From NCBI GenBank assembly GCA_905234455.1, contig CAJOIH010000007.1, forward strand, positions 1 to 64,000: a stretch of 64,000 nucleotides of DNA, given 5' to 3'. How positions within the stretch are numbered: position 1 is the stretch's first letter; the number at the start of each line of letters is the position of its first letter. This DNA comes from an uncultured Bacteroidales bacterium. Lineage in GTDB: Bacteria > Bacteroidota > Bacteroidia > Bacteroidales > F082. Made by a program: the position numbers and the translations under genes. Under the pieces are notes generated by a model. That model was given only the letters and a program-made list of their open reading frames with translations, did not search any database and was not told the origin of the DNA. This document shows positions 1 to 64,000 of the stretch, piece by piece.

Positions 1-1
1 G

Positions 2-652
2 GACCGCCTAGGCCTCAACAACGTGACCACCTACGTGGAAATCCTCTCCGGCGAAAAACTGGCAGAATACGTGGAAGGCACCATCATGAGCACCACCGAC
101 GTGGTCTCCTACAACGAGATGTCGGTGAAAGCCCTGAAGAAAATCCATGGCAGCAACCTGAAGTTCAAGGACTATAACGCCTTCGGCCGCCTCGACGACG
201 ACGAACGCTACTGCCGCGAAACGGGATTCATGCATCCTCAAGAGTATCTCGATTTAAGGGCTAAGCTGGAAGAACTGCGCAAGACCTACCACAGTGTGAA
301 AATGGTCCCCTGCCACTGCGACTACCAGCCGACCAACCTCGTCATCAGTGGCGACAAGCTCTATGTGCTGGACTGGGAGTTCGCCGGCATGAACGACCCC
401 TTCTACGACATCGCCTGCTACGGCAACGCCGGTTTCGACAAAGCCCTGGCCCTGCTGGAATGCTACGTGGGTCATCAACCCACCGACGACGAGCTGCACC
501 GCCTCTACTTCCACCGCGCCTTCCAATGCCTGCAGTGGTACAACGTGGCTATCTTTAAAGACCGCGTGGGGCTGAGCAAGGATTTGAACATGGACTTCAA
601 TGCCGTCGCCTTAATGTTTTTGGGAATGGCTAAAGATTTGCTCGAAAAATGA
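2..652 (+). CDS. Choline kinase / LicA-like phosphotransferase (5' partial)
   Basis: The reading frame is open from the window edge, so the N-terminal part (perhaps about 80 residues) is missing. The visible chain has the aminoglycoside phosphotransferase/choline kinase core: a Brenner-type catalytic loop CHCDYQPTN, then the metal-binding DWEFAGMNDPFYDIA. Family members transfer phosphate from ATP to choline, ethanolamine or a similar small alcohol in the cytoplasm, often to decorate surface glycans or lipids. Which substrate is used here cannot be read from the sequence. The spacing of the motifs matches LicA rather than antibiotic kinases. The stop overlaps the next start as ATGA, so the two genes are probably translated together. 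Confidence 0.75.
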   Translation, partial: DRLGLNNVTTYVEILSGEKLAEYVEGTIMSTTDVVSYNEMSVKALKKIHGSNLKFKDYNAFGRLDDDERYCRETGFMHPQEYLDLRAKLEELRKTYHSVKMVPCHCDYQPTNLVISGDKLYVLDWEFAGMNDPFYDIACYGNAGFDKALALLECYVGHQPTDDELHRLYFHRAFQCLQWYNVAIFKDRVGLSKDLNMDFNAVALMFLGMAKDLLEK

Positions 653-1005
653 ACGCTGAAGAAATCACCCAATTAAAAGAAACGGTCATCAGCGTGCTGA
701 AGACCATCTACGACCCAGAGATCCCGATTGATATCTGGACCTTGCACCTGATATATGGGGTCGAAGTGGATGAGGAAGGCAACGTGAAGATCGTGATGAC
801 GGTGACGGCTCCCAACTGCCCCGTGGCCGAGGTACTTCCCGCCGAGGTAAAAAGCCGCATCGAGGCCATCATGGGGGTAAAATCTGTGGACGTAGAACTG
901 ACTTTCGATCCTGTGTGGGATATCAGCATGCTCTCCGACGAGGCCAAAGCCGAGTTGGGATTGGATGGGGATTACAATTACTCCGCTTCGGATTTTCTTT
1001 ATTGA
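649..1005 (+). CDS. MIP18/DUF59 family Fe-S assembly protein (SufT-like)
   Basis: A 118-residue protein covering one DUF59 (MIP18) domain. It has the family's opening DPEIPIDIW and the conserved cysteine in TAPNCPVAE (residues about 53-61). Members act in the cytoplasm in maturation of iron-sulfur proteins, and the convergent suf operon 600 bases downstream supports that role. The usual family motif around residue 30 reads like YDLGLIY; here it is WTLHLIY, so the Asp and Gly positions are changed. The start overlaps the upstream kinase stop by four bases. The length is normal for a single-domain SufT-like protein. The family is clear; the exact client proteins are unknown. Confidence 0.85.
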   Translation: MNAEEITQLKETVISVLKTIYDPEIPIDIWTLHLIYGVEVDEEGNVKIVMTVTAPNCPVAEVLPAEVKSRIEAIMGVKSVDVELTFDPVWDISMLSDEAKAELGLDGDYNYSASDFLY

Positions 1006-1030
1006 GGCAGCTTTTTAGTACGAGATACAA

Positions 1031-1063
1031 GTGAACTATGTTTGATTATTCACATAGATTCAC
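1031..1063 (+). repeat. Inverted repeat just upstream of the 1069 start codon
   Basis: GTGAACTATGT at 1031-1041 pairs with ACATAGATTCAC at 1052-1063 with one bulged A, giving an 11-bp stem and a 10-base loop. It ends five bases before the ATG at 1069. It could be an operator or an mRNA hairpin covering the ribosome site; the sequence alone does not decide. Confidence 0.6.
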
Positions 1064-1068
1064 TTCAG

Positions 1069-1536
1069 ATGAAAAAAGAAAAAACCACCACAAAAGAAGC
1101 CTTAGTCGAAATTGGAAATTTTGGTCCGATTTACAGACAATTCAAAGGAAAGGCCAAAGAAGCTTTTGAATTCTTAATTAATCATGAGGACGGCGATCTG
1201 TTAGCCGTGTTTCACCGAGAAGGATTCGGTGATGTCGATCTTGTTTGGGGCAACGAAAACGGCGGATTGAAACACATTCTACTTAAACACTTAGGTAATG
1301 ATAAGAGTTTTGTCAACATGGAAGATGCCGCTTACCAAATAAAAGAAATCATCGAAACAGGAAGAACAGTTTTCGAAAACATAGATAAGGCCGTCTTTCA
1401 AATTGGAAACAAAATCGTGACCGTCCGAAAGAATTTTCGGGAGAAAGGCAAAAAAATAGCCGACAAAAACTGGGTTCTGACGGCTTACGATGAAACAACA
1501 GCAGATGGTGGAAGTGCTATAACCACCAGCAATTAA
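1069..1536 (+). CDS. Orphan barnase/colicin E5-like (PBECR-type) nuclease domain protein
   Basis: A 155-residue protein that from memory resembles the small phage-Barnase-EndoU-ColicinE5/D-RelE nuclease domains found at the ends of phage head and polymorphic-toxin polyproteins. The characteristic pieces are FGPIYRQFKGKAKEAFEFL near the start, GFGDVDLVWG and GLKHILLKH in the middle, and NWVLTAYDE near the end. These domains are predicted endoribonucleases. Here the domain stands alone, with no phage gene or evident immunity gene beside it. The gene is clearly more AT-rich than its neighbours, which suggests transfer. A TTG at 1042 is in frame, but it lies inside the hairpin, so the ATG at 1069 is preferred. 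Activity is inferred, not shown. Confidence 0.6.
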   Translation: MKKEKTTTKEALVEIGNFGPIYRQFKGKAKEAFEFLINHEDGDLLAVFHREGFGDVDLVWGNENGGLKHILLKHLGNDKSFVNMEDAAYQIKEIIETGRTVFENIDKAVFQIGNKIVTVRKNFREKGKKIADKNWVLTAYDETTADGGSAITTSN

Positions 1537-1627
1537 GGCAAAGCTGCACGTACCACTGGTATTTTCATGCTGCAAAAATACAACAAACTTTTGATACCCG
1601 CAAGGAGTTATGTTGGTTTTTCAATAA

Positions 1628-2047
1628 TCACGAAATGCTTTTGAAAGCTTCAGCGTAAAGCATCATTTGCTTCACCATGGAGACCAAGCCATTGGAACGG
1701 GTGGGGCTCAAATGCTCTTTCAAACCGATTTCATCGAGGAAAGACAGGTCGGCTGACAAAATGTCTTCCGGAGTTTGGCCAGAGAAAACCTTGATCAGCA
1801 AATTAATGATGCCTTTGGTGATAACAGCATCGCTGTCGGCGGTGAAATAAACCTTGCCGTCCCTGAGCTCGGCATGGAGCCACACTCGCGACTGGCAACC
1901 ATTGATCAGATATTGGTCGTTACGGTATTGTTCGTCAATAATGGGGCACTCCTTCCCCATCTCGATTAGCATGGCGTAACGGTCCATCCAATCATCGAAC
2001 ATCGAGAAGTCCTCAACGATACTGTCTTGTATTTCTTTGATAGTCAT
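1628..2047 (-). CDS. sufE: SufE sulfur acceptor protein
   Basis: A 139-residue SufE. It takes persulfide sulfur from SufS and passes it to the SufBCD scaffold in the cytoplasm. The acceptor cysteine is Cys51 in INGCQSRVW, the expected position and context for the family, and total length is normal. It is the last gene of the suf operon. Its ATG shares one base with the sufS stop (TAATG), which implies translational coupling and a matched dose of the two partners. About 90 bases separate it from the convergent nuclease-like gene; no obvious terminator hairpin was found there. Confidence 0.93.
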   Translation of the reverse strand: MTIKEIQDSIVEDFSMFDDWMDRYAMLIEMGKECPIIDEQYRNDQYLINGCQSRVWLHAELRDGKVYFTADSDAVITKGIINLLIKVFSGQTPEDILSADLSFLDEIGLKEHLSPTRSNGLVSMVKQMMLYAEAFKSIS

Positions 2048-3315
2048 TATCTTAACATATTTGCGGCTTTATTCACCGCATGAACTAGAATATCAACTTC
2101 TTCCAAAGTGTTATATACTGCGAACGAGGCACGCACGGTGCCGGGGATGCCGAAACGGGTCATCACGGGCTCGGCGCAATGGTGACCAGTGCGGACGGCC
2201 ACACCCATTTTGTCAATAATGGTGCCAAGGTCGTATGGATGGATGCCATCGATAATGAAACTCACCAGGCCACTACGCTCGGGGGCCTGACCGATGAAGC
2301 GCATGCCTTCAATCTTCGACAAACCCGCTATGGTTGCAGCCACCAAAGCCTCTTCATGCTCAGCCACTGCCTTACGGTCAAAGCTCTCGATGAACTTTAT
2401 AGCCGTCTCCAGACCCAAGGCGGCACCTACGTTAGGGGTACCAGCCTCGAACTTGAAGGGCAATTTATTGAAGGTGGTCTTCTCGAAACTCACGGTTTCG
2501 ACCATCTCGCCACCGAACTGATAGGGAGGCATCTTCTCGAGCCACGCCGTCTTGCCATACAAGCCACCAATGCCCATGGGGGCGTACATCTTGTGACCGG
2601 AGAAGACGAAGAAGTCGCAGTCCAGGTCCTGCACATCGATGGACAGATGGGCCATTGATTGGGCACCGTCGACTACCGTAATGGCACCGTACTGATGGGC
2701 CAACCGGATCATCTCCTTCACGGGATTGATAGTCGCCAAGGTATTGGAGACATGGGCCATGGCAACGATTTGCGGGCTTTGTTTCAGCAGGTTTTCGTAG
2801 GCTTGAAGGTCGAGGACACCGTTGTCGTCCATAGGGGCTACGAGGAGTTCGCCGCCATAAAGCTGGACCATCTGCTGCCAAGGGACCAGATTGGAATGGT
2901 GTTCCATTGCCGTCACAAGCACTTTGGGGCGACGTGTGGATTGCCACGTCGCTCCGCTAAGCTCCGCTCCTCGCAATGACATACCTGACGCCAACAACCT
3001 TCCCAAAGAGGTGGCAAGCAAATTCAGCGACTCAGTGGTGCCGCGGGTGAAAACGATCTCATGGGCTTCCTTGGCGTTGACGAAACGGGCCACGGTGCGA
3101 CGGGCGTTCTCGTAGGCCTCGGTAGCCATCTGACTGAGGTAATGAACACCCCTGTGGATGTTGCAGTTCTCGTGAAGGTAGTAGTCGCGCTCCCGTTCAA
3201 TCACACAAAGGGGTTTCTGGGTGGTCGCGGCATTGTCTAGGTACACCAAAGGCTTGCCGTAGACCTGCTGGTCTAGCACTGGGAACTGACGACGTATTTC
3301 GTTGACATCCATCAT
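2047..3315 (-). CDS. sufS: SufS cysteine desulfurase, with an in-frame repeat insertion
   Basis: A 422-residue PLP-dependent class V aminotransferase-fold enzyme that removes sulfur from cysteine for Fe-S assembly. The PLP lysine is Lys242 in SGHKMYAP and the persulfide cysteine is Cys380 in RTGHHCAEP; the EHHSNLVPW motif is intact. Residues about 111-127 (GMSLRGAELSGATWQST) have no counterpart in normal SufS proteins, where LATSLG is followed after about 14 residues by MEHHSN. They are encoded by a dispersed-repeat-like DNA element at 2937-2983 that keeps the frame. All catalytic residues remain, so the enzyme is probably active. Its start overlaps the sufD stop (ATGA) and its stop overlaps sufE (TAATG). 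Confidence 0.95.
   Translation of the reverse strand: MMDVNEIRRQFPVLDQQVYGKPLVYLDNAATTQKPLCVIERERDYYLHENCNIHRGVHYLSQMATEAYENARRTVARFVNAKEAHEIVFTRGTTESLNLLATSLGRLLASGMSLRGAELSGATWQSTRRPKVLVTAMEHHSNLVPWQQMVQLYGGELLVAPMDDNGVLDLQAYENLLKQSPQIVAMAHVSNTLATINPVKEMIRLAHQYGAITVVDGAQSMAHLSIDVQDLDCDFFVFSGHKMYAPMGIGGLYGKTAWLEKMPPYQFGGEMVETVSFEKTTFNKLPFKFEAGTPNVGAALGLETAIKFIESFDRKAVAEHEEALVAATIAGLSKIEGMRFIGQAPERSGLVSFIIDGIHPYDLGTIIDKMGVAVRTGHHCAEPVMTRFGIPGTVRASFAVYNTLEEVDILVHAVNKAANMLR
2937..2983 (-). repeat. REP-like dispersed element inserted in frame in sufS
   Basis: On the minus strand the element begins TATGTCATTGCGAGGAGCGG and ends GTGGCAATCC, with ATTGC/GCAAT as inverted ends. Inside, AGCGGAGC occurs twice, ten bases apart. 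From memory this matches a class of short elements (GTCATTGCGAGGAGC...GCAATCC) scattered in many bacterial genomes, usually between genes. Here it lies inside an essential coding region and adds about 17 codons without a stop. I found no second copy in the window. Confidence 0.7.
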
Positions 3316-4130
3316 TTTTTAGGATTTTTGCAATGTAACACACAACGGTCGCAGCTGGAGAGCTCACCACGCAGGCGGCGCTTGATCATGTCCTCGATGG
3401 TGTCGCGCAGGCTGTCGATCTTGATATGGTTGCTGATTTCAGCGGCGAAGGCATACATCAACAACATGCGGGCGTTGGCCTTGCTGATGCCACGCTGGCG
3501 CATGTAGAACATAGCCTCCTGGTCGAGCTGGCCGGTAGAGGTGCCGTGTGAGCACTTCACGTCGTCGGCGTAGATTTCCAAGAAGGGCTTGGTGTCGATT
3601 TTGGCCGTCGAGGTCAAGATGATGTTGGCGTTGTTCTGCTGGGCGTCGGTCTTTTGCGCCCCTGGGGCCACATACACATGGCCGTTGAACACTGCTGTAG
3701 CCTCATCGTCCATGATGCCCTTGAAGCGGGTGTCGCTGGTGCAATGCGCCACGTTGTGGTTGATCTTCAGGTAGTTCTCCATGTGCTGCTTCCGATCCAC
3801 TAGATACAAGCCGTACACTTGGGTCTCGCAACCCTCGCCGTCAATATCAACGGTGATATTGTTGCTCAAATCGCCGGCATTGAAACTGATGACCACAAAA
3901 TGCACCCTACTGTCGCGCTCCTGATGGATGTGGATGTGAGTCTTCAAGCCAGTGGTGTCGTCGAGGTTCTGGATGCGGTACATCTCAAGGGAGGCATTCT
4001 CCTTGACCACGATTTCGCAATGCTCCTCGTTGGCCTGAAGGTGCTCTGTGTCGTCCGACAACACAATCTGCCGGTACTGCCCGCTCTCGACAACGATATT
4101 GTTTTCCAAGAATTCCATCGTCGTAGGCAT
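3312..4130 (-). CDS. sufD: SufD, short form lacking the N-terminal domain
   Basis: A 272-residue member of the SufB/SufD family, part of the SufBC2D scaffold on which Fe-S clusters are built. It has the beta-helix core and the C-terminal helical region, including VKCSHGTSTGQLD with the conserved His, and the MFYMRQRGI segment. Known SufD proteins are usually about 420-450 residues, so the N-terminal helical domain is absent. The gene directly follows sufC, so no missing piece lies upstream. The ATG at 4130 overlaps the sufC stop (TAATG); a start at 4154 inside sufC is possible but less likely. The tail is cysteine-rich (CDRCVLHC). Identity is firm from order and motifs; the effect of the short form is unknown. 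Confidence 0.88.
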   Translation of the reverse strand: MPTTMEFLENNIVVESGQYRQIVLSDDTEHLQANEEHCEIVVKENASLEMYRIQNLDDTTGLKTHIHIHQERDSRVHFVVISFNAGDLSNNITVDIDGEGCETQVYGLYLVDRKQHMENYLKINHNVAHCTSDTRFKGIMDDEATAVFNGHVYVAPGAQKTDAQQNNANIILTSTAKIDTKPFLEIYADDVKCSHGTSTGQLDQEAMFYMRQRGISKANARMLLMYAFAAEISNHIKIDSLRDTIEDMIKRRLRGELSSCDRCVLHCKNPKK

Positions 4131-4882
4131 TACAGGTTCATATCCTTGATCCATTCGTAGCCCTTCTCCTCCAGCTCGATGGCGAGATGCTTGCCACCCG
4201 ACTTGACGATGCGGCCGTCGTACATCACATGCACGAAGTCGGGCACGATGTAGTCGAGCAGGCGCTGGTAGTGGGTGATCACCACAAAGGAGTTGTCCTT
4301 GTTGTGCAGCTGGTTGACGCCGTTGGCCACGATGCGCAGGGCGTCGATATCCAGACCCGAGTCGGTCTCGTCGAGGATGGCAAGGCTGGGCTCGAGCATG
4401 GCCATCTGGAAGATTTCGTTCTTCTTCTTCTCGCCGCCGGAGTAGCCCACGTTGACGAAGCGGTTCTGCAGCTTCTCGGTGATTTCCACCATAGCTTGTT
4501 TCTCCTTCATCATCTTCATGAACTCGATGGTCGACAGGGCGGGAAGGCCGAGGTATTCGCGTTTGGAGTTGACGGCGGTGCGCATGAAGTTCTGGATGCT
4601 CACGCCGGGGATCTCCACGGGGTATTGGAAGCTGAGGAAGATGCCCTCGTTGGCGCGGTCTTCGGGTGACATGCCCACGATGTTCTTGCCTTTGTACCAG
4701 ATCTCGCCCTCGGTGATCTCGTAGCCTTCGCGGCCGGTGATGGCAGCGGCTAAAGTGCTCTTGCCGGTGCCGTTGGGGCCCATGATGGCGTGGATTTCAC
4801 CTTCGTTGACGCCCAAGTTCAATCCCTTCAGGATTTCCTTTCCTGCGACAGAGACATGTAAGTTTTTGATATTGAGTAACAT
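4130..4882 (-). CDS. sufC: SufC ATPase of the SufBCD complex
   Basis: A 250-residue ABC-type ATPase without membrane segments. Walker A is GPNGTGKST (residues 35-43), the signature is YSGGEKKKNE and Walker B runs into ILDETDSGLD; the switch His is in VVITHYQRLL. It powers conformational changes of the SufB-SufD scaffold during Fe-S cluster assembly in the cytoplasm. Length and motif set are typical. It lies 12 bases after sufB and overlaps sufD by one base, consistent with a single operon mRNA. Confidence 0.96.
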   Translation of the reverse strand: MLLNIKNLHVSVAGKEILKGLNLGVNEGEIHAIMGPNGTGKSTLAAAITGREGYEITEGEIWYKGKNIVGMSPEDRANEGIFLSFQYPVEIPGVSIQNFMRTAVNSKREYLGLPALSTIEFMKMMKEKQAMVEITEKLQNRFVNVGYSGGEKKKNEIFQMAMLEPSLAILDETDSGLDIDALRIVANGVNQLHNKDNSFVVITHYQRLLDYIVPDFVHVMYDGRIVKSGGKHLAIELEEKGYEWIKDMNL

Positions 4883-4894
4883 ATTGTTGAATTT

Positions 4895-6346
4895 TTATCC
4901 TACACTACCTTCTAATGTGATTGACAATAATTTTTGTGCCTCAACGGCGAACTCCATCGGAAGCCGGTTCAACACGTCCTTGGCGTAGCCGTTGACGATA
5001 AGGCCGATGGCCTTCTCGGTGGGGATGCCGCGCTGCTGGCAATAGAAGAGCTGGTCCTCGGAGATCTTGGAGGTGGTGGCCTCGTGCTCGAGGATGCTCG
5101 ACTCGTTGCCGCACTGGACGTAAGGCCAGGTATGCGCACCACACTGGTCGCCCATCAGCAGGGAGTCGCACTGCGAGTAGTTGCGTGAATTAATGGCTTT
5201 CGGTGCCACGCGAACCAGACCACGATAGCTGTTCTGGCTGTGACCGGCGGAGATACCCTTCGAGATGATGGTGCTGCGGGTGTTCTTGCCCAGATGGATC
5301 ATCTTGGTACCGGTGTCGGCCTGCTGGTAATTGTTGGTGACAGCCACGGAGTAGAACTCGCCGATGGAGTTGTCGCCCATCAGCACACAGCCCGGATATT
5401 TCCAGGTGATGGCCGAGCCGGTCTCCACCTGGGTCCAAGAGATCTTGGAACGGTCGCCGCGGCAGAGGCCGCGCTTCGTCACCAAGTTATACACACCGCC
5501 TTTGCCTTCTTTGTCGCCCGGATACCAGTTCTGCACCGTGCTGTACTTCACCTCAGCGTCCGTCTCGGCGATGATTTCCACAATGGCGGCATGGAGTTGG
5601 TTTTCGTCACGCATCGGGGCAGTACAACCTTCCATATAGCTCACGTAGGCGCCTTCATCGGCCACGATCAGGGTGCGCTCGAACTGGCCCGTGTTGGCCG
5701 CATTGATACGGAAATAGGTGGAGAGCTCCAAGGGGCAATGCACGCCCTTGGGGATGTAGCAGAACGAGCCGTCGCTGAACACAGCCGAGTTCAAGGCAGC
5801 AAAGAAGTTGTCGGTGTAAGGCACCACCTTGCCGAGGTACTTCCTCACAAGGTCAGGGTGCTGTTTCACCGCCTCGCTGAATGACATGAAGATGACGCCG
5901 TGCTTCGACAGCGTCTCCTGGAAGGTGGTCTTCACCGAGGTGCTGTCCATGACAGCATCCACAGCCACGCCGGAAAGCTTTTTCTGCTCGTCGAGCGAGA
6001 TGCCCAGCTTGTCGAAAGTAGCCAACAACTCCGGATCCACCTCATCTAGGCTCTGCTTCTCCTGACGTTTCCGAGGAGCTGCATAATAAATAATGTCTTG
6101 ATAATCAATCTCAGGCAGGTCGAGATGACCCCAGTTGGGCTGCTTCAGCGTCAGCCAGTGACGGAACGCCTTCAAGCGGAACTCGAGCAACCATTCCGGT
6201 TCCTCCTTTTTCTTGGAGATCAGCCGGATGATGTCCTCATTCAAGCCCTTCGGCACAAAATCGGTCTCGATATCGGTCACAAAGCCAAACTCATAATCCT
6301 TGCTGGTGACCTCTTCGATGATGTTTTCCTTTGGATTTGACTCCAT
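4895..6346 (-). CDS. sufB: SufB Fe-S scaffold protein
   Basis: A 483-residue SufB, the main scaffold for cluster assembly with SufC and SufD. The functional cysteine is Cys393 in [12 protein letters not shown], matching the essential Cys of well-studied SufB proteins. Length and the segments [14 protein letters not shown] and [13 protein letters not shown] are typical. It is the first gene of sufBCDSE. A Bacteroidetes promoter about 40-65 bases upstream on the minus strand suggests the operon starts here. No binding site for an Fe-S-sensing regulator such as SufR or IscR could be recognised. Confidence 0.97.
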
Positions 6347-6382
6347 TTTTTCTTGTAATTAAGAATAATTTTAAATAACGTG

Positions 6383-6413
6383 CAAAAATAACCATATTTT
6401 GTGAATTGGCAAT
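6383..6413 (-). promoter_or_regulatory. Promoter of the suf operon
   Basis: On the minus strand ATTG (plus 6410-6413) is followed after 19 bases by TATTTTTG (plus 6383-6390), matching the Bacteroidetes -33/-7 consensus TTTG-N19-TAnnTTTG. Transcription would begin near 6375, about 30 bases before the sufB ATG. Its -33 box abuts that of the divergent promoter through the inverted repeat ATTGGCAAT. Confidence 0.65.
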
Positions 6414-6435
6414 CAAAAAGAAAGAATTACATTTG
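6405..6435 (+). promoter_or_regulatory. Promoter of the PHP-like gene
   Basis: ATTG at 6405-6408, a 19-base spacer and TACATTTG at 6428-6435 fit the Bacteroidetes consensus. The predicted transcript start near 6442 favours the ATG at 6452 over an in-frame GTG at 6401. Confidence 0.6.
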
Positions 6436-6451
6436 CAATAATTTTAGAAGC

Positions 6452-7669
6452 ATGTACAAAAAGATCAAGAATCGGTTGCTCAGGGCTTTGTTGATTGTGC
6501 TCACCTTTGTGATTGGGCTTCCTGTAGCCTATTGGCTGCTGGTGTACCTGATGGCGCCGAGGTACCATTTCACCCAGGGACAACCCTTTCATGGTTCCTG
6601 CTATTACAATCCTTACCAGGGGATGGACCCCGAGGCGTGGAAGCAGTACAATTTCCATTGCCACTCGCGACGTTATATGGGCATCACCAATGGCAGAATG
6701 AGTAAGGAAACCGACATCGACAGCATGTATCAGGCGTTGGGTTACGACCATTATGGCATCTCGGACTACATGAACATCAACACCCATGGCAGCGACCGAC
6801 CCGATTACATCCCTGCCTATGAACACGGCTATGGCTTCTTCCGCAAGACCCATCAACTCTGCATCGGTGCCGAGAAAGTCCTGTGGATGGACTTCCCCTT
6901 TGTGCAGAACCTCGACATGAAACAGCACATGCTCAACGTCTTGCAACAGCACACCCGATTCGCCGTCCCTGCCCACGCTTCGTTCACCCAGGGATACAAG
7001 GTCAGCGACATGTACTGTCTTAGCGACTATCGCCTGCTGGAAGTAGGCAATCCCTACGGAACAGCTTTCGAACATTGGGACGCCGCCCTTTCTACAGGTC
7101 ACCGTGTGTACGGCATCGGCGACGATGATACACACAAAGTACTGAACACCAATGAATTGGGACGTTACTTCACCATGATCAACGTCCACGACATGAGTGC
7201 CGACAGCGTTTATGACGCTTTGGATCGCGGCTGCGCATATACCGTGGAGTTCCACCCCCATTATGGCGATTCGCTGGATGCCAAGGCAAGGAAGATGCAT
7301 GAGGAATTGTATTACCTCACCCGATGCGAGCTCCTTGGCGACACCTTGGTCGTCGAGACCTCGGCACCCAACATCCAGACCGCCGAATTCATCGGACAGG
7401 AAGGCAAGGTGCTGAAACAGATGGAGGGTTGCCAGCAGGCCTGGTACGTCATCCAGCCCACCGACACTTACGTCCGCGTAAAGTTGATGGTCCACAACAT
7501 GACCTATTTCTATCTCAACCCAATCACACGACACGTCACACCTACCCCCATCGACCAAAGCACCGCCGAGATCAACTGGACCCAAACCATGTTATTCTAT
7601 CTTGTTTATGTAATAATCATTATATCATTAATATTAAAATTATTCAAAAAACATGGAAAAACTTCTTGA
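6452..7669 (+). CDS. Membrane-anchored PHP-like metallohydrolase
   Basis: A 405-residue protein with one membrane segment near each end (about residues 10-35 and the last 25) and a central domain in between. That domain resembles the PHP fold: NFHCHS near residue 67, GISDYMNIN, a histidine in PAHASF, and GIGDDDTHKV, a set of His/Asp residues able to bind metals. PHP proteins hydrolyse phosphoesters, but no substrate can be assigned. The catalytic part would probably face the periplasm. The start at 6452 is chosen because the predicted promoter covers the upstream in-frame GTG. The end overlaps pepT by 17 bases, suggesting co-transcription. Confidence 0.65.
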   Translation: MYKKIKNRLLRALLIVLTFVIGLPVAYWLLVYLMAPRYHFTQGQPFHGSCYYNPYQGMDPEAWKQYNFHCHSRRYMGITNGRMSKETDIDSMYQALGYDHYGISDYMNINTHGSDRPDYIPAYEHGYGFFRKTHQLCIGAEKVLWMDFPFVQNLDMKQHMLNVLQQHTRFAVPAHASFTQGYKVSDMYCLSDYRLLEVGNPYGTAFEHWDAALSTGHRVYGIGDDDTHKVLNTNELGRYFTMINVHDMSADSVYDALDRGCAYTVEFHPHYGDSLDAKARKMHEELYYLTRCELLGDTLVVETSAPNIQTAEFIGQEGKVLKQMEGCQQAWYVIQPTDTYVRVKLMVHNMTYFYLNPITRHVTPTPIDQSTAEINWTQTMLFYLVYVIIIISLILKLFKKHGKTS

Positions 7670-8873
7670 TAAATTCCTACGCTATGTGGCTGTAGAGACG
7701 ACCTCGAACGAAGAATCGGAAACCCAACCTTCATCAGCCAAGGAGCTTGACCTGCTGCGCATGCTGCGCGACGAGTTGCAAAAGATGGGCATCAAAGCCG
7801 AGTTGGACGAATACGGCTATGTGATGGCCACCATCCCTGCCAACACCCGCAAAAAGATCCCGGCCGTTGGCTTCATCGCCCATGTCGACACTGCTCCCGA
7901 CGCCTCGGGCAAGGACATCAAACCCCAGATCATCCGCAAATGGGACGGCAAGGACATCGTGCTCAACAAGAAGAAGAACATCGTGCTGCGCACGTCAGAG
8001 TTCCCTGAGATGCTGCAATACAAAGGCCAGACGATGATCACCACCGACGGCACTACACTATTGGGTGCCGACGACAAGGCCGGTGTGGCCGAGATCATGT
8101 GGGCTGCCCAGTACCTCATGGAGCACCCTGAGATCAAGCATGGCACCATCAAGATCGGCTTCACTCCCGACGAGGAGATCGGTCGCGGTGTGGTAAAGTT
8201 CGACGTCGAGAAATTCGGTGCCCGTTACGCCTACACCATGGATGGCGGCGAGATTGGCGAGTTGGAGTATGAGAACTTCAACGCCGCCGGTGCCAAGATC
8301 CACATCCAAGGCAGCAACATCCATCCCGGTTACGGCAAGGACAAGATGGTGAACTCGATGCTCATCGCCATGGAACTCGACGCCATGCTTCCCGAGGAGC
8401 AGCGTCCACGATACACTCAGGGCTATGAAGGCTTCTTCCATCTCACCAGCATCAACGGCGCCGTTGAGGAGACCACCATGAACTACATCATCCGCGACCA
8501 CGACCGCGCCAAGTTCGAGGAGAAGAAAGCCCTGATGACCTCCATTGTGAAGTACCTCAACCAGAAATACGGCAAGGTGGTGAAGCTGGAGTTGAAACAC
8601 CAGTATTACAACATGCGCCAGGAGGTGGAGCCCCACTTCTTCATCGTAGAGAAAGCCATCAAAGCCATGGAGATGGCCGGCATCAAGCCCAAGGTACAAC
8701 CCATCCGTGGCGGCACCGACGGCGCCAATCTCTCCTTCATGGGTCTGCCTTGTCCCAACATCTTCGCCGGTGGGCACAACTTCCACGGCAAGTTGGAGTA
8801 CGTTCCCCTTGAGAGCATGGAAAAAGCCTCCGAGGTCATCTTGAATATCATAAAACTGTTCGCCGAAAGCTAA
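7653..8873 (+). CDS. pepT: Peptidase T (tripeptide aminopeptidase)
   Basis: A 406-residue M20-family zinc exopeptidase that removes the N-terminal residue from tripeptides in the cytoplasm. Metal-binding and catalytic motifs are visible: FIAHVDTAPD (His77, Asp79), LLGADDKAGV, TPDEEIGRG with the catalytic Glu pair, MDGGEIGELEYENFNA, and the late GGHNFHGKLEYV histidine motif. Length is standard for PepT. It starts within the end of the PHP-like gene and is followed without a gap by a glycosyltransferase gene (TAA directly followed by ATG). Its role fits peptide use together with the OPT transporter and secreted protease encoded further along. Confidence 0.95.
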   Translation: MEKLLDKFLRYVAVETTSNEESETQPSSAKELDLLRMLRDELQKMGIKAELDEYGYVMATIPANTRKKIPAVGFIAHVDTAPDASGKDIKPQIIRKWDGKDIVLNKKKNIVLRTSEFPEMLQYKGQTMITTDGTTLLGADDKAGVAEIMWAAQYLMEHPEIKHGTIKIGFTPDEEIGRGVVKFDVEKFGARYAYTMDGGEIGELEYENFNAAGAKIHIQGSNIHPGYGKDKMVNSMLIAMELDAMLPEEQRPRYTQGYEGFFHLTSINGAVEETTMNYIIRDHDRAKFEEKKALMTSIVKYLNQKYGKVVKLELKHQYYNMRQEVEPHFFIVEKAIKAMEMAGIKPKVQPIRGGTDGANLSFMGLPCPNIFAGGHNFHGKLEYVPLESMEKASEVILNIIKLFAES

Positions 8874-10385
8874 ATGGCCATCCGGGACAACGAAAGGAGC
8901 ATCCGCCGAGCCTTGTGGTGGCTGCTGGGCCTCAGCGTCGTAACACGCTGCATCCTGGCTGCCACCATCGAATTCGGAAACGACGAGGTCTATTACTGGA
9001 CCTACGCGCTCTATCCCGATTGGAGTCATTTCGACCACCCCCCGATGGTGGGTTGGATGATCCAGCTGTTCAGCCTCAACTTATGGCTCGACAGCGAGTT
9101 CTTCATCAGGCTCTCCTCCATCGTCTTCATGACGCTCAACACCTTCCTGATGTTTCGCATCGGCAAGGAACTCAAGGACAGCCTGACCGGACTTTATGCC
9201 GCCCTGCTCTACACCGCTTCCATCTATGCCTTCGTCATCACTGGAGTCTTCATCCTGCCCGACACCCCTTTGAGCCTTTTCTGGCTGCTGGCCTTCTGGA
9301 TGGCTGTCAAGTATTTCAGGGCGGAGCAGCCGCGCAACCTGCATCTGATGCTCATCGGCTTGTTCACCGGGCTGGCAATCCTCTCCAAATACACCGGTGT
9401 CTTTATCTGGGTGGGCCTCGGGTTGTACATCCTCCTTTTCGACCGGAAGCATCTCAAAAACCCTTTCCTATACCTCTCCGTACTGGTTTCCCTGGTCTGT
9501 TGCCTACCCATTCTTTATTGGAACCTTCAGAACGACTTTGTTAGCCTCGGATTCCACGGCAACCGCGTCAGTCTTTTCGGCAAGCCCAACTTCAGCTATT
9601 TCGGCACCGAGCTGGCCGGTGAGTTCCTATACAACAACCCCGTGAACTTCATCCTGTCGATCATCGCCATCGTTGCGGCCTTCCGGGGGAAAATCAGCGT
9701 TGGGAAACCCATCTCACGCTTGGTGCTTTGCAGCGCACTACCCTTGATCATCGTCTTCCTGTTCTTCTCCCTCACCCGTCCTACCCTGCCCCATTGGAAC
9801 GCCCCTGCCTTTATTCTACTAATATTCTTGATCGCCTGTAAGATCAAATCGATGAAGCCCATCATCGCCTCTTTGGCGGTCTTGCTGCTGGTGGTTGGCA
9901 TTGGCTTTGCCGAGATCCAGACGGGATTCATCCCGTTGGACCACAACACCCAGGCGGATCGGCTCGGGCATGACGACTTCACACTCGACATGTACGGGTG
10001 GCGCCAACTGGAGACTAAATTTGCCGTCGTGCGCGAATCCCATATTGCCGAAGGCGTGATGCATGAGGAAGACGGCATCATCGCCGACCAGTGGTTCCCT
10101 TTGGCCAACCTCGATTATTATGTAGCCCGACCGCTCCACCTGAGAGTCATGGGCATGGGCCAACCGGAAAATCTACATAAATACCTATGGATCAACGCCG
10201 AACGTGGAGGATTCCATCCCGGGGAGAGCTATTGGTTCTTGTCGGACAGCCGTTACATGAAATATCCCGAAGCACTCTATCATGACGCTTTCGAGACCAT
10301 CCAGCCCCTCGACACCATCAGCATCGAACGTGGTGGACGCGTAGTCAAAAACTTTTTCGTCTATGCATGCAGGAACCTCAAATAA
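8874..10385 (+). CDS. GT-C membrane glycosyltransferase (PMT/ArnT-like)
   Basis: A 503-residue polytopic membrane protein with about ten hydrophobic segments. The N-terminal loop GNDEVYYWTYA followed by WSHFDHPPM is the hallmark of the ArnT/PMT_2 (family 39-like) GT-C fold, with the acidic pair as likely catalytic residues. Such enzymes move a sugar from a polyprenyl-phosphate donor onto lipid A, another lipid or a protein on the outer face of the inner membrane. The acceptor is unknown. The last 150 residues are soluble. The gene is tightly packed between pepT and a second GT-C gene, which overlaps it by 23 bases. Confidence 0.82.
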   Translation: MAIRDNERSIRRALWWLLGLSVVTRCILAATIEFGNDEVYYWTYALYPDWSHFDHPPMVGWMIQLFSLNLWLDSEFFIRLSSIVFMTLNTFLMFRIGKELKDSLTGLYAALLYTASIYAFVITGVFILPDTPLSLFWLLAFWMAVKYFRAEQPRNLHLMLIGLFTGLAILSKYTGVFIWVGLGLYILLFDRKHLKNPFLYLSVLVSLVCCLPILYWNLQNDFVSLGFHGNRVSLFGKPNFSYFGTELAGEFLYNNPVNFILSIIAIVAAFRGKISVGKPISRLVLCSALPLIIVFLFFSLTRPTLPHWNAPAFILLIFLIACKIKSMKPIIASLAVLLLVVGIGFAEIQTGFIPLDHNTQADRLGHDDFTLDMYGWRQLETKFAVVRESHIAEGVMHEEDGIIADQWFPLANLDYYVARPLHLRVMGMGQPENLHKYLWINAERGGFHPGESYWFLSDSRYMKYPEALYHDAFETIQPLDTISIERGGRVVKNFFVYACRNLK

Positions 10386-11748
10386 GCGCTTTGCCTGGCT
10401 GGAGTGTTTACTGCTGGTTGCATTGGCTACAGTGCTCAGGTGCTTGTTCATCGGCAAGACCGACCTGGGAAGCGACGAGGCCTTTTCGCTTTACATGGCA
10501 CAACTCAGCCTCCCTGACATCGTGAAGCTCCTCTGCCAAGGCGACAATCCACCGCTTTGGGAGTTGCTGCTCCATGGCTGGATTGCCCTCTTCGGCATCA
10601 CCGAAGTTGCCATCCGCACCCTTTCATTGCTCTTTAACGTCCTGACGGTCATCCCCATTTACTATCTCGGGGAGCGACACCTCCATCGGTTTGCCGGCAT
10701 CGCTGCCGCTTTATGCTATTGTTGTTCCACCTTCTCCATCTACATGGCTCACGAATGCCGTGTCTATAGCCTCATCGGGCTGATGACGGCCTGCTCGGTC
10801 TGGCTCTTTGTAAGCATCATCAAGGAACCGAAACCCTACAAGTTCATTTTGCTCACTTTGGCCAACCTGATGCTCATGTATGGGCACTATCTCTCCATTT
10901 GGGTTATCGTCATGGAGTTTGTCATCGTCTTGACATTCAAATCGATAAGAAAGCAGATCTGGAAGCATTACCTCATCCATGCCGCCGTCCTCATCTGCCT
11001 CTACATCCCCATGTTTCCCGTGCTGTTCACCCGTTTCATGGCTTCGGGCCTGCATGGCACCTGGGTGGAAAAAGCCACCGGGGCCAGCGACCTATACGAT
11101 ATGTTCTGGAGGATGTGCAACGTTCCCTTGGTCACCGTGTCGGCTATCCTCATTGGTGGTGCCGCTTTGGTGAAATGGGTGATTCGAATCAAGGAAACGC
11201 GTCTTGAAACCACTGGAATACTCACCCTATTATGGTTGGTGCCGCTATTGGTTTCGTTTGTCCTATCCTTTTTCACTGGGTTCCTGCTTGACCGTTACTT
11301 CTATTTCCTCTTTCCGGTGTTTTACCTTGCCTTGGCCGGCTACTGCCTATCGCTTTTCCCGAAGCGGACAACGGGCGGGTTGGTTTTGATGGCTGTGTTC
11401 ACCCTGATGATGGCTGTCACATGTTCGCCCGACAGTTCCACCAAACGCTTCAGCGGATGGCATTTTGACGTAAAACCCATTGTAAAGCAGCTAGTTGAAG
11501 CAAAGGAAGAGCATGCGTATGTCGTCCTGCCCGAGAACTTCGACAAGCAGTTTGTCTATTATCTGGACGAAGACCATGAAGCTTTCCGCACCCACAGGAC
11601 CCCTGTCAGTTACTATGCGTTTCAGGACTACCTGCATCAAGCAGGCTATCACTACGACTACGAGTATCCCGAGGCCGACCTAAGCGGGTATTCGAGGGTG
11701 GTGTTTCCTTTTGAGGATCACTCAGCGGAGGCTTCCATCCTACCGTGA
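10363..11748 (+). CDS. Second GT-C membrane glycosyltransferase
   Basis: A 461-residue polytopic membrane protein related to the preceding gene product. The N-terminal periplasmic loop carries [13 protein letters not shown], then [14 protein letters not shown], resembling the acidic loop and PP motif of family 39-like GT-C enzymes. It starts inside the end of the upstream gene, so both are probably made together and may act on the same acceptor or in sequence. Its 3' end overlaps the convergent secA gene by 31 bases. Donor and acceptor sugars are not known. Confidence 0.8.
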
Positions 11749-14700
11749 CAGTTCTTGTATTTCTTGCCTGAACCGCAGGGGCATGGGTCGTTGCGGCCCA
11801 CTTTCTTCTCCACGCGGATGGGTTGGGTAATCTCGCGCTGTTGGGTGTTGCTATGCGACTGGGCCAGCAGGTCTTGGCGCTGTTCACGGATCTTGGAACG
11901 GTCGATGCCGCGGGCACGGTGTTCCTTGACGTTGTCGGCATCTTGCACGGGAATGTCCGCACGCATCAGGAAGGAGATGACCTCTTCGTTGATCTTCTCG
12001 ATCATGGCGCTGAACAGGTTGTACGACTCGAGTTTGTAGATGACCAGCGGGTCTTTCTGTTCGTAGGTGGCGTTTTGCACCGACTCCTTCAAGTCGTCGA
12101 GTTCGCGAAGGTGTTCTTTCCATGCGTTGTCGATGAGTCCCAAGGTGATGCTCTTCTCGATGCTGAGGGTCACCTCACGGGGGCCGTTCTCGACAGCCTT
12201 CTTGAGGTTGACGATGACGTTCATGCCATGCTTGCCGTCAGTGATCGGGATGGCGATATTCTCGAAGTGGGTCTCACGCTCATACACGTTCTTGATGACC
12301 GGCATGGTCTTTTCGCCGATGATGCGTGACTTCTCGCGGTAGTGTTCCAGGGCGGTGTCGAAGACCTTCTGTGCCAGCTCGTCGGTTTTGCTACGGTCGA
12401 ACTCCTCCTCGTCGAATGGCACATCGATACCCATGGTGGAGAGGAGGTCCATCTTCAGGCCCTCGTAGTCTTTGGCTTCGCGTGCGTCGAGCAGCAGTTT
12501 CTCACCGAGGTCGTACATCATATTATTAATATCGATGGAGAGGCGCTCGCCGAAGAGGGCATGGTGACGTTTGCTGTAGATCACGGTACGCTGGGTGTTC
12601 ATCACATCGTCGTACTCGAGCAGGTGCTTACGCACGCCGAAGTGGTTCTCTTCGACTTTCTTCTGGGCTTTCTCGATCTGTTTGGTAATCATGGGGTGTT
12701 GGATCACCTCGCCTTCTTGCAGGCCCAGACGGTCCATCATCGGTGCGATACGTTCGGAGCCGAACATACGCATCAGGTCGTCTTCGAGTGAGACGTAGAA
12801 CTGTGAGCTACCCGGGTCGCCTTGACGTCCTGAACGGCCGCGCAGCTGACGGTCGACACGGCGTGAGTCGTGGCGTTCGGTGCCGATGATGGCCAGACCG
12901 CCGGCCTCCTTGACGCCGGGTCCCAGCTTGATATCGGTACCACGGCCAGCCATGTTGGTGGCGATGGTGACGGTGCCTGCCTGACCGGCTTCGCGGACGA
13001 TCTGCGCCTCGCGGAAGTGCAGTTTGGCGTTCAGCACGTTATGCGGGATGCCCTTACGGGTCAGCATGCGGCTCAGCAACTCGGAGATTTCGACCGAGGT
13101 GGTACCCACCAGCACGGGACGGCCTTCGGCGACCAGACGCTGTATCTCTTCGATGACGGCGTTGTATTTCTCGCGCTTGGTCTTATAGATCATGTCCTCG
13201 TTGTCGATACGGGCGATGGGCCTATTGGTCGGGATGACCACCACGTCGAGTTTGTAGATATCCCAGAACTCACCCGCTTCGGTCTCAGCGGTACCGGTCA
13301 TACCGGCCAGCTTGTGGTACATGCGGAAGTAGTTCTGCAGGGTGATGGTGGCGTAGGTCTGGGTGGCAGCTTCCACCTTGACGTTTTCCTTGGCTTCAAC
13401 GGCTTGGTGCAAGCCATCGCTCCAACGGCGGCCTTCCATCACACGGCCTGTCTGCTCATCCACGATCTTGATCTTGTTGTCCTGGATGATATAGTCCTTG
13501 TCTTTTTCAAATAAGGTATAGGCTTTGAGCAGTTGGCGCACGGTATGCAGGCGTTCCGACTTCTCGGAGAAGTTACGCATCAGCTCGGCCTTGCGCAGCA
13601 CTTTCTCGTCGTTGCTGATGTCCATATGTTCCAGCTCGGCGATTTCGGCGCCCACGTCGGGCATCACGAAGAAGTCGGGGTTGTTATAGGCGGCGCAGAG
13701 GGCGTCGATACCTTTTTCGGTGAGATCGACGGTATTGAGTTTCTCGTCGATGACGAAATACAGCTCATCGTCGATGAGATGCATGTTCTCGCCGCGGTTT
13801 TGCATATAGAAGCCCTCGGTCTTTTGGAGCAGGGTCTTCATGCCTTCCTCGCTGAGGAACTTGATGAGGGCGTTGTTCTTGGGAAGGCCGCGGTAGGCGC
13901 GGAAGAGGAGGTCTGCGCCGTGGCTCTTCTGCTCGTCGGTGGCGGCGGGGTTGTTGAGGATCTGCTTGGCTTCGGCCAGGATGGTGGTCACCAAACGTTT
14001 CTGGTTGTCGTAGAGGCGGACCACATCGGGTTTCAGCTGGTCGAATTCCTGGAGGTCGCCACGCGGAGTGGGACCACTGATGATCAAAGGCGTACGGGCG
14101 TCGTCGATCAACACTGAGTCGACCTCGTCGACGATGGCGTAATGGTGTTTGCGTTGCACCAATTCGTCAGGGTTGCCTGTCATATTGTCACGCAGGTAGT
14201 CGAAACCGAATTCGTTGTTGGTACCGTAGGTGATGTCGCAGTTGTAGGCGCGACGGCGGGCTGCCGAGTTAGGTTCGTGTTTGTCGATGCAGTCGACGGT
14301 CAAGCCGAGGAACTCATACATGGCGCCCATCCATTCGGAGTCACGTTTGGCCAAGTAGTCGTTGACGGTGACCACATGGACGCCCTTGCCGGCCAGGGCA
14401 TTGAGGTAGACCGGCAGGGTGGCCACGAGGGTCTTACCCTCACCGGTGGCCATCTCGGCGATCTTGCCTTGGTGGAGCACGATACCGCCGATGATCTGGC
14501 AGTCGTAATGCACCATATCCCAGGTCACCATGTTACCGCCGGCCATCCAAGAGTTCTTGTAATAGGCCTTGTCGCCCTCGATGGTGATATGTTCGTATTT
14601 GGCGGCCAGCTCACGGTCGAGGTCGGTGGCGGTGACTTCCACGGTCTCATGTTCGCAGAAATATTTGGCTGCGGCTTTCACCACGGAGAAAGCCTGGGGA

Positions 14701-15020
14701 AGTATCTCATTGAGTGCCTCTTCGATCAACTCAAGCTCGCGTTTCTCGAGCTTGTCGACCTCGGTATAGACCTTTTCCTTCTCATCGGGATCCATGTCGG
14801 GATCGGCGTCGACGCGGGCTTTCAGCTCATTGATCTGAGCCACCACGGCAGCGGTCTTGTTCTTGATGTATTCCTGGAATTCCACCGTTTTATGACGGAT
14901 GGAGTCGATATCGAGTTTCACGATCTCGTCGTATGCGGCGAGGGTCTTTTGCAATATAGGCTGAAGTGCCTTGTTATCGCGAGAGGCCTTGTCGCCGAAG
15001 AGTTTCTTTAGAAAGCCCAT
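11718..15020 (-). CDS. secA: SecA preprotein translocase ATPase
   Basis: A 1100-residue SecA, which drives proteins through SecYEG. Walker A is in [12 protein letters not shown] (about residues 189-200), Walker B is [13 protein letters not shown], and the second helicase domain has [14 protein letters not shown]. The tail [14 protein letters not shown] is the zinc-binding SEC-C motif that contacts SecB or ribosomes. It is longer than the about 900-residue E. coli protein, as usual in Bacteroidetes. The 5' leader contains a TTAGGGG-type repeat directly before the start. Its 3' end overlaps the convergent glycosyltransferase gene by 31 bases, with no room for a terminator between them. Confidence 0.98.
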
Positions 15021-15028
15021 GGAGTTTG

Positions 15029-15061
15029 CAGTTAGGGGTTAGGGGTTAGAAGTTAGGGGTT
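15029..15061. repeat. TTAGGGG-type short tandem repeat in the secA leader
   Basis: Units of GGGGTTA and close variants (GTTAGGGGTTAGGGGTTAG and onward) lie 9-41 bases upstream of the secA ATG. In the mRNA they read AACCCCTAAC. They resemble the GAGTTAGGAGTGAG repeats found at other gene borders in this window. Confidence 0.75.
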
Positions 15062-15089
15062 AAAAAACAATAGTTCGTCAAAAATCGTG

Positions 15090-15097
15090 CAAAGTTA
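15090..15097 (-). promoter_or_regulatory. Predicted -7 box for secA
   Basis: The minus strand reads TAACTTTG, a full match to TAnnTTTG, about 70 bases upstream of the secA ATG and overlapping the end of the upstream gene. No TTTG at normal spacing was found. Confidence 0.45.
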
Positions 15098-16306
15098 GGT
15101 TTTTTCTTTGACAAATGAATCTGTCAGCATAAAAAACAGGCACATCACCGTGATGGCTTGCAGCCGGTAGGTGAACCACCAATGCACGTAACTGTGGTTG
15201 GAGAGAACCAGGTACCACAGGTAGGGAGCCAAGCCGATCAGCAGGAAAAGGAGTGCTTTTTTCCAGTTGAACTTGTGGCGGCCTACCACCATGAGGATCA
15301 CGACTGACAGGATGGCTGTGACAATCATCGGAAGATTTAACATCTTGAAATTCTGCGATACGGCATCCCAACGCGTAAAGTCGTCGGCGCCCAAACGGTA
15401 CAATCCTGTGTCGATGGCATCAGTGAAGACATTGTAACCCGACACCAAGGTTGCCAAACCCCATTTCGTGACAAAGGTCAAGCCGAACCCCAAGCCCCAG
15501 ACGAAAGCCAATTTGATGATTTCCAGCAGGCGGTCCTTGATCTGGAAGGGTTCCTGACGGTTCAGCGACAGCATGATGGCCAGGGGGATACCCAGGGTAA
15601 GCAAGGGTGTGGTGAGCAAATCGAAGAAACAGGCCAACGACCCCACAATAAAAAACAACACTCCATGATCATTCGACCCGCCCCGTTTGATGACGATAAG
15701 ACTGGTGATGACGGTGATAGCCAGTATGGGGAAAAACTGCATGGAGAACTGGGTCACGAAACCACAAGTAGCCACGAAACCGAAGGCTAGTGCCAGGGTC
15801 TTCAGCAATCCTGCTTCACGGAAATAGACGCACACCAGGGCTACCATGAGGAGGGTGCTAATGGCAAAGAGCCATAACCGTATCAGGTTGAAGTCCATGA
15901 ACATGAAGAAGGGTCTGAACAAGAAGGTATTGCCGTGCCAATAACGAGCGTAGGGTTGTTCTTTCAAGTGCTCTCCGTTCACCAACCGCAGCAGCAGTCC
16001 TGTTTGATTCCAGCCTTGTCCCGACTCTTCAGCTCGTACCATTTTCATGGCCGATTCCCAAGGGTGTTTCCGGTCGATGCTATAAACCTGGTTCATGATA
16101 AGTGCATCGGTGAAGTTGTCGATCTGGCATTGTTTCACGCTAATGACGGCGCTTGGATACAATCCCTCGTCAGCCAGTTGCGTCGCCGAGTTCGCAATAT
16201 TGGTTTTGATACCTTTATCGGGAACCATGCAGGAAAGCACGGCAAAGACCAGGTAAGCTGCAATGAGCGAAACAAAGACGATACTATAACGAAGGAAGGT
16301 TTTCAT
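15095..16306 (-). CDS. Polytopic membrane protein, possible Gtr-type glycosyltransferase
   Basis: A 403-residue protein with about nine hydrophobic segments and a large loop after the first (residues about 30-130) containing ARYWHGNTFLFRPFF. I do not recognise a named family with certainty. It directly follows, and overlaps by 23 bases, a GtrB-like polyprenyl-phosphate glycosyltransferase, and a GtrA-like gene lies next to that. In Gtr modules the third gene encodes a membrane glycosyltransferase that attaches the sugar to a surface polysaccharide, so that role is a reasonable inference here. It could instead be another integral membrane enzyme or transporter. Confidence 0.55.
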   Translation of the reverse strand: MKTFLRYSIVFVSLIAAYLVFAVLSCMVPDKGIKTNIANSATQLADEGLYPSAVISVKQCQIDNFTDALIMNQVYSIDRKHPWESAMKMVRAEESGQGWNQTGLLLRLVNGEHLKEQPYARYWHGNTFLFRPFFMFMDFNLIRLWLFAISTLLMVALVCVYFREAGLLKTLALAFGFVATCGFVTQFSMQFFPILAITVITSLIVIKRGGSNDHGVLFFIVGSLACFFDLLTTPLLTLGIPLAIMLSLNRQEPFQIKDRLLEIIKLAFVWGLGFGLTFVTKWGLATLVSGYNVFTDAIDTGLYRLGADDFTRWDAVSQNFKMLNLPMIVTAILSVVILMVVGRHKFNWKKALLFLLIGLAPYLWYLVLSNHSYVHWWFTYRLQAITVMCLFFMLTDSFVKEKT

Positions 16307-17234
16307 TGTCGAATGCGATGCGTTTGAGTTCGAAGTCTTTCCGATGTTGGCTGATGATCACATCGAGGCAAAGGCCGGTGAAGAACGACAGCAGTCCGGC
16401 GATGGCCAGGAATCCCGCGGTGATCAAGGTGGGGAATCGAGGCACCAATCCGATCTTGAAATATTCGACCAACACTGGGATGAACAGAATCAGCGACACG
16501 CCGAACAGCACGGCCGCCACGATGCCGAAGAATAGCAGCGGACGATAGTCTTTGAACAGGGAGAAGATGATTTTCAGGATCTTGAATCCGTCTTTCACCG
16601 TGTTCAACTTCGAGCTACCTTCTTTGCGGTCGCTATATTCGATGGGCTTCTCCACAATGGTGAAGCGCTTGTCGAGGGCATGGATGGTCATCTCGGTCTC
16701 AATCTCGAAGCCTTCCGACATCACGGGGAACAGTTTCACGAACCTGCGGCTGAAAGCCCGGTAACCCGTCATGATGTCATGGATGTTGACGTGCCATAGC
16801 CAGTTGATGAGTCCCCGCACCAGTTTGTTGCCCGAGTTGTGCAGAGGGCGTTTGTTTTCAGAGAAGTAGGTGGTTGAGAGGCGATCGCCCACGACCATGT
16901 CGGCCTCGTCGTCGAGGATGGGTTGCACCAAGATGGAGGCTGCATGGGCTGGATAGGTTCCGTCGCCGTCGACCATGAGGTAGCAGTCGGCGTCGATCTC
17001 GCGGAACATGCGTCGTACCACATTGCCTTTGCCTTGCTTGGGTTCTTTCCTCACCACGGCACCTGCTTCGGCGGCAATCCTTGCGGTATCGTCGGTCGAG
17101 TTGTTGTCATATACGTAAACCGTCGCCTCGGGCAGTGCTGTCTTGAAGTCGGCCACCACTGTTGCGATGGATTGGGCCTCATTGTAACAGGGGATCAGCA
17201 CGGCGATGCGACGGGGTTGGCTGGGAGGGGTCAT
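16284..17234 (-). CDS. GtrB-like polyprenyl-phosphate glycosyltransferase (GT2)
   Basis: A 316-residue family 2 glycosyltransferase of the GtrB/DPM1 type. The GT-A nucleotide-sugar domain shows VLIPCYNEAQS, DNNSTDDT and the metal-binding MVDGDGTYP (Asp-x-Asp), then MTGYRAFSR and the acceptor-loop region. Two hydrophobic segments at about residues 235-295 anchor it in the inner membrane. Such enzymes load a sugar from a nucleotide donor onto polyprenyl phosphate for flipping and transfer outside. It overlaps the downstream membrane protein gene by 23 bases and is divergent from the gtrA-like gene. Confidence 0.88.
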   Translation of the reverse strand: MTPPSQPRRIAVLIPCYNEAQSIATVVADFKTALPEATVYVYDNNSTDDTARIAAEAGAVVRKEPKQGKGNVVRRMFREIDADCYLMVDGDGTYPAHAASILVQPILDDEADMVVGDRLSTTYFSENKRPLHNSGNKLVRGLINWLWHVNIHDIMTGYRAFSRRFVKLFPVMSEGFEIETEMTIHALDKRFTIVEKPIEYSDRKEGSSKLNTVKDGFKILKIIFSLFKDYRPLLFFGIVAAVLFGVSLILFIPVLVEYFKIGLVPRFPTLITAGFLAIAGLLSFFTGLCLDVIISQHRKDFELKRIAFDNENLPSL

Positions 17235-17259
17235 TGTTCAAAGCTCTATGTTAAAAAGG

Positions 17260-17267
17260 CAAAAATA
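17260..17267 (-). promoter_or_regulatory. Predicted -7 box for the gtrB-like gene
   Basis: The minus strand reads TATTTTTG, matching TAnnTTTG, 26 bases before the ATG at 17234. The -33 partner is not clear. Confidence 0.4.
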
Positions 17268-17289
17268 CGTCATTTGTCAAAATAAATCT

Positions 17290-17297
17290 TAATTTTG
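17290..17297 (+). promoter_or_regulatory. Predicted -7 box for the gtrA-like gene
   Basis: TAATTTTG matches TAnnTTTG and lies 16 bases before the ATG at 17313, giving a very short leader. A -33 box at normal spacing is missing. Confidence 0.38.
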
Positions 17298-17312
17298 TCG
17301 AAAAATAATGTG

Positions 17313-17702
17313 ATGTTGCTTGACGGAATCCTCATTGGGAAGATTGTTCGGTTTGCGCTGGTGGGCCTTGCGGGTGCTGCCATCGACTTCGGGTCCACCT
17401 TCCTCTGCAAGGAAGTCTTGAAAATCAACAAGTTCATCAGCAACGCCATCGGTTTTACGTTGGCAGCCACTTTCTGCTTCTTTCTGAACAAATACTGGAC
17501 CTATCAGAGTCAGACCCCCTTGGCCTGGACCGAATACTTGATGTTCATCGCGGTGTCGCTGGTAGGATTGGGCATTAATACCTCGGTGGTGTATCTCTTG
17601 AACGAGAAGGCCAAGATGAACTTCTATTTGAGCAAGTGTTTTGCCATCGCCATGGCCTCGGTATGGAACTTCGTGGCCAACCTGCTGATCACCTTCGCCT
17701 AA
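17313..17702 (+). CDS. GtrA-like family membrane protein (putative lipid-linked sugar flippase)
   Basis: A 129-residue protein with four hydrophobic segments, the layout of the GtrA/DPMS family. The typical motifs RFALVGLAGAAIDFG and FLNKYWTYQ, and the final SVWNFVANLLITF, are present. GtrA proteins are thought to flip polyprenyl-linked sugar across the inner membrane or to anchor a partner transferase. The adjacent divergent GtrB-like gene supports this. The ATG at 17313 is preferred over a TTG at 17295, which lies inside the likely -7 box. It ends three bases before a convergent gene. Confidence 0.85.
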   Translation: MLLDGILIGKIVRFALVGLAGAAIDFGSTFLCKEVLKINKFISNAIGFTLAATFCFFLNKYWTYQSQTPLAWTEYLMFIAVSLVGLGINTSVVYLLNEKAKMNFYLSKCFAIAMASVWNFVANLLITFA

Positions 17703-17705
17703 CAA

Positions 17706-18998
17706 TCATTCACCCCATAACTTCGTAACGTACTTCCCCAGGGTTTGATCGGGATTCGGTGCGGGGGCTTGCCCTATCCTGGTACCAGGCAGGATGATGA
17801 AGTATTCGGGGAAGGTGCGCACCTCGTAACGTTCAAGCAAGAGGATGTCGTTGCCTAAATTGAGCAAGGGCCAATCGTAATGACGTTCCTCGAAACGCCG
17901 CCGGTGGATTTCCAGTTGGTCTTTGGTGGTCACAGTGAGGATTTGCACGCTGTCCTGCCATTGATGATGAAGCTCGTCCAAGGTAGCAGACTGGTGTTCC
18001 ACCATTCGCGATATTCCATCAACAAACTGCAACACTACCATTGATTTCTTATAATCAGACAATTTGACCTTGGTGCTGTCAGCCGCTTGTAGTTCGAAGT
18101 CGGGGGCCTCGGCGCCTAACGCAAAACGGTCGAAGCGTTCCAAGGTATTGGCAACCATGGCTTTGATTGCTTTCGACTTACTATGTCTACCGAGGGATTG
18201 AAGTTGGGTTTTCACCCACTTGCGGCTTTGGTAGTCCTCGTAATACAGACCACGTAGCTGGTAGATGTTGACCATATCGGCCAACTCGGGGTTCCGGCTG
18301 GCGAACTCACCGGTGATGGTGTAGGTCTTGAAGAGGTCCTTGAACAGGTCCATATAGGGAAGACAGTCGTAGAGCACAGGCTTCCCGTCATAATACTCCT
18401 GGATCACCTTTTTGCCCCCATCGGCGTTGAGGGCCATCTGAACTGAGGCGATCTTATAGGTGTTGGCTTGCTGGACGTAAGGTTCGGTGACCTGGACTTC
18501 CCGGTCGATGGCAGCCCTGATGGAATCGAGATAGCGGTACTGCCGGCGCATATAGATCTGGTCGAAATACCCCAAGACATAGTCGTCGACAATCATCTCG
18601 GAGGCAACCAGCTGGCGGTAGCAGCCTTTATCGCTGGCTTTTTTGACCTGGAGGGTGGGTTGAGGTTGTTCAAAGTACGACAGCGAAGGGTCGGGGTCGG
18701 GCACGACGATGCCCACCTCGTAGGTGGCATTTGGGGTGATGACAAAGTCGACGCTCTCGAGCTCCACGCAGATGGCGGCAGGCATGATACGGTCCACCTC
18801 GCCTTCCAGGATGAAGAAGCCTTGGTCGTTGGAACGGGTTTCGGCCACGGTAGTCTCATGCCCGTTGAGCAGGTCGTCGCAAACCATCAGTCGGATGAGC
18901 GCATCGGTACGGTTGACACGACCCGTGATGATGACATTTTGGGAACTGACGGCCAATGGCAGCAAAAACAGCAATATGCCAATGAGATGTTTTTTCAT
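17706..18998 (-). CDS. Exported thioredoxin-fold protein lacking the CxxC motif
   Basis: A 430-residue protein with an N-terminal signal peptide (MKKHLIGILLFLLPLAVSSQ). It has an N-terminal beta-domain like the DUF4369 region of Bacteroidetes TlpA-type proteins, a helical middle, and a C-terminal AhpC/TSA-thioredoxin-like domain beginning ALGAEAPDFELQAADSTKVKL. Where a TlpA protein would have WCxxC it has FVDGISRM, so no redox cysteines are present; a cis-proline-like FPEY follows later. A structural or binding role is more likely than disulfide exchange. It overlaps the coaD stop by one base (TGATG), so it may be produced along with CoaD although their functions appear unrelated. Confidence 0.72.
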   Translation of the reverse strand: MKKHLIGILLFLLPLAVSSQNVIITGRVNRTDALIRLMVCDDLLNGHETTVAETRSNDQGFFILEGEVDRIMPAAICVELESVDFVITPNATYEVGIVVPDPDPSLSYFEQPQPTLQVKKASDKGCYRQLVASEMIVDDYVLGYFDQIYMRRQYRYLDSIRAAIDREVQVTEPYVQQANTYKIASVQMALNADGGKKVIQEYYDGKPVLYDCLPYMDLFKDLFKTYTITGEFASRNPELADMVNIYQLRGLYYEDYQSRKWVKTQLQSLGRHSKSKAIKAMVANTLERFDRFALGAEAPDFELQAADSTKVKLSDYKKSMVVLQFVDGISRMVEHQSATLDELHHQWQDSVQILTVTTKDQLEIHRRRFEERHYDWPLLNLGNDILLLERYEVRTFPEYFIILPGTRIGQAPAPNPDQTLGKYVTKLWGE

Positions 18999-19474
18999 CA
19001 GGGTTTTTTGACTTCCTCTAGATCAACCACTTCTGGAACGAATTTGGAGGTGTCGCCACCGTTTTTGTAGATGTCGCGCACCACGCTGGAGCTGACGCCC
19101 ACCAATTCGCTCTCGGTGAGCAGGAAAACGGTTTCCAGTTCGGGGTGAAGTCGTTTGTTGGCGTGGCAGATCATATTCTCATACTCGAAGTCGGACCCAC
19201 TGCGCAGGCCACGGATGATGAATCGCGCACCCACCTTTTTGCAGAAGTCGGCAGTCAGGCCGTCGTAACTCTCCACGATGACGTTGGGATAGTCCGCAAA
19301 GACGGCTTTGCACCAATTGATGCGGTTTTCGAGGGGGAAGGTGGAGCGTTTTTCCATGTTGACACCCACGGCGACGTAGATGATGTCGAACATGGGCAGG
19401 GCCCGTAGCACGATGGAGCGGTGGCCAAGGGTGATGGGGTCGAAAGAACCAGGGAATACAGCGATTCGTTTCAT
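18998..19474 (-). CDS. coaD: Phosphopantetheine adenylyltransferase
   Basis: A 158-residue nucleotidyltransferase that makes dephospho-CoA from ATP and 4'-phosphopantetheine, the fourth step from pantothenate to CoA. The nucleotide-binding TLGH motif is in PGSFDPITLGHRSIV, and the late motif is ESELVGVSSSVVRDI. RGLRSGSDFEYE is the conserved substrate-binding segment. Length is normal. The stop shares a base with the start of the downstream thioredoxin-fold gene. A repeat rich in ATAACTTC lies immediately upstream of the ATG. Confidence 0.96.
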   Translation of the reverse strand: MKRIAVFPGSFDPITLGHRSIVLRALPMFDIIYVAVGVNMEKRSTFPLENRINWCKAVFADYPNVIVESYDGLTADFCKKVGARFIIRGLRSGSDFEYENMICHANKRLHPELETVFLLTESELVGVSSSVVRDIYKNGGDTSKFVPEVVDLEEVKKP

Positions 19475-19517
19475 AGTTAGAAGTTATTCAGTTTGAAGTT
19501 ATTCAATTAGCAGTTAT
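19474..19517. repeat. GAAGTTATTCA tandem repeat between coaD and the Nudix gene
   Basis: AGAAGTTATTCA and TGAAGTTATTCA repeat in tandem, followed by AGCAGTTATAG. The repeat supplies the coaD leader, and its right end encodes the last residues and stop (TGA at 19505-19503) of the upstream Nudix gene. Confidence 0.65.
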
Positions 19518-20129
19518 AGTTTTCAACGCTTCCCCGAGGGTTTCGGCGATGGAGCGGTAGGTGTTGTTCAAGAACCATTCCAGATCGTATTCACTGAGGA
19601 AGGTCACTTGGGTGATATCCTCGTCGGTCTGGGGCTGGGTATCCGAAGGGTTGTCGGTGGTCATCAGGTACCAGGAGGTAGGTTTAAGACGCCATTCCTC
19701 TTCATAAAGGTAGCAGTGCCAGGAGGTGGGCAACTGCTTGACGAGGTTCAAGCCTTGGAGGCCTGTCTCCTCCTCCACTTCACGCAGGGCAGCAGTGGCG
19801 GCGTCCTCACCCTCTTCGATATGGCCTTTGGGCAGGTCGGGGATGCCATGTCGCTCGATGGCGGCAAACTGGTCCTCGGCCATCACCACACCCCCTGCAG
19901 CGGGAGCCAAGCGGAAGGTACGGAGAAGGGCAGCCGACAACACCTCGGGGCTGATGCCGTCGATGGTGACGTCTTCGGTGAGGTTCACTACGAGCCATTG
20001 ACGAAGAAAATTGTGGATTTTTTCAACTTCATAAGACTCTAATTGTGTTGAAGTTATGTTTAAATCCAAATCTTTTTCCCCGATATTTGGAAAAATCAAC
20101 GCCCGTTGTTCGTAGAATATTTTGTACAT
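19503..20129 (-). CDS. Nudix hydrolase
   Basis: A 208-residue protein with a complete Nudix box GHIEEGEDAATAALREVEEE followed by TGL (about residues 120-142), which binds the metal and hydrolyses a nucleoside diphosphate linked to another group. An N-terminal region of about 80 residues precedes the Nudix fold, and PTSWYLMTT and FLSEYDLEW follow it. The substrate cannot be inferred. It is divergent from pyrE and upstream of coaD on the same strand. Its final codons and stop lie inside a short repeat. Confidence 0.88.
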   Translation of the reverse strand: MYKIFYEQRALIFPNIGEKDLDLNITSTQLESYEVEKIHNFLRQWLVVNLTEDVTIDGISPEVLSAALLRTFRLAPAAGGVVMAEDQFAAIERHGIPDLPKGHIEEGEDAATAALREVEEETGLQGLNLVKQLPTSWHCYLYEEEWRLKPTSWYLMTTDNPSDTQPQTDEDITQVTFLSEYDLEWFLNNTYRSIAETLGEALKTITAN

Positions 20130-20132
20130 TTG
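20125..20132 (+). promoter_or_regulatory. Predicted -7 box for pyrE
   Basis: TACATTTG matches TAnnTTTG, 43 bases before the pyrE ATG. It overlaps the start codon of the divergent Nudix gene, and the two predicted transcripts would overlap at their 5' ends. Confidence 0.42.
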
Positions 20133-20158
20133 TAACCTCGATAACGTTTTTCAACCTG

Positions 20159-20166
20159 CAAAATTA
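20159..20166 (-). promoter_or_regulatory. Predicted -7 box for the Nudix gene
   Basis: The minus strand reads TAATTTTG, matching TAnnTTTG, 30 bases before the ATG at 20129. The -33 region is unclear. Confidence 0.4.
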
Positions 20167-20174
20167 TACATTTT

Positions 20175-20825
20175 ATGAAATATGACGACTCAGCGCTGGT
20201 GTTAGCGACGCATCTTTTGCAAATCAAAGCCGTGAAACTAAGTCCGAAGCAGCCATTTACCTGGGCTTCGGGGCTGCACAGCCCGATCTATTGCGACAAC
20301 CGTGTCACCTTGTCGTATCCGGCGGTGAGGACCTTCATCCGCCAGCAGTTCGTGGAGCAGGTGATGCAGCATTACGGCAAGCCCGATGTCATTGCGGGTG
20401 TAGCCACAGGCGGCATTGCCCAAGGCGCCTTGGTGGCCCAGGAGCTAGGGTTGCCTTTCTGCTATGTGCGTTCCGAGAAGAAGTCGCACGGCATGCAGAA
20501 CCAAATCGAAGGCGTCATCGAGTCGGGCCAGTCGGTCATCGTCATCGAGGACTTGGTGTCGACAGGCAAATCGAGCCTTTTGGCCGTAGACGCCCTCCGC
20601 GAAGCCGGTGCCAACGTCAAAGGCATGTTGGCCATCTTCACTTATCAGCTCCCTGTAGCGGAGGAGAACTTCGCTGCCAAGGAGTGCACGTTACACACGC
20701 TCACCAATTACGAGACTTTGATTTACAAAGCCATCGAGGAGAAATACATCAGCGAGGAAGACCAGCAGTCCCTTTTGGAATGGAGGAAAGACCCGCAGGC
20801 GTGGAGCGATCGAGTGGGGAGTTAG
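20175..20825 (+). CDS. pyrE: Orotate phosphoribosyltransferase
   Basis: A 216-residue enzyme joining orotate and PRPP to make orotidine 5'-phosphate in pyrimidine synthesis. The PRPP-binding loop is VIVIEDLVSTGKSS (about residues 118-131), and the orotate/PRPP contacts lie in FTWASGLHSPIYCDNR and VRSEKKSHG. Length is normal for the bacterial enzyme. The last codon and TAG stop (20823-20825) fall in a GAGTTAGGAGTGAG repeat shared with the convergent birA gene. pyrH, another pyrimidine gene, occurs later but is not linked. Confidence 0.96.
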   Translation: MKYDDSALVLATHLLQIKAVKLSPKQPFTWASGLHSPIYCDNRVTLSYPAVRTFIRQQFVEQVMQHYGKPDVIAGVATGGIAQGALVAQELGLPFCYVRSEKKSHGMQNQIEGVIESGQSVIVIEDLVSTGKSSLLAVDALREAGANVKGMLAIFTYQLPVAEENFAAKECTLHTLTNYETLIYKAIEEKYISEEDQQSLLEWRKDPQAWSDRVGS

Positions 20826-20854
20826 GAGTGAGGAGTTAGGAGTGAGGAGTTAGA
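20815..20854. repeat. GAGTTAGGAGTGAG repeat between convergent pyrE and birA
   Basis: Tandem GGAGTTAGGAGTGA units fill the junction. The repeat supplies the pyrE TAG (20823-20825) and, on the other strand, the birA TAA (20852-20850). It carries stops in several frames. Confidence 0.85.
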
Positions 20855-21584
20855 CAAATTTCACTGATTTGATGTCGTAAACGTGTTTTGTTCCGGATTC
20901 GGCGAGGGTTTCCAGTCGGCCGAATTCATCTATTCCGGTAATGAAGCGTCTCACTTTTTCGCCGGCGACTTCGTAATCGGCCCACACTCGGTAACGATAT
21001 AGCCTGTCCAAATATTCTTTCCTAACCAAAGCAATCCCTTCTGGAGTACGGAGCATCTCCACGCGCCGGTCAACCGCATCAGTCAATTGATGCAACAACG
21101 GTTCCAGCTCCACTTCCTTACCAAGGATCATTTGCAGCGAGACCGGGTGTGTCGGCCAATCCTGGAACTGCATTTGATTGACATTCAACCCAATACCAAC
21201 TACTGACACCCCCATCATTTGGCCATGGATGGTACTGTTGATCAGGATACCTGCCAGTTTCCGACCCTCCACGATGATGTCGTTAGGCCATTTCACCAAG
21301 GGCCTCATTGGAAGTAGGTCGTCGAGCACCTCGAGCATACCCAGCGGCACTGCTTGTGAGAGCAGGAACTGGTCGGCGGCTTTCAGGAACGACATGTCGA
21401 CGCCCCAGCTAAACGTGAGGTTCATCCCGGGAGCGCTCTCCCAATAGTTGGCGCCCATGCCTTTGCCTGCTGTTTGCTCACGGGTCCACACCACTTTCCC
21501 TACCCGTTCGGCTTCAGGCATCTCAAGCATGAAGGCGTTGGTCGAGGTGGTTTTTTCGATACCGATCAAAGATATTTTCGACAT
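20850..21584 (-). CDS. birA: Biotin--[acetyl-CoA-carboxylase] ligase
   Basis: A 244-residue biotin protein ligase that activates biotin with ATP and attaches it to the carboxyl-carrier lysine of biotin enzymes. Biotin/ATP-binding segments are TAGKGMGANYWES, then LVKWPNDIIVEGRKLAGIL, with GIGLNVNQ. There is no N-terminal helix-turn-helix, so it is the monofunctional type and not a repressor. The ATG at 21584 is preferred to a TTG at 21593, because the TAATTTTG box at 21591-21598 would put the transcript start within a few bases of that ATG. The stop lies in a repeat shared with pyrE. Confidence 0.94.
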   Translation of the reverse strand: MSKISLIGIEKTTSTNAFMLEMPEAERVGKVVWTREQTAGKGMGANYWESAPGMNLTFSWGVDMSFLKAADQFLLSQAVPLGMLEVLDDLLPMRPLVKWPNDIIVEGRKLAGILINSTIHGQMMGVSVVGIGLNVNQMQFQDWPTHPVSLQMILGKEVELEPLLHQLTDAVDRRVEMLRTPEGIALVRKEYLDRLYRYRVWADYEVAGEKVRRFITGIDEFGRLETLAESGTKHVYDIKSVKFV

Positions 21585-21590
21585 TTTGCG

Positions 21591-21598
21591 CAAAATTA
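21591..21598 (-). promoter_or_regulatory. Predicted -7 box for birA, near-leaderless
   Basis: The minus strand reads TAATTTTG, with a CTTG 21 bases further upstream as a possible -33 box. Transcription would start within a few bases of the birA ATG (21584). Confidence 0.45.
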
Positions 21599-21599
21599 A

Positions 21600-21618
21600 A
21601 AAGATATTTTATATCTTT
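21600..21618. repeat. Perfect 8-3-8 inverted repeat between birA and a T9SS gene
   Basis: AAAGATAT - TTT - ATATCTTT. The right arm overlaps the plus-strand -7 box TATCTTTG. It could be an operator between the divergent genes or a chance AT-rich palindrome. Confidence 0.5.
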
Positions 21619-21619
21619 G
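21612..21619 (+). promoter_or_regulatory. Predicted -7 box for the T9SS cargo gene at 21655
   Basis: TATCTTTG matches TAnnTTTG, with TTG (21586-21588) 23 bases upstream as a possible -33 box. The leader would be about 30 bases. Confidence 0.48.
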
Positions 21620-21654
21620 CAAGTTGGTACAAGACATAAATTAAAAATCGCGAT

Positions 21655-22371
21655 ATGAAAAAGACATTCTTTACTTTGATTCTTCTGGCCGTTACAACCC
21701 TTTTGTCGGCCCAATCCTTCCAGTTCGAATGGGAAGGCACCGTTTACGAAGACGGTCAAACCATCATCTGCCCCTATGACATGGAGATGGGAGAATACGT
21801 CCAACACATGAAAATCAGGAATTTGACCGACGCCGACTTGGACATTGTCATGGAGCAATACGTCATTGAGACAGTTCCCGGGGCAATAGTTCAGCTTTGC
21901 TGGGGAATGTGCATGCTTGGTGACACCATCGTCTCCCGTCCTGTGACCGTGCCTGCCCAAACGCTCTCTGACGAGGAGCTGTCCTTCCACGTCATGTTCA
22001 CCGAGGGCGAAACCGGCGTCGTCGCTGTCCGTTATGTTGGCTACAACGCGAACCGTGTCGAAGAGGCCATTGCCCTCAACGTTCTCGCAGGTCAAGGTGC
22101 CAATGTGTCCGAAAACAGCATCAGCCTCGGCCAGGCCTATCCGAACCCAGCCAGCACCCAGGTGCATTTCGATTTCAACGGCAATGAGCATTCCGATGTC
22201 ACCGCAGTGGTTTACAACCTTTTGGGACAAGAAGTCAAGGTCCAGTCGGTCAACGGCAACCGCGGTCGCATCAACATCGCCGTCGATGACCTGCAGCCCG
22301 GCATCTACTTCTGCAGCATCCAGGTCAACAAGGCGACTGTGAAGACCGAGAAGTTCATCGTGAAGCATTAA
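21655..22371 (+). CDS. Small secreted protein with T9SS type A sorting domain
   Basis: A 238-residue protein. It has a signal peptide (MKKTFFTLILLAVTTLLSAQ), a central beta-rich region of about 130 residues that I do not recognise, and a C-terminal T9SS sorting domain starting AYPNPASTQVHFDF and ending KTEKFIVKH. Such cargo crosses the outer membrane by the Por system and is released or attached to the surface. The middle has a CWGMC cysteine pair. Function is unknown. It lies two bases before folE and may be co-transcribed with it, though their functions look unrelated. Confidence 0.82.
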   Translation: MKKTFFTLILLAVTTLLSAQSFQFEWEGTVYEDGQTIICPYDMEMGEYVQHMKIRNLTDADLDIVMEQYVIETVPGAIVQLCWGMCMLGDTIVSRPVTVPAQTLSDEELSFHVMFTEGETGVVAVRYVGYNANRVEEAIALNVLAGQGANVSENSISLGQAYPNPASTQVHFDFNGNEHSDVTAVVYNLLGQEVKVQSVNGNRGRINIAVDDLQPGIYFCSIQVNKATVKTEKFIVKH

Positions 22372-22373
22372 GC

Positions 22374-22964
22374 ATGATTACTGAAGAACAAGCGAAGAAG
22401 GACATCCAGGAATTGTTGGAATTCATCGGTGACGACCCCAACCGTGAGGGTTTGAAAGCCACTCCCGACAGGATCCTCCGGATGTTCAAGGAGATGTTTC
22501 GTGGCTATGACCCGGCTCAGAAGCCGGTCATCACTACCTTCCCCAACGGGCAGGACGGCATCATTTATGACAACATGGTCATCGACAACGGGCCGTTCTA
22601 CTCGGTCTGCGAGCACCATTGCCGCACTTTCTTTGGCGAGTATTGGTTTGCCTATATCCCCAACAAGCACGGACGCATTTTGGGTCTGTCGAAGATCGGT
22701 CGTGTCATTGACTACTGTTCCTCGAAGCTACAGGTTCAGGAGCGGTTGGTGCAGGAGGTCGTGGAGATGCTCACCGAGGCCCTTGGCGAGGAGAACCCGC
22801 CCCGCGGCATGGCCCTCATGATGAAAGGCCGTCACATGTGCAAGGAGAGCCGTGGCGCCCGCAAGGAGGGCTACATGATCTCCACCTACCTCACCGGTGT
22901 GTTCAAGTCGGACCTCCGCGTGAGAAACGAGTTCATGTCGTACATCAAGAATTGGCGTCCCTGA
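22374..22964 (+). CDS. folE: GTP cyclohydrolase I
   Basis: A 196-residue enzyme converting GTP to dihydroneopterin triphosphate, the first step to folate and other pterins. Zinc and substrate residues are in VCEHHCRTFFGEY (Cys and His) and GRHMCKESRGAR (second Cys). ILGLSKIGRVIDY and QVQERLVQEV are family signatures. Length is typical. It begins two bases after the T9SS gene stop. A hairpin with a T-run, located inside the end of the convergent 5'-nucleotidase gene, probably terminates it. Confidence 0.95.
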   Translation: MITEEQAKKDIQELLEFIGDDPNREGLKATPDRILRMFKEMFRGYDPAQKPVITTFPNGQDGIIYDNMVIDNGPFYSVCEHHCRTFFGEYWFAYIPNKHGRILGLSKIGRVIDYCSSKLQVQERLVQEVVEMLTEALGEENPPRGMALMMKGRHMCKESRGARKEGYMISTYLTGVFKSDLRVRNEFMSYIKNWRP

Positions 22965-22970
22965 AAAACG

Positions 22971-24536
22971 CTATTTTACCGACCAATTGTTCAAAGGCAC
23001 CGAATCCAAGGTGCCTTTGCTTTTAGCCCACTCGATAAACAGGGTGCGCAGGTCTTCCTCGCTGTTCCAGAGGCGATGCGAGGCAATCTCGTCCTGAGCC
23101 CAGCCGCAGCCATTCACAAAGTGGTTGCCGCCACCCATCGAACGGTAGGAGTTGAGCACCACGCGGTAGGTCTTGTCGGGGTCAAACGGCGTGCCATCGG
23201 TCCTACTGGTGATAGTGACGCGTTCGCCGTAAGGCTTGTTGCTGTCGATCACATAATTGATGCCTGCGGCACAATCGAAATTATAGATGGTGTTACGTAT
23301 TTCGTAGGCGTATTCCAGATGGGCTTTCACGTCACGGCCTGTCATCTCCATCACGGCCAGCGAGTTTTCAAAGGGATACCATGTGAAGAAGTCGGTTACG
23401 GTCAGCATCCCCTGTTCCAGGTCGTAGCGTCGCATCAGCGGGGCTGCCAGAGAGATGTCAGCAGGTACCCCATTGGCGGCGGCCAAGTCGAATTGGCAGC
23501 GGTGGATCTCGTCGACCCAGAGGCAGGATCCTTGGTACACGTCGTTGGGCGAGATGGTCAGGGGAAGCAGGGCCACTTCCTGGTTCTGGTAGGCCTCGGC
23601 CCGGTCGAGGTAAGGCTGCAGCAAGGCAGCGAAGTCGGGGTCGTCCTCCTGTTCGATGGTCGGAATCAGTCCTATTTTAATAAGAGGCCGTTGGTTTCTG
23701 ACGAGTTTCACCTCGGCTTCGGCAAGGTTTGCGCCACGGGTTCCCGAGTTGAGCACATATACGGTGTCGCCGTTGACATTCAGCACCTTTTCGGCCCTGG
23801 CGCGATGGTCATGGCCAAAGAAGATCAGGTCGAAGCCCGGGACGTTTTCAGCGATCCATTTGGTGCTGTTCTCACGTCCCAGAGGTGCATCCTCAGGAAG
23901 GTTCTGTTCCTGGGGTTCCCATCCCGAGTGGAAGAGGCCCACCATCAAGTCGGGGCGTTCTTTCTGGCGGATGGCCTTCACCCAATAAGCGGCGGCGTCT
24001 TCAGCCTTCTCGAATCGCAAGCCCTGACGCAAGCGTTCGGGCACCCAGGTGACCACATAAGGGGTGAGCAATCCCAGCACGGCGATTTTGAAGCCGTCGC
24101 GTTCCAGCACAGTATAGGGTTGCCAGTAGGGCTGACCCGTGGCCTCGTCGATGACGTTGGCGCAGACCACCGGCATGTTCACCTCTGAAAACACTTTGTC
24201 GAACACTGCACGACCTGCCTCCACATCGTGGTTACCCACACCGACGACATCGTAGGGGAAGAAGTTGAGGAAGGCCGACACCAGGTTGGGATGCTCCATG
24301 TCGTGGTTTGAACAATATTGATATGGGGTCCCTTGCATGTTGTCACCATTGTCCAGAAGGATGAGATGATCTCCCAGCTTGTTTTTCATCGCCTTGATCA
24401 CGGCGACATCGTTGGCGCATTCCTTATAGGCGCCGTGGGTATCAGTGGTTTCGAGGAGGGTCAGTGTGGTCTCCTTGGGGGTGCAGGCGGTAGTCATCAT
24501 GGCAAAAATCAACATGGCAATAGAGGTATTTTTCAT
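22971..24536 (-). CDS. 5'-nucleotidase / UshA-family metallophosphatase lipoprotein
   Basis: A 521-residue protein with a lipoprotein signal (AMMTTAC, Cys at residue 18), an N-terminal calcineurin-like metallophosphatase domain and a C-terminal 5'-nucleotidase domain. Metal-binding motifs are ETTDTHGAY, LDNGDNMQG, VGVGNHDVE, GLFHSGW and FFGHDHRA. The C-terminal domain has the FTWYPFENSL and YRSMGGGNHFV elements that bind the base. The family releases phosphate from nucleotides, UDP-sugars or 2',3'-cyclic nucleotides outside the cytoplasm for scavenging. Exact substrate is uncertain. It is convergent with folE, with six bases between the stops. Confidence 0.88.
   Translation of the reverse strand: MKNTSIAMLIFAMMTTACTPKETTLTLLETTDTHGAYKECANDVAVIKAMKNKLGDHLILLDNGDNMQGTPYQYCSNHDMEHPNLVSAFLNFFPYDVVGVGNHDVEAGRAVFDKVFSEVNMPVVCANVIDEATGQPYWQPYTVLERDGFKIAVLGLLTPYVVTWVPERLRQGLRFEKAEDAAAYWVKAIRQKERPDLMVGLFHSGWEPQEQNLPEDAPLGRENSTKWIAENVPGFDLIFFGHDHRARAEKVLNVNGDTVYVLNSGTRGANLAEAEVKLVRNQRPLIKIGLIPTIEQEDDPDFAALLQPYLDRAEAYQNQEVALLPLTISPNDVYQGSCLWVDEIHRCQFDLAAANGVPADISLAAPLMRRYDLEQGMLTVTDFFTWYPFENSLAVMEMTGRDVKAHLEYAYEIRNTIYNFDCAAGINYVIDSNKPYGERVTITSRTDGTPFDPDKTYRVVLNSYRSMGGGNHFVNGCGWAQDEIASHRLWNSEEDLRTLFIEWAKSKGTLDSVPLNNWSVK
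22992..23024 (+). terminator. Terminator hairpin for folE inside the convergent gene
   Basis: CAAAGGCACC (22992-23001) and GGTGCCTTTG (23010-23019) form a perfect 10-bp stem with an 8-base loop, followed by CTTTT. It is inside the last codons of the convergent 5'-nucleotidase gene. Confidence 0.6.
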
Positions 24537-24585
24537 AACGATGAATTTTTTTTTAAAAAAACTGGTTTTGAAGCCACAAATTTAG

Positions 24586-24593
24586 TATTTTTG
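24586..24593 (+). promoter_or_regulatory. Predicted -7 box for the zapB-like/zapA unit
   Basis: TATTTTTG matches TAnnTTTG, about 29 bases before the ATG at 24622. A TTTG lies 15 bases upstream, closer than usual. Confidence 0.48.
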
Positions 24594-24621
24594 CGGTTGC
24601 AATTCAAAGTCTGTAAAGAAA

Positions 24622-24918
24622 ATGACTGAAGCCAGCATCATATTGTCCGAAATCGAGGTCAAGGTGAGGAAGCTCATCGATGCGAAGAACCAGCTCATTG
24701 AGGAAAACAGGCGGCTGGCCAGCGAGAACAAGGCGCTTCGTGAGGAGAACGAGGCCTTTGCCCGGACGGGTCAGGAGTTGCAGGATAAACTAAATAAAAC
24801 AACAATTGTTAACGCACTCGGTAGCAACGAGGAAGAGATAAAAGAAGGAAGGAAGCTCATCAAGGACCTCATCAAGGAGATCGATCAGTGCGTTTCGATT
24901 TTGAATTCCAAGGAGTAA
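24622..24918 (+). CDS. ZapB-like coiled-coil division protein
   Basis: A 98-residue protein, mostly one coiled coil (KNQLIEENRRLASENKALRE and following), with a short C-terminal helix. The sequence alone is low in specific motifs. Its place one gene before zapA, in the order seen in many Bacteroidetes, suggests a cell-division or ZapA-partner role. A TAnnTTTG box lies at the expected distance upstream, so it probably leads an operon with zapA and perhaps the downstream structured RNA and rny. Confidence 0.68.
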   Translation: MTEASIILSEIEVKVRKLIDAKNQLIEENRRLASENKALREENEAFARTGQELQDKLNKTTIVNALGSNEEEIKEGRKLIKDLIKEIDQCVSILNSKE

Positions 24919-24939
24919 GTCAGATAAAAAAGTCAGCCG

Positions 24940-25224
24940 ATGGAAGAGATTACAATCAACATAGTCATTGCCGACAAGTCGTACAAGTTGACTGTGTCAC
25001 GTGCTGACGAGGGCAAGGTGCGGAAGGCGGCCTCTTTGATCAACGAAAGGATCAAGTCGTACTCTTCGCATTATGCTTTCAAGGACATGCAGGACCTCTT
25101 GGCGATGACCGCCTTGCAGTTTGCCACCTCCACAGTGAAATACGAATCGGAACTCGCATACAGGGATCAGGATTTAGGGCAAAAGCTCCATGATTTGGAC
25201 ACTTTGCTGAGCGAACAGTTGTAA
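24940..25224 (+). CDS. zapA: Cell division protein ZapA
   Basis: A 94-residue ZapA-like protein. The N-terminal beta region (ITINIVIADKSYKLTVSRAD) is followed by EGKVRKAASLINERI and a long C-terminal helix including MTALQFATS, the typical ZapA layout. ZapA binds and bundles FtsZ at the division site. It starts 21 bases after the coiled-coil gene and is followed by a predicted 6S-type RNA; zapA next to the 6S RNA gene is also known from proteobacteria. Confidence 0.88.
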   Translation: MEEITINIVIADKSYKLTVSRADEGKVRKAASLINERIKSYSSHYAFKDMQDLLAMTALQFATSTVKYESELAYRDQDLGQKLHDLDTLLSEQL

Positions 25225-25240
25225 GGTTCTTTGAAGATTT

Positions 25241-25441
25241 GGATTCTGTCTGCCCGACCGCATCAGGTAAACTCAACAGTAAAATCAATTCAACATCGGT
25301 CGACTCGTGACCTGTAAAAACAGGCCTCATCCTCTTCGGAGGAGCACTTCGGTGCCGGTGGACGTTTGCGCAGCACGGCGGCCACAAGCGTGTCTTTCAG
25401 GGTTTATTCTCATCCCTAAGGACGGGCAGAATCCTTTTTTC
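25241..25441 (+). ncRNA. 6S-type RNA (Bacteroidales-1-like) between zapA and rny
   Basis: A non-coding stretch of about 200 bases with strong folding. GGATT and CTGCCCG at 25241-25256 pair with CGGGCAGAATCC (25423-25434) as a closing stem with one four-base bulge, followed by six Ts that would end transcription. Inside are CCTGT-AAAA-ACAGG and two hairpins with UUCG loops (TCCTC-TTCG-GAGGA and GCAC-TTCG-GTGC). Size, a long closing stem around an open region, and the position next to zapA all match 6S RNA, which binds the housekeeping RNA polymerase. The assignment is by structure and synteny; I could not run a covariance model. Confidence 0.72.
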
Positions 25442-25476
25442 ACTTTCCCTCAAGCATCGGGTAAAACTGTAGTAAA

Positions 25477-27036
25477 ATGCTATTACTCAACTCTTTAACC
25501 ATTATCATCCCCGTAGCAGCCCTTGTTGTAGGGCTTGCCATAGGATATCTTGTCACGGCCACCTTGCTCAAGAAAGCCGTGACCAAGGAGGCCGATGCCT
25601 ACCTTGAGGAAGCCAAGGAAAAAGCCGAAGTCATCAAGAAAGAGCGCATCCTTCAGGCGAAGGAGAAGTTCCTCCAGCTGAAGGACGAGCACGAAAAGGC
25701 CTGCAACGAGCGCAAGCGCGAGTTGCAGAAGACCGAGACCAAGGTAAACCAGATGCAGCAGCAGGCCAACCAGAAGATGGAGGAGATCCAGCGCAAGGGC
25801 AAGGAGATCCAAGCCGCCCAGGACAAGCTGGCTGCCCAGCAGGAGGCCATCAGCAAGCGCAAGGCCGATCTGGACCGTGTCTTCGAGGAAGAGTCGAAGA
25901 AGCTGGAAAGCATCTCCGGCCTTTCGGTCAAAGAGGCCAAGGACCAATTGATCGAACTGGTCAAGGACGACGCCAAGGCCGAGGCCATGGTGTATGTGAA
26001 GGAGATCACCGAGGACGCCAAGATGACTGCCCAGCAGGAGGCCAAGAAGATCGTGTTGGAGACCATCCAGCGCACCGCTGCTGAGACTGCCATCGAGAAC
26101 ACGGTGAGCGTGGCCACCATTGAGAACGACGACATGAAGGCCCGCATCATCGGTCGCGAAGGCCGTAACATCCGCGCCCTCGAGGCGCTCACTGGCGTCG
26201 AGATCATCATCGACGACACTCCGGGTGCCATCCTACTCTCCGGATTCGACCCCGTCCGCCGCGAAATCGCCCGTCTGTCGCTCCAGAAGCTCATCACCGA
26301 CGGCCGCATCCACCCCGCCCGTATCGAAGAGGTGGTCCACAAGGTGGAGAAGCAGGTGGAACAGGAGATCATCGAGACAGGCAAACGCACCGTCATCGAC
26401 CTTGGCATCCACAACATGGCCGCCGACCTCATCAAGATGATCGGTCGCATGAAATACCGTTCCTCTTACGGTCAGAACCTCTTGCAGCACTCCGTGGAGG
26501 TCGCCAAGCTCAGCGCCACCATGGCCGCTGAACTGGGACTGAACCCCAAGACCGCCAAGCGTGCCGGTCTGCTCCACGACCTTGGCAAGGTGGCCGAGAA
26601 CGAGGAAGAGCTGCCGCACGCCATCCTCGGCATGAAGGTCGCTGAGAAGTTCAAGGAGAAACCCGATGTATGCAACGCCATCGGCGCCCACCACGACGAG
26701 ATCGAGATGGATACCCTCATCGCCCCCATCGTTCAGGTGTGCGACGCCATCTCAGGCGCACGTCCCGGTGCCCGTCGCGAGGTGGTCGAGGCCTACATTC
26801 AGCGCCTCAACAAGCTGGAGGAGATGGCCATGAGCTATCCGGGCGTGGTAAAGACCTATGCCATCCAGGCAGGCCGCGAGCTGCGCGTCATCGTGGGAGC
26901 CGACAAGGTCACCGACCAAGACGCCGACCGCATCGCCTACGACCTCTCGAAACAGATCCAGAACGAGATGACCTACCCAGGCCAGATCAAGATCACCGTC
27001 ATCCGAGAGACCCGCGCGGTGAGTTACGCGAAATGA
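25477..27036 (+). CDS. rny: Ribonuclease Y
   Basis: A 519-residue endoribonuclease that starts mRNA decay. It has an N-terminal membrane helix (about residues 5-27), a long coiled coil rich in Lys/Glu/Gln (about 30-190), a KH RNA-binding domain ([20 protein letters not shown]) and an HD metal-dependent domain with [18 protein letters not shown] and AIGAHHDE. Length and order are standard. A strong hairpin terminator follows three bases after the stop. The upstream structured RNA ends 36 bases before its ATG. Confidence 0.97.
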
Positions 27037-27038
27037 CC

Positions 27039-27075
27039 TTTAGGGCGGACCTGAGTGCCGCCCTAAATTTTTTTT
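27039..27075 (+). terminator. Intrinsic terminator after rny
   Basis: TTTAGGGCGG (27039-27048) and CCGCCCTAAA (27058-27067) form a perfect 10-bp stem with a 9-base loop, followed by eight Ts. Confidence 0.9.
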
Positions 27076-27120
27076 CAAAATTTTTGAAACATTTCCTTTG
27101 TGGTGTTACTTTAGGTTGCC

Positions 27121-28383
27121 ATGAAGGAAATGTTTTTATATTATTTGTGGGAAAACCGGCTGCTCAAAGGGGCGTTACAGACCCTATCGGGGCAGCCGGT
27201 GGAGGTGGTCTGTCCCGGGTATCGCAACACCGATTCGGGGCCCGACTACCTGGAGGCGAAGATCCGTTTGGGAGGCCAGCTGTGGGCAGGCCATGTGGAG
27301 ATTCATGTGAGGACGAGTGACTGGTTACGGCATGGCCACCAGCACGACAAGGCTTACCGCAACGTCGTGTTGCATGTGGTGTATGAGCATGACAGTTCCG
27401 TGAACGACATCCCCGTGCTGGTGTTGAAGGGGCATTTCGACCCAACACTTTACAGCCAGTACCACAACTTGGTGAGCGCCCAACGCTGGATTGCCTGCGA
27501 GCGCAGGCTTGACGAGGTACAGGCTTTCACCAGAAGCACTTGGTTGGAGCGCATGGCCATAGAACGCTTGCAGGAGAAGGCCAAGAATGTTGACAAACTA
27601 TTGAAATCCAACAAGTTCGATTGGGAAGACACCCTCTATCGGTTGTTGTTGCGCTTTTTGGGGATGAAGGTCAACAACGAGGCATTCGAGTCGTTGGCTG
27701 GGCTCCTCCCCTTCAAGACGCTGCTGAAGCATGCCGACCAGCCGGTCCAGCTGGAGGCCATGCTTTTCGGCTGTGCCGGATTTCTACAGATAGAGAGCGA
27801 CGAGGAATATCCCTTGCTGCTCAAACGCGAATATGAAGCAATGAAAGCCAAATTCAACCTGCTCTCCCTGCCCGTGGAACGATGGAAGTTCATGAGGATG
27901 CGGCCCGTGAACTTCCCCACGGTGCGCCTTGCCCAGCTGGCACAGATGATCCACAGGCATGGCACGCTGTTCTCGAAGGTAAAAGAGGCGGCCACGATAG
28001 AAGAGATCAGGGCACTGTTCGATGTAAAGGCTTCATCATACTGGGACACGCATTTCCGGTTCTCCGTCGTAGGTTCGTACAAGCCGAAACACCTGGGCGA
28101 GGGCATCACCGATGTGTTGGTGATCAATGCCGTGGTTCCCCTACTCTTTTGCTATGGCAAGTTCCATCAAGACGAGGGCTGTTGCGAGAAAGCACTCCGT
28201 TTCCTCGAGCAGACTGCCGCCGAGGACAACACCATCGTTAGGCATTTCATTGCCAGGGGCTTAGTGCCTCACAATGCCATGCAGTCACAGGCGCTGCTGC
28301 ATCTCTATCCTATTTATTGTCGACGGAAACGTTGCCTGGAATGCAGCATCGGGAATATTTTATTGCAAAGCAATAAAAACTAA
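27121..28383 (+). CDS. DUF2851 family protein
   Basis: A 420-residue protein matching the DUF2851 family of Bacteroidetes, recognised by YLWENRLLKG at the start, PGYRNTDSGPDYLEAKIR, and AGHVEIHVRTSDW. The GPDYLEAKI...GHVEIH pattern resembles the acidic, metal-binding core of PD-(D/E)xK nucleases, but that is an inference. A cysteine cluster (CRRKRCLECSIG) ends the protein. No function is established to my knowledge. A strong terminator lies upstream, so it has its own promoter, which I could not locate with confidence. Confidence 0.8.
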   Translation: MKEMFLYYLWENRLLKGALQTLSGQPVEVVCPGYRNTDSGPDYLEAKIRLGGQLWAGHVEIHVRTSDWLRHGHQHDKAYRNVVLHVVYEHDSSVNDIPVLVLKGHFDPTLYSQYHNLVSAQRWIACERRLDEVQAFTRSTWLERMAIERLQEKAKNVDKLLKSNKFDWEDTLYRLLLRFLGMKVNNEAFESLAGLLPFKTLLKHADQPVQLEAMLFGCAGFLQIESDEEYPLLLKREYEAMKAKFNLLSLPVERWKFMRMRPVNFPTVRLAQLAQMIHRHGTLFSKVKEAATIEEIRALFDVKASSYWDTHFRFSVVGSYKPKHLGEGITDVLVINAVVPLLFCYGKFHQDEGCCEKALRFLEQTAAEDNTIVRHFIARGLVPHNAMQSQALLHLYPIYCRRKRCLECSIGNILLQSNKN

Positions 28384-28395
28384 GTGTTTTTTTCT

Positions 28396-28403
28396 TATTT
28401 TTG
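28396..28403 (+). promoter_or_regulatory. Predicted -7 box for the OPT transporter
   Basis: TATTTTTG matches TAnnTTTG, 42 bases before the ATG at 28445. The -33 region is not convincing. Confidence 0.42.
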
Positions 28404-28444
28404 TCGGTTTTTGAACGGTTTCTGAAAAATCAACACTCGACAAT

Positions 28445-30448
28445 ATGGAAAACGACCAATTCAAACTGCCCGAGAATGCCCAACGTGAGCTGAAGCCGGG
28501 CGAGGAGTACGAGCCCATCCTCTCGAAAAACAAGAAATACCAGGAGATCACCGTGTGGTCGGTATGCATCGGCCTGGTGATGACCATCCTGTTTTCGGCT
28601 GCTGCCGCCTATCTCGGCCTGAAGGTCGGACAGGTGTTCGAGGCCGCCATCCCGATTGCCATTATCGCCATCGGCCTCACGGGACTGGCCCGCAAGAACG
28701 ACGCCCTTTCCCAGAACGTCATCATCCAGAGCATCGGTGGATGTTCGGGCGGCGTGGTAGCTGGTGCCATCTTCACCTTGCCGGCACTTTACATCCTGCA
28801 AGGCAAGGGTTATCAAATCGAAATCAACTTCTGGCAGGTGTTCATCGCCTCTCTTTTGGGTGGCATCCTGGGCATCCTGTTCCTCATCCCCTTCCGCAAG
28901 TACTTCGTGAAGGAACAGCACGGCAAGTTCCCCTTCCCCGAAGCCACAGCCACCACCCAGGTGCTGGTCAGCGGACAGAAGAAGGGCAAGGACTCCCTGC
29001 TGCTCGTCGTCAGCGGCTTGATCGGCGGTTTGTACGACTTCATCGTATCGACCTTCGGTTGGTGGTCGGAGACCCTCACCACCCGCATGATGGGTTGGGG
29101 TGCAACCTTGGCTGACAAAGCCAAGTTGATGTTCAAGGTGAACACTGGCGCCGCCGTACTAGGTCTGGGTTACATCATCGGACTGAAGTACGCCTTCATC
29201 ATCTGCTGCGGCTCCCTGCTGGTATGGTTCATCATCATCCCGGGCATGAACCTCATCTGGGGTGACCAGATCATCGACCTGATGAATGCCGGCGTCACCT
29301 CCACCATCGGCTCCATGGCCCCCGAGGAGATCTTCAAGAACTACGCACGCCACATTGGCATCGGCGGCATCGCCATGGCCGGTGTGATCAGCATCATCAA
29401 GTCGTGGAAAGTCATCAAGTCGTCGGTAAGCCTTGCCGCCAACGAGTTCAAGGGCAAGAAAGCCAATGCCGAGCCCGTCGACCGCACCCAGCAGGATCTC
29501 TCCATGAAGACCGTCGTCATCGGTATCGTGGCTGTGCTCATCGTCACCTTCCTGTTCTTCTGGTTCGGTGTGGTGCATAACTTCGGCCATGCCTTGATCG
29601 GCATCCTGGTGGTTGCCGTCATCGCTTTCCTGTTCACCACGGTTGCTGCCAACGCCATTGCCATTGTGGGCAGCAACCCGGTGAGTGGCATGACGCTGAT
29701 GACATTGATCCTGGCTTCGTTGGTGATGGTCGCCGCTGGACTGAGTGGTCCGCAAGGCATGACCGCCACCCTCATCATCGGGGGCGTGGTTTGCACGGCT
29801 TTGGCTGTCGCAGGCGCCTTCATCACCGACTTGAAGGTGGGCTATTGGATTGGCACAACGCCCAAGAAGCAGGAGCTCTGGAAGTTCGTTGGCGTGGCAG
29901 TGGCCGCTGCTACCGTCGCCGGTGTCATCATGATTTTGAACAAGGCCTATGGCTTTGTGGGCGACGGTGCCTTAGTGGCGCCTCAAGCCAACGCCATGTC
30001 GGCCGTCATCGAACCGATGATGTCGGGGGGCAACGCTCCCTGGCTGCTTTATGGCATCGGTGCTGCCATCGCCTTGATTCTCAACTTCTGCAAGGTGCCG
30101 GCACTGCCATTCGCTCTGGGCATGTTCATCCCCATCGACCTCAATATCCCCTTGCTCATCGGCGGCGCCGTTTCATGGTTCGTCAGCAGCCGCAGCAAGG
30201 AACAGAAGCTCAACGACGCCTGTTACAACCGTGGCACCCTCATCGCCTCAGGCTTCATCGCCGGCGGTGCCTTGATGGGTGTGGTGAGTGCCATCTTGAA
30301 GTTCTGCAACGTGAATGCCACCGCGGTCACTGCCGACGGCACCCCGTTCGCCGAGCTGCCCGTAGCCGGCCTCATCGCCTTGGTGATGTACATCGCCATC
30401 ATCGTTTACATGATTTGGGATTCAAAACGCGCAAAAGTGGAGGAATAA
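28445..30448 (+). CDS. OPT family oligopeptide transporter
   Basis: A 667-residue inner-membrane protein with about 15 hydrophobic segments, recognised as a prokaryotic OPT (oligopeptide transporter) family member: SVCIGLVMTILFSAAAAYLG near the start, IQSIGGCSGGVVAGAIF, FPFPEATATTQVLVSG and GMTLMTLI later. OPT proteins import small peptides or, in some branches, metal chelates by cation coupling. The next gene, five bases on, encodes a secreted C10 protease, which would supply peptides; with PepT this suggests a peptide-feeding route. The substrate is inferred from family and context. Confidence 0.9.
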   Translation: MENDQFKLPENAQRELKPGEEYEPILSKNKKYQEITVWSVCIGLVMTILFSAAAAYLGLKVGQVFEAAIPIAIIAIGLTGLARKNDALSQNVIIQSIGGCSGGVVAGAIFTLPALYILQGKGYQIEINFWQVFIASLLGGILGILFLIPFRKYFVKEQHGKFPFPEATATTQVLVSGQKKGKDSLLLVVSGLIGGLYDFIVSTFGWWSETLTTRMMGWGATLADKAKLMFKVNTGAAVLGLGYIIGLKYAFIICCGSLLVWFIIIPGMNLIWGDQIIDLMNAGVTSTIGSMAPEEIFKNYARHIGIGGIAMAGVISIIKSWKVIKSSVSLAANEFKGKKANAEPVDRTQQDLSMKTVVIGIVAVLIVTFLFFWFGVVHNFGHALIGILVVAVIAFLFTTVAANAIAIVGSNPVSGMTLMTLILASLVMVAAGLSGPQGMTATLIIGGVVCTALAVAGAFITDLKVGYWIGTTPKKQELWKFVGVAVAAATVAGVIMILNKAYGFVGDGALVAPQANAMSAVIEPMMSGGNAPWLLYGIGAAIALILNFCKVPALPFALGMFIPIDLNIPLLIGGAVSWFVSSRSKEQKLNDACYNRGTLIASGFIAGGALMGVVSAILKFCNVNATAVTADGTPFAELPVAGLIALVMYIAIIVYMIWDSKRAKVEE

Positions 30449-30452
30449 CAAT

Positions 30453-33400
30453 ATGAAAAGAACAAGCATTATTATTGGAATCATCCTAATGACTGCCCTG
30501 CCGCTGACGGCTGCGCATGTCACCCCCAAAACCGCCCGCCAAGTGGCGACCACCTTCTTGAACAACAACGGAGCCAAAGCCGCCCAACTCACCGACCTTA
30601 CCAAGGCGGCAGGCTTCCCCAACCTCTATATCTTCAACGCCGAAGAAGGCTTTGTGGTGATGTCGGCCGATGACTGCGTACGACCCATCTTGGGTTACTC
30701 CCTGACGGGAACCTTCAAGGTAGAGGACATGCCTGAAAACATCAGTTCCTGGTTGCAAAGCTATAGTGATGGTATCCAGGGTGCCATCGACCATCAGATG
30801 AGGGCCTCTGACGAAACGGCGAAGCTCTGGAAGGATCTCCTGAACGGAAATCCTAACACAGCCAAAGCCACTGTTATCGTCGGCCCGCTGATTCAAACCC
30901 ATTGGGACCAGGGTTCCCCATACAACGACCTCTGTCCGTCCCACTCTGCCACAGGCTGTGTAGCCACTGCCATGGCCCAGGTGATGAAATACTGGAACTA
31001 TCCTTCACACGGCATAGGCTCACATTCCTACATCCCAGAAAGCAATCCCTCCCTCGGCGAACAATACGCTGACTTCAACTCCACCAATTATGATTGGGAT
31101 AACATGACCAACTCCTATACCGGTTCGAGCACCACTGCCCAGAAGCAGGCCGTGGCCACTTTAATGTACCATTGCGGCGTCTCCATCGACATGGATTACG
31201 GTCCAACCAGCGGAGCCCCCACCCTCCTTGTTGCCGATGCTTTGAAAGCCTATTTCGGTTATCCTTCTGAAGTCACCCACATCTCACGTTATGAATATAA
31301 CGATGCCGACTGGATTGCTTTGTTGAAGAGCGAACTGGATCTGTTAAGACCCATTCAGTATCATGGCAGCGGCAGTGGCGGTGGTCACTCTTTTGTGTGT
31401 GATGGGTACGATAGCGACAACTATTTCCATTTCAATTGGGGTTGGAGCGGAAGGTGCGATGCTTATTACACCATCAACAACTTGAATCCCGGCCCTGGAG
31501 GGACAGGCTCAGGTGCTTATGGCATCTACAACGACAATCAAGGCGGCATCTTCGGAGTCCATACACCATCCCCTGCTTGTACTGCCAGCGAGCCCTCTGG
31601 GTTGGCTTTCACCCAAAATGGCCGCAATGTCACGTTAAGCTGGTCAGTGGCTAGCGGAGCAGCGAGTTACAACATCTACCGCGACTTCATCCGCATCAAC
31701 AACACCACTGCCAACTCCTTTACTGAAACGGCCCCCTACGGAACCCATGTCTATCATGTGCGCAGTGTGGATTCAAACGATGTGTTGTCCCTTTCCTCCA
31801 ACACGATCACTGTAACGGTTGCTTATCCGTTGCCGGTGGTCGATGACCTGTCGGCTACCTTGACTGGAAGCAATGCCCAGCTCACGTGGACCGCTCCGGG
31901 ATGGTGCTATCCGGAAACCCCATCCGAAATCCTCAATTACGGAAATGGGGATACCGACTATACCTGGCCTTGTAATTATTATGCACACAAGCATCCCGCC
32001 TCCAGTTTGACTGCCTATAGCGGGATGATTCTCTATAAGATATCGACACTTATCCTTTACTCGGGCGACTATGCTGCCTATGTTTACGTAGGAACCACCA
32101 GCGACGACCAACCTGAAACATTAGTTGCCAGCACAGAGATCAACCCTGTTTCCTTATTCGATACCTGGATTGATCTGGATCTAAACACTCCTGTCGTGAT
32201 CGACCCTGGGCAAGACCTATGGATTGTCATCAAGTGCGCCAACACCGGTCAATTGTACTGTGCTCCCAGTTTCGATTTATCCAGCTACAATGCCAATGCC
32301 TGTTACGGAGGGGATTTACCCAATGAATTGTACAATGCCCCTTCTTCCTATCCTTTCTCCTGGTATATCAACGCCTGTCTTTCCGATGGCTCCTACACCT
32401 ATAATCTCTATCGTGACAATGTGAAGGTTGCCAACAATCTCGCTGCGACCACTAGCCTTGCCACCCTGAGCAACAACGGAACCAATCGGTTCACTGTGAA
32501 GACCAATTACTCTGATGGCGAAACCCCAGCCTCCAACATGATAGGGCTTGCCAAAGGCACCGCTACCCTTGCCACACTTGAACTAGGGAGCAACGACATG
32601 ATGACCCTCACCAGCGGTAGCACCCTCACCGTCAGTGGGGCGCTCAGCAACACTGAAGCCGCCAACCTTATCATCGAGGACGGTGCACAGCTCGTGCACA
32701 ACACCGCCGGCGTAAAAGCCACGGTGAAGAAAAACGCCGAAGCTTATACCGCCGATGACAACGGATGGTATTTCATCGCTTCGCCTGTCATGGAAAACAT
32801 TACCCCCAGTGTTGCAAATGGCCTGATTAGCGGCAGCTACGACCTTTATTACTACAATGAGCCGAACCAGCTGTGGAAGAACTATAAAGCGGCTGCCTTC
32901 AACCTCGTTTCGAAACAAGGCTATCTCTATGCCAACAATACCAACACTACGCTGAAATTTGAAGGCACCCTCACGCCCAGCAACAGCCCCGTTAGCCTCA
33001 CGGGATTGAGTCATAGCGCCTCCGAGCTGAACGGCTTCAACCTGGTGGGCAACCCCTTTGCCTGCAACGCCACCATCAACCAGGACTGCTACGTCATCGA
33101 TGGCGGCAACGTGGTGCTGGCCTCCAGTGCCAAGACTATCGCCCCCGGTGAAGGCGTCTTCGTGAAAGCCACCTCCGACGAATACACCGTGACCTTCTCC
33201 AGATCCGGAGCCAAGTCGAACGAGTCCCCAGCATCACTCGACCTCGTACTCACCCAAAAAGAGCGCACCCTCGACCGCGTGCGTGTCCGTCTGAATGAAG
33301 GCGTCGGCATGGAGAAATTCAACCTCGAAGGACAAGAAGGAGCCCGCCTCACAATCAGCCAAAACGGCCAAGACTATGCAGTAGCCTACCTCGAAGCATC

Positions 33401-33773
33401 TAACGAGCTGCCCCTGAATTTCAAAGCCGTCGAAAACGGCACCTATACCCTCCGTATGGAAGACCTTGGTCTCCAGTTGGAATACCTCCATCTGGTGGAC
33501 CATCTCACCGGCGCCGACATCGACCTGCTGCAATGCCCGAGCTACAGCTTCGAGGCTCAGACCAGCGACTATGAAGCCAGATTCCAGCTGAGGTTTACCG
33601 AAGACATCCCTGCCGGCGACGACTTTGAATTCATCGACGGGAAGACCCAGATCCTCGACCTGACCGGGCGTGTGGTCGCCACCCACCGTCACACCCAGTT
33701 GGCACCGGGCATCTACCTCCTACGGACCGTCAACGGCAACGAAACCAGCACCCAGAAAATCATCATCAAATAA
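30453..33773 (+). CDS. Streptopain-like C10 cysteine protease with T9SS domain
   Basis: A 1106-residue secreted protein. In order: signal peptide (about residues 1-20); an inhibitory pro-domain (VTPKTARQVATTFLNNNG onward); a C10 papain-fold domain with the nucleophile in HSATGCVATAMAQVMKYWNY and the catalytic His in GGHSFVCDGYD; a fibronectin III-like domain (about 375-455); further beta domains; and a C-terminal T9SS sorting domain (ILDLTGRVVATHRH to TSTQKIIIK). Relatives include streptococcal SpeB and Bacteroides/Porphyromonas C10 proteases. It would degrade proteins outside the cell after pro-domain removal. It sits directly after the OPT transporter gene and seven bases before pyrH. Confidence 0.92.
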   Translation: MKRTSIIIGIILMTALPLTAAHVTPKTARQVATTFLNNNGAKAAQLTDLTKAAGFPNLYIFNAEEGFVVMSADDCVRPILGYSLTGTFKVEDMPENISSWLQSYSDGIQGAIDHQMRASDETAKLWKDLLNGNPNTAKATVIVGPLIQTHWDQGSPYNDLCPSHSATGCVATAMAQVMKYWNYPSHGIGSHSYIPESNPSLGEQYADFNSTNYDWDNMTNSYTGSSTTAQKQAVATLMYHCGVSIDMDYGPTSGAPTLLVADALKAYFGYPSEVTHISRYEYNDADWIALLKSELDLLRPIQYHGSGSGGGHSFVCDGYDSDNYFHFNWGWSGRCDAYYTINNLNPGPGGTGSGAYGIYNDNQGGIFGVHTPSPACTASEPSGLAFTQNGRNVTLSWSVASGAASYNIYRDFIRINNTTANSFTETAPYGTHVYHVRSVDSNDVLSLSSNTITVTVAYPLPVVDDLSATLTGSNAQLTWTAPGWCYPETPSEILNYGNGDTDYTWPCNYYAHKHPASSLTAYSGMILYKISTLILYSGDYAAYVYVGTTSDDQPETLVASTEINPVSLFDTWIDLDLNTPVVIDPGQDLWIVIKCANTGQLYCAPSFDLSSYNANACYGGDLPNELYNAPSSYPFSWYINACLSDGSYTYNLYRDNVKVANNLAATTSLATLSNNGTNRFTVKTNYSDGETPASNMIGLAKGTATLATLELGSNDMMTLTSGSTLTVSGALSNTEAANLIIEDGAQLVHNTAGVKATVKKNAEAYTADDNGWYFIASPVMENITPSVANGLISGSYDLYYYNEPNQLWKNYKAAAFNLVSKQGYLYANNTNTTLKFEGTLTPSNSPVSLTGLSHSASELNGFNLVGNPFACNATINQDCYVIDGGNVVLASSAKTIAPGEGVFVKATSDEYTVTFSRSGAKSNESPASLDLVLTQKERTLDRVRVRLNEGVGMEKFNLEGQEGARLTISQNGQDYAVAYLEASNELPLNFKAVENGTYTLRMEDLGLQLEYLHLVDHLTGADIDLLQCPSYSFEAQTSDYEARFQLRFTEDIPAGDDFEFIDGKTQILDLTGRVVATHRHTQLAPGIYLLRTVNGNETSTQKIIIK

Positions 33774-33779
33774 GACATC

Positions 33780-34487
33780 ATGAAATACAATCGCGTTTTA
33801 CTGAAATTGAGCGGCGAAGCCCTCATGGGCAGCCAACAATACGGCATCGACCCACAACGTCTCAACGACTATGCCGATGAGATCATCGAGGCCGCCAAAA
33901 CCGGCGTGCAGATTGGCATCGTCATCGGCGGAGGGAATATCTTCCGCGGCTTGCAAGGAGCCTCCAAGGGCATGGACCGTATCCAAGGCGACTATATGGG
34001 CATGCTTGCTACCGTCATCAACTCGATGGCCATGCAAAGCACCCTCCAAGGCAAGGGCCAAAAAGCCACATTGCTCTCCGGCCTTTACATCGACCGCATC
34101 GCCGACACCATGAGTTCCGCCAAAGCCATCCGTCTGCTTGAAGAAGGCCACATCGTACTGATGGGTGCCGGCACCGGCAATCCCTTCTTCACCACGGACA
34201 CCGGTAGCGCCCTTCGTGCCGTGGAGATCAAAGCCGACATCATCCTCAAAGGCACCCGCGTCGACGGCATCTACACCGCCGACCCCGAGAAAGACCCCAC
34301 CGCCACCAAGTTCGACCATATCACTTACGACGAGGCCTATCAACGCAACCTCAAGGTGATGGACATGACTGCCTTCACCATGTGCAAGGAGAACAACATG
34401 CCCATGTATGTATTCGACATGAATACCAAGGGGAATTTGCTCAAGGTGCTCAGAGGGGAAGAGATCGGCACACTTGTGACGAAATAA
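33780..34487 (+). CDS. pyrH: UMP kinase
   Basis: A 235-residue hexameric-type UMP kinase making UDP from UMP and ATP. The amino acid kinase fold shows LLKLSGEALMG, GIVIGGGNIFRG and the late GTRVDGIYTADPEKDP. Length is normal. It is preceded by the protease gene and followed after seven bases by a membrane glycosyltransferase whose start lies in a GGAAAGTGGAAAAGG repeat, so co-transcription is likely without a shared pathway. In many bacteria pyrH lies next to frr; here frr follows after one intervening gene. Confidence 0.97.
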   Translation: MKYNRVLLKLSGEALMGSQQYGIDPQRLNDYADEIIEAAKTGVQIGIVIGGGNIFRGLQGASKGMDRIQGDYMGMLATVINSMAMQSTLQGKGQKATLLSGLYIDRIADTMSSAKAIRLLEEGHIVLMGAGTGNPFFTTDTGSALRAVEIKADIILKGTRVDGIYTADPEKDPTATKFDHITYDEAYQRNLKVMDMTAFTMCKENNMPMYVFDMNTKGNLLKVLRGEEIGTLVTK

Positions 34488-34516
34488 GCGGAAAGTGGAA
34501 AAGGGAACGCGGAAAG
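34488..34516. repeat. GCGGAAAGTGGAAAAGGGAACGCGGAAAG repeat at the start of a GT-C gene
   Basis: The purine-rich segment begins directly after the pyrH stop, and GCGGAAAG occurs at both ends. The GTG start of the next gene (34495) lies within it and the repeat encodes the first residues. A similar GGAGAACGGAAAG forms a terminator arm at 37008. Confidence 0.55.
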
Positions 34517-36396
34517 ATAGAAAACACCACTTGCGGCTGGTAAGGAACAAGACCAGCCGCAGGTTGGATTACATCCTACTGGGAGTGATTCTGCTGGTGG
34601 CTGCTGTGCTGCGTCTGTGGAAACTCAGCCAGGTACCTTTCATGCACGACGAGTTCAGTGCCTTGTTTCGGCTGAAATTTGACAGCTTCCGCGATCTCAT
34701 CCAGTACGGAATCAAAATCGACGGCCATCCCGCCGGCGTGCAGACATTCCTTTATTATTGGGCCATGGTGGTTGGCTGGGACGAGTTCTGGCTGAAACTG
34801 CCTTTCGCCTTGATGGGCATCGGATCGGTTTTCCTGATCTATGTCATCGGACAACAGTGGTTCAACCGCAAAGTTGGCCTGTTGGCGGCAGCCTTCTTCG
34901 CTGTCAGCCAGCTCACCGTATTCTACAGCCAGATTATCCGCCCCTATTCTCCAGGGCTGTTCTTCGTACTGCTGATGACCTATTTCTGGAATAAGATCCT
35001 ATTTGGTCAGAAAAAGCCTTCCATCGGGATATGCATCGGCTTTGCCATCAGCACCTGTCTTTCAGCTTTGGCGCATAACTTCTCAGCGGCTCAGGCGGGA
35101 TTGATCTTCCTCACCGGCTTGTTTTTCCTAAAGAAGGAGCGTCGCCTTGCCTATTGGTTGAGCGGCATCGGTGCTCTCGTGCTTTATTCGCCCAACCTCC
35201 CCATCTTCTATCATCAGACCTTTGTGAACGGAGGCATCGGAGGCTGGCTTGCCAGGCCCAAGAGCACCTTCCTGGTCGACTTCCTGCAATACACGATGAA
35301 CTACGCTCCGCTCTTCATCTTTACGGTGGGCGTCATCATCGTTCTTCCCTTTATCTTGCAGAAGCCCGAGAAACGCCAACGACCCATTCGTTGGGCTGCC
35401 ATCGCCTGGTTCGTCATCAACTTCGCCGTGGCTTATGTGTATTCGCTGGTACGTGAGCCCATCATCCAATACAGCACCTTGATCTTCTGTTACCCCTTCC
35501 TCATCCTCATGGCATTTTCGTTCCACCGGAACAACAGCATGACGATGACCCAGACCACCATTGCTGTCGCCGCCATTCTCTTTATCGGCGCCACTTCTCT
35601 CATCACCAACCGGCGGCACTATGACCTGATGTACCATCAAGGCTACGACCAGATTGCCGCTAGGATGCAGCAGGACAACGACAGCCTCACTGATATCCGT
35701 TTCGCCACTGCCACACTCCGAGCCGAGTTACCCGATTTCTATCAATCCCAAACCTCGGTGACCCGCCGCATCATTTTCGACGAGAAGAACCACAGTCCCG
35801 CCCACTTGCGCCAATGGCTCGATGCCAACCACAGCCACTTCTTGGGTTTCGGGTGGACCGACTATGTGAACCCTGCATGGGAGACCCAGGCGGTGGCCCA
35901 TTACCCTTGGCTGGTTCAACAGAACACGTGGTTTACCTCCAAGTACCTCACCTTGTCGAGCGACTCAGTAGCTGGCGCCACCTATCAGCTCCAACCACTC
36001 AACACCCAGCGCCAATCCCTTGTCAATGTCGAATGGTGCACTCCACAAACTATTTATGGAGATTCCCTCGATAGCAAAACCAATCTCGTGGGTGTCATTG
36101 CCACATTGCAGGTTGACGACACCGTCACAGGCTGCATTGTGGTCATGGAGGTCCATGACGCTGTAACCGACTCCTTGTTATTCTGGCACGGAGGTGATGA
36201 CGGCGAAGTCCTTTTGCCAGGCACCAACCGTATTGTCAATGCCATACGTTTCGACGAGAATGATTTTTCGATTCAGGGGAAAAACATCAAGACCTACCTG
36301 TGGAATCGCAACCGAGGCACGATAGTTGCAGAACGGTTCGACTACTATTGCACTCAGCACGACCCACGTTTAGCGGGTTTGTATGAGCCATTATAA
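34495..36396 (+). CDS. Third GT-C membrane glycosyltransferase
   Basis: A 633-residue membrane protein with about ten hydrophobic segments in the first 370 residues and a soluble C-terminal beta-rich domain of about 250 residues. The first periplasmic loop MHDEFSALFRLKF and DGHPAGVQTFLYYW give the family 39-like GT-C pattern. Such enzymes use polyprenyl-linked sugars. The GTG start is in a purine-rich repeat; a TTG a few codons later could be the true start, since no ATG precedes the first membrane segment. The segment between pyrH and frr is an unusual location for a glycosyltransferase. Confidence 0.75.
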   Translation: MEKGTRKDRKHHLRLVRNKTSRRLDYILLGVILLVAAVLRLWKLSQVPFMHDEFSALFRLKFDSFRDLIQYGIKIDGHPAGVQTFLYYWAMVVGWDEFWLKLPFALMGIGSVFLIYVIGQQWFNRKVGLLAAAFFAVSQLTVFYSQIIRPYSPGLFFVLLMTYFWNKILFGQKKPSIGICIGFAISTCLSALAHNFSAAQAGLIFLTGLFFLKKERRLAYWLSGIGALVLYSPNLPIFYHQTFVNGGIGGWLARPKSTFLVDFLQYTMNYAPLFIFTVGVIIVLPFILQKPEKRQRPIRWAAIAWFVINFAVAYVYSLVREPIIQYSTLIFCYPFLILMAFSFHRNNSMTMTQTTIAVAAILFIGATSLITNRRHYDLMYHQGYDQIAARMQQDNDSLTDIRFATATLRAELPDFYQSQTSVTRRIIFDEKNHSPAHLRQWLDANHSHFLGFGWTDYVNPAWETQAVAHYPWLVQQNTWFTSKYLTLSSDSVAGATYQLQPLNTQRQSLVNVEWCTPQTIYGDSLDSKTNLVGVIATLQVDDTVTGCIVVMEVHDAVTDSLLFWHGGDDGEVLLPGTNRIVNAIRFDENDFSIQGKNIKTYLWNRNRGTIVAERFDYYCTQHDPRLAGLYEPL

Positions 36397-36406
36397 AACT
36401 TTTTCT

Positions 36407-36414
36407 TAACTTTG
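36407..36414 (+). promoter_or_regulatory. Predicted -7 box for frr
   Basis: TAACTTTG matches TAnnTTTG, 21 bases before the frr ATG. Confidence 0.45.
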
Positions 36415-36434
36415 CATTCAAATTCAATAGAGCT

Positions 36435-36998
36435 ATGACAGACGAATCCCAATTTGTATTAGACGAAGCCGCTGAGAGCATGGACAATACCATCAAGCAC
36501 TTGGAACACGAGTTTCAGGGCATCAGGGCAGGCAAAGCCAGTCCAGCCATGCTGAACGGCGTGATGGTTGAATACTACGGTGCCACGGTGCCCATTGAGC
36601 AAACCGCCAACATCGGTTGTCCCGACGCCCGCATGATTGTGGTAGTGCCGTTCGACAAGAGCGCACTCGGCAACATTGCCAAGGCCATTCTCAACGCCAA
36701 TTTGGGCTTTAACCCGATGAACAACGGCGAGTTGCTCCGTATCAGTGTTCCACCGTTGACCGAGGAGCGTCGTCGCGAATTGGTGAAGCGCACCAAGACG
36801 GCCGCCGAGGACGCCAAAGTCGGCATCCGCAACATTCGCCGCAACGCCAATGACGAAGCGAAGAAGCTGGAGAAAGACACCATTTCAGAGGACGAGTCCA
36901 AACTCCTCCAGGAAGAGATTCAGAAGCTCACCGACAAGTACATCAAGAAGATTGACGACTTGACGGAGCTGAAGTCAAAAGACATTCTTACAGTTTAA
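36435..36998 (+). CDS. frr: Ribosome recycling factor
   Basis: A 187-residue protein that, with EF-G, splits ribosomes after termination. The two-domain RRF pattern is clear: LEHEFQGIRAGKASPAMLNG, MVEYYGATVPIEQTANI, and the C-terminal helix RRNANDEAKKLEKD and GTP-free tail ELKSKDIL. Length is normal. It has its own -7 box and ends at a hairpin shared with the convergent ddl gene. Confidence 0.97.
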   Translation: MTDESQFVLDEAAESMDNTIKHLEHEFQGIRAGKASPAMLNGVMVEYYGATVPIEQTANIGCPDARMIVVVPFDKSALGNIAKAILNANLGFNPMNNGELLRISVPPLTEERRRELVKRTKTAAEDAKVGIRNIRRNANDEAKKLEKDTISEDESKLLQEEIQKLTDKYIKKIDDLTELKSKDILTV

Positions 36999-37007
36999 AC
37001 AGAAAAC

Positions 37008-37033
37008 GGAGAACGGAAAGTTTTCCGTTTTCC
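37008..37033. terminator. Hairpin between convergent frr and ddl
   Basis: GGAGAACGGAAA (37008-37019) pairs with TTTCCGTTTTCC (37022-37033) with one G-T pair, followed by ATTTTTATTTTT on the plus strand. It can end frr, and perhaps also ddl in the other direction. Confidence 0.65.
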
Positions 37034-37037
37034 ATTT

Positions 37038-38015
37038 TTATTTTTCCAGAGCATCCTCTATTGCCATTCCAAACAGTTGTTCCAAACTCAGGCCGAAGCA
37101 TCGTGCCTGTGAGGGGATGATGCTGGCGTCGGACATGCCTGGAACGATGTTGGCCTCGATGAAGAACACGCCTTCCTTACTGACGATGTAGTCCATGCGG
37201 ACAAAGCCCTTGCATTCCAGTTTCTCATAAAGCATCGCCGTAGTTGCCTTGATTTCGATTTCGATTTCCTCATCCACTTGGGCAGGAGTGATCTCGTCGC
37301 ACTTGCCGGCGGTGTATTTGGCCTCATAGTCGAAGAATTCGTTCTTACTGCAGATCTCGGTGAGCGGGAACACCATCATTTTGCCTTGATAGCACATGGC
37401 GCCGCAGCCGAACTCACGTCCGTCGACGAACTTCTCACACATCACCTGTCGGCCAGCAGCCCTTGCCGTGAAAATAGCCGGTCCGAGATCTTCGGCAGTC
37501 TTCACCTTGGTCACGCCCACGCTGGAACCGTTACATGTCGGCTTGACAAACAGAGGCAGTCCCAGCTCCTTGATGATCTTGTCGGCATCATACTTCTCTC
37601 CTTCGTTGATCAGCACGGAGGGAGCCACGTTGACGCCATAGGAAGCCACCAGGCGCTTGCAGAAGTCCTTGTGGAAAGTAAGGGCGCAAGTGGTCAGGGG
37701 CGAAGAGGTACAGGGGATGCCCAACAATTCCAGATAACCCGACAAGGGTCCGTTCTCTCCTGGCTCACCGTGCACTGCATTGAAAACCACGTCGAATTTC
37801 GTCCTGTGGCCGCCCACTGAGATGGAGAAATCGTTTTTGTCAACGTCCACACGGGTGCCGTCTTTCAAGAGTCCGTACCATCCTTTTTTCGAGACCACGA
37901 TGATCTTCGAATTATAGAGTTCGGGATTCAAATTCTGTTTCACCACTTGGGCGCTCTTGACGGAAATCTCAAATTCGCCGGAATCTCCGCCACAAACTAT
38001 CGCTACATTCTTCAT
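37038..38015 (-). CDS. ddl: D-alanine--D-alanine ligase
   Basis: A 325-residue ATP-grasp enzyme making the D-Ala-D-Ala end of peptidoglycan precursors. The N-terminal motif is CGGDSGEFEISVKSA, then AVHGEPGENGPLSGYLELLG, the ATP loop KPTCNGSSVGVTKV, and the metal-binding FFIEANIVPGMSDASIIP. Length is normal, near 320. It is divergent from a PASTA-domain membrane protein, and both act on cell-wall matters. No clear -7 box was found upstream. Confidence 0.96.
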   Translation of the reverse strand: MKNVAIVCGGDSGEFEISVKSAQVVKQNLNPELYNSKIIVVSKKGWYGLLKDGTRVDVDKNDFSISVGGHRTKFDVVFNAVHGEPGENGPLSGYLELLGIPCTSSPLTTCALTFHKDFCKRLVASYGVNVAPSVLINEGEKYDADKIIKELGLPLFVKPTCNGSSVGVTKVKTAEDLGPAIFTARAAGRQVMCEKFVDGREFGCGAMCYQGKMMVFPLTEICSKNEFFDYEAKYTAGKCDEITPAQVDEEIEIEIKATTAMLYEKLECKGFVRMDYIVSKEGVFFIEANIVPGMSDASIIPSQARCFGLSLEQLFGMAIEDALEK

Positions 38016-38030
38016 GTTTGAAAAATTTAT

Positions 38031-38038
38031 TAAATTTG
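38031..38038 (+). promoter_or_regulatory. Predicted -7 box for the PASTA gene
   Basis: TAAATTTG matches TAnnTTTG, 18 bases before the ATG at 38056. It argues against the upstream in-frame ATGs at 38014 and 37957. Confidence 0.45.
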
Positions 38039-38055
38039 CCGCTAAATTAGTAAAT

Positions 38056-38958
38056 ATGGGTAAACTATCGTTTCTAAAACAAAAGAAATTCTATCTCAAC
38101 CTTCTTTTGATCGTGGTTTTGAGCTTTATCCTCCTCTGGTTGACTATCAGGGCGCTCAACATCTACACTCGTCATGGGAAGGTTGTGGAGATGCCCGACT
38201 TCAGCGGTCTGACCACCACCGAGGTGGAGCGGATGTACGGGAAGGATTACCATTTCATCCTCATCGACAGCATCTATTCGAAGACCCAGGAACCCGGAAG
38301 CATCGTCCAGCAGGATCCCCTGCCCGGATCGAAGGTGAAGCACGGACGCAACGTCTATTACATCATCGTTGCCAAGACTCCGGAGCGCACCACCATGCCC
38401 AATTTGAACAACCTGTCGCTCCGCCAGGCGCTGGTGCTACTCGAGTCGAGCGGTCTCGAGGTAAAGGAGTTGCATTATGTGGACCACTTTGCCCGCAACG
38501 CCATTTGCGAGCAACACTACAACGGCACTGTCATCAAGCCTGGTACCGAGCTCATCAAAGGCAGTCAGATCACGCTCTATGTCGGCCTCGGTCCCGAAAG
38601 AAAAGACATGAAGTTGCCTTCGCTGTACGGGACATCCGCTTCCGACGTGAAACGTATCCTCAACATGTCGGGTCTCAACCTTGGCAACGAGACTTTTGAA
38701 GACCGCGACAGCATCCAATACCAGAAGGTTTGCCGCATGGATCCGCCCCAAGCCAAAGGCTCTGTCAGACCCGGCACCTTCGTCAACGTCTGGTACAAGT
38801 CGAGCCGCAACTTCAACTTTGACAAGGAGCAGGCCCATGTCCTAAGCGAAGACTCAGCGAGATATGCTGCTCAGCACCAGCCCGTTATCGATACCACCAA
38901 TTTAATAAATGACACCACATCCATTGAGATTGAAGAGCAATATGAAGACGATTTCTAA
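38056..38958 (+). CDS. PASTA-domain membrane protein
   Basis: A 300-residue protein with a short cytoplasmic start, one membrane helix (LNLLLIVVLSFILLWLTIRA, about residues 14-33) and three periplasmic PASTA domains, each opening with a Met/Leu-Pro motif: VEMPDFSGLTTTEVERM, TMPNLNNLSLRQAL and KLPSLYGTSASDVKRIL. PASTA domains bind peptidoglycan or beta-lactam-like ligands. No kinase or transpeptidase domain is attached. The ATG at 38056 is preferred because earlier in-frame ATGs lie inside ddl or upstream of the -7 box. It overlaps the next gene by 17 bases. Confidence 0.88.
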   Translation: MGKLSFLKQKKFYLNLLLIVVLSFILLWLTIRALNIYTRHGKVVEMPDFSGLTTTEVERMYGKDYHFILIDSIYSKTQEPGSIVQQDPLPGSKVKHGRNVYYIIVAKTPERTTMPNLNNLSLRQALVLLESSGLEVKELHYVDHFARNAICEQHYNGTVIKPGTELIKGSQITLYVGLGPERKDMKLPSLYGTSASDVKRILNMSGLNLGNETFEDRDSIQYQKVCRMDPPQAKGSVRPGTFVNVWYKSSRNFNFDKEQAHVLSEDSARYAAQHQPVIDTTNLINDTTSIEIEEQYEDDF

Positions 38959-40813
38959 ACTGAAGGGATGGGTGTTGGCCTTTTGCCTCACCCCCGCACT
39001 GGTCACCGCACAGGAGGTCATCACCAGATTCAACCATGACGTCACGCCTCCGTCCAAGTCGCGCGAAGCGACGCTTCTGACCCTTCCTTTTTATGACGAC
39101 TTCTCGTCGTCCAAGGTCTATCCCGACAGCATCCTGTGGGGTGACTACGACGTCTACGTCAACGCAGGATTCCCACTCAACACCATCACCCGCAACGGCG
39201 CCACTTTCGACGTCCTCGACGCTCAAGGCCGCGTTTACGACTACGCCATCAGCAACCCCTTCATTGCGGAATACCTTACTTCCAACGCCATCCGACTCGA
39301 CTCCGTCTTCAACCCCGAGCCCCGTGCCCTGACTCCCGCCGACTCACTCTACTTCAGTTTCTTCTTCCAACCCCAAGGCAACGGCAACGCCCCAGAGTCG
39401 TTAGACTCGCTCGTACTCGAGTTCGGTCTGCCCCAGGACTTCGACACGGTGTGGTATCATGTGTGGAGCACCCCTGGTCAGACCCTGGCTAAGTTCCTTG
39501 AAGAAAACGACAGCTCCTATTTCAAGCAGGTCATGATTCCCATCACCGACCCCATGTTTTTCCAACGCGAGTTCTTCTTCAGGTTCTACAACTACGCCAG
39601 TATCGCCAACAACTCGTTACCTTCTGGCAGAGGCAATGAGGACAACTGGAACATCGATGTCGTTTATCTCGATTATGGCCGCACCATCGCCGACCCCTCG
39701 TACCCAAAAGTCAGCTTCACTGGCGAGACCCCATCGTTCCTTAGCCGGTATCGCGTCATGCCCTACAAACACTATCGTGCGAACCCCACCGCCAATATCA
39801 ACGAGAAGTTCACCTTTAAGGTCTCCAATCTCGACAGCCAGCCTCATCGACTCATCCATCGCTACACCGTCGACCAAGTAGAAGGTAGCCAACATTACCT
39901 TTACACCAGCCACGGCACCATCGACATCTCCCCCATGACCTACAGCCAGCCCGACAGTGCCTCTGTGGCCCAGCTGTTCGCTTTGGACTACGGCATCGAC
40001 TCCACTTCGTTCCTCATTCGGCAATATATCAGCGACTCCACCTGCAACCCACCTTTGGTCGACTCGATGGCCTACACCCTGGGGTTCTACAACTATTTTG
40101 CCTATGACGACGGCACTCCCGAACTGGGTTTCGGCGTGGAGCCTTCACCCGGCGGCATCTTTGCCGTGAAGTTTGAGCTCAATGAGGTAGACACCCTCCG
40201 CGGCGTGCAGATCCTTTTCAACCACACCCTTAACGATGCCAACGACCAGTATTTCGACATCGTGGTGTGGAAGGACAACAACGGCAAGCCTGGCGACGAG
40301 GTGTATCGTCTCGCCATGTGCAAGCCCATCTGGCACGACCAGATCTACCGGTTTGCCTATTATAAGTTCGACCGCATCGTTCGCCTCACCGGCGCGTTCT
40401 ACATCGGCATCGTCCAACAAGGCACCGGGATTATCAATGTCGGATTCGACAGCTCCAACGACAACTCGAGATACAATTTCTTCAATGTCATCGGGGGATG
40501 GCAACAGAGCACCAAGGCAGGTTCCATCATGCTCCGTCCCGTGGTCGGCCGCAGCTACTACATCGGCGTCGACGAGGTCCAAGCTGCTGACGGTGTCACC
40601 CTCTACCCCAACCCCGCCTCCAACACGCTTCATCTCGATGGCATCTCCGACGGTGTTTCCATTGCCGTGTACGACCTCACCGGACGGCAGGTCCTACGCA
40701 GCGACTTCACCGATGAAATCGACCTCCTACCTCTCCGTGACGGCTTGTACCTGCTCCGTGTCACCACCGGCGATGGGGCAGTCATCACCAAGAAATTCAT
40801 GGTCAGGCAATGA
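38942..40813 (+). CDS. Large secreted T9SS cargo protein
   Basis: A 623-residue protein with a signal peptide (MKTISKLKGWVLAFCLTPALVTAQ is cut near residue 24), a long beta-rich region that includes LPFYDDFSSSKVYPDS and two jelly-roll-like blocks, and a C-terminal T9SS domain beginning LYPNPASNTLHLDG and ending ITKKFMVRQ. I do not recognise an enzyme domain. The ATG at 38942 is chosen because it begins the signal peptide; an in-frame ATG lies 33 bases earlier. It overlaps the PASTA gene by 17 bases and rluD by four (ATGA), so these three are likely one operon. Confidence 0.82.
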   Translation: MKTISKLKGWVLAFCLTPALVTAQEVITRFNHDVTPPSKSREATLLTLPFYDDFSSSKVYPDSILWGDYDVYVNAGFPLNTITRNGATFDVLDAQGRVYDYAISNPFIAEYLTSNAIRLDSVFNPEPRALTPADSLYFSFFFQPQGNGNAPESLDSLVLEFGLPQDFDTVWYHVWSTPGQTLAKFLEENDSSYFKQVMIPITDPMFFQREFFFRFYNYASIANNSLPSGRGNEDNWNIDVVYLDYGRTIADPSYPKVSFTGETPSFLSRYRVMPYKHYRANPTANINEKFTFKVSNLDSQPHRLIHRYTVDQVEGSQHYLYTSHGTIDISPMTYSQPDSASVAQLFALDYGIDSTSFLIRQYISDSTCNPPLVDSMAYTLGFYNYFAYDDGTPELGFGVEPSPGGIFAVKFELNEVDTLRGVQILFNHTLNDANDQYFDIVVWKDNNGKPGDEVYRLAMCKPIWHDQIYRFAYYKFDRIVRLTGAFYIGIVQQGTGIINVGFDSSNDNSRYNFFNVIGGWQQSTKAGSIMLRPVVGRSYYIGVDEVQAADGVTLYPNPASNTLHLDGISDGVSIAVYDLTGRQVLRSDFTDEIDLLPLRDGLYLLRVTTGDGAVITKKFMVRQ

Positions 40814-41862
40814 GCGAGCAGATTCTTGAAGACCTCCTGGAAGGCGAAGGCACTGAAGAAGAAGGCGGCGAGCTCTACGAGCACATCCGCATCGTGGTCG
40901 ACAAGGGTCAGTCGCAGGAGCGCATTGACACTTTCTTGACCAACCACATCCAGAACATCTCCCGCAACCGCATACAGAACGCTGCCAAGGCTGGCAACAT
41001 CCTCGTCAACGGTAAGGCGGTGAAATCGAACTACAAAGTTAAGCCCTGCGATGTCATCTCCATTGTATTCAGCTACCCACCACGCGATGTCACCATTACT
41101 CCACAGGAGATTCCGTTGAACATCGTTTATGAGGACGACGATGTCATCGTCATCAACAAGCAGGCGGGTTTGGTGGTCCACCCCGGCCATGGCAACTTCG
41201 AGGGTACGCTGCTCCACGGTCTGGCTTGGCATTTCGAGCAGACCCACCAGGAGGTGGAGAACAAGTTCGGTTATCTGGTGCATCGCATCGACAAGGACAC
41301 CACCGGCTTGATGCTCGTTGCCAAAAACGAGACGGCCCAAGCCATCCTTGCCCATCAGTTCTTCGTGCATAGCATCCACCGCCGCTACAACGCGCTGGTG
41401 TGGGGCGACTTCGAGGAGGATGATGGCACCATCGAGGGCAATATCGGACGCAGCCCCAACGACCGCCGCAAGATGATGGTCTACCCCAACGGCGACCATG
41501 GCAAGGAGGCCATCACCCATTGGCATGTGCTGGAACGTTTCGGCTATGTCACCCTTAACGAATACCGGCTGGAGACCGGCCGCACCCATCAGATCCGCGT
41601 ACATTCGCAGTATATCGGACATCCTCTCTTCAACGATGCCACCTACGGCGGCGACCAGATCCTCAAAGGCACCACCTTCTCAAAATACCGTCAGTTCATC
41701 GACAACTGCTTCAAGCTGTTGCCCCGTCACGCCCTCCACGCGAAGGAGTTGGGCTTTGTGCATCCCAGCACCAAGAAAGAGATGCTTTTCACCTCCGAAC
41801 TTCCGGCAGACATGAGTGCGGTCATTGAGAAGTGGAGGAGATATGCGAGGAGTGAGGAGTGA
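40810..41862 (+). CDS. rluD: RluD-type 23S rRNA pseudouridine synthase
   Basis: A 350-residue pseudouridine synthase of the RluA/RluD group. An N-terminal S4 RNA-binding domain (ERIDTFLTNHIQ...AAKAGNILVNGK) is followed by a catalytic domain with the nucleophilic Asp in HRIDKDTTGLML and the ETGRTHQIRVH motif. It would modify helix 69 of 23S rRNA if it is the true RluD; RluA or RluC specificity cannot be excluded. The last codons (RSEE) and TGA lie in a repeat between it and the convergent hldD. Confidence 0.88.
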   Translation: MSEQILEDLLEGEGTEEEGGELYEHIRIVVDKGQSQERIDTFLTNHIQNISRNRIQNAAKAGNILVNGKAVKSNYKVKPCDVISIVFSYPPRDVTITPQEIPLNIVYEDDDVIVINKQAGLVVHPGHGNFEGTLLHGLAWHFEQTHQEVENKFGYLVHRIDKDTTGLMLVAKNETAQAILAHQFFVHSIHRRYNALVWGDFEEDDGTIEGNIGRSPNDRRKMMVYPNGDHGKEAITHWHVLERFGYVTLNEYRLETGRTHQIRVHSQYIGHPLFNDATYGGDQILKGTTFSKYRQFIDNCFKLLPRHALHAKELGFVHPSTKKEMLFTSELPADMSAVIEKWRRYARSEE

Positions 41863-41893
41863 GAAGTGAGAAGTTAGGAGTGGGAAGAGAGGA
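41845..41893. repeat. GAGGAGTGAGAAGT repeat between convergent rluD and hldD
   Basis: GAGGAGTGAGGAGTGAGAAG and GTGAGAAGTTAGGAGTGGG continue the same purine-rich repeat as at 20815. It gives rluD its TGA (41860-41862) and hldD its TAA (41876-41874), plus the last residues SSHS of the hldD product. Confidence 0.85.
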
Positions 41894-42830
41894 AGTTGAC
41901 GTAGGAACGGACGCCGTCCTCTAGGGAAGTAAAGGGGGCTTCGTAGCCGGCTTTTCGCAGTTTGGCCATATTGGCTTCGGTGAAGTATTGGTACTTATCG
42001 CGAATATCCATCGGAGTGTCGATGAACTCAATGTTTGTCGGTAAGCCCAAGGCCTTGAAGGTGTTGTCGGCAAGGTCGAAGAACGACCGAGCCTTGCCGG
42101 TACCCACGTTATAGAGACCTCTTTCCGGTTTGTTCCGCATGAGCCATAGAATCACCTGAGCCACATCCTTCACATAAACGAAGTCGCGCAACTGCTGGCC
42201 ATCCTGGAAGTTGGGGTTATGGGAACGGAACAGCTTTACCTTTCCGGTTTCCTTGATCTGGCGGAAGGCATGAAGGATCACCGATGCCATCTTGCCTTTA
42301 TGGAATTCGTTGGGACCATACACATTGAAGAACTTCAGTCCCGCCCAAAAAGGAGGCTGCCCGGTCTGCGCCAGGATATATTTATCGATTTCGTTTTTGG
42401 AACGACCGTAGGGGTTCAGGGGTTGCAAACGTCCAACGATGTCGTGTCGGTCGTCGTAGCCTAGTTCACCCATGCCGTAAGTAGCCGCAGAGGAGGCGTA
42501 GATCAAGGGGATTTGGTATTGGACACAGCGCGTCCACACCTGGATGGTGTAATCCACATTCAGTTGTTGGAACACGCCATAGTCGAACTCTGTAGTGTCG
42601 GTCCTTGCTCCAAGGTGGATTACAAATTCTACATTTCTATGGTTTTCATTAAACCAATCGAAAAAGGCCTTTCGGTCGATTAATTCGGCAAATGCCAGAT
42701 GTTCATAATTCCGTTTCTTCTCGGTTTTTGAGAAATCGTCCACAAGAGCCAAATCGACATAGCCCGATTGGTTCAATAGTTCAGCCACGTTGGAGGCGAT
42801 AAAACCTGCTGCGCCTGTGATGACGATCAT
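41874..42830 (-). CDS. hldD: ADP-glyceromanno-heptose 6-epimerase
   Basis: A 318-residue extended short-chain dehydrogenase. The Rossmann motif GAAGFIASN binds NADP, and the active site is in ASSAATYG with Tyr-x3-Lys in YGRSKNEID. FNVYGPNEFHKGKMASV is typical of HldD/RfaD, which makes the L-glycero-D-manno-heptose donor for lipopolysaccharide inner core. Length is normal. Its stop falls in a repeat shared with rluD. It overlaps the MerR regulator by four bases (ATGA). Confidence 0.9.
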   Translation of the reverse strand: MIVITGAAGFIASNVAELLNQSGYVDLALVDDFSKTEKKRNYEHLAFAELIDRKAFFDWFNENHRNVEFVIHLGARTDTTEFDYGVFQQLNVDYTIQVWTRCVQYQIPLIYASSAATYGMGELGYDDRHDIVGRLQPLNPYGRSKNEIDKYILAQTGQPPFWAGLKFFNVYGPNEFHKGKMASVILHAFRQIKETGKVKLFRSHNPNFQDGQQLRDFVYVKDVAQVILWLMRNKPERGLYNVGTGKARSFFDLADNTFKALGLPTNIEFIDTPMDIRDKYQYFTEANMAKLRKAGYEAPFTSLEDGVRSYVNFLSSHS

Positions 42831-43171
42831 GATATTTTCTTTGCCAGTTCCTTATCCAGATCCACCAGGAATTTCCTGGTTTTTCCGAGTGTTTCCAGCA
42901 TGATCACCCGTTCCTCGTATTCCGAGAACTTGTCTTTCAGTGCCATTTTGGCGCCGGCGAGGGTATAGCCTTTGACTTTAGTGAGGTGGTAGATCATGTG
43001 GAGATAGCGGACATCGCGCTGGGTAAACAGACGGTTGCCTTTTTTGTTTTTTCTGGGGCGGAGCACGTCGAACTCGTTTTCCCAGTAGCGGATCATCGAA
43101 GTGTTCACGCCAAACATCTTGGCCACTTCGCCGATGCTGTAGTAATACTTTTCGGTGTTGTTTTCTTCCAT
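42827..43171 (-). CDS. MerR family transcriptional regulator
   Basis: A 114-residue protein with an N-terminal MerR helix-turn-helix (SIGEVAKMFGVNTSMIRYWE) and a short helical tail. No metal or ligand domain with cysteines follows, so it is a short, SoxR/HspR-unlike member with unknown signal. It lies between hldD and an M23 peptidase in one direction, with overlap at one side and three bases at the other, implying co-transcription. The alaS - M23 - MerR order is common in Bacteroidetes. Confidence 0.9.
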   Translation of the reverse strand: MEENNTEKYYYSIGEVAKMFGVNTSMIRYWENEFDVLRPRKNKKGNRLFTQRDVRYLHMIYHLTKVKGYTLAGAKMALKDKFSEYEERVIMLETLGKTRKFLVDLDKELAKKIS

Positions 43172-43174
43172 AGC

Positions 43175-44092
43175 TTAATCCATTGTTAATGAAGGCTCTT
43201 CCGCCTGTTCCAAAAGCTTTTCGTATTGTTCGGGTGAGAGGTCGTTGAAAAAGAAATAGATCGGGTCGACTTGGGTGCCGTTTTTCAGCACTTCATAGTG
43301 CAGGTGGGGTCCCGTGGCTTTTCCGGTGCTTCCCACGTAGCCCACCAGTTGGCCGCGTTTAACTTCATCTCCTTTCTTCACGGCGAATTTCGACAGGTGG
43401 GCGTAACGGGTCTGGTAGCCATAGCCGTGGTCGATGGTGATCATTTTGCCATAGCCCCAGCCGTCGCTATCCACTTTTTCCACCACGCCGTCGCCAGAGG
43501 CATACACGGGGACGCCCCTATCGGCAGCGAAGTCGATGCCGCTGTGGTATTTGGTCACCTTGTAGATCGGGTCGGTGCGATAGCCGAAGAAAGAAGAGAT
43601 TTGTCGAAGGTCCGAGGTCTTGACGGGGATGATGGCCGGGATGCACAACAGCATCTTCGATTTCTGGCGTGCCATCTCGAACACTTCGTCGTAAGAGACT
43701 GACTGGTAATAGAGCTGGCTTGCGATAGTGTCGAGTTTACCCGCCACGCGCTGCACTACATCAGAGTTCCTATAGCCGATCAACTCCTCATAGCGATGGT
43801 CGGAGGCGAAACCCGAACGACGCAATTTGGATGGGACGGGATCGGCTTCAAAAACCATACGATAGATGTTGTTGTCGCGCTCTTCGAGTTCCTCGGCAAC
43901 CACTTCCATATCGCTCAACCGGTCGTCAAGGATTTCGTATTGCAGCCTCAGGTATTCGATCTCGCGAGCTTGAATCCGCTCTACGGGTGAGCCGAAGAAG
44001 TAGAATATCAGCGCCACGATGCCGAGGGCAAAGATAAAAGTGGTCAGCAAAAACACCACGACAGTACCGATATTGATCTTTTGTTTGGCCAT
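43175..44092 (-). CDS. M23 family peptidoglycan endopeptidase (LytM-like)
   Basis: A 305-residue envelope protein with one N-terminal membrane helix (TVVVFLLTTFIFALGIVALI), a coiled coil (about residues 40-75) and a C-terminal M23 domain. Zinc ligands are in YHSGIDFAADRG and HLHYEVLKNG, with RYAHLSKFAV between, so the catalytic set looks complete. Such proteins cut peptide cross-links in peptidoglycan. It is divergent from alaS and followed by the MerR gene. Confidence 0.92.
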   Translation of the reverse strand: MAKQKINIGTVVVFLLTTFIFALGIVALIFYFFGSPVERIQAREIEYLRLQYEILDDRLSDMEVVAEELEERDNNIYRMVFEADPVPSKLRRSGFASDHRYEELIGYRNSDVVQRVAGKLDTIASQLYYQSVSYDEVFEMARQKSKMLLCIPAIIPVKTSDLRQISSFFGYRTDPIYKVTKYHSGIDFAADRGVPVYASGDGVVEKVDSDGWGYGKMITIDHGYGYQTRYAHLSKFAVKKGDEVKRGQLVGYVGSTGKATGPHLHYEVLKNGTQVDPIYFFFNDLSPEQYEKLLEQAEEPSLTMD

Positions 44093-44128
44093 TTTGCGCT
44101 AATGATGCACAAAATTACAAAAAAAGGC

Positions 44129-44136
44129 TAACTTTG
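44129..44136 (+). promoter_or_regulatory. Predicted -7 box for alaS
   Basis: TAACTTTG matches TAnnTTTG, 25 bases before the alaS ATG at 44161. Confidence 0.45.
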
Positions 44137-44160
44137 CATGTTTTTTTGAAATTCATTCCA

Positions 44161-46766
<2,606 letters not shown>

Positions 46767-46770
<4 letters not shown>

Positions 46771-49622
46771 AAGTAATACCCAATCGAGAAGTAGCCGCTG
46801 ACTTTTTTCCTGTATTCGCTCCACTGGACCGTCAACGAGACCGGTCCGATGAAGCTGTCGAAGGAATACTTCAACCCAGCGCCACCTTCATTGCCAAGGG
46901 TTGTGCTAAAAGGTTTGGGGGAGTTGAAATCAACGACTTTGTTATAGATGCCCGTGAGGTAATGTTTCCCGAAGAGACGATACCTCAAATCGCAACGTAA
47001 AATAGCAATGTTTTCTCCTACCAGCGACAAAGGATCACTTCCCACAAAGGGCAGTTGTTCATCGAAATGACGTCCGGCGAGTTCACCGCCATAATAGTTC
47101 CAAAGCCAGGGAAACAACTCATCTTTAGCATAACGCCCGTAGACCTGTGGACTAATCGTAAAGCGATCATTTCCAAATGTATAATTGTATTTGAAAGAAT
47201 AACAGATATCGTAAATGCTTCTTTCACTTGCACCAGGGGTAATATAGAGATGAGAAGCCAAGCGGGCATAGAAACCTCTTGTGGGGAAATATGCATCGTC
47301 GAGATTATCGTAAACCACATCAACATAAGGCACGATATGTTTGCTTTTCGCGTAAAGAATGGTATCGACCACAGTGCTTTCAATGGATGTTTGGTCATAG
47401 CCTGTCAATACGTATGACAGTCCCACCGAGGTGCTAAGGTCAAGCAGATGGAACTGGGAGATGGAGGCTGTCAACTTCCGTTGGAAGTATCTCATATTGA
47501 TGTTTCTGTCTTGGTACACCCACATTTTGTAATGATCGTCCTTATAATCGAAAGCCAGATTGAAGTTGGCCAATGAAGTCCTTGAGTAAGTATAAGCGAT
47601 GTTGACACGGGGGCTATAGCTGAGTTTGGCGGCGAGATTCAGCTTGGAACCGCTGAATCTCTTTTCGTTCAAGCCAAGGCTGAACAGCAAACCCGTACCC
47701 TCGTCGGTGTCATAATGCAGACCCACGCCGAAGACATGAGGTGCAGCTGGTTTCATATCGATACGCAGGTCATACATCTCGGAGAGCAGGCCGCTGTTTT
47801 CGGCGTGAATGGAGTCACTCTCTTTGACGGTATAGGTAATGTCATCGAACGCACCTGTGCCACGGTAAACGTTGATAGCGCTCTCTATGCCATCCTTCTT
47901 ATAGTATTGACCAGGTTGCAGATGGCCTTTGCGGATGAGCCAGCGGTTTTCCCTATCGGAGGTACCTACGACCTCGATGGATCGAATGAGGACCGAGTCG
48001 GTTTCGAGGTTTTTGGCTTTAGGTCCGTGGAGTGTCTTCTCCACAGGATGGCCTGCTTGTCTGTCGACATACTGTTTGACGGCGAGCAGTTGTGCTTCAA
48101 ACTCCTGTGCCTTGCGATAGCCACGGTTCACCAGGGTGTCGATGGCGTCTGCATTGAAGCTGAGCATGCCGTAGCCCGAGATGTCGGGAATCATATAGAC
48201 ATCGCAGAGCTGGCGATTTTCGGCTCTTTTGGCGCTTGTGGTATTGGTAAGCAGTCGTGCCATCACTTGAGGCAGTGACTTCAGGTCTTCCGCTGTAAAT
48301 TTCTTGTCCTGGGTAATCTCCACCCCGATGATGATGTCGGCTCCCATCTCGCGCAGCACGTCGGCGGGGAAGTTGTTGACCAAGCCGCCGTCGACGAGCA
48401 CTTTGTCGCCCATGACCACAGGCGAGAAGACGCCAGGGATGGCCATGCTGGCCCGAATGGCGGTGGGCACGTTGCCACTACGGATCACGACTTCCTCGCC
48501 TGAGATGAGGTCCGTGGCCACGCAGGCAAACGGGATGGGCAGGTCGTTGAAGTCCATATCCTCCTGATAACCGATACACAAGTCATTGAAGAGGTTGATC
48601 AAGGAGCTATTGTTGACATAGGCGCTCGGCAGCTCATTCATGAAGCTTCCGCTTTTTGTTTTGCTGAACAAGCTCTCTAGGCTGAAGGGGACATTGATCA
48701 TGGTTGAAGTGCGGCGTTTGCGCATTTCGTACGACAACAGGCTACGGTCGATCTTATTGCCGATGTATTCGCTCCAGTTGATGTTGGCAATCAAGGTGGC
48801 CAATTCGTCGGGGGTATAGCCCATGGCATAGAGTCCAGCCATGATGGAGCCCATGCTGGTACCTGCCACATAGTCGATGGGGATGCCCAGTTCTTCCATA
48901 TATTTCAGCACGCCGATATGGGCGGCGCCTTTGGCGCCGCCGCCACCCAGCACCACACCTACTTTGGGTCGGGGTGCGCGGATATTCACCTTTTTCTGGG
49001 CCTGCGCTGGCAAGGTCAATGCCAACACTGCCAAGACCACCATCAAAGCCTGTTTCAGGAAGGCGATCAATTTTTGTGTGGCGCGACCGCGGTGGCTGAT
49101 GGCATTTTTCACTTCGTGGCCCAGTTCGGCAAAGGTCTTGTCGTAGCCGTCAGGTTGGAAGATGGGGTCATAGCCGAAGCCTTCGGTACCACGCTGCTCC
49201 TCAGTAATCTGTCCGTCGCAACGTCCTTCGAAAAAATGCATCTCGCCGTTGAGGTTCAACGCGATGGCCGTACGGAAGGCCGCCTTGCGGTTGGTCTGGC
49301 CTTTCATGGCTGCCAGCATCTTGTCGACGTTGTCCTGGTAGCTGCAGTGTTCGCCGGCATAACGGGCGGAGTAGACCCCCGGAGCTCCTCCCAGGGCTTC
49401 CACTTCGAGTCCTGTGTCATCGGCAAAACAGTCCACATGGAACCTGTCAGTGACAAAGTCGGCCTTGATCTTGGCGTTGCCCTCGATGGTGTCGGCGTCT
49501 TCGACGATGTCTTCGTGGCAGCCGATTTCCTCAAGGCTGAGCACCTCATAGAGCCCGTCCATGATCTCGCGCATCTCGCGCAGTTTATTTTTGTTGTTGG
49601 TGGCAAAAACGATCTTTCTCAT
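46767..49622 (-). CDS. RdgB (XTP/dITP pyrophosphatase) fused to patatin-POTRA-barrel protein
   Basis: A single 951-residue open frame with two distinct parts. The first ~190 residues are Rdg[18 protein letters not shown], the [14 protein letters not shown] and GFGYDPIF sites, and [14 protein letters not shown] at the usual end; this domain hydrolyses non-canonical purine nucleotides in the cytoplasm. Without a stop it continues into [18 protein letters not shown], a signal-peptide-like segment. A patatin domain follows ([35 protein letters not shown] with the Ser-Asp pair), then a POTRA-like part and a C-terminal barrel ending in Phe, as in type Vd/PlpD phospholipases. The start overlaps ung (ATGA). 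The patatin half may start separately near 49043 (ATG) or at a TTG just upstream. Confidence 0.85.
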
Positions 49623-50296
49623 AACTTCCAATCGATAGGTTGAATTCCGTTTTGTATCAAGTAATTATTGGTTTGCGAAAAATGATGGCAGCCGAAAAAG
49701 CCTCGGCTCGCCGACAGGGGTGATGGATGTACAGACCTGAGTATCAAGTGTTTACTTGAATCAATCAAAGTCTGTTTTGCAATGGCGTAATTGCCCCAAA
49801 GGATAAACACCAGGTGTTCACGTTGTTCGGAGAGGGCACGGATGGCAGCGTCGGTGAATTGTTCCCAGCCATGGCGTGAGTGCGAAGCGGCTTGGCCTGC
49901 GCGCACGGTGAGTGAGGCGTTGAGCAGCAGCACTCCTTCCCTAGCCCATTTCTCGAGGTTGCCCGAGTGGGCGATGGGGATGCCCAGGTCAGCGTTCAGT
50001 TCCTTGAAGATGTTTTGCAGTGAAGGTGGGAAGGGCACGCCGTCGGGTACTGAGAACGAGAGCCCATGGGCTTGTCCGGGTCCGTGATAGGGATCTTGGC
50101 CCAGGATCACCACTTTCACTTTATCGAAGGGTGTCAGATTGAACGCGTTGAAAATCAAAGGGCCGGGGGGATACACGGCAAATTGGCGTTTCTCGCTGAC
50201 GAGGAACGACTTGAGTTCGGCGAAGTAGGGTGCCTCAAATTGGGGACGGAGCACCTGATACCAGCTTTCATCGATATCGGGCCTTTTTACTTCCAT
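49619..50296 (-). CDS. ung: Uracil-DNA glycosylase
   Basis: A 225-residue family 1 UDG that removes uracil from DNA. The catalytic water-activating loop is [18 protein letters not shown], and the leucine/minor-groove loop is [11 protein letters not shown]. Length is normal. It is immediately followed by, and overlaps by four bases, the RdgB part of the fused gene, linking two DNA/nucleotide quality-control functions. The segment before it holds a 16-bp palindrome near the divergent lipoprotein gene. Confidence 0.97.
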
Positions 50297-50350
50297 TGGA
50301 GAATAGTTAAATTTTTATGCAAAGATGGAAATAATTCCCGTAAAAATCCG

Positions 50351-50366
50351 TTATTTTGCAAAATAA
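50351..50366. repeat. Perfect 16-bp palindrome between ung and a lipoprotein gene
   Basis: TTATTTTGCAAAATAA is its own reverse complement. Each half resembles a -7 box (TTATTTTG against TAnnTTTG), so it may act as a symmetric divergent promoter or an operator. Confidence 0.5.
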
Positions 50367-50377
50367 TTCTTAATCCA

Positions 50378-50503
50378 ATGAAGAGAATCGCCATTGTATT
50401 GTTAACTATCCTTGTCGCGGCCATCGCGATGTCGTCATGCAAATCGTCGAGTTGTGCGGCTTACGGTGAGACGGGCAAGTATCAAATTGAAACCCGCTAT
50501 TGA
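50378..50503 (+). CDS. Tiny cysteine-containing lipoprotein
   Basis: A 41-residue protein with a lipoprotein signal (MKRIAIVLLTILVAAIAMSSC, lipid-attached Cys at residue 21), leaving about 20 mature residues with a second cysteine (KSSSCAAYGETGKYQIETRY). No known domain. It is coupled to the next gene, whose TTG start overlaps its TGA stop, so a shared envelope role is possible. It is too small for similarity searching to be decisive, but a plausible lipobox and the coupling support it as a real gene. Confidence 0.6.
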   Translation: MKRIAIVLLTILVAAIAMSSCKSSSCAAYGETGKYQIETRY

Positions 50504-51237
50504 AACTCTCTCGCCTTCTCGTTGCGGCTGCTTTTGCCTTGACGCCCGTCATCCTTGACGCGCAGGAGGACATCATATACAACCGCGAGAGCACGGTCCA
50601 TGCCACGGTCCACAGCCAGGGACTTGGCATAGGATACAAACAGGGCAAGATCAGGGATATCCACAAGACCACTTATTGGGACTTTGAACTTTCCTATTTA
50701 CGACCTCTCAAGCAGATCAAGCTGATGCAATATTACAGCACCAGTTCCTTTGTCTATGGCAAGCTCAACGATGTGTTGATTCTCAGGGCGGGTTACGAGG
50801 AGCAACGAAGGATTTATGGCAAGCCCTACTGGGGAGGTGTCGAGTTGCGATGGCTTTACGAGGCCGGTGCCTCGTTGGCGCTGTTGAAGCCCTATTATTA
50901 CATGGTGTTGGTAGCCAAGCCGACTCAGGACGGAGGATATGTGGAGGAATACGATTATCAGACTTTCGAGAACAGTTCGCTATGGATCGAGATTCTCGGC
51001 AAGGCGCCTTTCAAGCATGGGCTTGACGAGATCAAGCTCCGTCCGGGTGTCTACGTCAAAGGCGGGATGGCATTTGAGATTGGCACCAGCAGGCTTCGTG
51101 CCCAGTCGATCGAAGTCGGGGCCGTGGTCGAGTATTTCCCTCAGGGCATCCCCTTGATGGCCCAAAACCCTCCCTCCTATGTGATTCCGACGCTTTACCT
51201 GTCGTACAGTTGGGGATCGCGTTACAATAAGTATTAA
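50500..51237 (+). CDS. Exported protein, probable outer-membrane beta-barrel
   Basis: A 245-residue protein with a signal peptide (MKLSRLLVAAAFALTPVILDAQ) and a body of alternating polar and aromatic residues (WDFELSYLRPLKQIK, YVIPTLYLSYSWGSRYNKY) typical of small outer-membrane barrels. It ends with an aromatic residue. Function unknown. The start is a TTG at 50500 that overlaps the stop of the tiny lipoprotein; there is no nearer ATG that keeps the signal peptide. A strong bidirectional terminator follows. Confidence 0.68.
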   Translation: MKLSRLLVAAAFALTPVILDAQEDIIYNRESTVHATVHSQGLGIGYKQGKIRDIHKTTYWDFELSYLRPLKQIKLMQYYSTSSFVYGKLNDVLILRAGYEEQRRIYGKPYWGGVELRWLYEAGASLALLKPYYYMVLVAKPTQDGGYVEEYDYQTFENSSLWIEILGKAPFKHGLDEIKLRPGVYVKGGMAFEIGTSRLRAQSIEVGAVVEYFPQGIPLMAQNPPSYVIPTLYLSYSWGSRYNKY

Positions 51238-51241
51238 AATA

Positions 51242-51276
51242 AAAAAGGAGGCCTTTTTCGAAAAGGCCTCCTTTTT
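51242..51276. terminator. Bidirectional terminator
   Basis: AAAAAGGAGGCCTTTT and AAAAGGCCTCCTTTTT form a perfect 16-bp stem with a TCG loop. It lies between two convergent genes and ends in T-runs on both strands. Confidence 0.93.
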
Positions 51277-51293
51277 GTTTGGCTTCAAAGTGT

Positions 51294-54248
51294 TTAGAAC
51301 ACCATGAACTTCACGCTTGAGGTGTGGCTGCCGGCGTTGAGGCGGAGCACATAGGCACCTTTGGCGAGGTCGCTCATTGTGACGTTCACTTCGTGTTTGC
51401 CTTGGCTGAAGTTGCCGAGGCTTTCCATCTTGACCTGACGTCCGCTCATGTCGTAGACCTGATAGCTGACGGTAGCGTTATCGTTCAGCAGGAAGCTGAC
51501 CTTAGCTTCGTCGCGGACGGGGTTGGGATACATGCTGACCTTGGTCTCGGCGAGGGTTGCGGGTGTCTCGGGGACGCTGGTGCCGCTCTCCTGACGATAG
51601 GTCTCGCAGCGGAACAGGCCTCTGCCGTAAGTGGCGGCATAGATCACACCTTGGTTGTTGGTACCGGCATATTCGGTCACATATTCAACCTCGTCGATCA
51701 CTGTGACCACATACTGAGGATCTTGGGTGATGAGCTGTTGTTTCAGATCCATGACCGGCACGTCGCCCATGTTCTCGTTTTCGAGTGTCCAGGTGGGGCT
51801 GGAGGAGCTGATATTGGTGCAGCGATACACGCCGTGGTCGGTACCGACGAGCACATGGCCGTTGCTGGCGCCGCTATAGGTGCTGGTGTAGACGGAAGAG
51901 TACACTGGCATCTTAGGCATGTTGCCTTGTTTTTCTTCGAAGGTGGGGGCGCTTGACAGGGCGTTTCTCGAATACAGCACGTAGTTGTCGTTGCCATAGT
52001 TGCCCAGAGTGACGATCAGTTTGTTGGCATCATCGGAATAGACGGCGATGCTGGTCACGCACTGGGTGGTGGTGGGCAGTTCGATGGGGGTGACGACGGG
52101 GGCGAAGTCAGCTGAATCGGGATGGGCGGTGTAGGCGTCGACAGCCTGTCTCATGTTGCTGATGCGATAGAGGCCGTTGGCTTTGGTACCGATGAAGAGG
52201 TCATCGCCATCGGCGCTGAAGGTCATGCAGGTAGGCAGACCTGTGATATTGGCGATCTTATACCAATTGGTAGCCAAGCTGAAACGGATGGCGTTGAGGG
52301 TATAATAGATGTCGTAGGTGGTGCTGCTCTTGTAGCTGGGAACGACCAGCTTGGTGGAAATAGGATCGTGAACCAGCAGTGAATCGCTATGGGCGGGAGT
52401 CACGGAGTCGTAATGCATGTTGATGGGCAGGACATAATCGAAAGGATAGCCGTTGGTGCTCATGCACTGGACCACATCGCCTGCTTCTTGTTCCTTAGAG
52501 CACTTGAACCAGACTTCTTCGGTGCTATATTCATCGTCGAAGGTCTCCCAGTAGGCCATAGGCATGCAGAAGTTGCTAAAGCTGGGGGTCATGTTGGCGG
52601 TGAAGTTGGAGAAGTCGTAGTTGATGCCACCGTCTTGGGTACGCTGGAGACGGCCTTGACCGTCTTCATCGTTGATGGTCAGGATCATTGCCTTGGGTTG
52701 GATCAGGGAAACGGCGCAGGGACCGGGGTTGTAGACATCGCTGAAGGTGCCGTAGAGGGCTCCTGTGAGTTCAGGATAGAGCAGTTCGCCGGTTTCCATG
52801 TTGTTGAGTCCTTCTTGACCTTCGATGATCATCGGGCCGTGGTCGATGACGCCACCCACGAGGCGGGTGTTCTTACCAGTCGGGGCGACTGACAGGCAGC
52901 GGGTGGTGGTGTAACCCCTGTTGCAGTTGGTGAAGGTAAGGTAGGTATCGTCAACCTTGGTGGCTTTGTAGACACCACCATCGGTACCTACATAGGCCTC
53001 GTTATCGTTGTTAGGATTGAAGACCATGGCGTTGATGCCGGTATGGAGTGAGCCGGCGCTGGAAAGCTGGAGAGCCATGTAATAGCCGTTGGCTTCGCCT
53101 GAAGGTCTTTCGAGGAACCAAACGTTGTAGCCCAACACATAGAGGCGGTCGGGGTTTTGGGGATCCACCACGAGGCGGTGGTTGTAAAGGCCCCTGCCAT
53201 TATAGACTTGGTGACCTTGGGCAGCGGTGACTTTGGGAAGGATCACGTTCCAGCTTTCACCTTGGTCCTCACTGAGGTAAATCTTGTTGTGGTTGCCTTC
53301 GGCATCGACGGTGGCAGCGTAGATCACGTTGTCATCCGATGGGGCGATGACGATGTCGAGCAAGCCGTCAGCAGTGCCGATGGCTTCGATGACGCCTTCG
53401 TTGACCACGTCATTGGCATCGTCGGATGATTTGCACTGCATGTTGTCGAGGGTGCCGATATAGATCTTTCCTTCGATGGAAGCGACCACAGTATGATCGG
53501 AACCGACAGCCACTTCGATGGCATTACCGGTAAGGTCGTTGCCGTCGACTTTGGCATAGTACCAAGTACCGTTTTGGAGGTATCTCAGACCGTCGCTGGT
53601 GGCTGCAATGACTTTACTGCCATCGATGGCGAGGTCGTTGATGAAGCTCCATTCACCAGTGGGATCGTTGGGATTGGCCGGGGTGGTACCTTCAATCAGC
53701 GTCATCGTGTTGTCGTCGGGGTCGATCATGTAAAGACCGCTGCCGAGGAAACTGTTGGTGTAGTCATAATCGGACAGACCGTTATAGTTATAGGCTTCGC
53801 CACAGTCGCCGGTACCCACATAGATGGTGCCGTCTTCGGCTTGAGCCATGCAGCTGACCATCATGTTGTCACCAATCTTGTGCCATGAAATGCCTCTGTT
53901 CCAGGTGTAATAAACGCCACCGCCCATGGAGCCGGCATAGGCCCAGGCGTTGTGATTCTTGCTGTAGAGCACAGAAGTGGTGCGGCCGCCGGCGTTATCG
54001 GGACCCATTGAAAGCCAATAGACTTCGTCACTCTTTGTGCTGTTCTCCACCTGCTTGCTGGCAGCGATCAGCCAAGCCGGGTCGATCAAACCGGTTTCCT
54101 GATTGGCACGCATGCTGTTGAGGTAAGCCCCAACGTTGGAGTTGTCTTTTTCACGGGGCACATAGTGTCCACCTTGATCAGCCATGACTGACTGACCCAA
54201 GATCATGATTACCAAAAGTAAACTGAAAGGTAAAAATCTTTTCTTCAT
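51294..54248 (-). CDS. Large T9SS cargo with sialidase/BNR-like propeller repeats
   Basis: A 984-residue secreted protein. It has a signal peptide (MKKRFLPFSLLLVIMILGQS), then a long region of beta-propeller type repeats: SMGPDNAGGRTTSVLYS, YAGSMGGGVYYTWNRGISW, DGTIYVGTGDCGEAY and SEDQGESWNVILP carry the Ser-x-Asp-x-Gly-x-Thr-Trp-like BNR/sortilin pattern. It ends with a T9SS domain (MYPNPVRDEAKVSF to SSVKFMVF). No catalytic sialidase residues could be assigned, so a binding role is as likely as an enzyme. The ATG at 54248 begins the signal peptide; an in-frame ATG at 54353 adds 35 unlikely residues. Confidence 0.82.
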   Translation of the reverse strand: MKKRFLPFSLLLVIMILGQSVMADQGGHYVPREKDNSNVGAYLNSMRANQETGLIDPAWLIAASKQVENSTKSDEVYWLSMGPDNAGGRTTSVLYSKNHNAWAYAGSMGGGVYYTWNRGISWHKIGDNMMVSCMAQAEDGTIYVGTGDCGEAYNYNGLSDYDYTNSFLGSGLYMIDPDDNTMTLIEGTTPANPNDPTGEWSFINDLAIDGSKVIAATSDGLRYLQNGTWYYAKVDGNDLTGNAIEVAVGSDHTVVASIEGKIYIGTLDNMQCKSSDDANDVVNEGVIEAIGTADGLLDIVIAPSDDNVIYAATVDAEGNHNKIYLSEDQGESWNVILPKVTAAQGHQVYNGRGLYNHRLVVDPQNPDRLYVLGYNVWFLERPSGEANGYYMALQLSSAGSLHTGINAMVFNPNNDNEAYVGTDGGVYKATKVDDTYLTFTNCNRGYTTTRCLSVAPTGKNTRLVGGVIDHGPMIIEGQEGLNNMETGELLYPELTGALYGTFSDVYNPGPCAVSLIQPKAMILTINDEDGQGRLQRTQDGGINYDFSNFTANMTPSFSNFCMPMAYWETFDDEYSTEEVWFKCSKEQEAGDVVQCMSTNGYPFDYVLPINMHYDSVTPAHSDSLLVHDPISTKLVVPSYKSSTTYDIYYTLNAIRFSLATNWYKIANITGLPTCMTFSADGDDLFIGTKANGLYRISNMRQAVDAYTAHPDSADFAPVVTPIELPTTTQCVTSIAVYSDDANKLIVTLGNYGNDNYVLYSRNALSSAPTFEEKQGNMPKMPVYSSVYTSTYSGASNGHVLVGTDHGVYRCTNISSSSPTWTLENENMGDVPVMDLKQQLITQDPQYVVTVIDEVEYVTEYAGTNNQGVIYAATYGRGLFRCETYRQESGTSVPETPATLAETKVSMYPNPVRDEAKVSFLLNDNATVSYQVYDMSGRQVKMESLGNFSQGKHEVNVTMSDLAKGAYVLRLNAGSHTSSVKFMVF

Positions 54249-54375
54249 ATTACGCAATTTTGATTGTATTTCCCAATTAGTAATAGTCTGCAAATATCTT
54301 CCAAAGAAAAATAATTTTGGAAGTTTTTTTTTCAAAAAAAATAGGGAATACAAACGAAAACGGCTGTAATACAGA

Positions 54376-55128
54376 TTAAAAGGCCGTCATCATTTCAGCT
54401 TGCAGCCAGCCGACGCTACCATCGGCGATTTTGATTTTGTTCCAGCCGTTGGATTGGTCCATGATACGCACCTTGGCGCCTTCATGGAGCACGAACAGGT
54501 CGACGCTGTTCTCGCTGGGCGAGCTCTTCACGGTGACGGTGGGGGTCATGACGATGGCTTCGTCGTGACGGCTCCTATCCTGGTATTTTTCGACGGCAAA
54601 AATCACGGAGAGCGCCAGCCCCACAGTAACGAGCAGACCTACAAAGAATCCCGCTTTGCGCAAGCCAGTCCTACGTGCCATCAGGAAGACGAAGAGGCAT
54701 ATCAGGAACAGGGCGAAGGCGATGACGCTGACCCAAGCCCAGCCGTCGGCTGAGAGCGACGACTTCAAGCTGTTCCACCATCGTTCGAGAAACGACTGGG
54801 GAAGGACATTGATTTTGTCGACCACAGCCAGGTTGGCGATTTCCAGGTTGGTTCGGATATCTTCGTCGCTGGGATTGAGTTTCAGGGCCTTCTCGTAATA
54901 CAGGATGGCCATCGGGTATTGTCTCATTTTATAATAGGTGTTTCCCATATTATAATAGAGTTCCGCCGACTCCACGCCTGAATCCGCGATGTTCCCATAG
55001 AGCGTCAGGGCCTGTTCATAATCGCCTTCGCTATAGGCGGCGTTACCCTCCTCAAACCAGTTGTCGGTCTGGGCAAGACCCGCCACAGAAACCAATACCG
55101 TCACTAATAAAACTGCTATCTTCTTCAT
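54376..55128 (-). CDS. batE: BatE (TPR and SH3-like membrane protein)
   Basis: A 250-residue protein with a signal peptide, TPR repeats (NWFEEGNAAYSEGDYEQAL and AELYYNMGNTYYKMRQYPMA), two membrane helices (about residues 130-185) and a C-terminal SH3-like domain (VTVKSSPSENSVDLFVLHEG to GWLQAEM). This is the usual end of Bacteroidetes aerotolerance (bat) operons. It probably helps assemble the BatABC complex at the inner membrane or periplasm. The ATG at 55128 follows the batD stop by two bases; an in-frame TTG at 55134 is less likely. Confidence 0.88.
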   Translation of the reverse strand: MKKIAVLLVTVLVSVAGLAQTDNWFEEGNAAYSEGDYEQALTLYGNIADSGVESAELYYNMGNTYYKMRQYPMAILYYEKALKLNPSDEDIRTNLEIANLAVVDKINVLPQSFLERWWNSLKSSLSADGWAWVSVIAFALFLICLFVFLMARRTGLRKAGFFVGLLVTVGLALSVIFAVEKYQDRSRHDEAIVMTPTVTVKSSPSENSVDLFVLHEGAKVRIMDQSNGWNKIKIADGSVGWLQAEMMTAF

Positions 55129-55130
55129 GA

Positions 55131-56981
55131 TCAAATCGTTTTTTCAACTTTCATAATCACATCCATTCCCCTGTCGTAGAGACCCTGCATCTTTTCGGCT
55201 GCGTCGCCAGGGGCAAAACGGGCGAACTCGCAGGTGTTGAGTGTTTCGACGAATTCGTTGGAGAGCGCCTCGTCGATGCCTTTGCCCATCATTGCCTCCT
55301 TCACCGTCTCCATCGAAAGCACTGAGCGTTCGATGCCGAGTTTGTCGGAGATATAGCCCCAGAGGGCTTGCGACATCTCCTCGTAGAAATGGTTCTGGTC
55401 TTGTTCTTTCAGGTATTTATACGCGTTTTTCAGCCGGCCCTTGGCCACCTTGGTTGCCTTCTTGTTGCGCACCAGCACCACGTCTTGTTTGAATTGGCGG
55501 CGTTTCCTGACGAGGATCATGGCCACGATGAAGACGATCAGCAGTGCCACGAGGATGGCCCAATACATCGGAGACGCGAAGAAATGTGTCCCCACGGGTT
55601 TCAGCTTGGTGGTACTCGTCTTGATGTGACGGATGTCGCTTCCAAGGTATTTGATGCCTTCCTGGTTGGAGGCATACAAGCCGCCGTCGCCTGTGTCGTC
55701 GCCAGCGCCTTTGTTCACCTTGAGGCTCATCCCCGAAGAAGACAGGGTGTTGTATTGTCCCTTGGCGGGGTTGAAATAGGAGAACTCCATCGGGGGGATG
55801 TTGAAATTGCCGGCGCGGCGTGGGATGACCAGATATTCAGCCTTCTTGGTACCGCTCATCCCCTGTCCGTTGGCGTCGACGTTATTGGTGATCTTGGGGT
55901 CGTAGACCTCGAAATCGGGCGGAAACACCGGCTGGGGCAGGTTGACGAGTTCGACGTTGCCTTTGCCCGAGACCGTCATGGTCAGGGTGAAGGCCTCGTT
56001 GGTGCTCAGCTCGTCACGGTCGGCCGATACGGTGAAGTTATAGTCGCCTACGGCGCCGTTGAACGAGTCGGGTTTCCCTTGTACCGGAAGGCTTTTGGCC
56101 TCGAAATTCACCGTAGCCGTCTGGATGGTCTTGGGCACATTGGAATAGCTGCGGCTGAAGAACGGGTCGTTGAAGAACCCGAAGGGGTCGTTGCCCCATT
56201 GGTTGTTGCGTTGGGTCAGGACCTGGGCCACACATTCCACCACCATGGGTTCGATGGTGAAATTGCCCGCTTTCTGGGGGATGAGCACCACCTTCTTGAT
56301 CTCGTAAGTGGTGTACTGAATGCCGTTGACCACTTCGGAGCCTTGGGTCTGACTGTCGCAGTCCTTGGTCCAGAAACCGCCATAGCTCGGCATGTTCGAC
56401 ACGGAGAGCTGGCTTACCGACACACGTGTATAGAGTTTATAGGTCAGCACAAAAGGCTCGCCCACATAAGCCGACTTTTTCGATGGGATCACCTTCACGA
56501 AGAGGTCTTGTCCACTGACTTGCGGGTCGTTGGTGTTGGTTTGGGCCTGTGTTGCGGAAGGCTGTCCGCTTGACGAGGAAGACGCCGACGAGGAGTCATC
56601 GGTCACCACTTTGATGGCGTAGGGTTCGCTTTGCAACAGTTCCCCGTCCACTTTGATGGAGGCGGAACCGATGGTGAAGTCGCCTTCGCTATCGGCCCTC
56701 AGCACAAAAGTATAGGTGTTTGACACGGAACGGGTCATGGAGCCGTTGACGACTTGCACGCTTGAGCTGGTCGAGTTGAAGGGCCCACCGACCAGGGTGA
56801 AGCCGTTGAACGACGGGGCCTTGAAGTCTTTCCCGTCGGCATTCACTTCAAAAGCGATTCTGAATTGTTCACCTAATGCCACTTGGGGCTTTGCCGACAC
56901 CTTGATACTGGGTTCCTGGGCCATAAGGGCCAAGGGAGCCAGCAAGGCGATGATGATTGCTATGATGCTTTTCCTTTTCAT
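55131..56981 (-). CDS. batD: BatD oxygen-tolerance protein
   Basis: A 616-residue protein with a signal peptide, several periplasmic immunoglobulin-like beta domains (EPSIKVSAKPQVALGEQFRI, DLFVKVIPSKKSAYVGEPFV, FTVSADRDELSTNEAFTL) and one membrane helix near residue 470 followed by a cytoplasmic tail, as in BatD. It is thought to scaffold the Bat complex. Its ATG shares a base with the batC stop (TAATG). Confidence 0.92.
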   Translation of the reverse strand: MKRKSIIAIIIALLAPLALMAQEPSIKVSAKPQVALGEQFRIAFEVNADGKDFKAPSFNGFTLVGGPFNSTSSSVQVVNGSMTRSVSNTYTFVLRADSEGDFTIGSASIKVDGELLQSEPYAIKVVTDDSSSASSSSSGQPSATQAQTNTNDPQVSGQDLFVKVIPSKKSAYVGEPFVLTYKLYTRVSVSQLSVSNMPSYGGFWTKDCDSQTQGSEVVNGIQYTTYEIKKVVLIPQKAGNFTIEPMVVECVAQVLTQRNNQWGNDPFGFFNDPFFSRSYSNVPKTIQTATVNFEAKSLPVQGKPDSFNGAVGDYNFTVSADRDELSTNEAFTLTMTVSGKGNVELVNLPQPVFPPDFEVYDPKITNNVDANGQGMSGTKKAEYLVIPRRAGNFNIPPMEFSYFNPAKGQYNTLSSSGMSLKVNKGAGDDTGDGGLYASNQEGIKYLGSDIRHIKTSTTKLKPVGTHFFASPMYWAILVALLIVFIVAMILVRKRRQFKQDVVLVRNKKATKVAKGRLKNAYKYLKEQDQNHFYEEMSQALWGYISDKLGIERSVLSMETVKEAMMGKGIDEALSNEFVETLNTCEFARFAPGDAAEKMQGLYDRGMDVIMKVEKTI

Positions 56982-58615
56982 TACCAATCCTTATCTGTCT
57001 TCCGTTTGGGTTGTGTACGTATCTTTTGTTCGTTGACCTTTTCCATGGTCTGTTTTTCCTGGTTCTCGAGGGCATCCAACATGCGTTGGGCGTCTTCCTT
57101 AGAGATATCCTGGGGATTCTGCTTTTGCTGTTGTTGCTGCTGTTGTTGATCCTGCTGGCCTTCTTGGTTCTGCTGCTGGTCTTGCTGTTCCTGTTGGTCC
57201 TGCTGGTCTTCTTGTTGCTGGTCCTGTTGCTGTTGCTGGTCTTGGTTCTCCCCTTCCTGTTTCTCGAAGACGGCGCTGACCATTACATCCATGCCCGGCA
57301 TGGTGAAGAAGTTGCCTAATGGCTGCACATGGATGGAGGTGTCGCCCAGCTGGCAGATTTGGTATTCCTTGAACTGATAGCCTGGCTCGGGAGCGTTGTT
57401 CAGCGTGACCGTCTCGCCACGCGTAGCCTTGTCGACATCGAGCAGTACATGGCCTCCCTCGATGGCGGTATCGGCCACCACCTGGTAGTATTCTTGTGCT
57501 TCCACGAAGCTGGCTTTCACCGTCACGTCGGCGTCGAGCATTTGGAACAGGTTCATGTCGTTGACCGGTGCGGTCACTGTTTCGTCCTTGTCGCTGACCA
57601 CGCGGAGCTCGTTGAGTTGATAGCCCTGTTCGGGTTTCACGATGATGCCGATGTTCTGTCCTGGCAGCGCCAAGGTATCGGTCACTCCAATAGTGCCATG
57701 TTCGGTGGAGTCGATGCTGATTTTCAATCCTGTACGGAACTGGGCGGTCACTGTCACGTCGAAGTCGGGCATTTGGAACACCGTGTCGTTTACCGGCACC
57801 GTGTCATTGGGGCTTCCTGTCTTGTACACCTTAAAGAAGTCCACCATGTAATTCGGTTCAGGCTGTGCATGGAGCGTGACTTGCTGTCCCTCGACGGCCT
57901 TTTTTCGGTCGGCGCTGATGGTGCCATGTTTGATCTTGTCGTCGATGTTGATACGATGCAGCATCTTGAACTCGGCGGTCACGATGACGTCGAACTTAGG
58001 CATCTCGAAACGGCTGCCGCTCACGTCGACGGTGACCTGTTGGTCATCGGCCTTCACCACGACATACTGTGAGAGGGCGTAGTCGGCGTCGGCCTTCGAT
58101 GTCAAGGTGACCATTTGGCCGTTAAAGGCCTCTTTTTCGCTGGCTTCGACCATGCCATGAGGAATCTGTGGGTCGACCCAGACATGGCTCTTCACCAAAT
58201 TGGCACGGCAGTATTCGAGGTTGTACAAGGCGTCGGCGTTGTCCGAATCGAACTTCAGGGCTACCTTAAAGATGTTGAAGGCGTCATAGTACTTCCTTTG
58301 AGCCAATAGGCAGTTGCCCATGTTGAACACTGCCTTGGACTTCAGTTTGGCGTCGGGGGTGAGTTCCAGCACTTTCTGGAAGGCTTCCATGGCATCCTTG
58401 TAATTCTCCTGTTGGAAGAGGGCATCGCCCAGGTTGAACTGTGCTTCGGCGCTGGTGGGCTTTTCGTCAAGGACCTTGCGGAAGCGGGTCTCAGCTTCGG
58501 TATAGTTGCCTTTGCGGTATTGCCGGTTTCCCTGACGGATCTGTTTTTCTATTGACTGGGCTTGTGCTCCCGCCACCAAAAACAGTAAAACTATCAAAAT
58601 CAATTTTTTACACAT
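56981..58615 (-). CDS. batC: BatC-like TPR protein with inserted beta repeats and Gln/Asp tail
   Basis: A 544-residue protein with a signal peptide (MCKKLILIVLLFLVAGAQAQ), then TPR repeats (GNRQYRKGNYTEAETRFRKV; AQFNLGDALFQQENYKDAME). Residues about 155-450 hold four repeats of about 75 residues with HGTI/GHV openings, a G-Q/E-x-V-T-L strand and F-x-MP-x-x-DV-x-V-x-A-x-F closings, similar to bacterial (InlB/Flg_new-like) repeats. A Gln/Asp-rich low-complexity tail follows. Typical BatC is about 250 residues with TPRs and a Gln-rich tail but without these repeats. Position between batB and batD supports the name. Start is one base after batB (TAAGATG). Confidence 0.85.
   Translation of the reverse strand: MCKKLILIVLLFLVAGAQAQSIEKQIRQGNRQYRKGNYTEAETRFRKVLDEKPTSAEAQFNLGDALFQQENYKDAMEAFQKVLELTPDAKLKSKAVFNMGNCLLAQRKYYDAFNIFKVALKFDSDNADALYNLEYCRANLVKSHVWVDPQIPHGMVEASEKEAFNGQMVTLTSKADADYALSQYVVVKADDQQVTVDVSGSRFEMPKFDVIVTAEFKMLHRINIDDKIKHGTISADRKKAVEGQQVTLHAQPEPNYMVDFFKVYKTGSPNDTVPVNDTVFQMPDFDVTVTAQFRTGLKISIDSTEHGTIGVTDTLALPGQNIGIIVKPEQGYQLNELRVVSDKDETVTAPVNDMNLFQMLDADVTVKASFVEAQEYYQVVADTAIEGGHVLLDVDKATRGETVTLNNAPEPGYQFKEYQICQLGDTSIHVQPLGNFFTMPGMDVMVSAVFEKQEGENQDQQQQQDQQQEDQQDQQEQQDQQQNQEGQQDQQQQQQQQKQNPQDISKEDAQRMLDALENQEKQTMEKVNEQKIRTQPKRKTDKDW
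57122..57252 (-). repeat. Gln/Asp-coding low-complexity tract in batC
   Basis: A run of CAG, CAA and GAC codons that encodes the DQQQQQDQQQEDQQDQQ-type tail. Such tracts are prone to change in length. Confidence 0.85.
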
Positions 58616-58616
58616 C

Positions 58617-59669
58617 TTACTCCCCTTTCCTCTCGAAAATATTGAATTTGTTTTCCCATGCTTTTTTGCCTGACGAGGTGAACACCAGCACCAGCAGCAG
58701 GATGATGGCGGCGCCGATGAACCATTGGAACTGGTCTTCGTAGTCGGTGAACACCTGGGTCTCGATCTCGGTCTTGTCGAGTTTGGAGATGTCCTGGTAG
58801 ATCTTTTCCAGGCCCACGTTGGAATTGTTGGCACGGACATACATGCCGCCGCCTGCTTCGGCGATGCGGCGCAGCATATCCTCGTCGAGGCGGGTCACGA
58901 TGGTGTTGCCGTTGCGGTCTTTCTTATAGCCCATCATCCGGCCGTATTGGTTGTATTCGGGGATGGGTGCGCCGTCGGGCAGGCCCATGCCGATGGTGTA
59001 GATCTTGATGCCTTTCTTGGCGGCTTCGCTTGCAGCCTTCATGGCGGCGTCGTTCTCATGGTCCTCACCGTCAGAGATGATGACGATGGCTTTGCTGCGC
59101 TCGTCGTCGGGGAATGACTGTATGGCCAGGTTGATGGCTTCGCCGATGGCGGTACCTTGCGAAGCGACGCTGCTGGTGTTGACCGAGGCAAGGAACATCT
59201 TGGCAGCGCCGTAGTCGGTGGTGATGGGCAGTTGCACGAAGGCCTTGTCGGCAAATACGATGACGCCCAAGCGGTCGCCTTTCAGCTCGCTGATAAGCTT
59301 GTTGATGGCTTGTTTGGAGCGGTCGAGACGACTGGGTACGATATCTTGTGCGTTCATGGAATTCGACACGTCGACAGCGATATAGAGGTCGATGCCTTCA
59401 CGTTTCACTTCCTCCATCTTCGAGCCGCTTTGCAGGTTGGCCAGGCCAAGAATCATGCAGGCGATCATAAGGAGGAAGACCACAAATTTGAACACGCTGC
59501 GGCGGCCAGAACGCAGGGGGACCAGATAGTTACGCATCTGCATGCTGGCGAAGCGCTTGAAGATGCGGTCCTGCCGTAGGCGGATCAGGATATAGATAAT
59601 GATCAGTACCGGAATCAGGATGAGCCAGTACAGATATTCAGGATGTTCGAATCTCAATACGTTTTCCAT
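58617..59669 (-). CDS. batB: BatB von Willebrand factor A membrane protein
   Basis: A 350-residue protein with two N-terminal hydrophobic segments, a vWA domain and a C-terminal membrane helix. The metal-site (MIDAS) motif is VDVSNSMNAQD, with ATSQGTAIGEA-type and ISDGEDHEND segments for the Thr and Asp ligands. BatB pairs with BatA and MoxR ATPase in an inner-membrane complex tied to oxygen tolerance or envelope stability. Three bases separate it from batA and one from batC. Confidence 0.92.
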   Translation of the reverse strand: MENVLRFEHPEYLYWLILIPVLIIIYILIRLRQDRIFKRFASMQMRNYLVPLRSGRRSVFKFVVFLLMIACMILGLANLQSGSKMEEVKREGIDLYIAVDVSNSMNAQDIVPSRLDRSKQAINKLISELKGDRLGVIVFADKAFVQLPITTDYGAAKMFLASVNTSSVASQGTAIGEAINLAIQSFPDDERSKAIVIISDGEDHENDAAMKAASEAAKKGIKIYTIGMGLPDGAPIPEYNQYGRMMGYKKDRNGNTIVTRLDEDMLRRIAEAGGGMYVRANNSNVGLEKIYQDISKLDKTEIETQVFTDYEDQFQWFIGAAIILLLVLVFTSSGKKAWENKFNIFERKGE

Positions 59670-59672
59670 AGC

Positions 59673-60671
59673 CTATTCCGATAAGGTTCTAAAAACAGTC
59701 TTACGTAATATGAATTCCAGCAGCAGCAGGGCGAGGGCGAGGGCCACCAGGGGATAAAATTCCTCGTGGAGGTGGCGGAACTCGGTGACTTCGATCTTGG
59801 AGCGTTCCAACTTGTCGATCTCGTCGTAGATCTCGGTGAGTTTCTGGTTGGAGGTAGCGCGGAAGTACTTGCCGCCCGAGCTGTTGGCGATGGTGGTCAG
59901 CATCTTCTCGTCGATTTCCACCTTCATTTGTTGGTACTGCACGCCAAACATGGTCTGCACCGGGAAGGGTGCCGTGCCGTAGGAGCCCACGCCGATGGTG
60001 TAGACGCGGATGCCGTAGAGTTTGGCCAGCTCGGCGGCGGTATAGGGGTCGACTGAGCCGGAGTTGTTCAAGCCGTCGGTGAGCAGGATGATGACTTTTG
60101 AAATGGCCTCGCTGTCCTTGAGGCGGTTGATGGCGGTGGCCAGTCCGTCGCCGATGGCGGTACCGTCGTCGATCATGCCGCTCTTGAGTTCCTTGAGCAT
60201 ATTGAGCATGATGCCGTGGTCGGTGGTCAGCGGCACTTGGGTGAACGACTCGCCAGCGAAGACCACCAGACCCATACGGTCGGAGGGCCGGCTTTCCACG
60301 AAGTCGGCGGCCACCTTCTTGGAGGCCTCCAGACGGTCGGGTTTGAGGTCTCGGGCCAGCATACTGCCTGAGACGTCCTGTGCCAGGATGATGTCGATGC
60401 CTTCGATATTGGAAGTCTCGCTGGTGGAAGTGCTCTGGGGACGGGCGACGGCCACGATGAGCAACGCCAGTGCCAGCATCTGAAGCACAAACAGGAGGTG
60501 CCTGGCGTAGATCTTCCAGCTCTTGGGGAGCTTCTCAAAGCCATCCATGTCGGAAAACCGCACGGAGGCTTCCTGTTTCTTTTGACGGAGGATATACCAA
60601 ACGATGGCCACGGGGATGATCAACAGCCCCCACAGCAGTTTGGGATTGGCGAAAGTGATGTTCTCAAGCAT
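59673..60671 (-). CDS. batA: BatA von Willebrand factor A membrane protein
   Basis: A 332-residue protein closely patterned on BatB: two N-terminal membrane segments, a vWA domain with MIDAS motif AQDVSGSMLARD, then DGTAIGDGLATAINRL and LTDGLNNSGSVDP, and a final membrane helix. It is expected in the periplasmic face of the inner membrane with BatB. The start overlaps the preceding gene by eight bases. Confidence 0.93.
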   Translation of the reverse strand: MLENITFANPKLLWGLLIIPVAIVWYILRQKKQEASVRFSDMDGFEKLPKSWKIYARHLLFVLQMLALALLIVAVARPQSTSTSETSNIEGIDIILAQDVSGSMLARDLKPDRLEASKKVAADFVESRPSDRMGLVVFAGESFTQVPLTTDHGIMLNMLKELKSGMIDDGTAIGDGLATAINRLKDSEAISKVIILLTDGLNNSGSVDPYTAAELAKLYGIRVYTIGVGSYGTAPFPVQTMFGVQYQQMKVEIDEKMLTTIANSSGGKYFRATSNQKLTEIYDEIDKLERSKIEVTEFRHLHEEFYPLVALALALLLLEFILRKTVFRTLSE

Positions 60672-61629
60672 GTTGGCGAGCCTCCTCCTCTTCTTTGGCC
60701 TTCATGGCCTGATAATGGGCATAGCTGCCGTTCACAAAATCGGTCATGTCGCTCATGGCGTTGTCGCTCTCGAGCGAGGTGGCGGTGTATTTGGCGAATT
60801 TCACCAAATCGGCCAGTTCCATGGTGCCCTTCAACTTGCCGTAGAGCTGCGGGTCGAAATTCAGCTCCTTCACCTCATCGAGGATGGTGTCGGTGGTCAT
60901 CTCCACAGCGTTCACGCCAAACTGGCCTTCAATGTATTCACGGGCGATGTCAGTCAGTCCAGAATAGTATTCCTTTACCTTCCCCACCTGCCATAGTTTC
61001 TGTTGCTTCAGGCTTTCGAGGTCGCCGATGGCCTTGTTGTATGGCGGAATCACGGGGCCCTTGATGGGTTCGCCATGCTCGTCGAGTTTGGGTTTGCGGT
61101 GCTTCACGACATACCAGATCACCAAACCGACCAACACCAGCAGCAGTGCACCCAGGATCCAGGGGAAGACCTCCTTCATGGAGACCGGCTGGTCGATCGG
61201 CGGCACGATGGGCTTGTAGGCCTGTGTGGTGTCGACGGCGATGGTGGTGACGTAGAGCTGCAGAGGGTTAGTGAGGAGTGAGGAATGGGGAGTGAGGATT
61301 GAGAGCTGAAGGCTGGGGATGGTGACGTAGCCGGTGTCGAAGGTCATCAGGGTAAGCTGTTGCTGCACGATGGTGTTGCTGTCGGCATCGGCGGTACGGA
61401 GCAGGTCGCCGCGTTTGAGTATGTCAATTTGGGCTGACAAAGTGTCAGTCGCAAATGGGTTCCATTCCACGTAAGCGCCGTAGGGCACCTTCATTGAAAG
61501 GTCGAGAACGAAGGGCTTGCCCACGGCTACATGTTCATCTTGAACTTGGGCATTGACTTCGAACTCCTGTGCCGAAGCCATACCACAGAGGCCAAGCATC
61601 AAACCGATCATCAAAAACCATTGTCTCAT
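60664..61629 (-). CDS. Bat-operon membrane protein with in-frame repeat insertion
   Basis: A 321-residue protein with a signal peptide (MRQWFLMIGLMLGLCGMASA), a periplasmic beta domain, one membrane helix (VFPWILGALLLVLVGLVIWYVV) and a cytoplasmic domain. It lies between DUF58 and batA, where Bacteroidetes bat operons normally have a similar unnamed protein; the exact family name is uncertain. Residues about 109-121 (LSILTPHSSLLTN) are encoded by a copy of the GAGGAGTGAGGAATGGGGAG repeat that stays in frame. It overlaps DUF58 by four bases (ATGA) and batA by eight. Confidence 0.78.
   Translation of the reverse strand: MRQWFLMIGLMLGLCGMASAQEFEVNAQVQDEHVAVGKPFVLDLSMKVPYGAYVEWNPFATDTLSAQIDILKRGDLLRTADADSNTIVQQQLTLMTFDTGYVTIPSLQLSILTPHSSLLTNPLQLYVTTIAVDTTQAYKPIVPPIDQPVSMKEVFPWILGALLLVLVGLVIWYVVKHRKPKLDEHGEPIKGPVIPPYNKAIGDLESLKQQKLWQVGKVKEYYSGLTDIAREYIEGQFGVNAVEMTTDTILDEVKELNFDPQLYGKLKGTMELADLVKFAKYTATSLESDNAMSDMTDFVNGSYAHYQAMKAKEEEEARQHA
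61266..61306. repeat. GTGAGGAGTGAGGAATGGGGAG repeat inside a bat-operon gene
   Basis: The plus strand has GTGAGGAGTGAGGAATGGGG then AGTGAGGATTGAGAG, the same family as the repeats at 20815 and 41845. On the coding strand it reads CTCACTCCCC and adds residues near SILTPHSSLLT without a stop. Confidence 0.8.
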
Positions 61630-62504
61630 CGTCTTGATTCCCTTTTCTTAAACAGTTGCATCAAAGGTTTCACATAGTCTTCATCGGTATAGATCAAGGT
61701 ATTGTCGATGCCTTGCATGGTGAAAAGCCTATTGAGGGCCAGCGAGGCGTTGCTGATCATCTTTTGGTAGGCCTCGTGCCAGGCGCGGCTGGAGGTGTCG
61801 ACCCAGCGTTCCTGTCCCGACTCGGCATCTTTGAACTTCACCAGGCCCACCTTAGGGATGTCCTTCTCACGGCGGTCGGTGATGCGCAGAGCCACGAGGT
61901 CATGTTTGTTGGCGGCGATACGCAGCTCTTGTTCGAAGCTCTTTTGTGTCATGAAGTCGGAGATGAGGAAGGCTGTAGTGCGGCGTTTGATGGCCGAGGT
62001 GAGGAAACGGAGTCCCTCGCCGATGTCGGTGCCGCGTTCCTCGGGCTTGAAATCGACGATTTCGCGGATGATGCGCAGGATATGGGTACTACCTTTCTTG
62101 GGAGGGATGAACTTCTCGATTTTGCTGCTGAAGAAGATGACACCCACCTTGTCGTTGTTCTGGATGGCCGAGAAAGCCAACACGGCGGCAAGTTCGGCGG
62201 TGAGGTCGCGTTTCGACTGCTCGCGCGAGCCGAAGTCGTTGGATCCTGACACGTCGATGAGCAGCATGACCGTCATCTCACGCTCTTCTTCGAAGATCTT
62301 TACGAAGGGGTGGTTGAATCGGGCGGTGACGTTCCAGTCGATGTTGCGGATGTCGTCGCCGTATTCGTACTCACGCACTTCGCTGAAGGTCATACCACGT
62401 CCCTTGAAGGCGCTGTGGTACTGTCCTGAGAAGATGTGGTTCGACAGTCCCCGCGTCTTGATCTCGATTTTTTTGACTTTCTTGAATATGTCGTTTGCTT
62501 CCAT
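61626..62504 (-). CDS. DUF58 family protein
   Basis: A 292-residue cytoplasmic protein of the DUF58 family, a vWA-like fold commonly encoded beside moxR and bat genes. Family features include FSGQYHSAFKGRGMTFSEVR, YEYGDDIRNIDWNVTAR and LIDVSGSNDFGSREQSKRD, the last with an Asp-x-Ser-x-Ser type metal site. It probably partners the MoxR ATPase. It overlaps moxR by one base (TAATG) and the next gene by four. Confidence 0.92.
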   Translation of the reverse strand: MEANDIFKKVKKIEIKTRGLSNHIFSGQYHSAFKGRGMTFSEVREYEYGDDIRNIDWNVTARFNHPFVKIFEEEREMTVMLLIDVSGSNDFGSREQSKRDLTAELAAVLAFSAIQNNDKVGVIFFSSKIEKFIPPKKGSTHILRIIREIVDFKPEERGTDIGEGLRFLTSAIKRRTTAFLISDFMTQKSFEQELRIAANKHDLVALRITDRREKDIPKVGLVKFKDAESGQERWVDTSSRAWHEAYQKMISNASLALNRLFTMQGIDNTLIYTDEDYVKPLMQLFKKRESRR

Positions 62505-63496
62505 TACGGAACCTCCACGGTATTCAGAATTTCGTTGATGATTTCTTCGGTGGTAACATTCTCAGCTTCAGCCTCGTAGGTCAAACCGATACGATGGCGC
62601 AGCACATCGTGGGCGACGGCGCGGACGTCTTCGGGGATCACGTAGCCACGGCGTTTGATGAAGGCGTAGGCCTTGGAAGCCAATGCCAGGTTGATGGTGG
62701 CACGGGGCGAGCCGCCGTAGCTGATCATGTTGGCGAATTGTTTCAGTTTGTAGTCGCTCGGGAAACGAGAGGCGAACACGATGTCGGTGATATAGTTCTC
62801 AATCTTCTCGTCGAGGTAGATCTCGCGGCAGACCTCACGGGCACGGATGATGTCCTCGGGCTTGATGACTGCGTTGATCTTGGTGGCGGCGTTGCCGATG
62901 TTCTGACGGAGGATGAGTTTCTCTTCTTCTTTCTTGGGGTAGTTGATCACGACCTTGAGCATGAAGCGGTCCACCTGGGCTTCTGGCAGCGGGTAGGTGC
63001 CTTCCTGTTCGATGGGGTTCTGGGTAGCCATCACGAGGAAGGGATCCGGCAGTTTGAAGGTCTCGTCGCCGATAGTCACCTGATGCTCCTGCATGGCTTC
63101 GAGCAGGGCGCTTTGCACTTTGGCGGGAGAACGGTTGATTTCATCGGCCAGGATGAAGTTGGCGAAGATGGGGCCGCGGCGGGTCACGAACTCCTCATTC
63201 TTTTGGCTGTAGATGAGGGTGCCGATGAGGTCGGCCGGCAGCAGGTCGGGGGTAAACTGAATACGGCTGAAGTCGGCATCGATCGCTTGTGCCATGGATT
63301 TGATGGCCAGGGTCTTTGCCAATCCCGGCACACCTTCGAGCAGGATATGACCGTTGGCCAGAAGGCCGATCAGCAAACGTTCGGTCATCTGTTTCTGTCC
63401 GACGATGACCTTGTTCATCTCCAGGTTGATCAAGTCAACGAATTGGCTCTCACGCTGGATTTTCTCGTTCAATTCACGAATGTCAGTCTCTATCAT
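62504..63496 (-). CDS. MoxR family AAA+ ATPase
   Basis: A 330-residue MoxR-type ATPase that acts as a chaperone for vWA proteins. Walker A is GVPGLAKT, Walker B with sensor 1 is ILADEINRSPAKVQSALL...MATQNP, and the arginine/sensor region GSPRATINLALASKA is present. The ATG at 63496 begins the conserved region; an in-frame start at 63547 would lie upstream of the predicted transcript start region and adds a repeat-coded extension. It heads the moxR-DUF58-batABCDE operon. Confidence 0.93.
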   Translation of the reverse strand: MIETDIRELNEKIQRESQFVDLINLEMNKVIVGQKQMTERLLIGLLANGHILLEGVPGLAKTLAIKSMAQAIDADFSRIQFTPDLLPADLIGTLIYSQKNEEFVTRRGPIFANFILADEINRSPAKVQSALLEAMQEHQVTIGDETFKLPDPFLVMATQNPIEQEGTYPLPEAQVDRFMLKVVINYPKKEEEKLILRQNIGNAATKINAVIKPEDIIRAREVCREIYLDEKIENYITDIVFASRFPSDYKLKQFANMISYGGSPRATINLALASKAYAFIKRRGYVIPEDVRAVAHDVLRHRIGLTYEAEAENVTTEEIINEILNTVEVP

Positions 63497-63501
63497 TTTA
63501 T

Positions 63502-63530
63502 GTTGAGTTGTTGAGTTGTCGATTTGTTGG
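63502..63530. repeat. GTTGAGTTGTTGAGTTG repeat in the moxR leader
   Basis: GTTGAGTTGTTGAGTTGTCG and GATTTGTTG make a short tandem repeat directly upstream of the moxR ATG, reading CAACTCAACAACTCAAC in the mRNA. Confidence 0.65.
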
Positions 63531-63556
63531 ATGGGGCAGTTCGTCAAAAAGCGTGC

Positions 63557-63564
63557 AAATTTAC
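63557..63564 (-). promoter_or_regulatory. Predicted -7 box for the bat operon
   Basis: The minus strand reads TAAATTTG, matching TAnnTTTG, about 60 bases upstream of the moxR ATG. Confidence 0.45.
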
Positions 63565-63617
63565 GCCTTTGTCAGTAAAAAAACTCCTATTTAATAATTT
63601 TATTGTTGGGAGTTTGT

Positions 63618-63625
63618 TATTTTTG
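63618..63625 (+). promoter_or_regulatory. Predicted -7 box for the aspartokinase gene
   Basis: TATTTTTG matches TAnnTTTG, 24 bases before the ATG at 63649. Confidence 0.45.
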
Positions 63626-63648
63626 TACGTTCATCTGTTTTAGGCTTT

Positions 63649-64000
63649 ATGATCAAGAAAATCTATAAATTCGGCGGCGCGTCGGTGAAGGATGCCGATG
63701 CCGTCAGGAATCTCAAGAATATTGTGGCGCAGCATAAGGATGAGGACATCTTTCTCGTGGTGTCAGCCATGGGCAAGACCACCAATATGTTAGAAAAGGC
63801 ACTTAAGGATTTCCGAGAGCATAACGGTGAACTTAACATGGATGCTCTTCACGAGGTCATCGCCTATCACGACGGCATCATCGATGGTTTGTTCGGTGAT
63901 AAAGTCAATCCCGATTTTACTGAAAACATAGCGAGGCTTTTCATCGAGCTATGGGAGAAGCTCCAAAAGACTGACCAACCTTACGATTACCAATATGACC
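63649..64000 (+). CDS. Aspartokinase (3' partial)
   Basis: The open frame begins MIKKIYKFGGASVKDADAVR and runs off the window after 117 codons. KFGGASVKDADAVRNL is the nucleotide-binding start of the aspartokinase family, and FLVVSAMGKTTNML is the next conserved block. The enzyme phosphorylates aspartate at the entry to lysine, threonine and methionine synthesis. Whether it is monofunctional or fused to homoserine dehydrogenase cannot be seen. A -7 box lies 24 bases upstream, and it is divergent from the bat operon. Confidence 0.9.
   Translation, partial: MIKKIYKFGGASVKDADAVRNLKNIVAQHKDEDIFLVVSAMGKTTNMLEKALKDFREHNGELNMDALHEVIAYHDGIIDGLFGDKVNPDFTENIARLFIELWEKLQKTDQPYDYQYD

Follow-up and report, generated by a model that had tools for sequence, protein, structure and literature searches.

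The window analyzed here, a stretch of 64,000 nucleotides from an uncultured Bacteroidales bacterium, contains a gene for the cysteine desulfurase SufS (2047-3315, minus strand, 422 aa) in which a short segment resembles a dispersed repeat read as protein. The locus raises the question of whether such a segment is a one-off accident, an old loop of the enzyme family or one outcome of a process that recurs among relatives.

The repeat in sufS and its copies in the genome

The REP-like repeat spans 2937-2981 on the minus strand and reads, from 2981 to 2937, TGTC-ATTGCGAGGAGCGGAGCTTAGCGGAGCGACGTGGCAAT-CCA (45 bp), with TGTC-ATTGCGAGG...GTGGCAAT-CCA as its ends on the sufS coding strand. It combines a TGTC tag, ATTGC/GCAAT arms and a CCA tail (GCAATCCA in this copy), and supplies the peptide MSLRGAELSGATWQST as SufS residues 112-127 (~16 residues), with the sufS reading frame open through the insert. 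The preliminary description had placed the element at 2937-2983 and its ~17 residues at 111-127, which was accurate to within two bases. Its label of a REP-type palindrome holds in part: the element is dispersed, tagged and of REP type, but it is weakly palindromic, with perfect arms of 5 bp and folding no better than that of shuffled sequences (z -0.57; -0.67 for the loop). These values rule out a stable hairpin in this copy. An RNA family was rejected as well, since nothing in the window matched Rfam at its gathering threshold.

The host protein has both the fold and the conserved active-site residues of SufS. The residues that we take to be the PLP lysine, the active-site cysteine and the EHH histidines occupy invariant columns of a 37-row SufS alignment, in keeping with the earlier statement that frame and catalytic residues are kept. 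Modeled with AlphaFold, as had been proposed for the loop, the insert follows helix 93-109 and precedes strand 131-135; disorder is predicted for it (pLDDT <50 at 114-127, whole-model mean 87.4), and the SufS fold around it is intact. Alignment with the top two PDB homologues, 5vpr and 5xt5, leaves gaps there totaling 18 and 17 residues, respectively, the latter in two pieces, and the loop measures 29 residues here vs 8-10 in near relatives with a plain loop and 12 in most other plain ones. SufS is probably an essential enzyme; it seems to be the sole cysteine desulfurase found in the genome to which the window belongs (G000; 2.02 Mb, 52 contigs, 83% complete).

The element is not unique in this genome. 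The motif TCATTGCGAG has 25 copies in the 2.02 Mb (reversed control 1) and TCATTGCGAGG has 10 (reversed control 0), bearing out the claim of a dispersed element. Nearly all of the 25 matches carry TGTC or CGTC, one (L077) resembles chance, and close copies that span the full element also occur at L002, L003 and L009. Close neighbors among the matches are L056/L057, L063/L064, L067/L068 and L079/L080; L063/L064 and L067/L068 are paired copies, and the window copy is single. Matches within long ORFs lie in mvaD (L059), a helicase gene (L060), a GreA-like gene (L065), sufS itself (L070), a GH20 gene (L071), mntP (L074), tilS (L073, where a contig ends), an isomerase-like gene (L069, close to the end of the gene) and the gene of an unknown protein (L076), and the pair L067/L068 is inverted inside the ORF of another unknown protein. 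Pfam domains span the element in mvaD, GH20 and mntP. L075 lies far upstream of a likely start, L079/L080 fall close to where a 232-codon frame begins, and the remaining matches are intergenic or uncertain.

One SufS loop and many kinds of insert

SufS was compared across the genus in 22 loci from the genomes with G handles (the window's own included) and 61 named genus loci; the latter belong to the best 80 of 517 named loci, of which the other 19 are more distant. Removal of 16 duplicate rows, mostly with identical loop DNA, left 67 rows, and loop kinds were assigned by eye. All records are MAGs or uncultured assemblies, and those named among the near relatives come from uncultured Bacteroidales of gut and rumen, including bacterium F082 and Candidatus Limimorpha equi. 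Repeat-derived DNA occupies the same SufS loop in 29 of the 67 rows, in nine kinds and with every frame open. The rows divide into REP in sense (2) and antisense (6) orientation, TCAACTC heptads (7), GACGCAT (3), AACTTCA (1), GGAAAACGG/GGAAAGTGG hairpins (4), CCCCTCTGAGAGGGG (2), CCCCCTTGCCCCCC (2), CTCTCACC (1) and a long hairpin (1). All of these loops except L147 and L148 (27/29) exceed those of plain relatives in length. In single-strand folding, the GGAAAACGG, GGAAAGTGG and GACGCAT loops reach z values of -5.0 to -7.3 against shuffles, and L088 and L142 fold moderately better than shuffles; the REP and heptad loops mostly do not.

The remaining 38 rows have a plain loop. Two loci read individually were inserted (L177) and plain (L197), the loop is short in 8/8 rows from other families, and it is short in all 10 readable loci of the 19 distant named ones. 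An old, shared SufS loop is ruled out, as 38/67 genus rows and the examined other families lack it. The earlier assertion that family members have no such loop is correct for the eight rows of other families and fails within the genus, where 29/67 SufS carry repeat-derived DNA. The preliminary description had further held that equivalent orthologue loops made of unrelated DNA would tell against its reading; such loops do literally exist, yet they arise by recurrent insertion and not from an old loop. Its picture of a Rickettsia-like element in an essential enzyme of a Bacteroidetes stands as regards an in-frame insert in a probably essential SufS, but the case is not a one-off.

The genes around sufS served as controls. 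They are all on the minus strand, are presumably sufE (1628-2047), sufD (3312-4154), sufC (4130-4882) and sufB (4895-6346), and have no inserts. Extra runs were defined as columns filled in fewer than half of the rows, with rows excluded where the best match covered <80% of the query. Runs of at least 4 residues occur in SufS solely after core positions 105 (3 rows), 112 (22 rows) and 138 (3 rows), and no internal runs of this size were found in SufE (38 relatives' rows), SufD (62), SufC (55) or SufB (25), some of these proteins having fewer rows because loci end. The place after core position 138 (L188, L164 and L183) is a second and rarer insertion place; its inserts are VISTGAKRSGEIS, which looks like another kind of REP, and tandem peptides of the DRINK type.

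Turnover of the inserts was followed on a tree of SufS without its loop regions combined with SufD and SufC, built in a quick version and in a careful, bootstrapped version. With 11 loop states (ten insert labels and none), both trees gave 27 changes, the minimum possible being 10, and both gave 15 changes for none vs insert, gain and loss being merged in these counts. Every label with at least two rows undergoes at least two changes, and well-supported branches alone carry 2 to 6 changes per label except for CCCCTCTGAGAGGGG, the inserts of which may have a single origin. The labels are hardly more clustered on the tree than shuffled ones (27 vs 28.4 changes), and the number of changes may be too high because of recombination or tree error, since heptad inserts that closely resemble one another lie scattered over the tree.

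Repeats in other genes and genomes

Re-use of insertion places extends to other genes. For each of four genes that hold the REP in the window's own genome, the 30 best loci were taken, those of mntP from 46 genomes and those of the GreA-like gene, mvaD and tilS from 56-58, with loop DNA scored by counts of short motifs that have no shuffled control. In tilS, 15/29 read rows have inserts of four kinds (heptad type 5, REP 4, GTCGAA 4, GGAAAGTGG 2; the own row was unreadable). Two kinds were found in 11/30 rows of mvaD (its own REP 1, GTCGAA 10) and in 3/26 read rows of mntP (REP 2, GGAAAGTGG 1), and the linker of the GreA-like gene has inserts in 6/29 read rows, all of REP kinds. The GTCGAA rows of mvaD may trace to one or few events. 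Alignments agree with the motif counts, with some of the extra runs in mntP and tilS resembling ordinary linkers. The choice of genes by their own insert does not alone explain the re-use in other species.

The pattern TCATTGCGAGN{5,35}GCAATCC matched in 17 of 40 genomes, with a reversed control of 0 in every one; 15 of the 24 genus genomes have it (G000 included; at most 64 copies, in G019), and so do 2/16 genomes of other families, with one copy apiece. The search of genome and relatives for the element, which the preliminary description had suggested, is thus answered by 25 copies at home and by these 15 genomes. The heptad pattern was present in 20/40 genomes, 19 of them among the 24 of the genus; here the reversed control is uninformative because the pattern reads identically backwards. 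Among genomes with a SufS match, the SufS loop is inserted in 12 of the 14 that bear REPs vs 2 of the 8 that do not (p 0.008, kinship uncorrected).

Within the window, tandem arrays at 15031-15062, 19475-19517, 20812-20853 and 41847-41897, with units of 7, 14 or 15 bases (e.g., GTTAGGG or GGAGTTA), lie outside stop-free frames of at least 120 codons and look like intergenic kin of the heptad repeats. An inverted GGAAAACGG/CCGTTTTCC repeat at 37020-37062, outside long frames, is of a kind that other species have within the SufS loop.

Dispersal in carrier genomes was assessed in stretches of six genomes by comparing sites that share a 13-mer with the genome's own SufS loop to the mean of ten equal sufS windows. 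The loop exceeded the control mean in G022 (9 sites vs 0.4), G010 (4 vs 0.2) and G016 (7 vs 0.7). For the CCCCCTTGCCCCCC kind dispersal was weak (G021, 2 sites vs 1.0, one of them a long match), and no sites were found for the CCCCTCTGAGAGGGG kind in G017 (0 vs 1.0) or for the GACGCAT kind in 85 kb of G015 (0 vs 0). The REP, heptad, GGAAAACGG/GGAAAGTGG and AACTTCA kinds are dispersed. Twelve motif patterns gave 60 matches in 1.03 Mb of the six genomes, a raw number that includes chance matches and has no shuffled control; three places were matched by two patterns, and two of the 60 matches are the sufS inserts. Of all matches, 36 lie >30 codons from both ends of a stop-free frame that is 200 codons or longer, and densities are uneven (14/16 matches in 177 kb of G017 vs 2/7 in 195 kb of G021). 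One of the places found, after GFGDALPNRQITT, lies in a gene that was not preselected and has a GGAAAACGG-type insert in G022 (L377, near 8362) and a CTCACC-type insert in G010 (L395, near 9972).

Origin of the inserts and relation to known repeats

The combined results suggest, with a probability of about 0.75, that repeats spread through these genomes and that selection retains in-frame copies in a few permissive loops, which are used repeatedly. Several kinds (REP, GGAAAACGG-type hairpins, TCAACTC-type heptads and others) would have spread through the genus, and in the window a small non-autonomous repeat of REP-like form would have entered the SufS loop in frame and been read as protein. 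Insertions that break genes would be lost, so that intragenic copies would persist in frame in few tolerant loops; in-frame, stop-free copies, the open frames of which are observed, would stay there under presumed selection. Because permissive loops are few, insertion at them would be repeated, and the re-used loops would come to carry nested or replaced inserts (nesting is seen by eye in L092) that differ between sister species. We infer that the inserts are translated and nearly neutral, that purifying selection is the cause of the hotspots and that a transposition step brings the repeats in. As for the mobilizer, REP-flanked transposase genes of the REPtron type (RAYT-mobilized REP) were rejected, the repeat being present in 1/20 neighborhoods examined from a subset of all Y1_Tnp genes. 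Y1 transposase genes occur in 15/15 REP-bearing genus genomes vs 4/9 others (p 0.003), an association that stays a lead because kinship is uncorrected.

A hotspot could also be set at the DNA level, with a resident repeat drawing others into or beside the loop, and not by protein tolerance alone. A GTCGAA-type unit sits within the heptad array of L092 and is absent, by eye, from the arrays of L090 and L093; the REP of L082 is bracketed by the inverted repeat GCGACAG and CTGTCGC, and different inserts are accompanied by recurring modules such as ACGCAAAGCG. Several inserts are single, however (e.g., L147 and L096), and sister species have clean loops alongside inserted ones, and we consider such attraction rather unlikely. 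An extended form, also doubtful, would be a standing process of loop diversification in which codons of housekeeping genes act as landing pads for repeat cassettes that insert, nest and swap, giving each genome many proteins with changing repeat-encoded loops; if true, new protein sequence would keep arising in this way.

Alternatively, few insertions could lie behind the scatter on the tree, with homologous recombination shuttling sufS loops between species, as L093, L160, L173 and L184 have heptad inserts that resemble one another closely but do not group with their kind in a single clade. Such exchange would alter only the number of events and cannot create nine kinds of insert at one place; we consider it a very unlikely explanation. 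Selection of the inserted loops for a function, e.g., tuning of the contact between SufS and SufE, has in its favor that related forms of the insert are kept in two species (L081 and L082) and that G000 apparently yielded no cysteine desulfurase besides SufS. Yet very different peptides and lengths serve equally well, disorder is predicted for the insert and 38/67 rows manage without it, so a function of this sort is scarcely probable. An artefact of assembly or binning might be suspected with uncultured assemblies and a genome that is 83% complete, but the frames are open in all SufS rows, inserts are seen in many separate projects and the neighboring control genes are clean; we regard it as exceedingly improbable.

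The accessible parts of the account of CGTC-tagged REPs (PMC3733652; Di Nocera, De Gregorio, Rocco 2013) describe CGTC/TGTC tags, CCA tails, stems of 8-9 bp that start with A-T pairs and loops of 4-5, mostly in head-to-head dimers. They count Bacteroidetes among the host phyla, report intragenic copies in several species and no known dedicated transposase, suggest loops and linkers as neutral places for such copies and mention that two Xanthomonas species have different REPs at roughly one place in recB. As far as these parts go, the window element shares the tag (TGTC being an allowed form), the A-T stem start, the CCA tail and the in-gene copies, but has perfect arms of 5 bp in place of the longer stem. 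It works like a CGTC-tagged REP and is not filed as a member, because tag, tail and habits match and the stem does not. Its occurrence in a Bacteroidetes is no novelty in itself, since CGTC-tagged REPs, their presence in this group and intragenic copies are already in print there (PMC3733652); the use of one loop genus-wide by many repeat kinds, not REPs alone, sets the present case apart from what those parts describe.

Rickettsia palindromic elements (RPE) are, in the sections available, also translated in frame in conserved protein genes (PMC2229807, PMC2635572), and a guanylate kinase with an RPE insert stays active (PMC2229807). The window element resembles them in its in-frame position in conserved protein genes (sufS, and mvaD, GH20 and mntP with Pfam domains across the element), and differs in length and host (45 bp in Bacteroidales vs 105-146 bp in Rickettsia; PMC2229807) and in that one place is used again by repeats of other kinds. 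ERIC and the Correia/NEMIS MITEs are likewise small non-autonomous repeats with open frames that fuse to genes; their units are ~100-200 bp, and a shared hotspot is not described for them in the same sections (PMC2229807). A literature search for the literal motif of the element returned unrelated papers only, and one that was thin on subscription journals found no earlier description of a genus in which a single loop is used again by many repeat kinds, the recB remark (PMC3733652) aside. In-frame REPs are therefore already known, and genus-wide re-use of one loop by many kinds was not found in print.

In-frame repeats were previously a curiosity, known mainly from Rickettsia and from scattered REP copies. 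The genus offers a replicated natural experiment, in which many sister species and several housekeeping enzymes have received different repeats in one loop. It opens the questions of whether selfish repeats steadily supply proteins with new segments, which loops are dispensable to enzymes and whether hotspots are set by protein tolerance or by DNA targeting. For annotation, peptides such as SLRGAELSGATWQS, SALRQAQGP and NSQLSTLNSQL in such genomes should be read as translated repeats and not as domains. A low-complexity stretch rich in glutamine is also coded at 57161-57249 of the window in a minus-strand frame of 637 codons.
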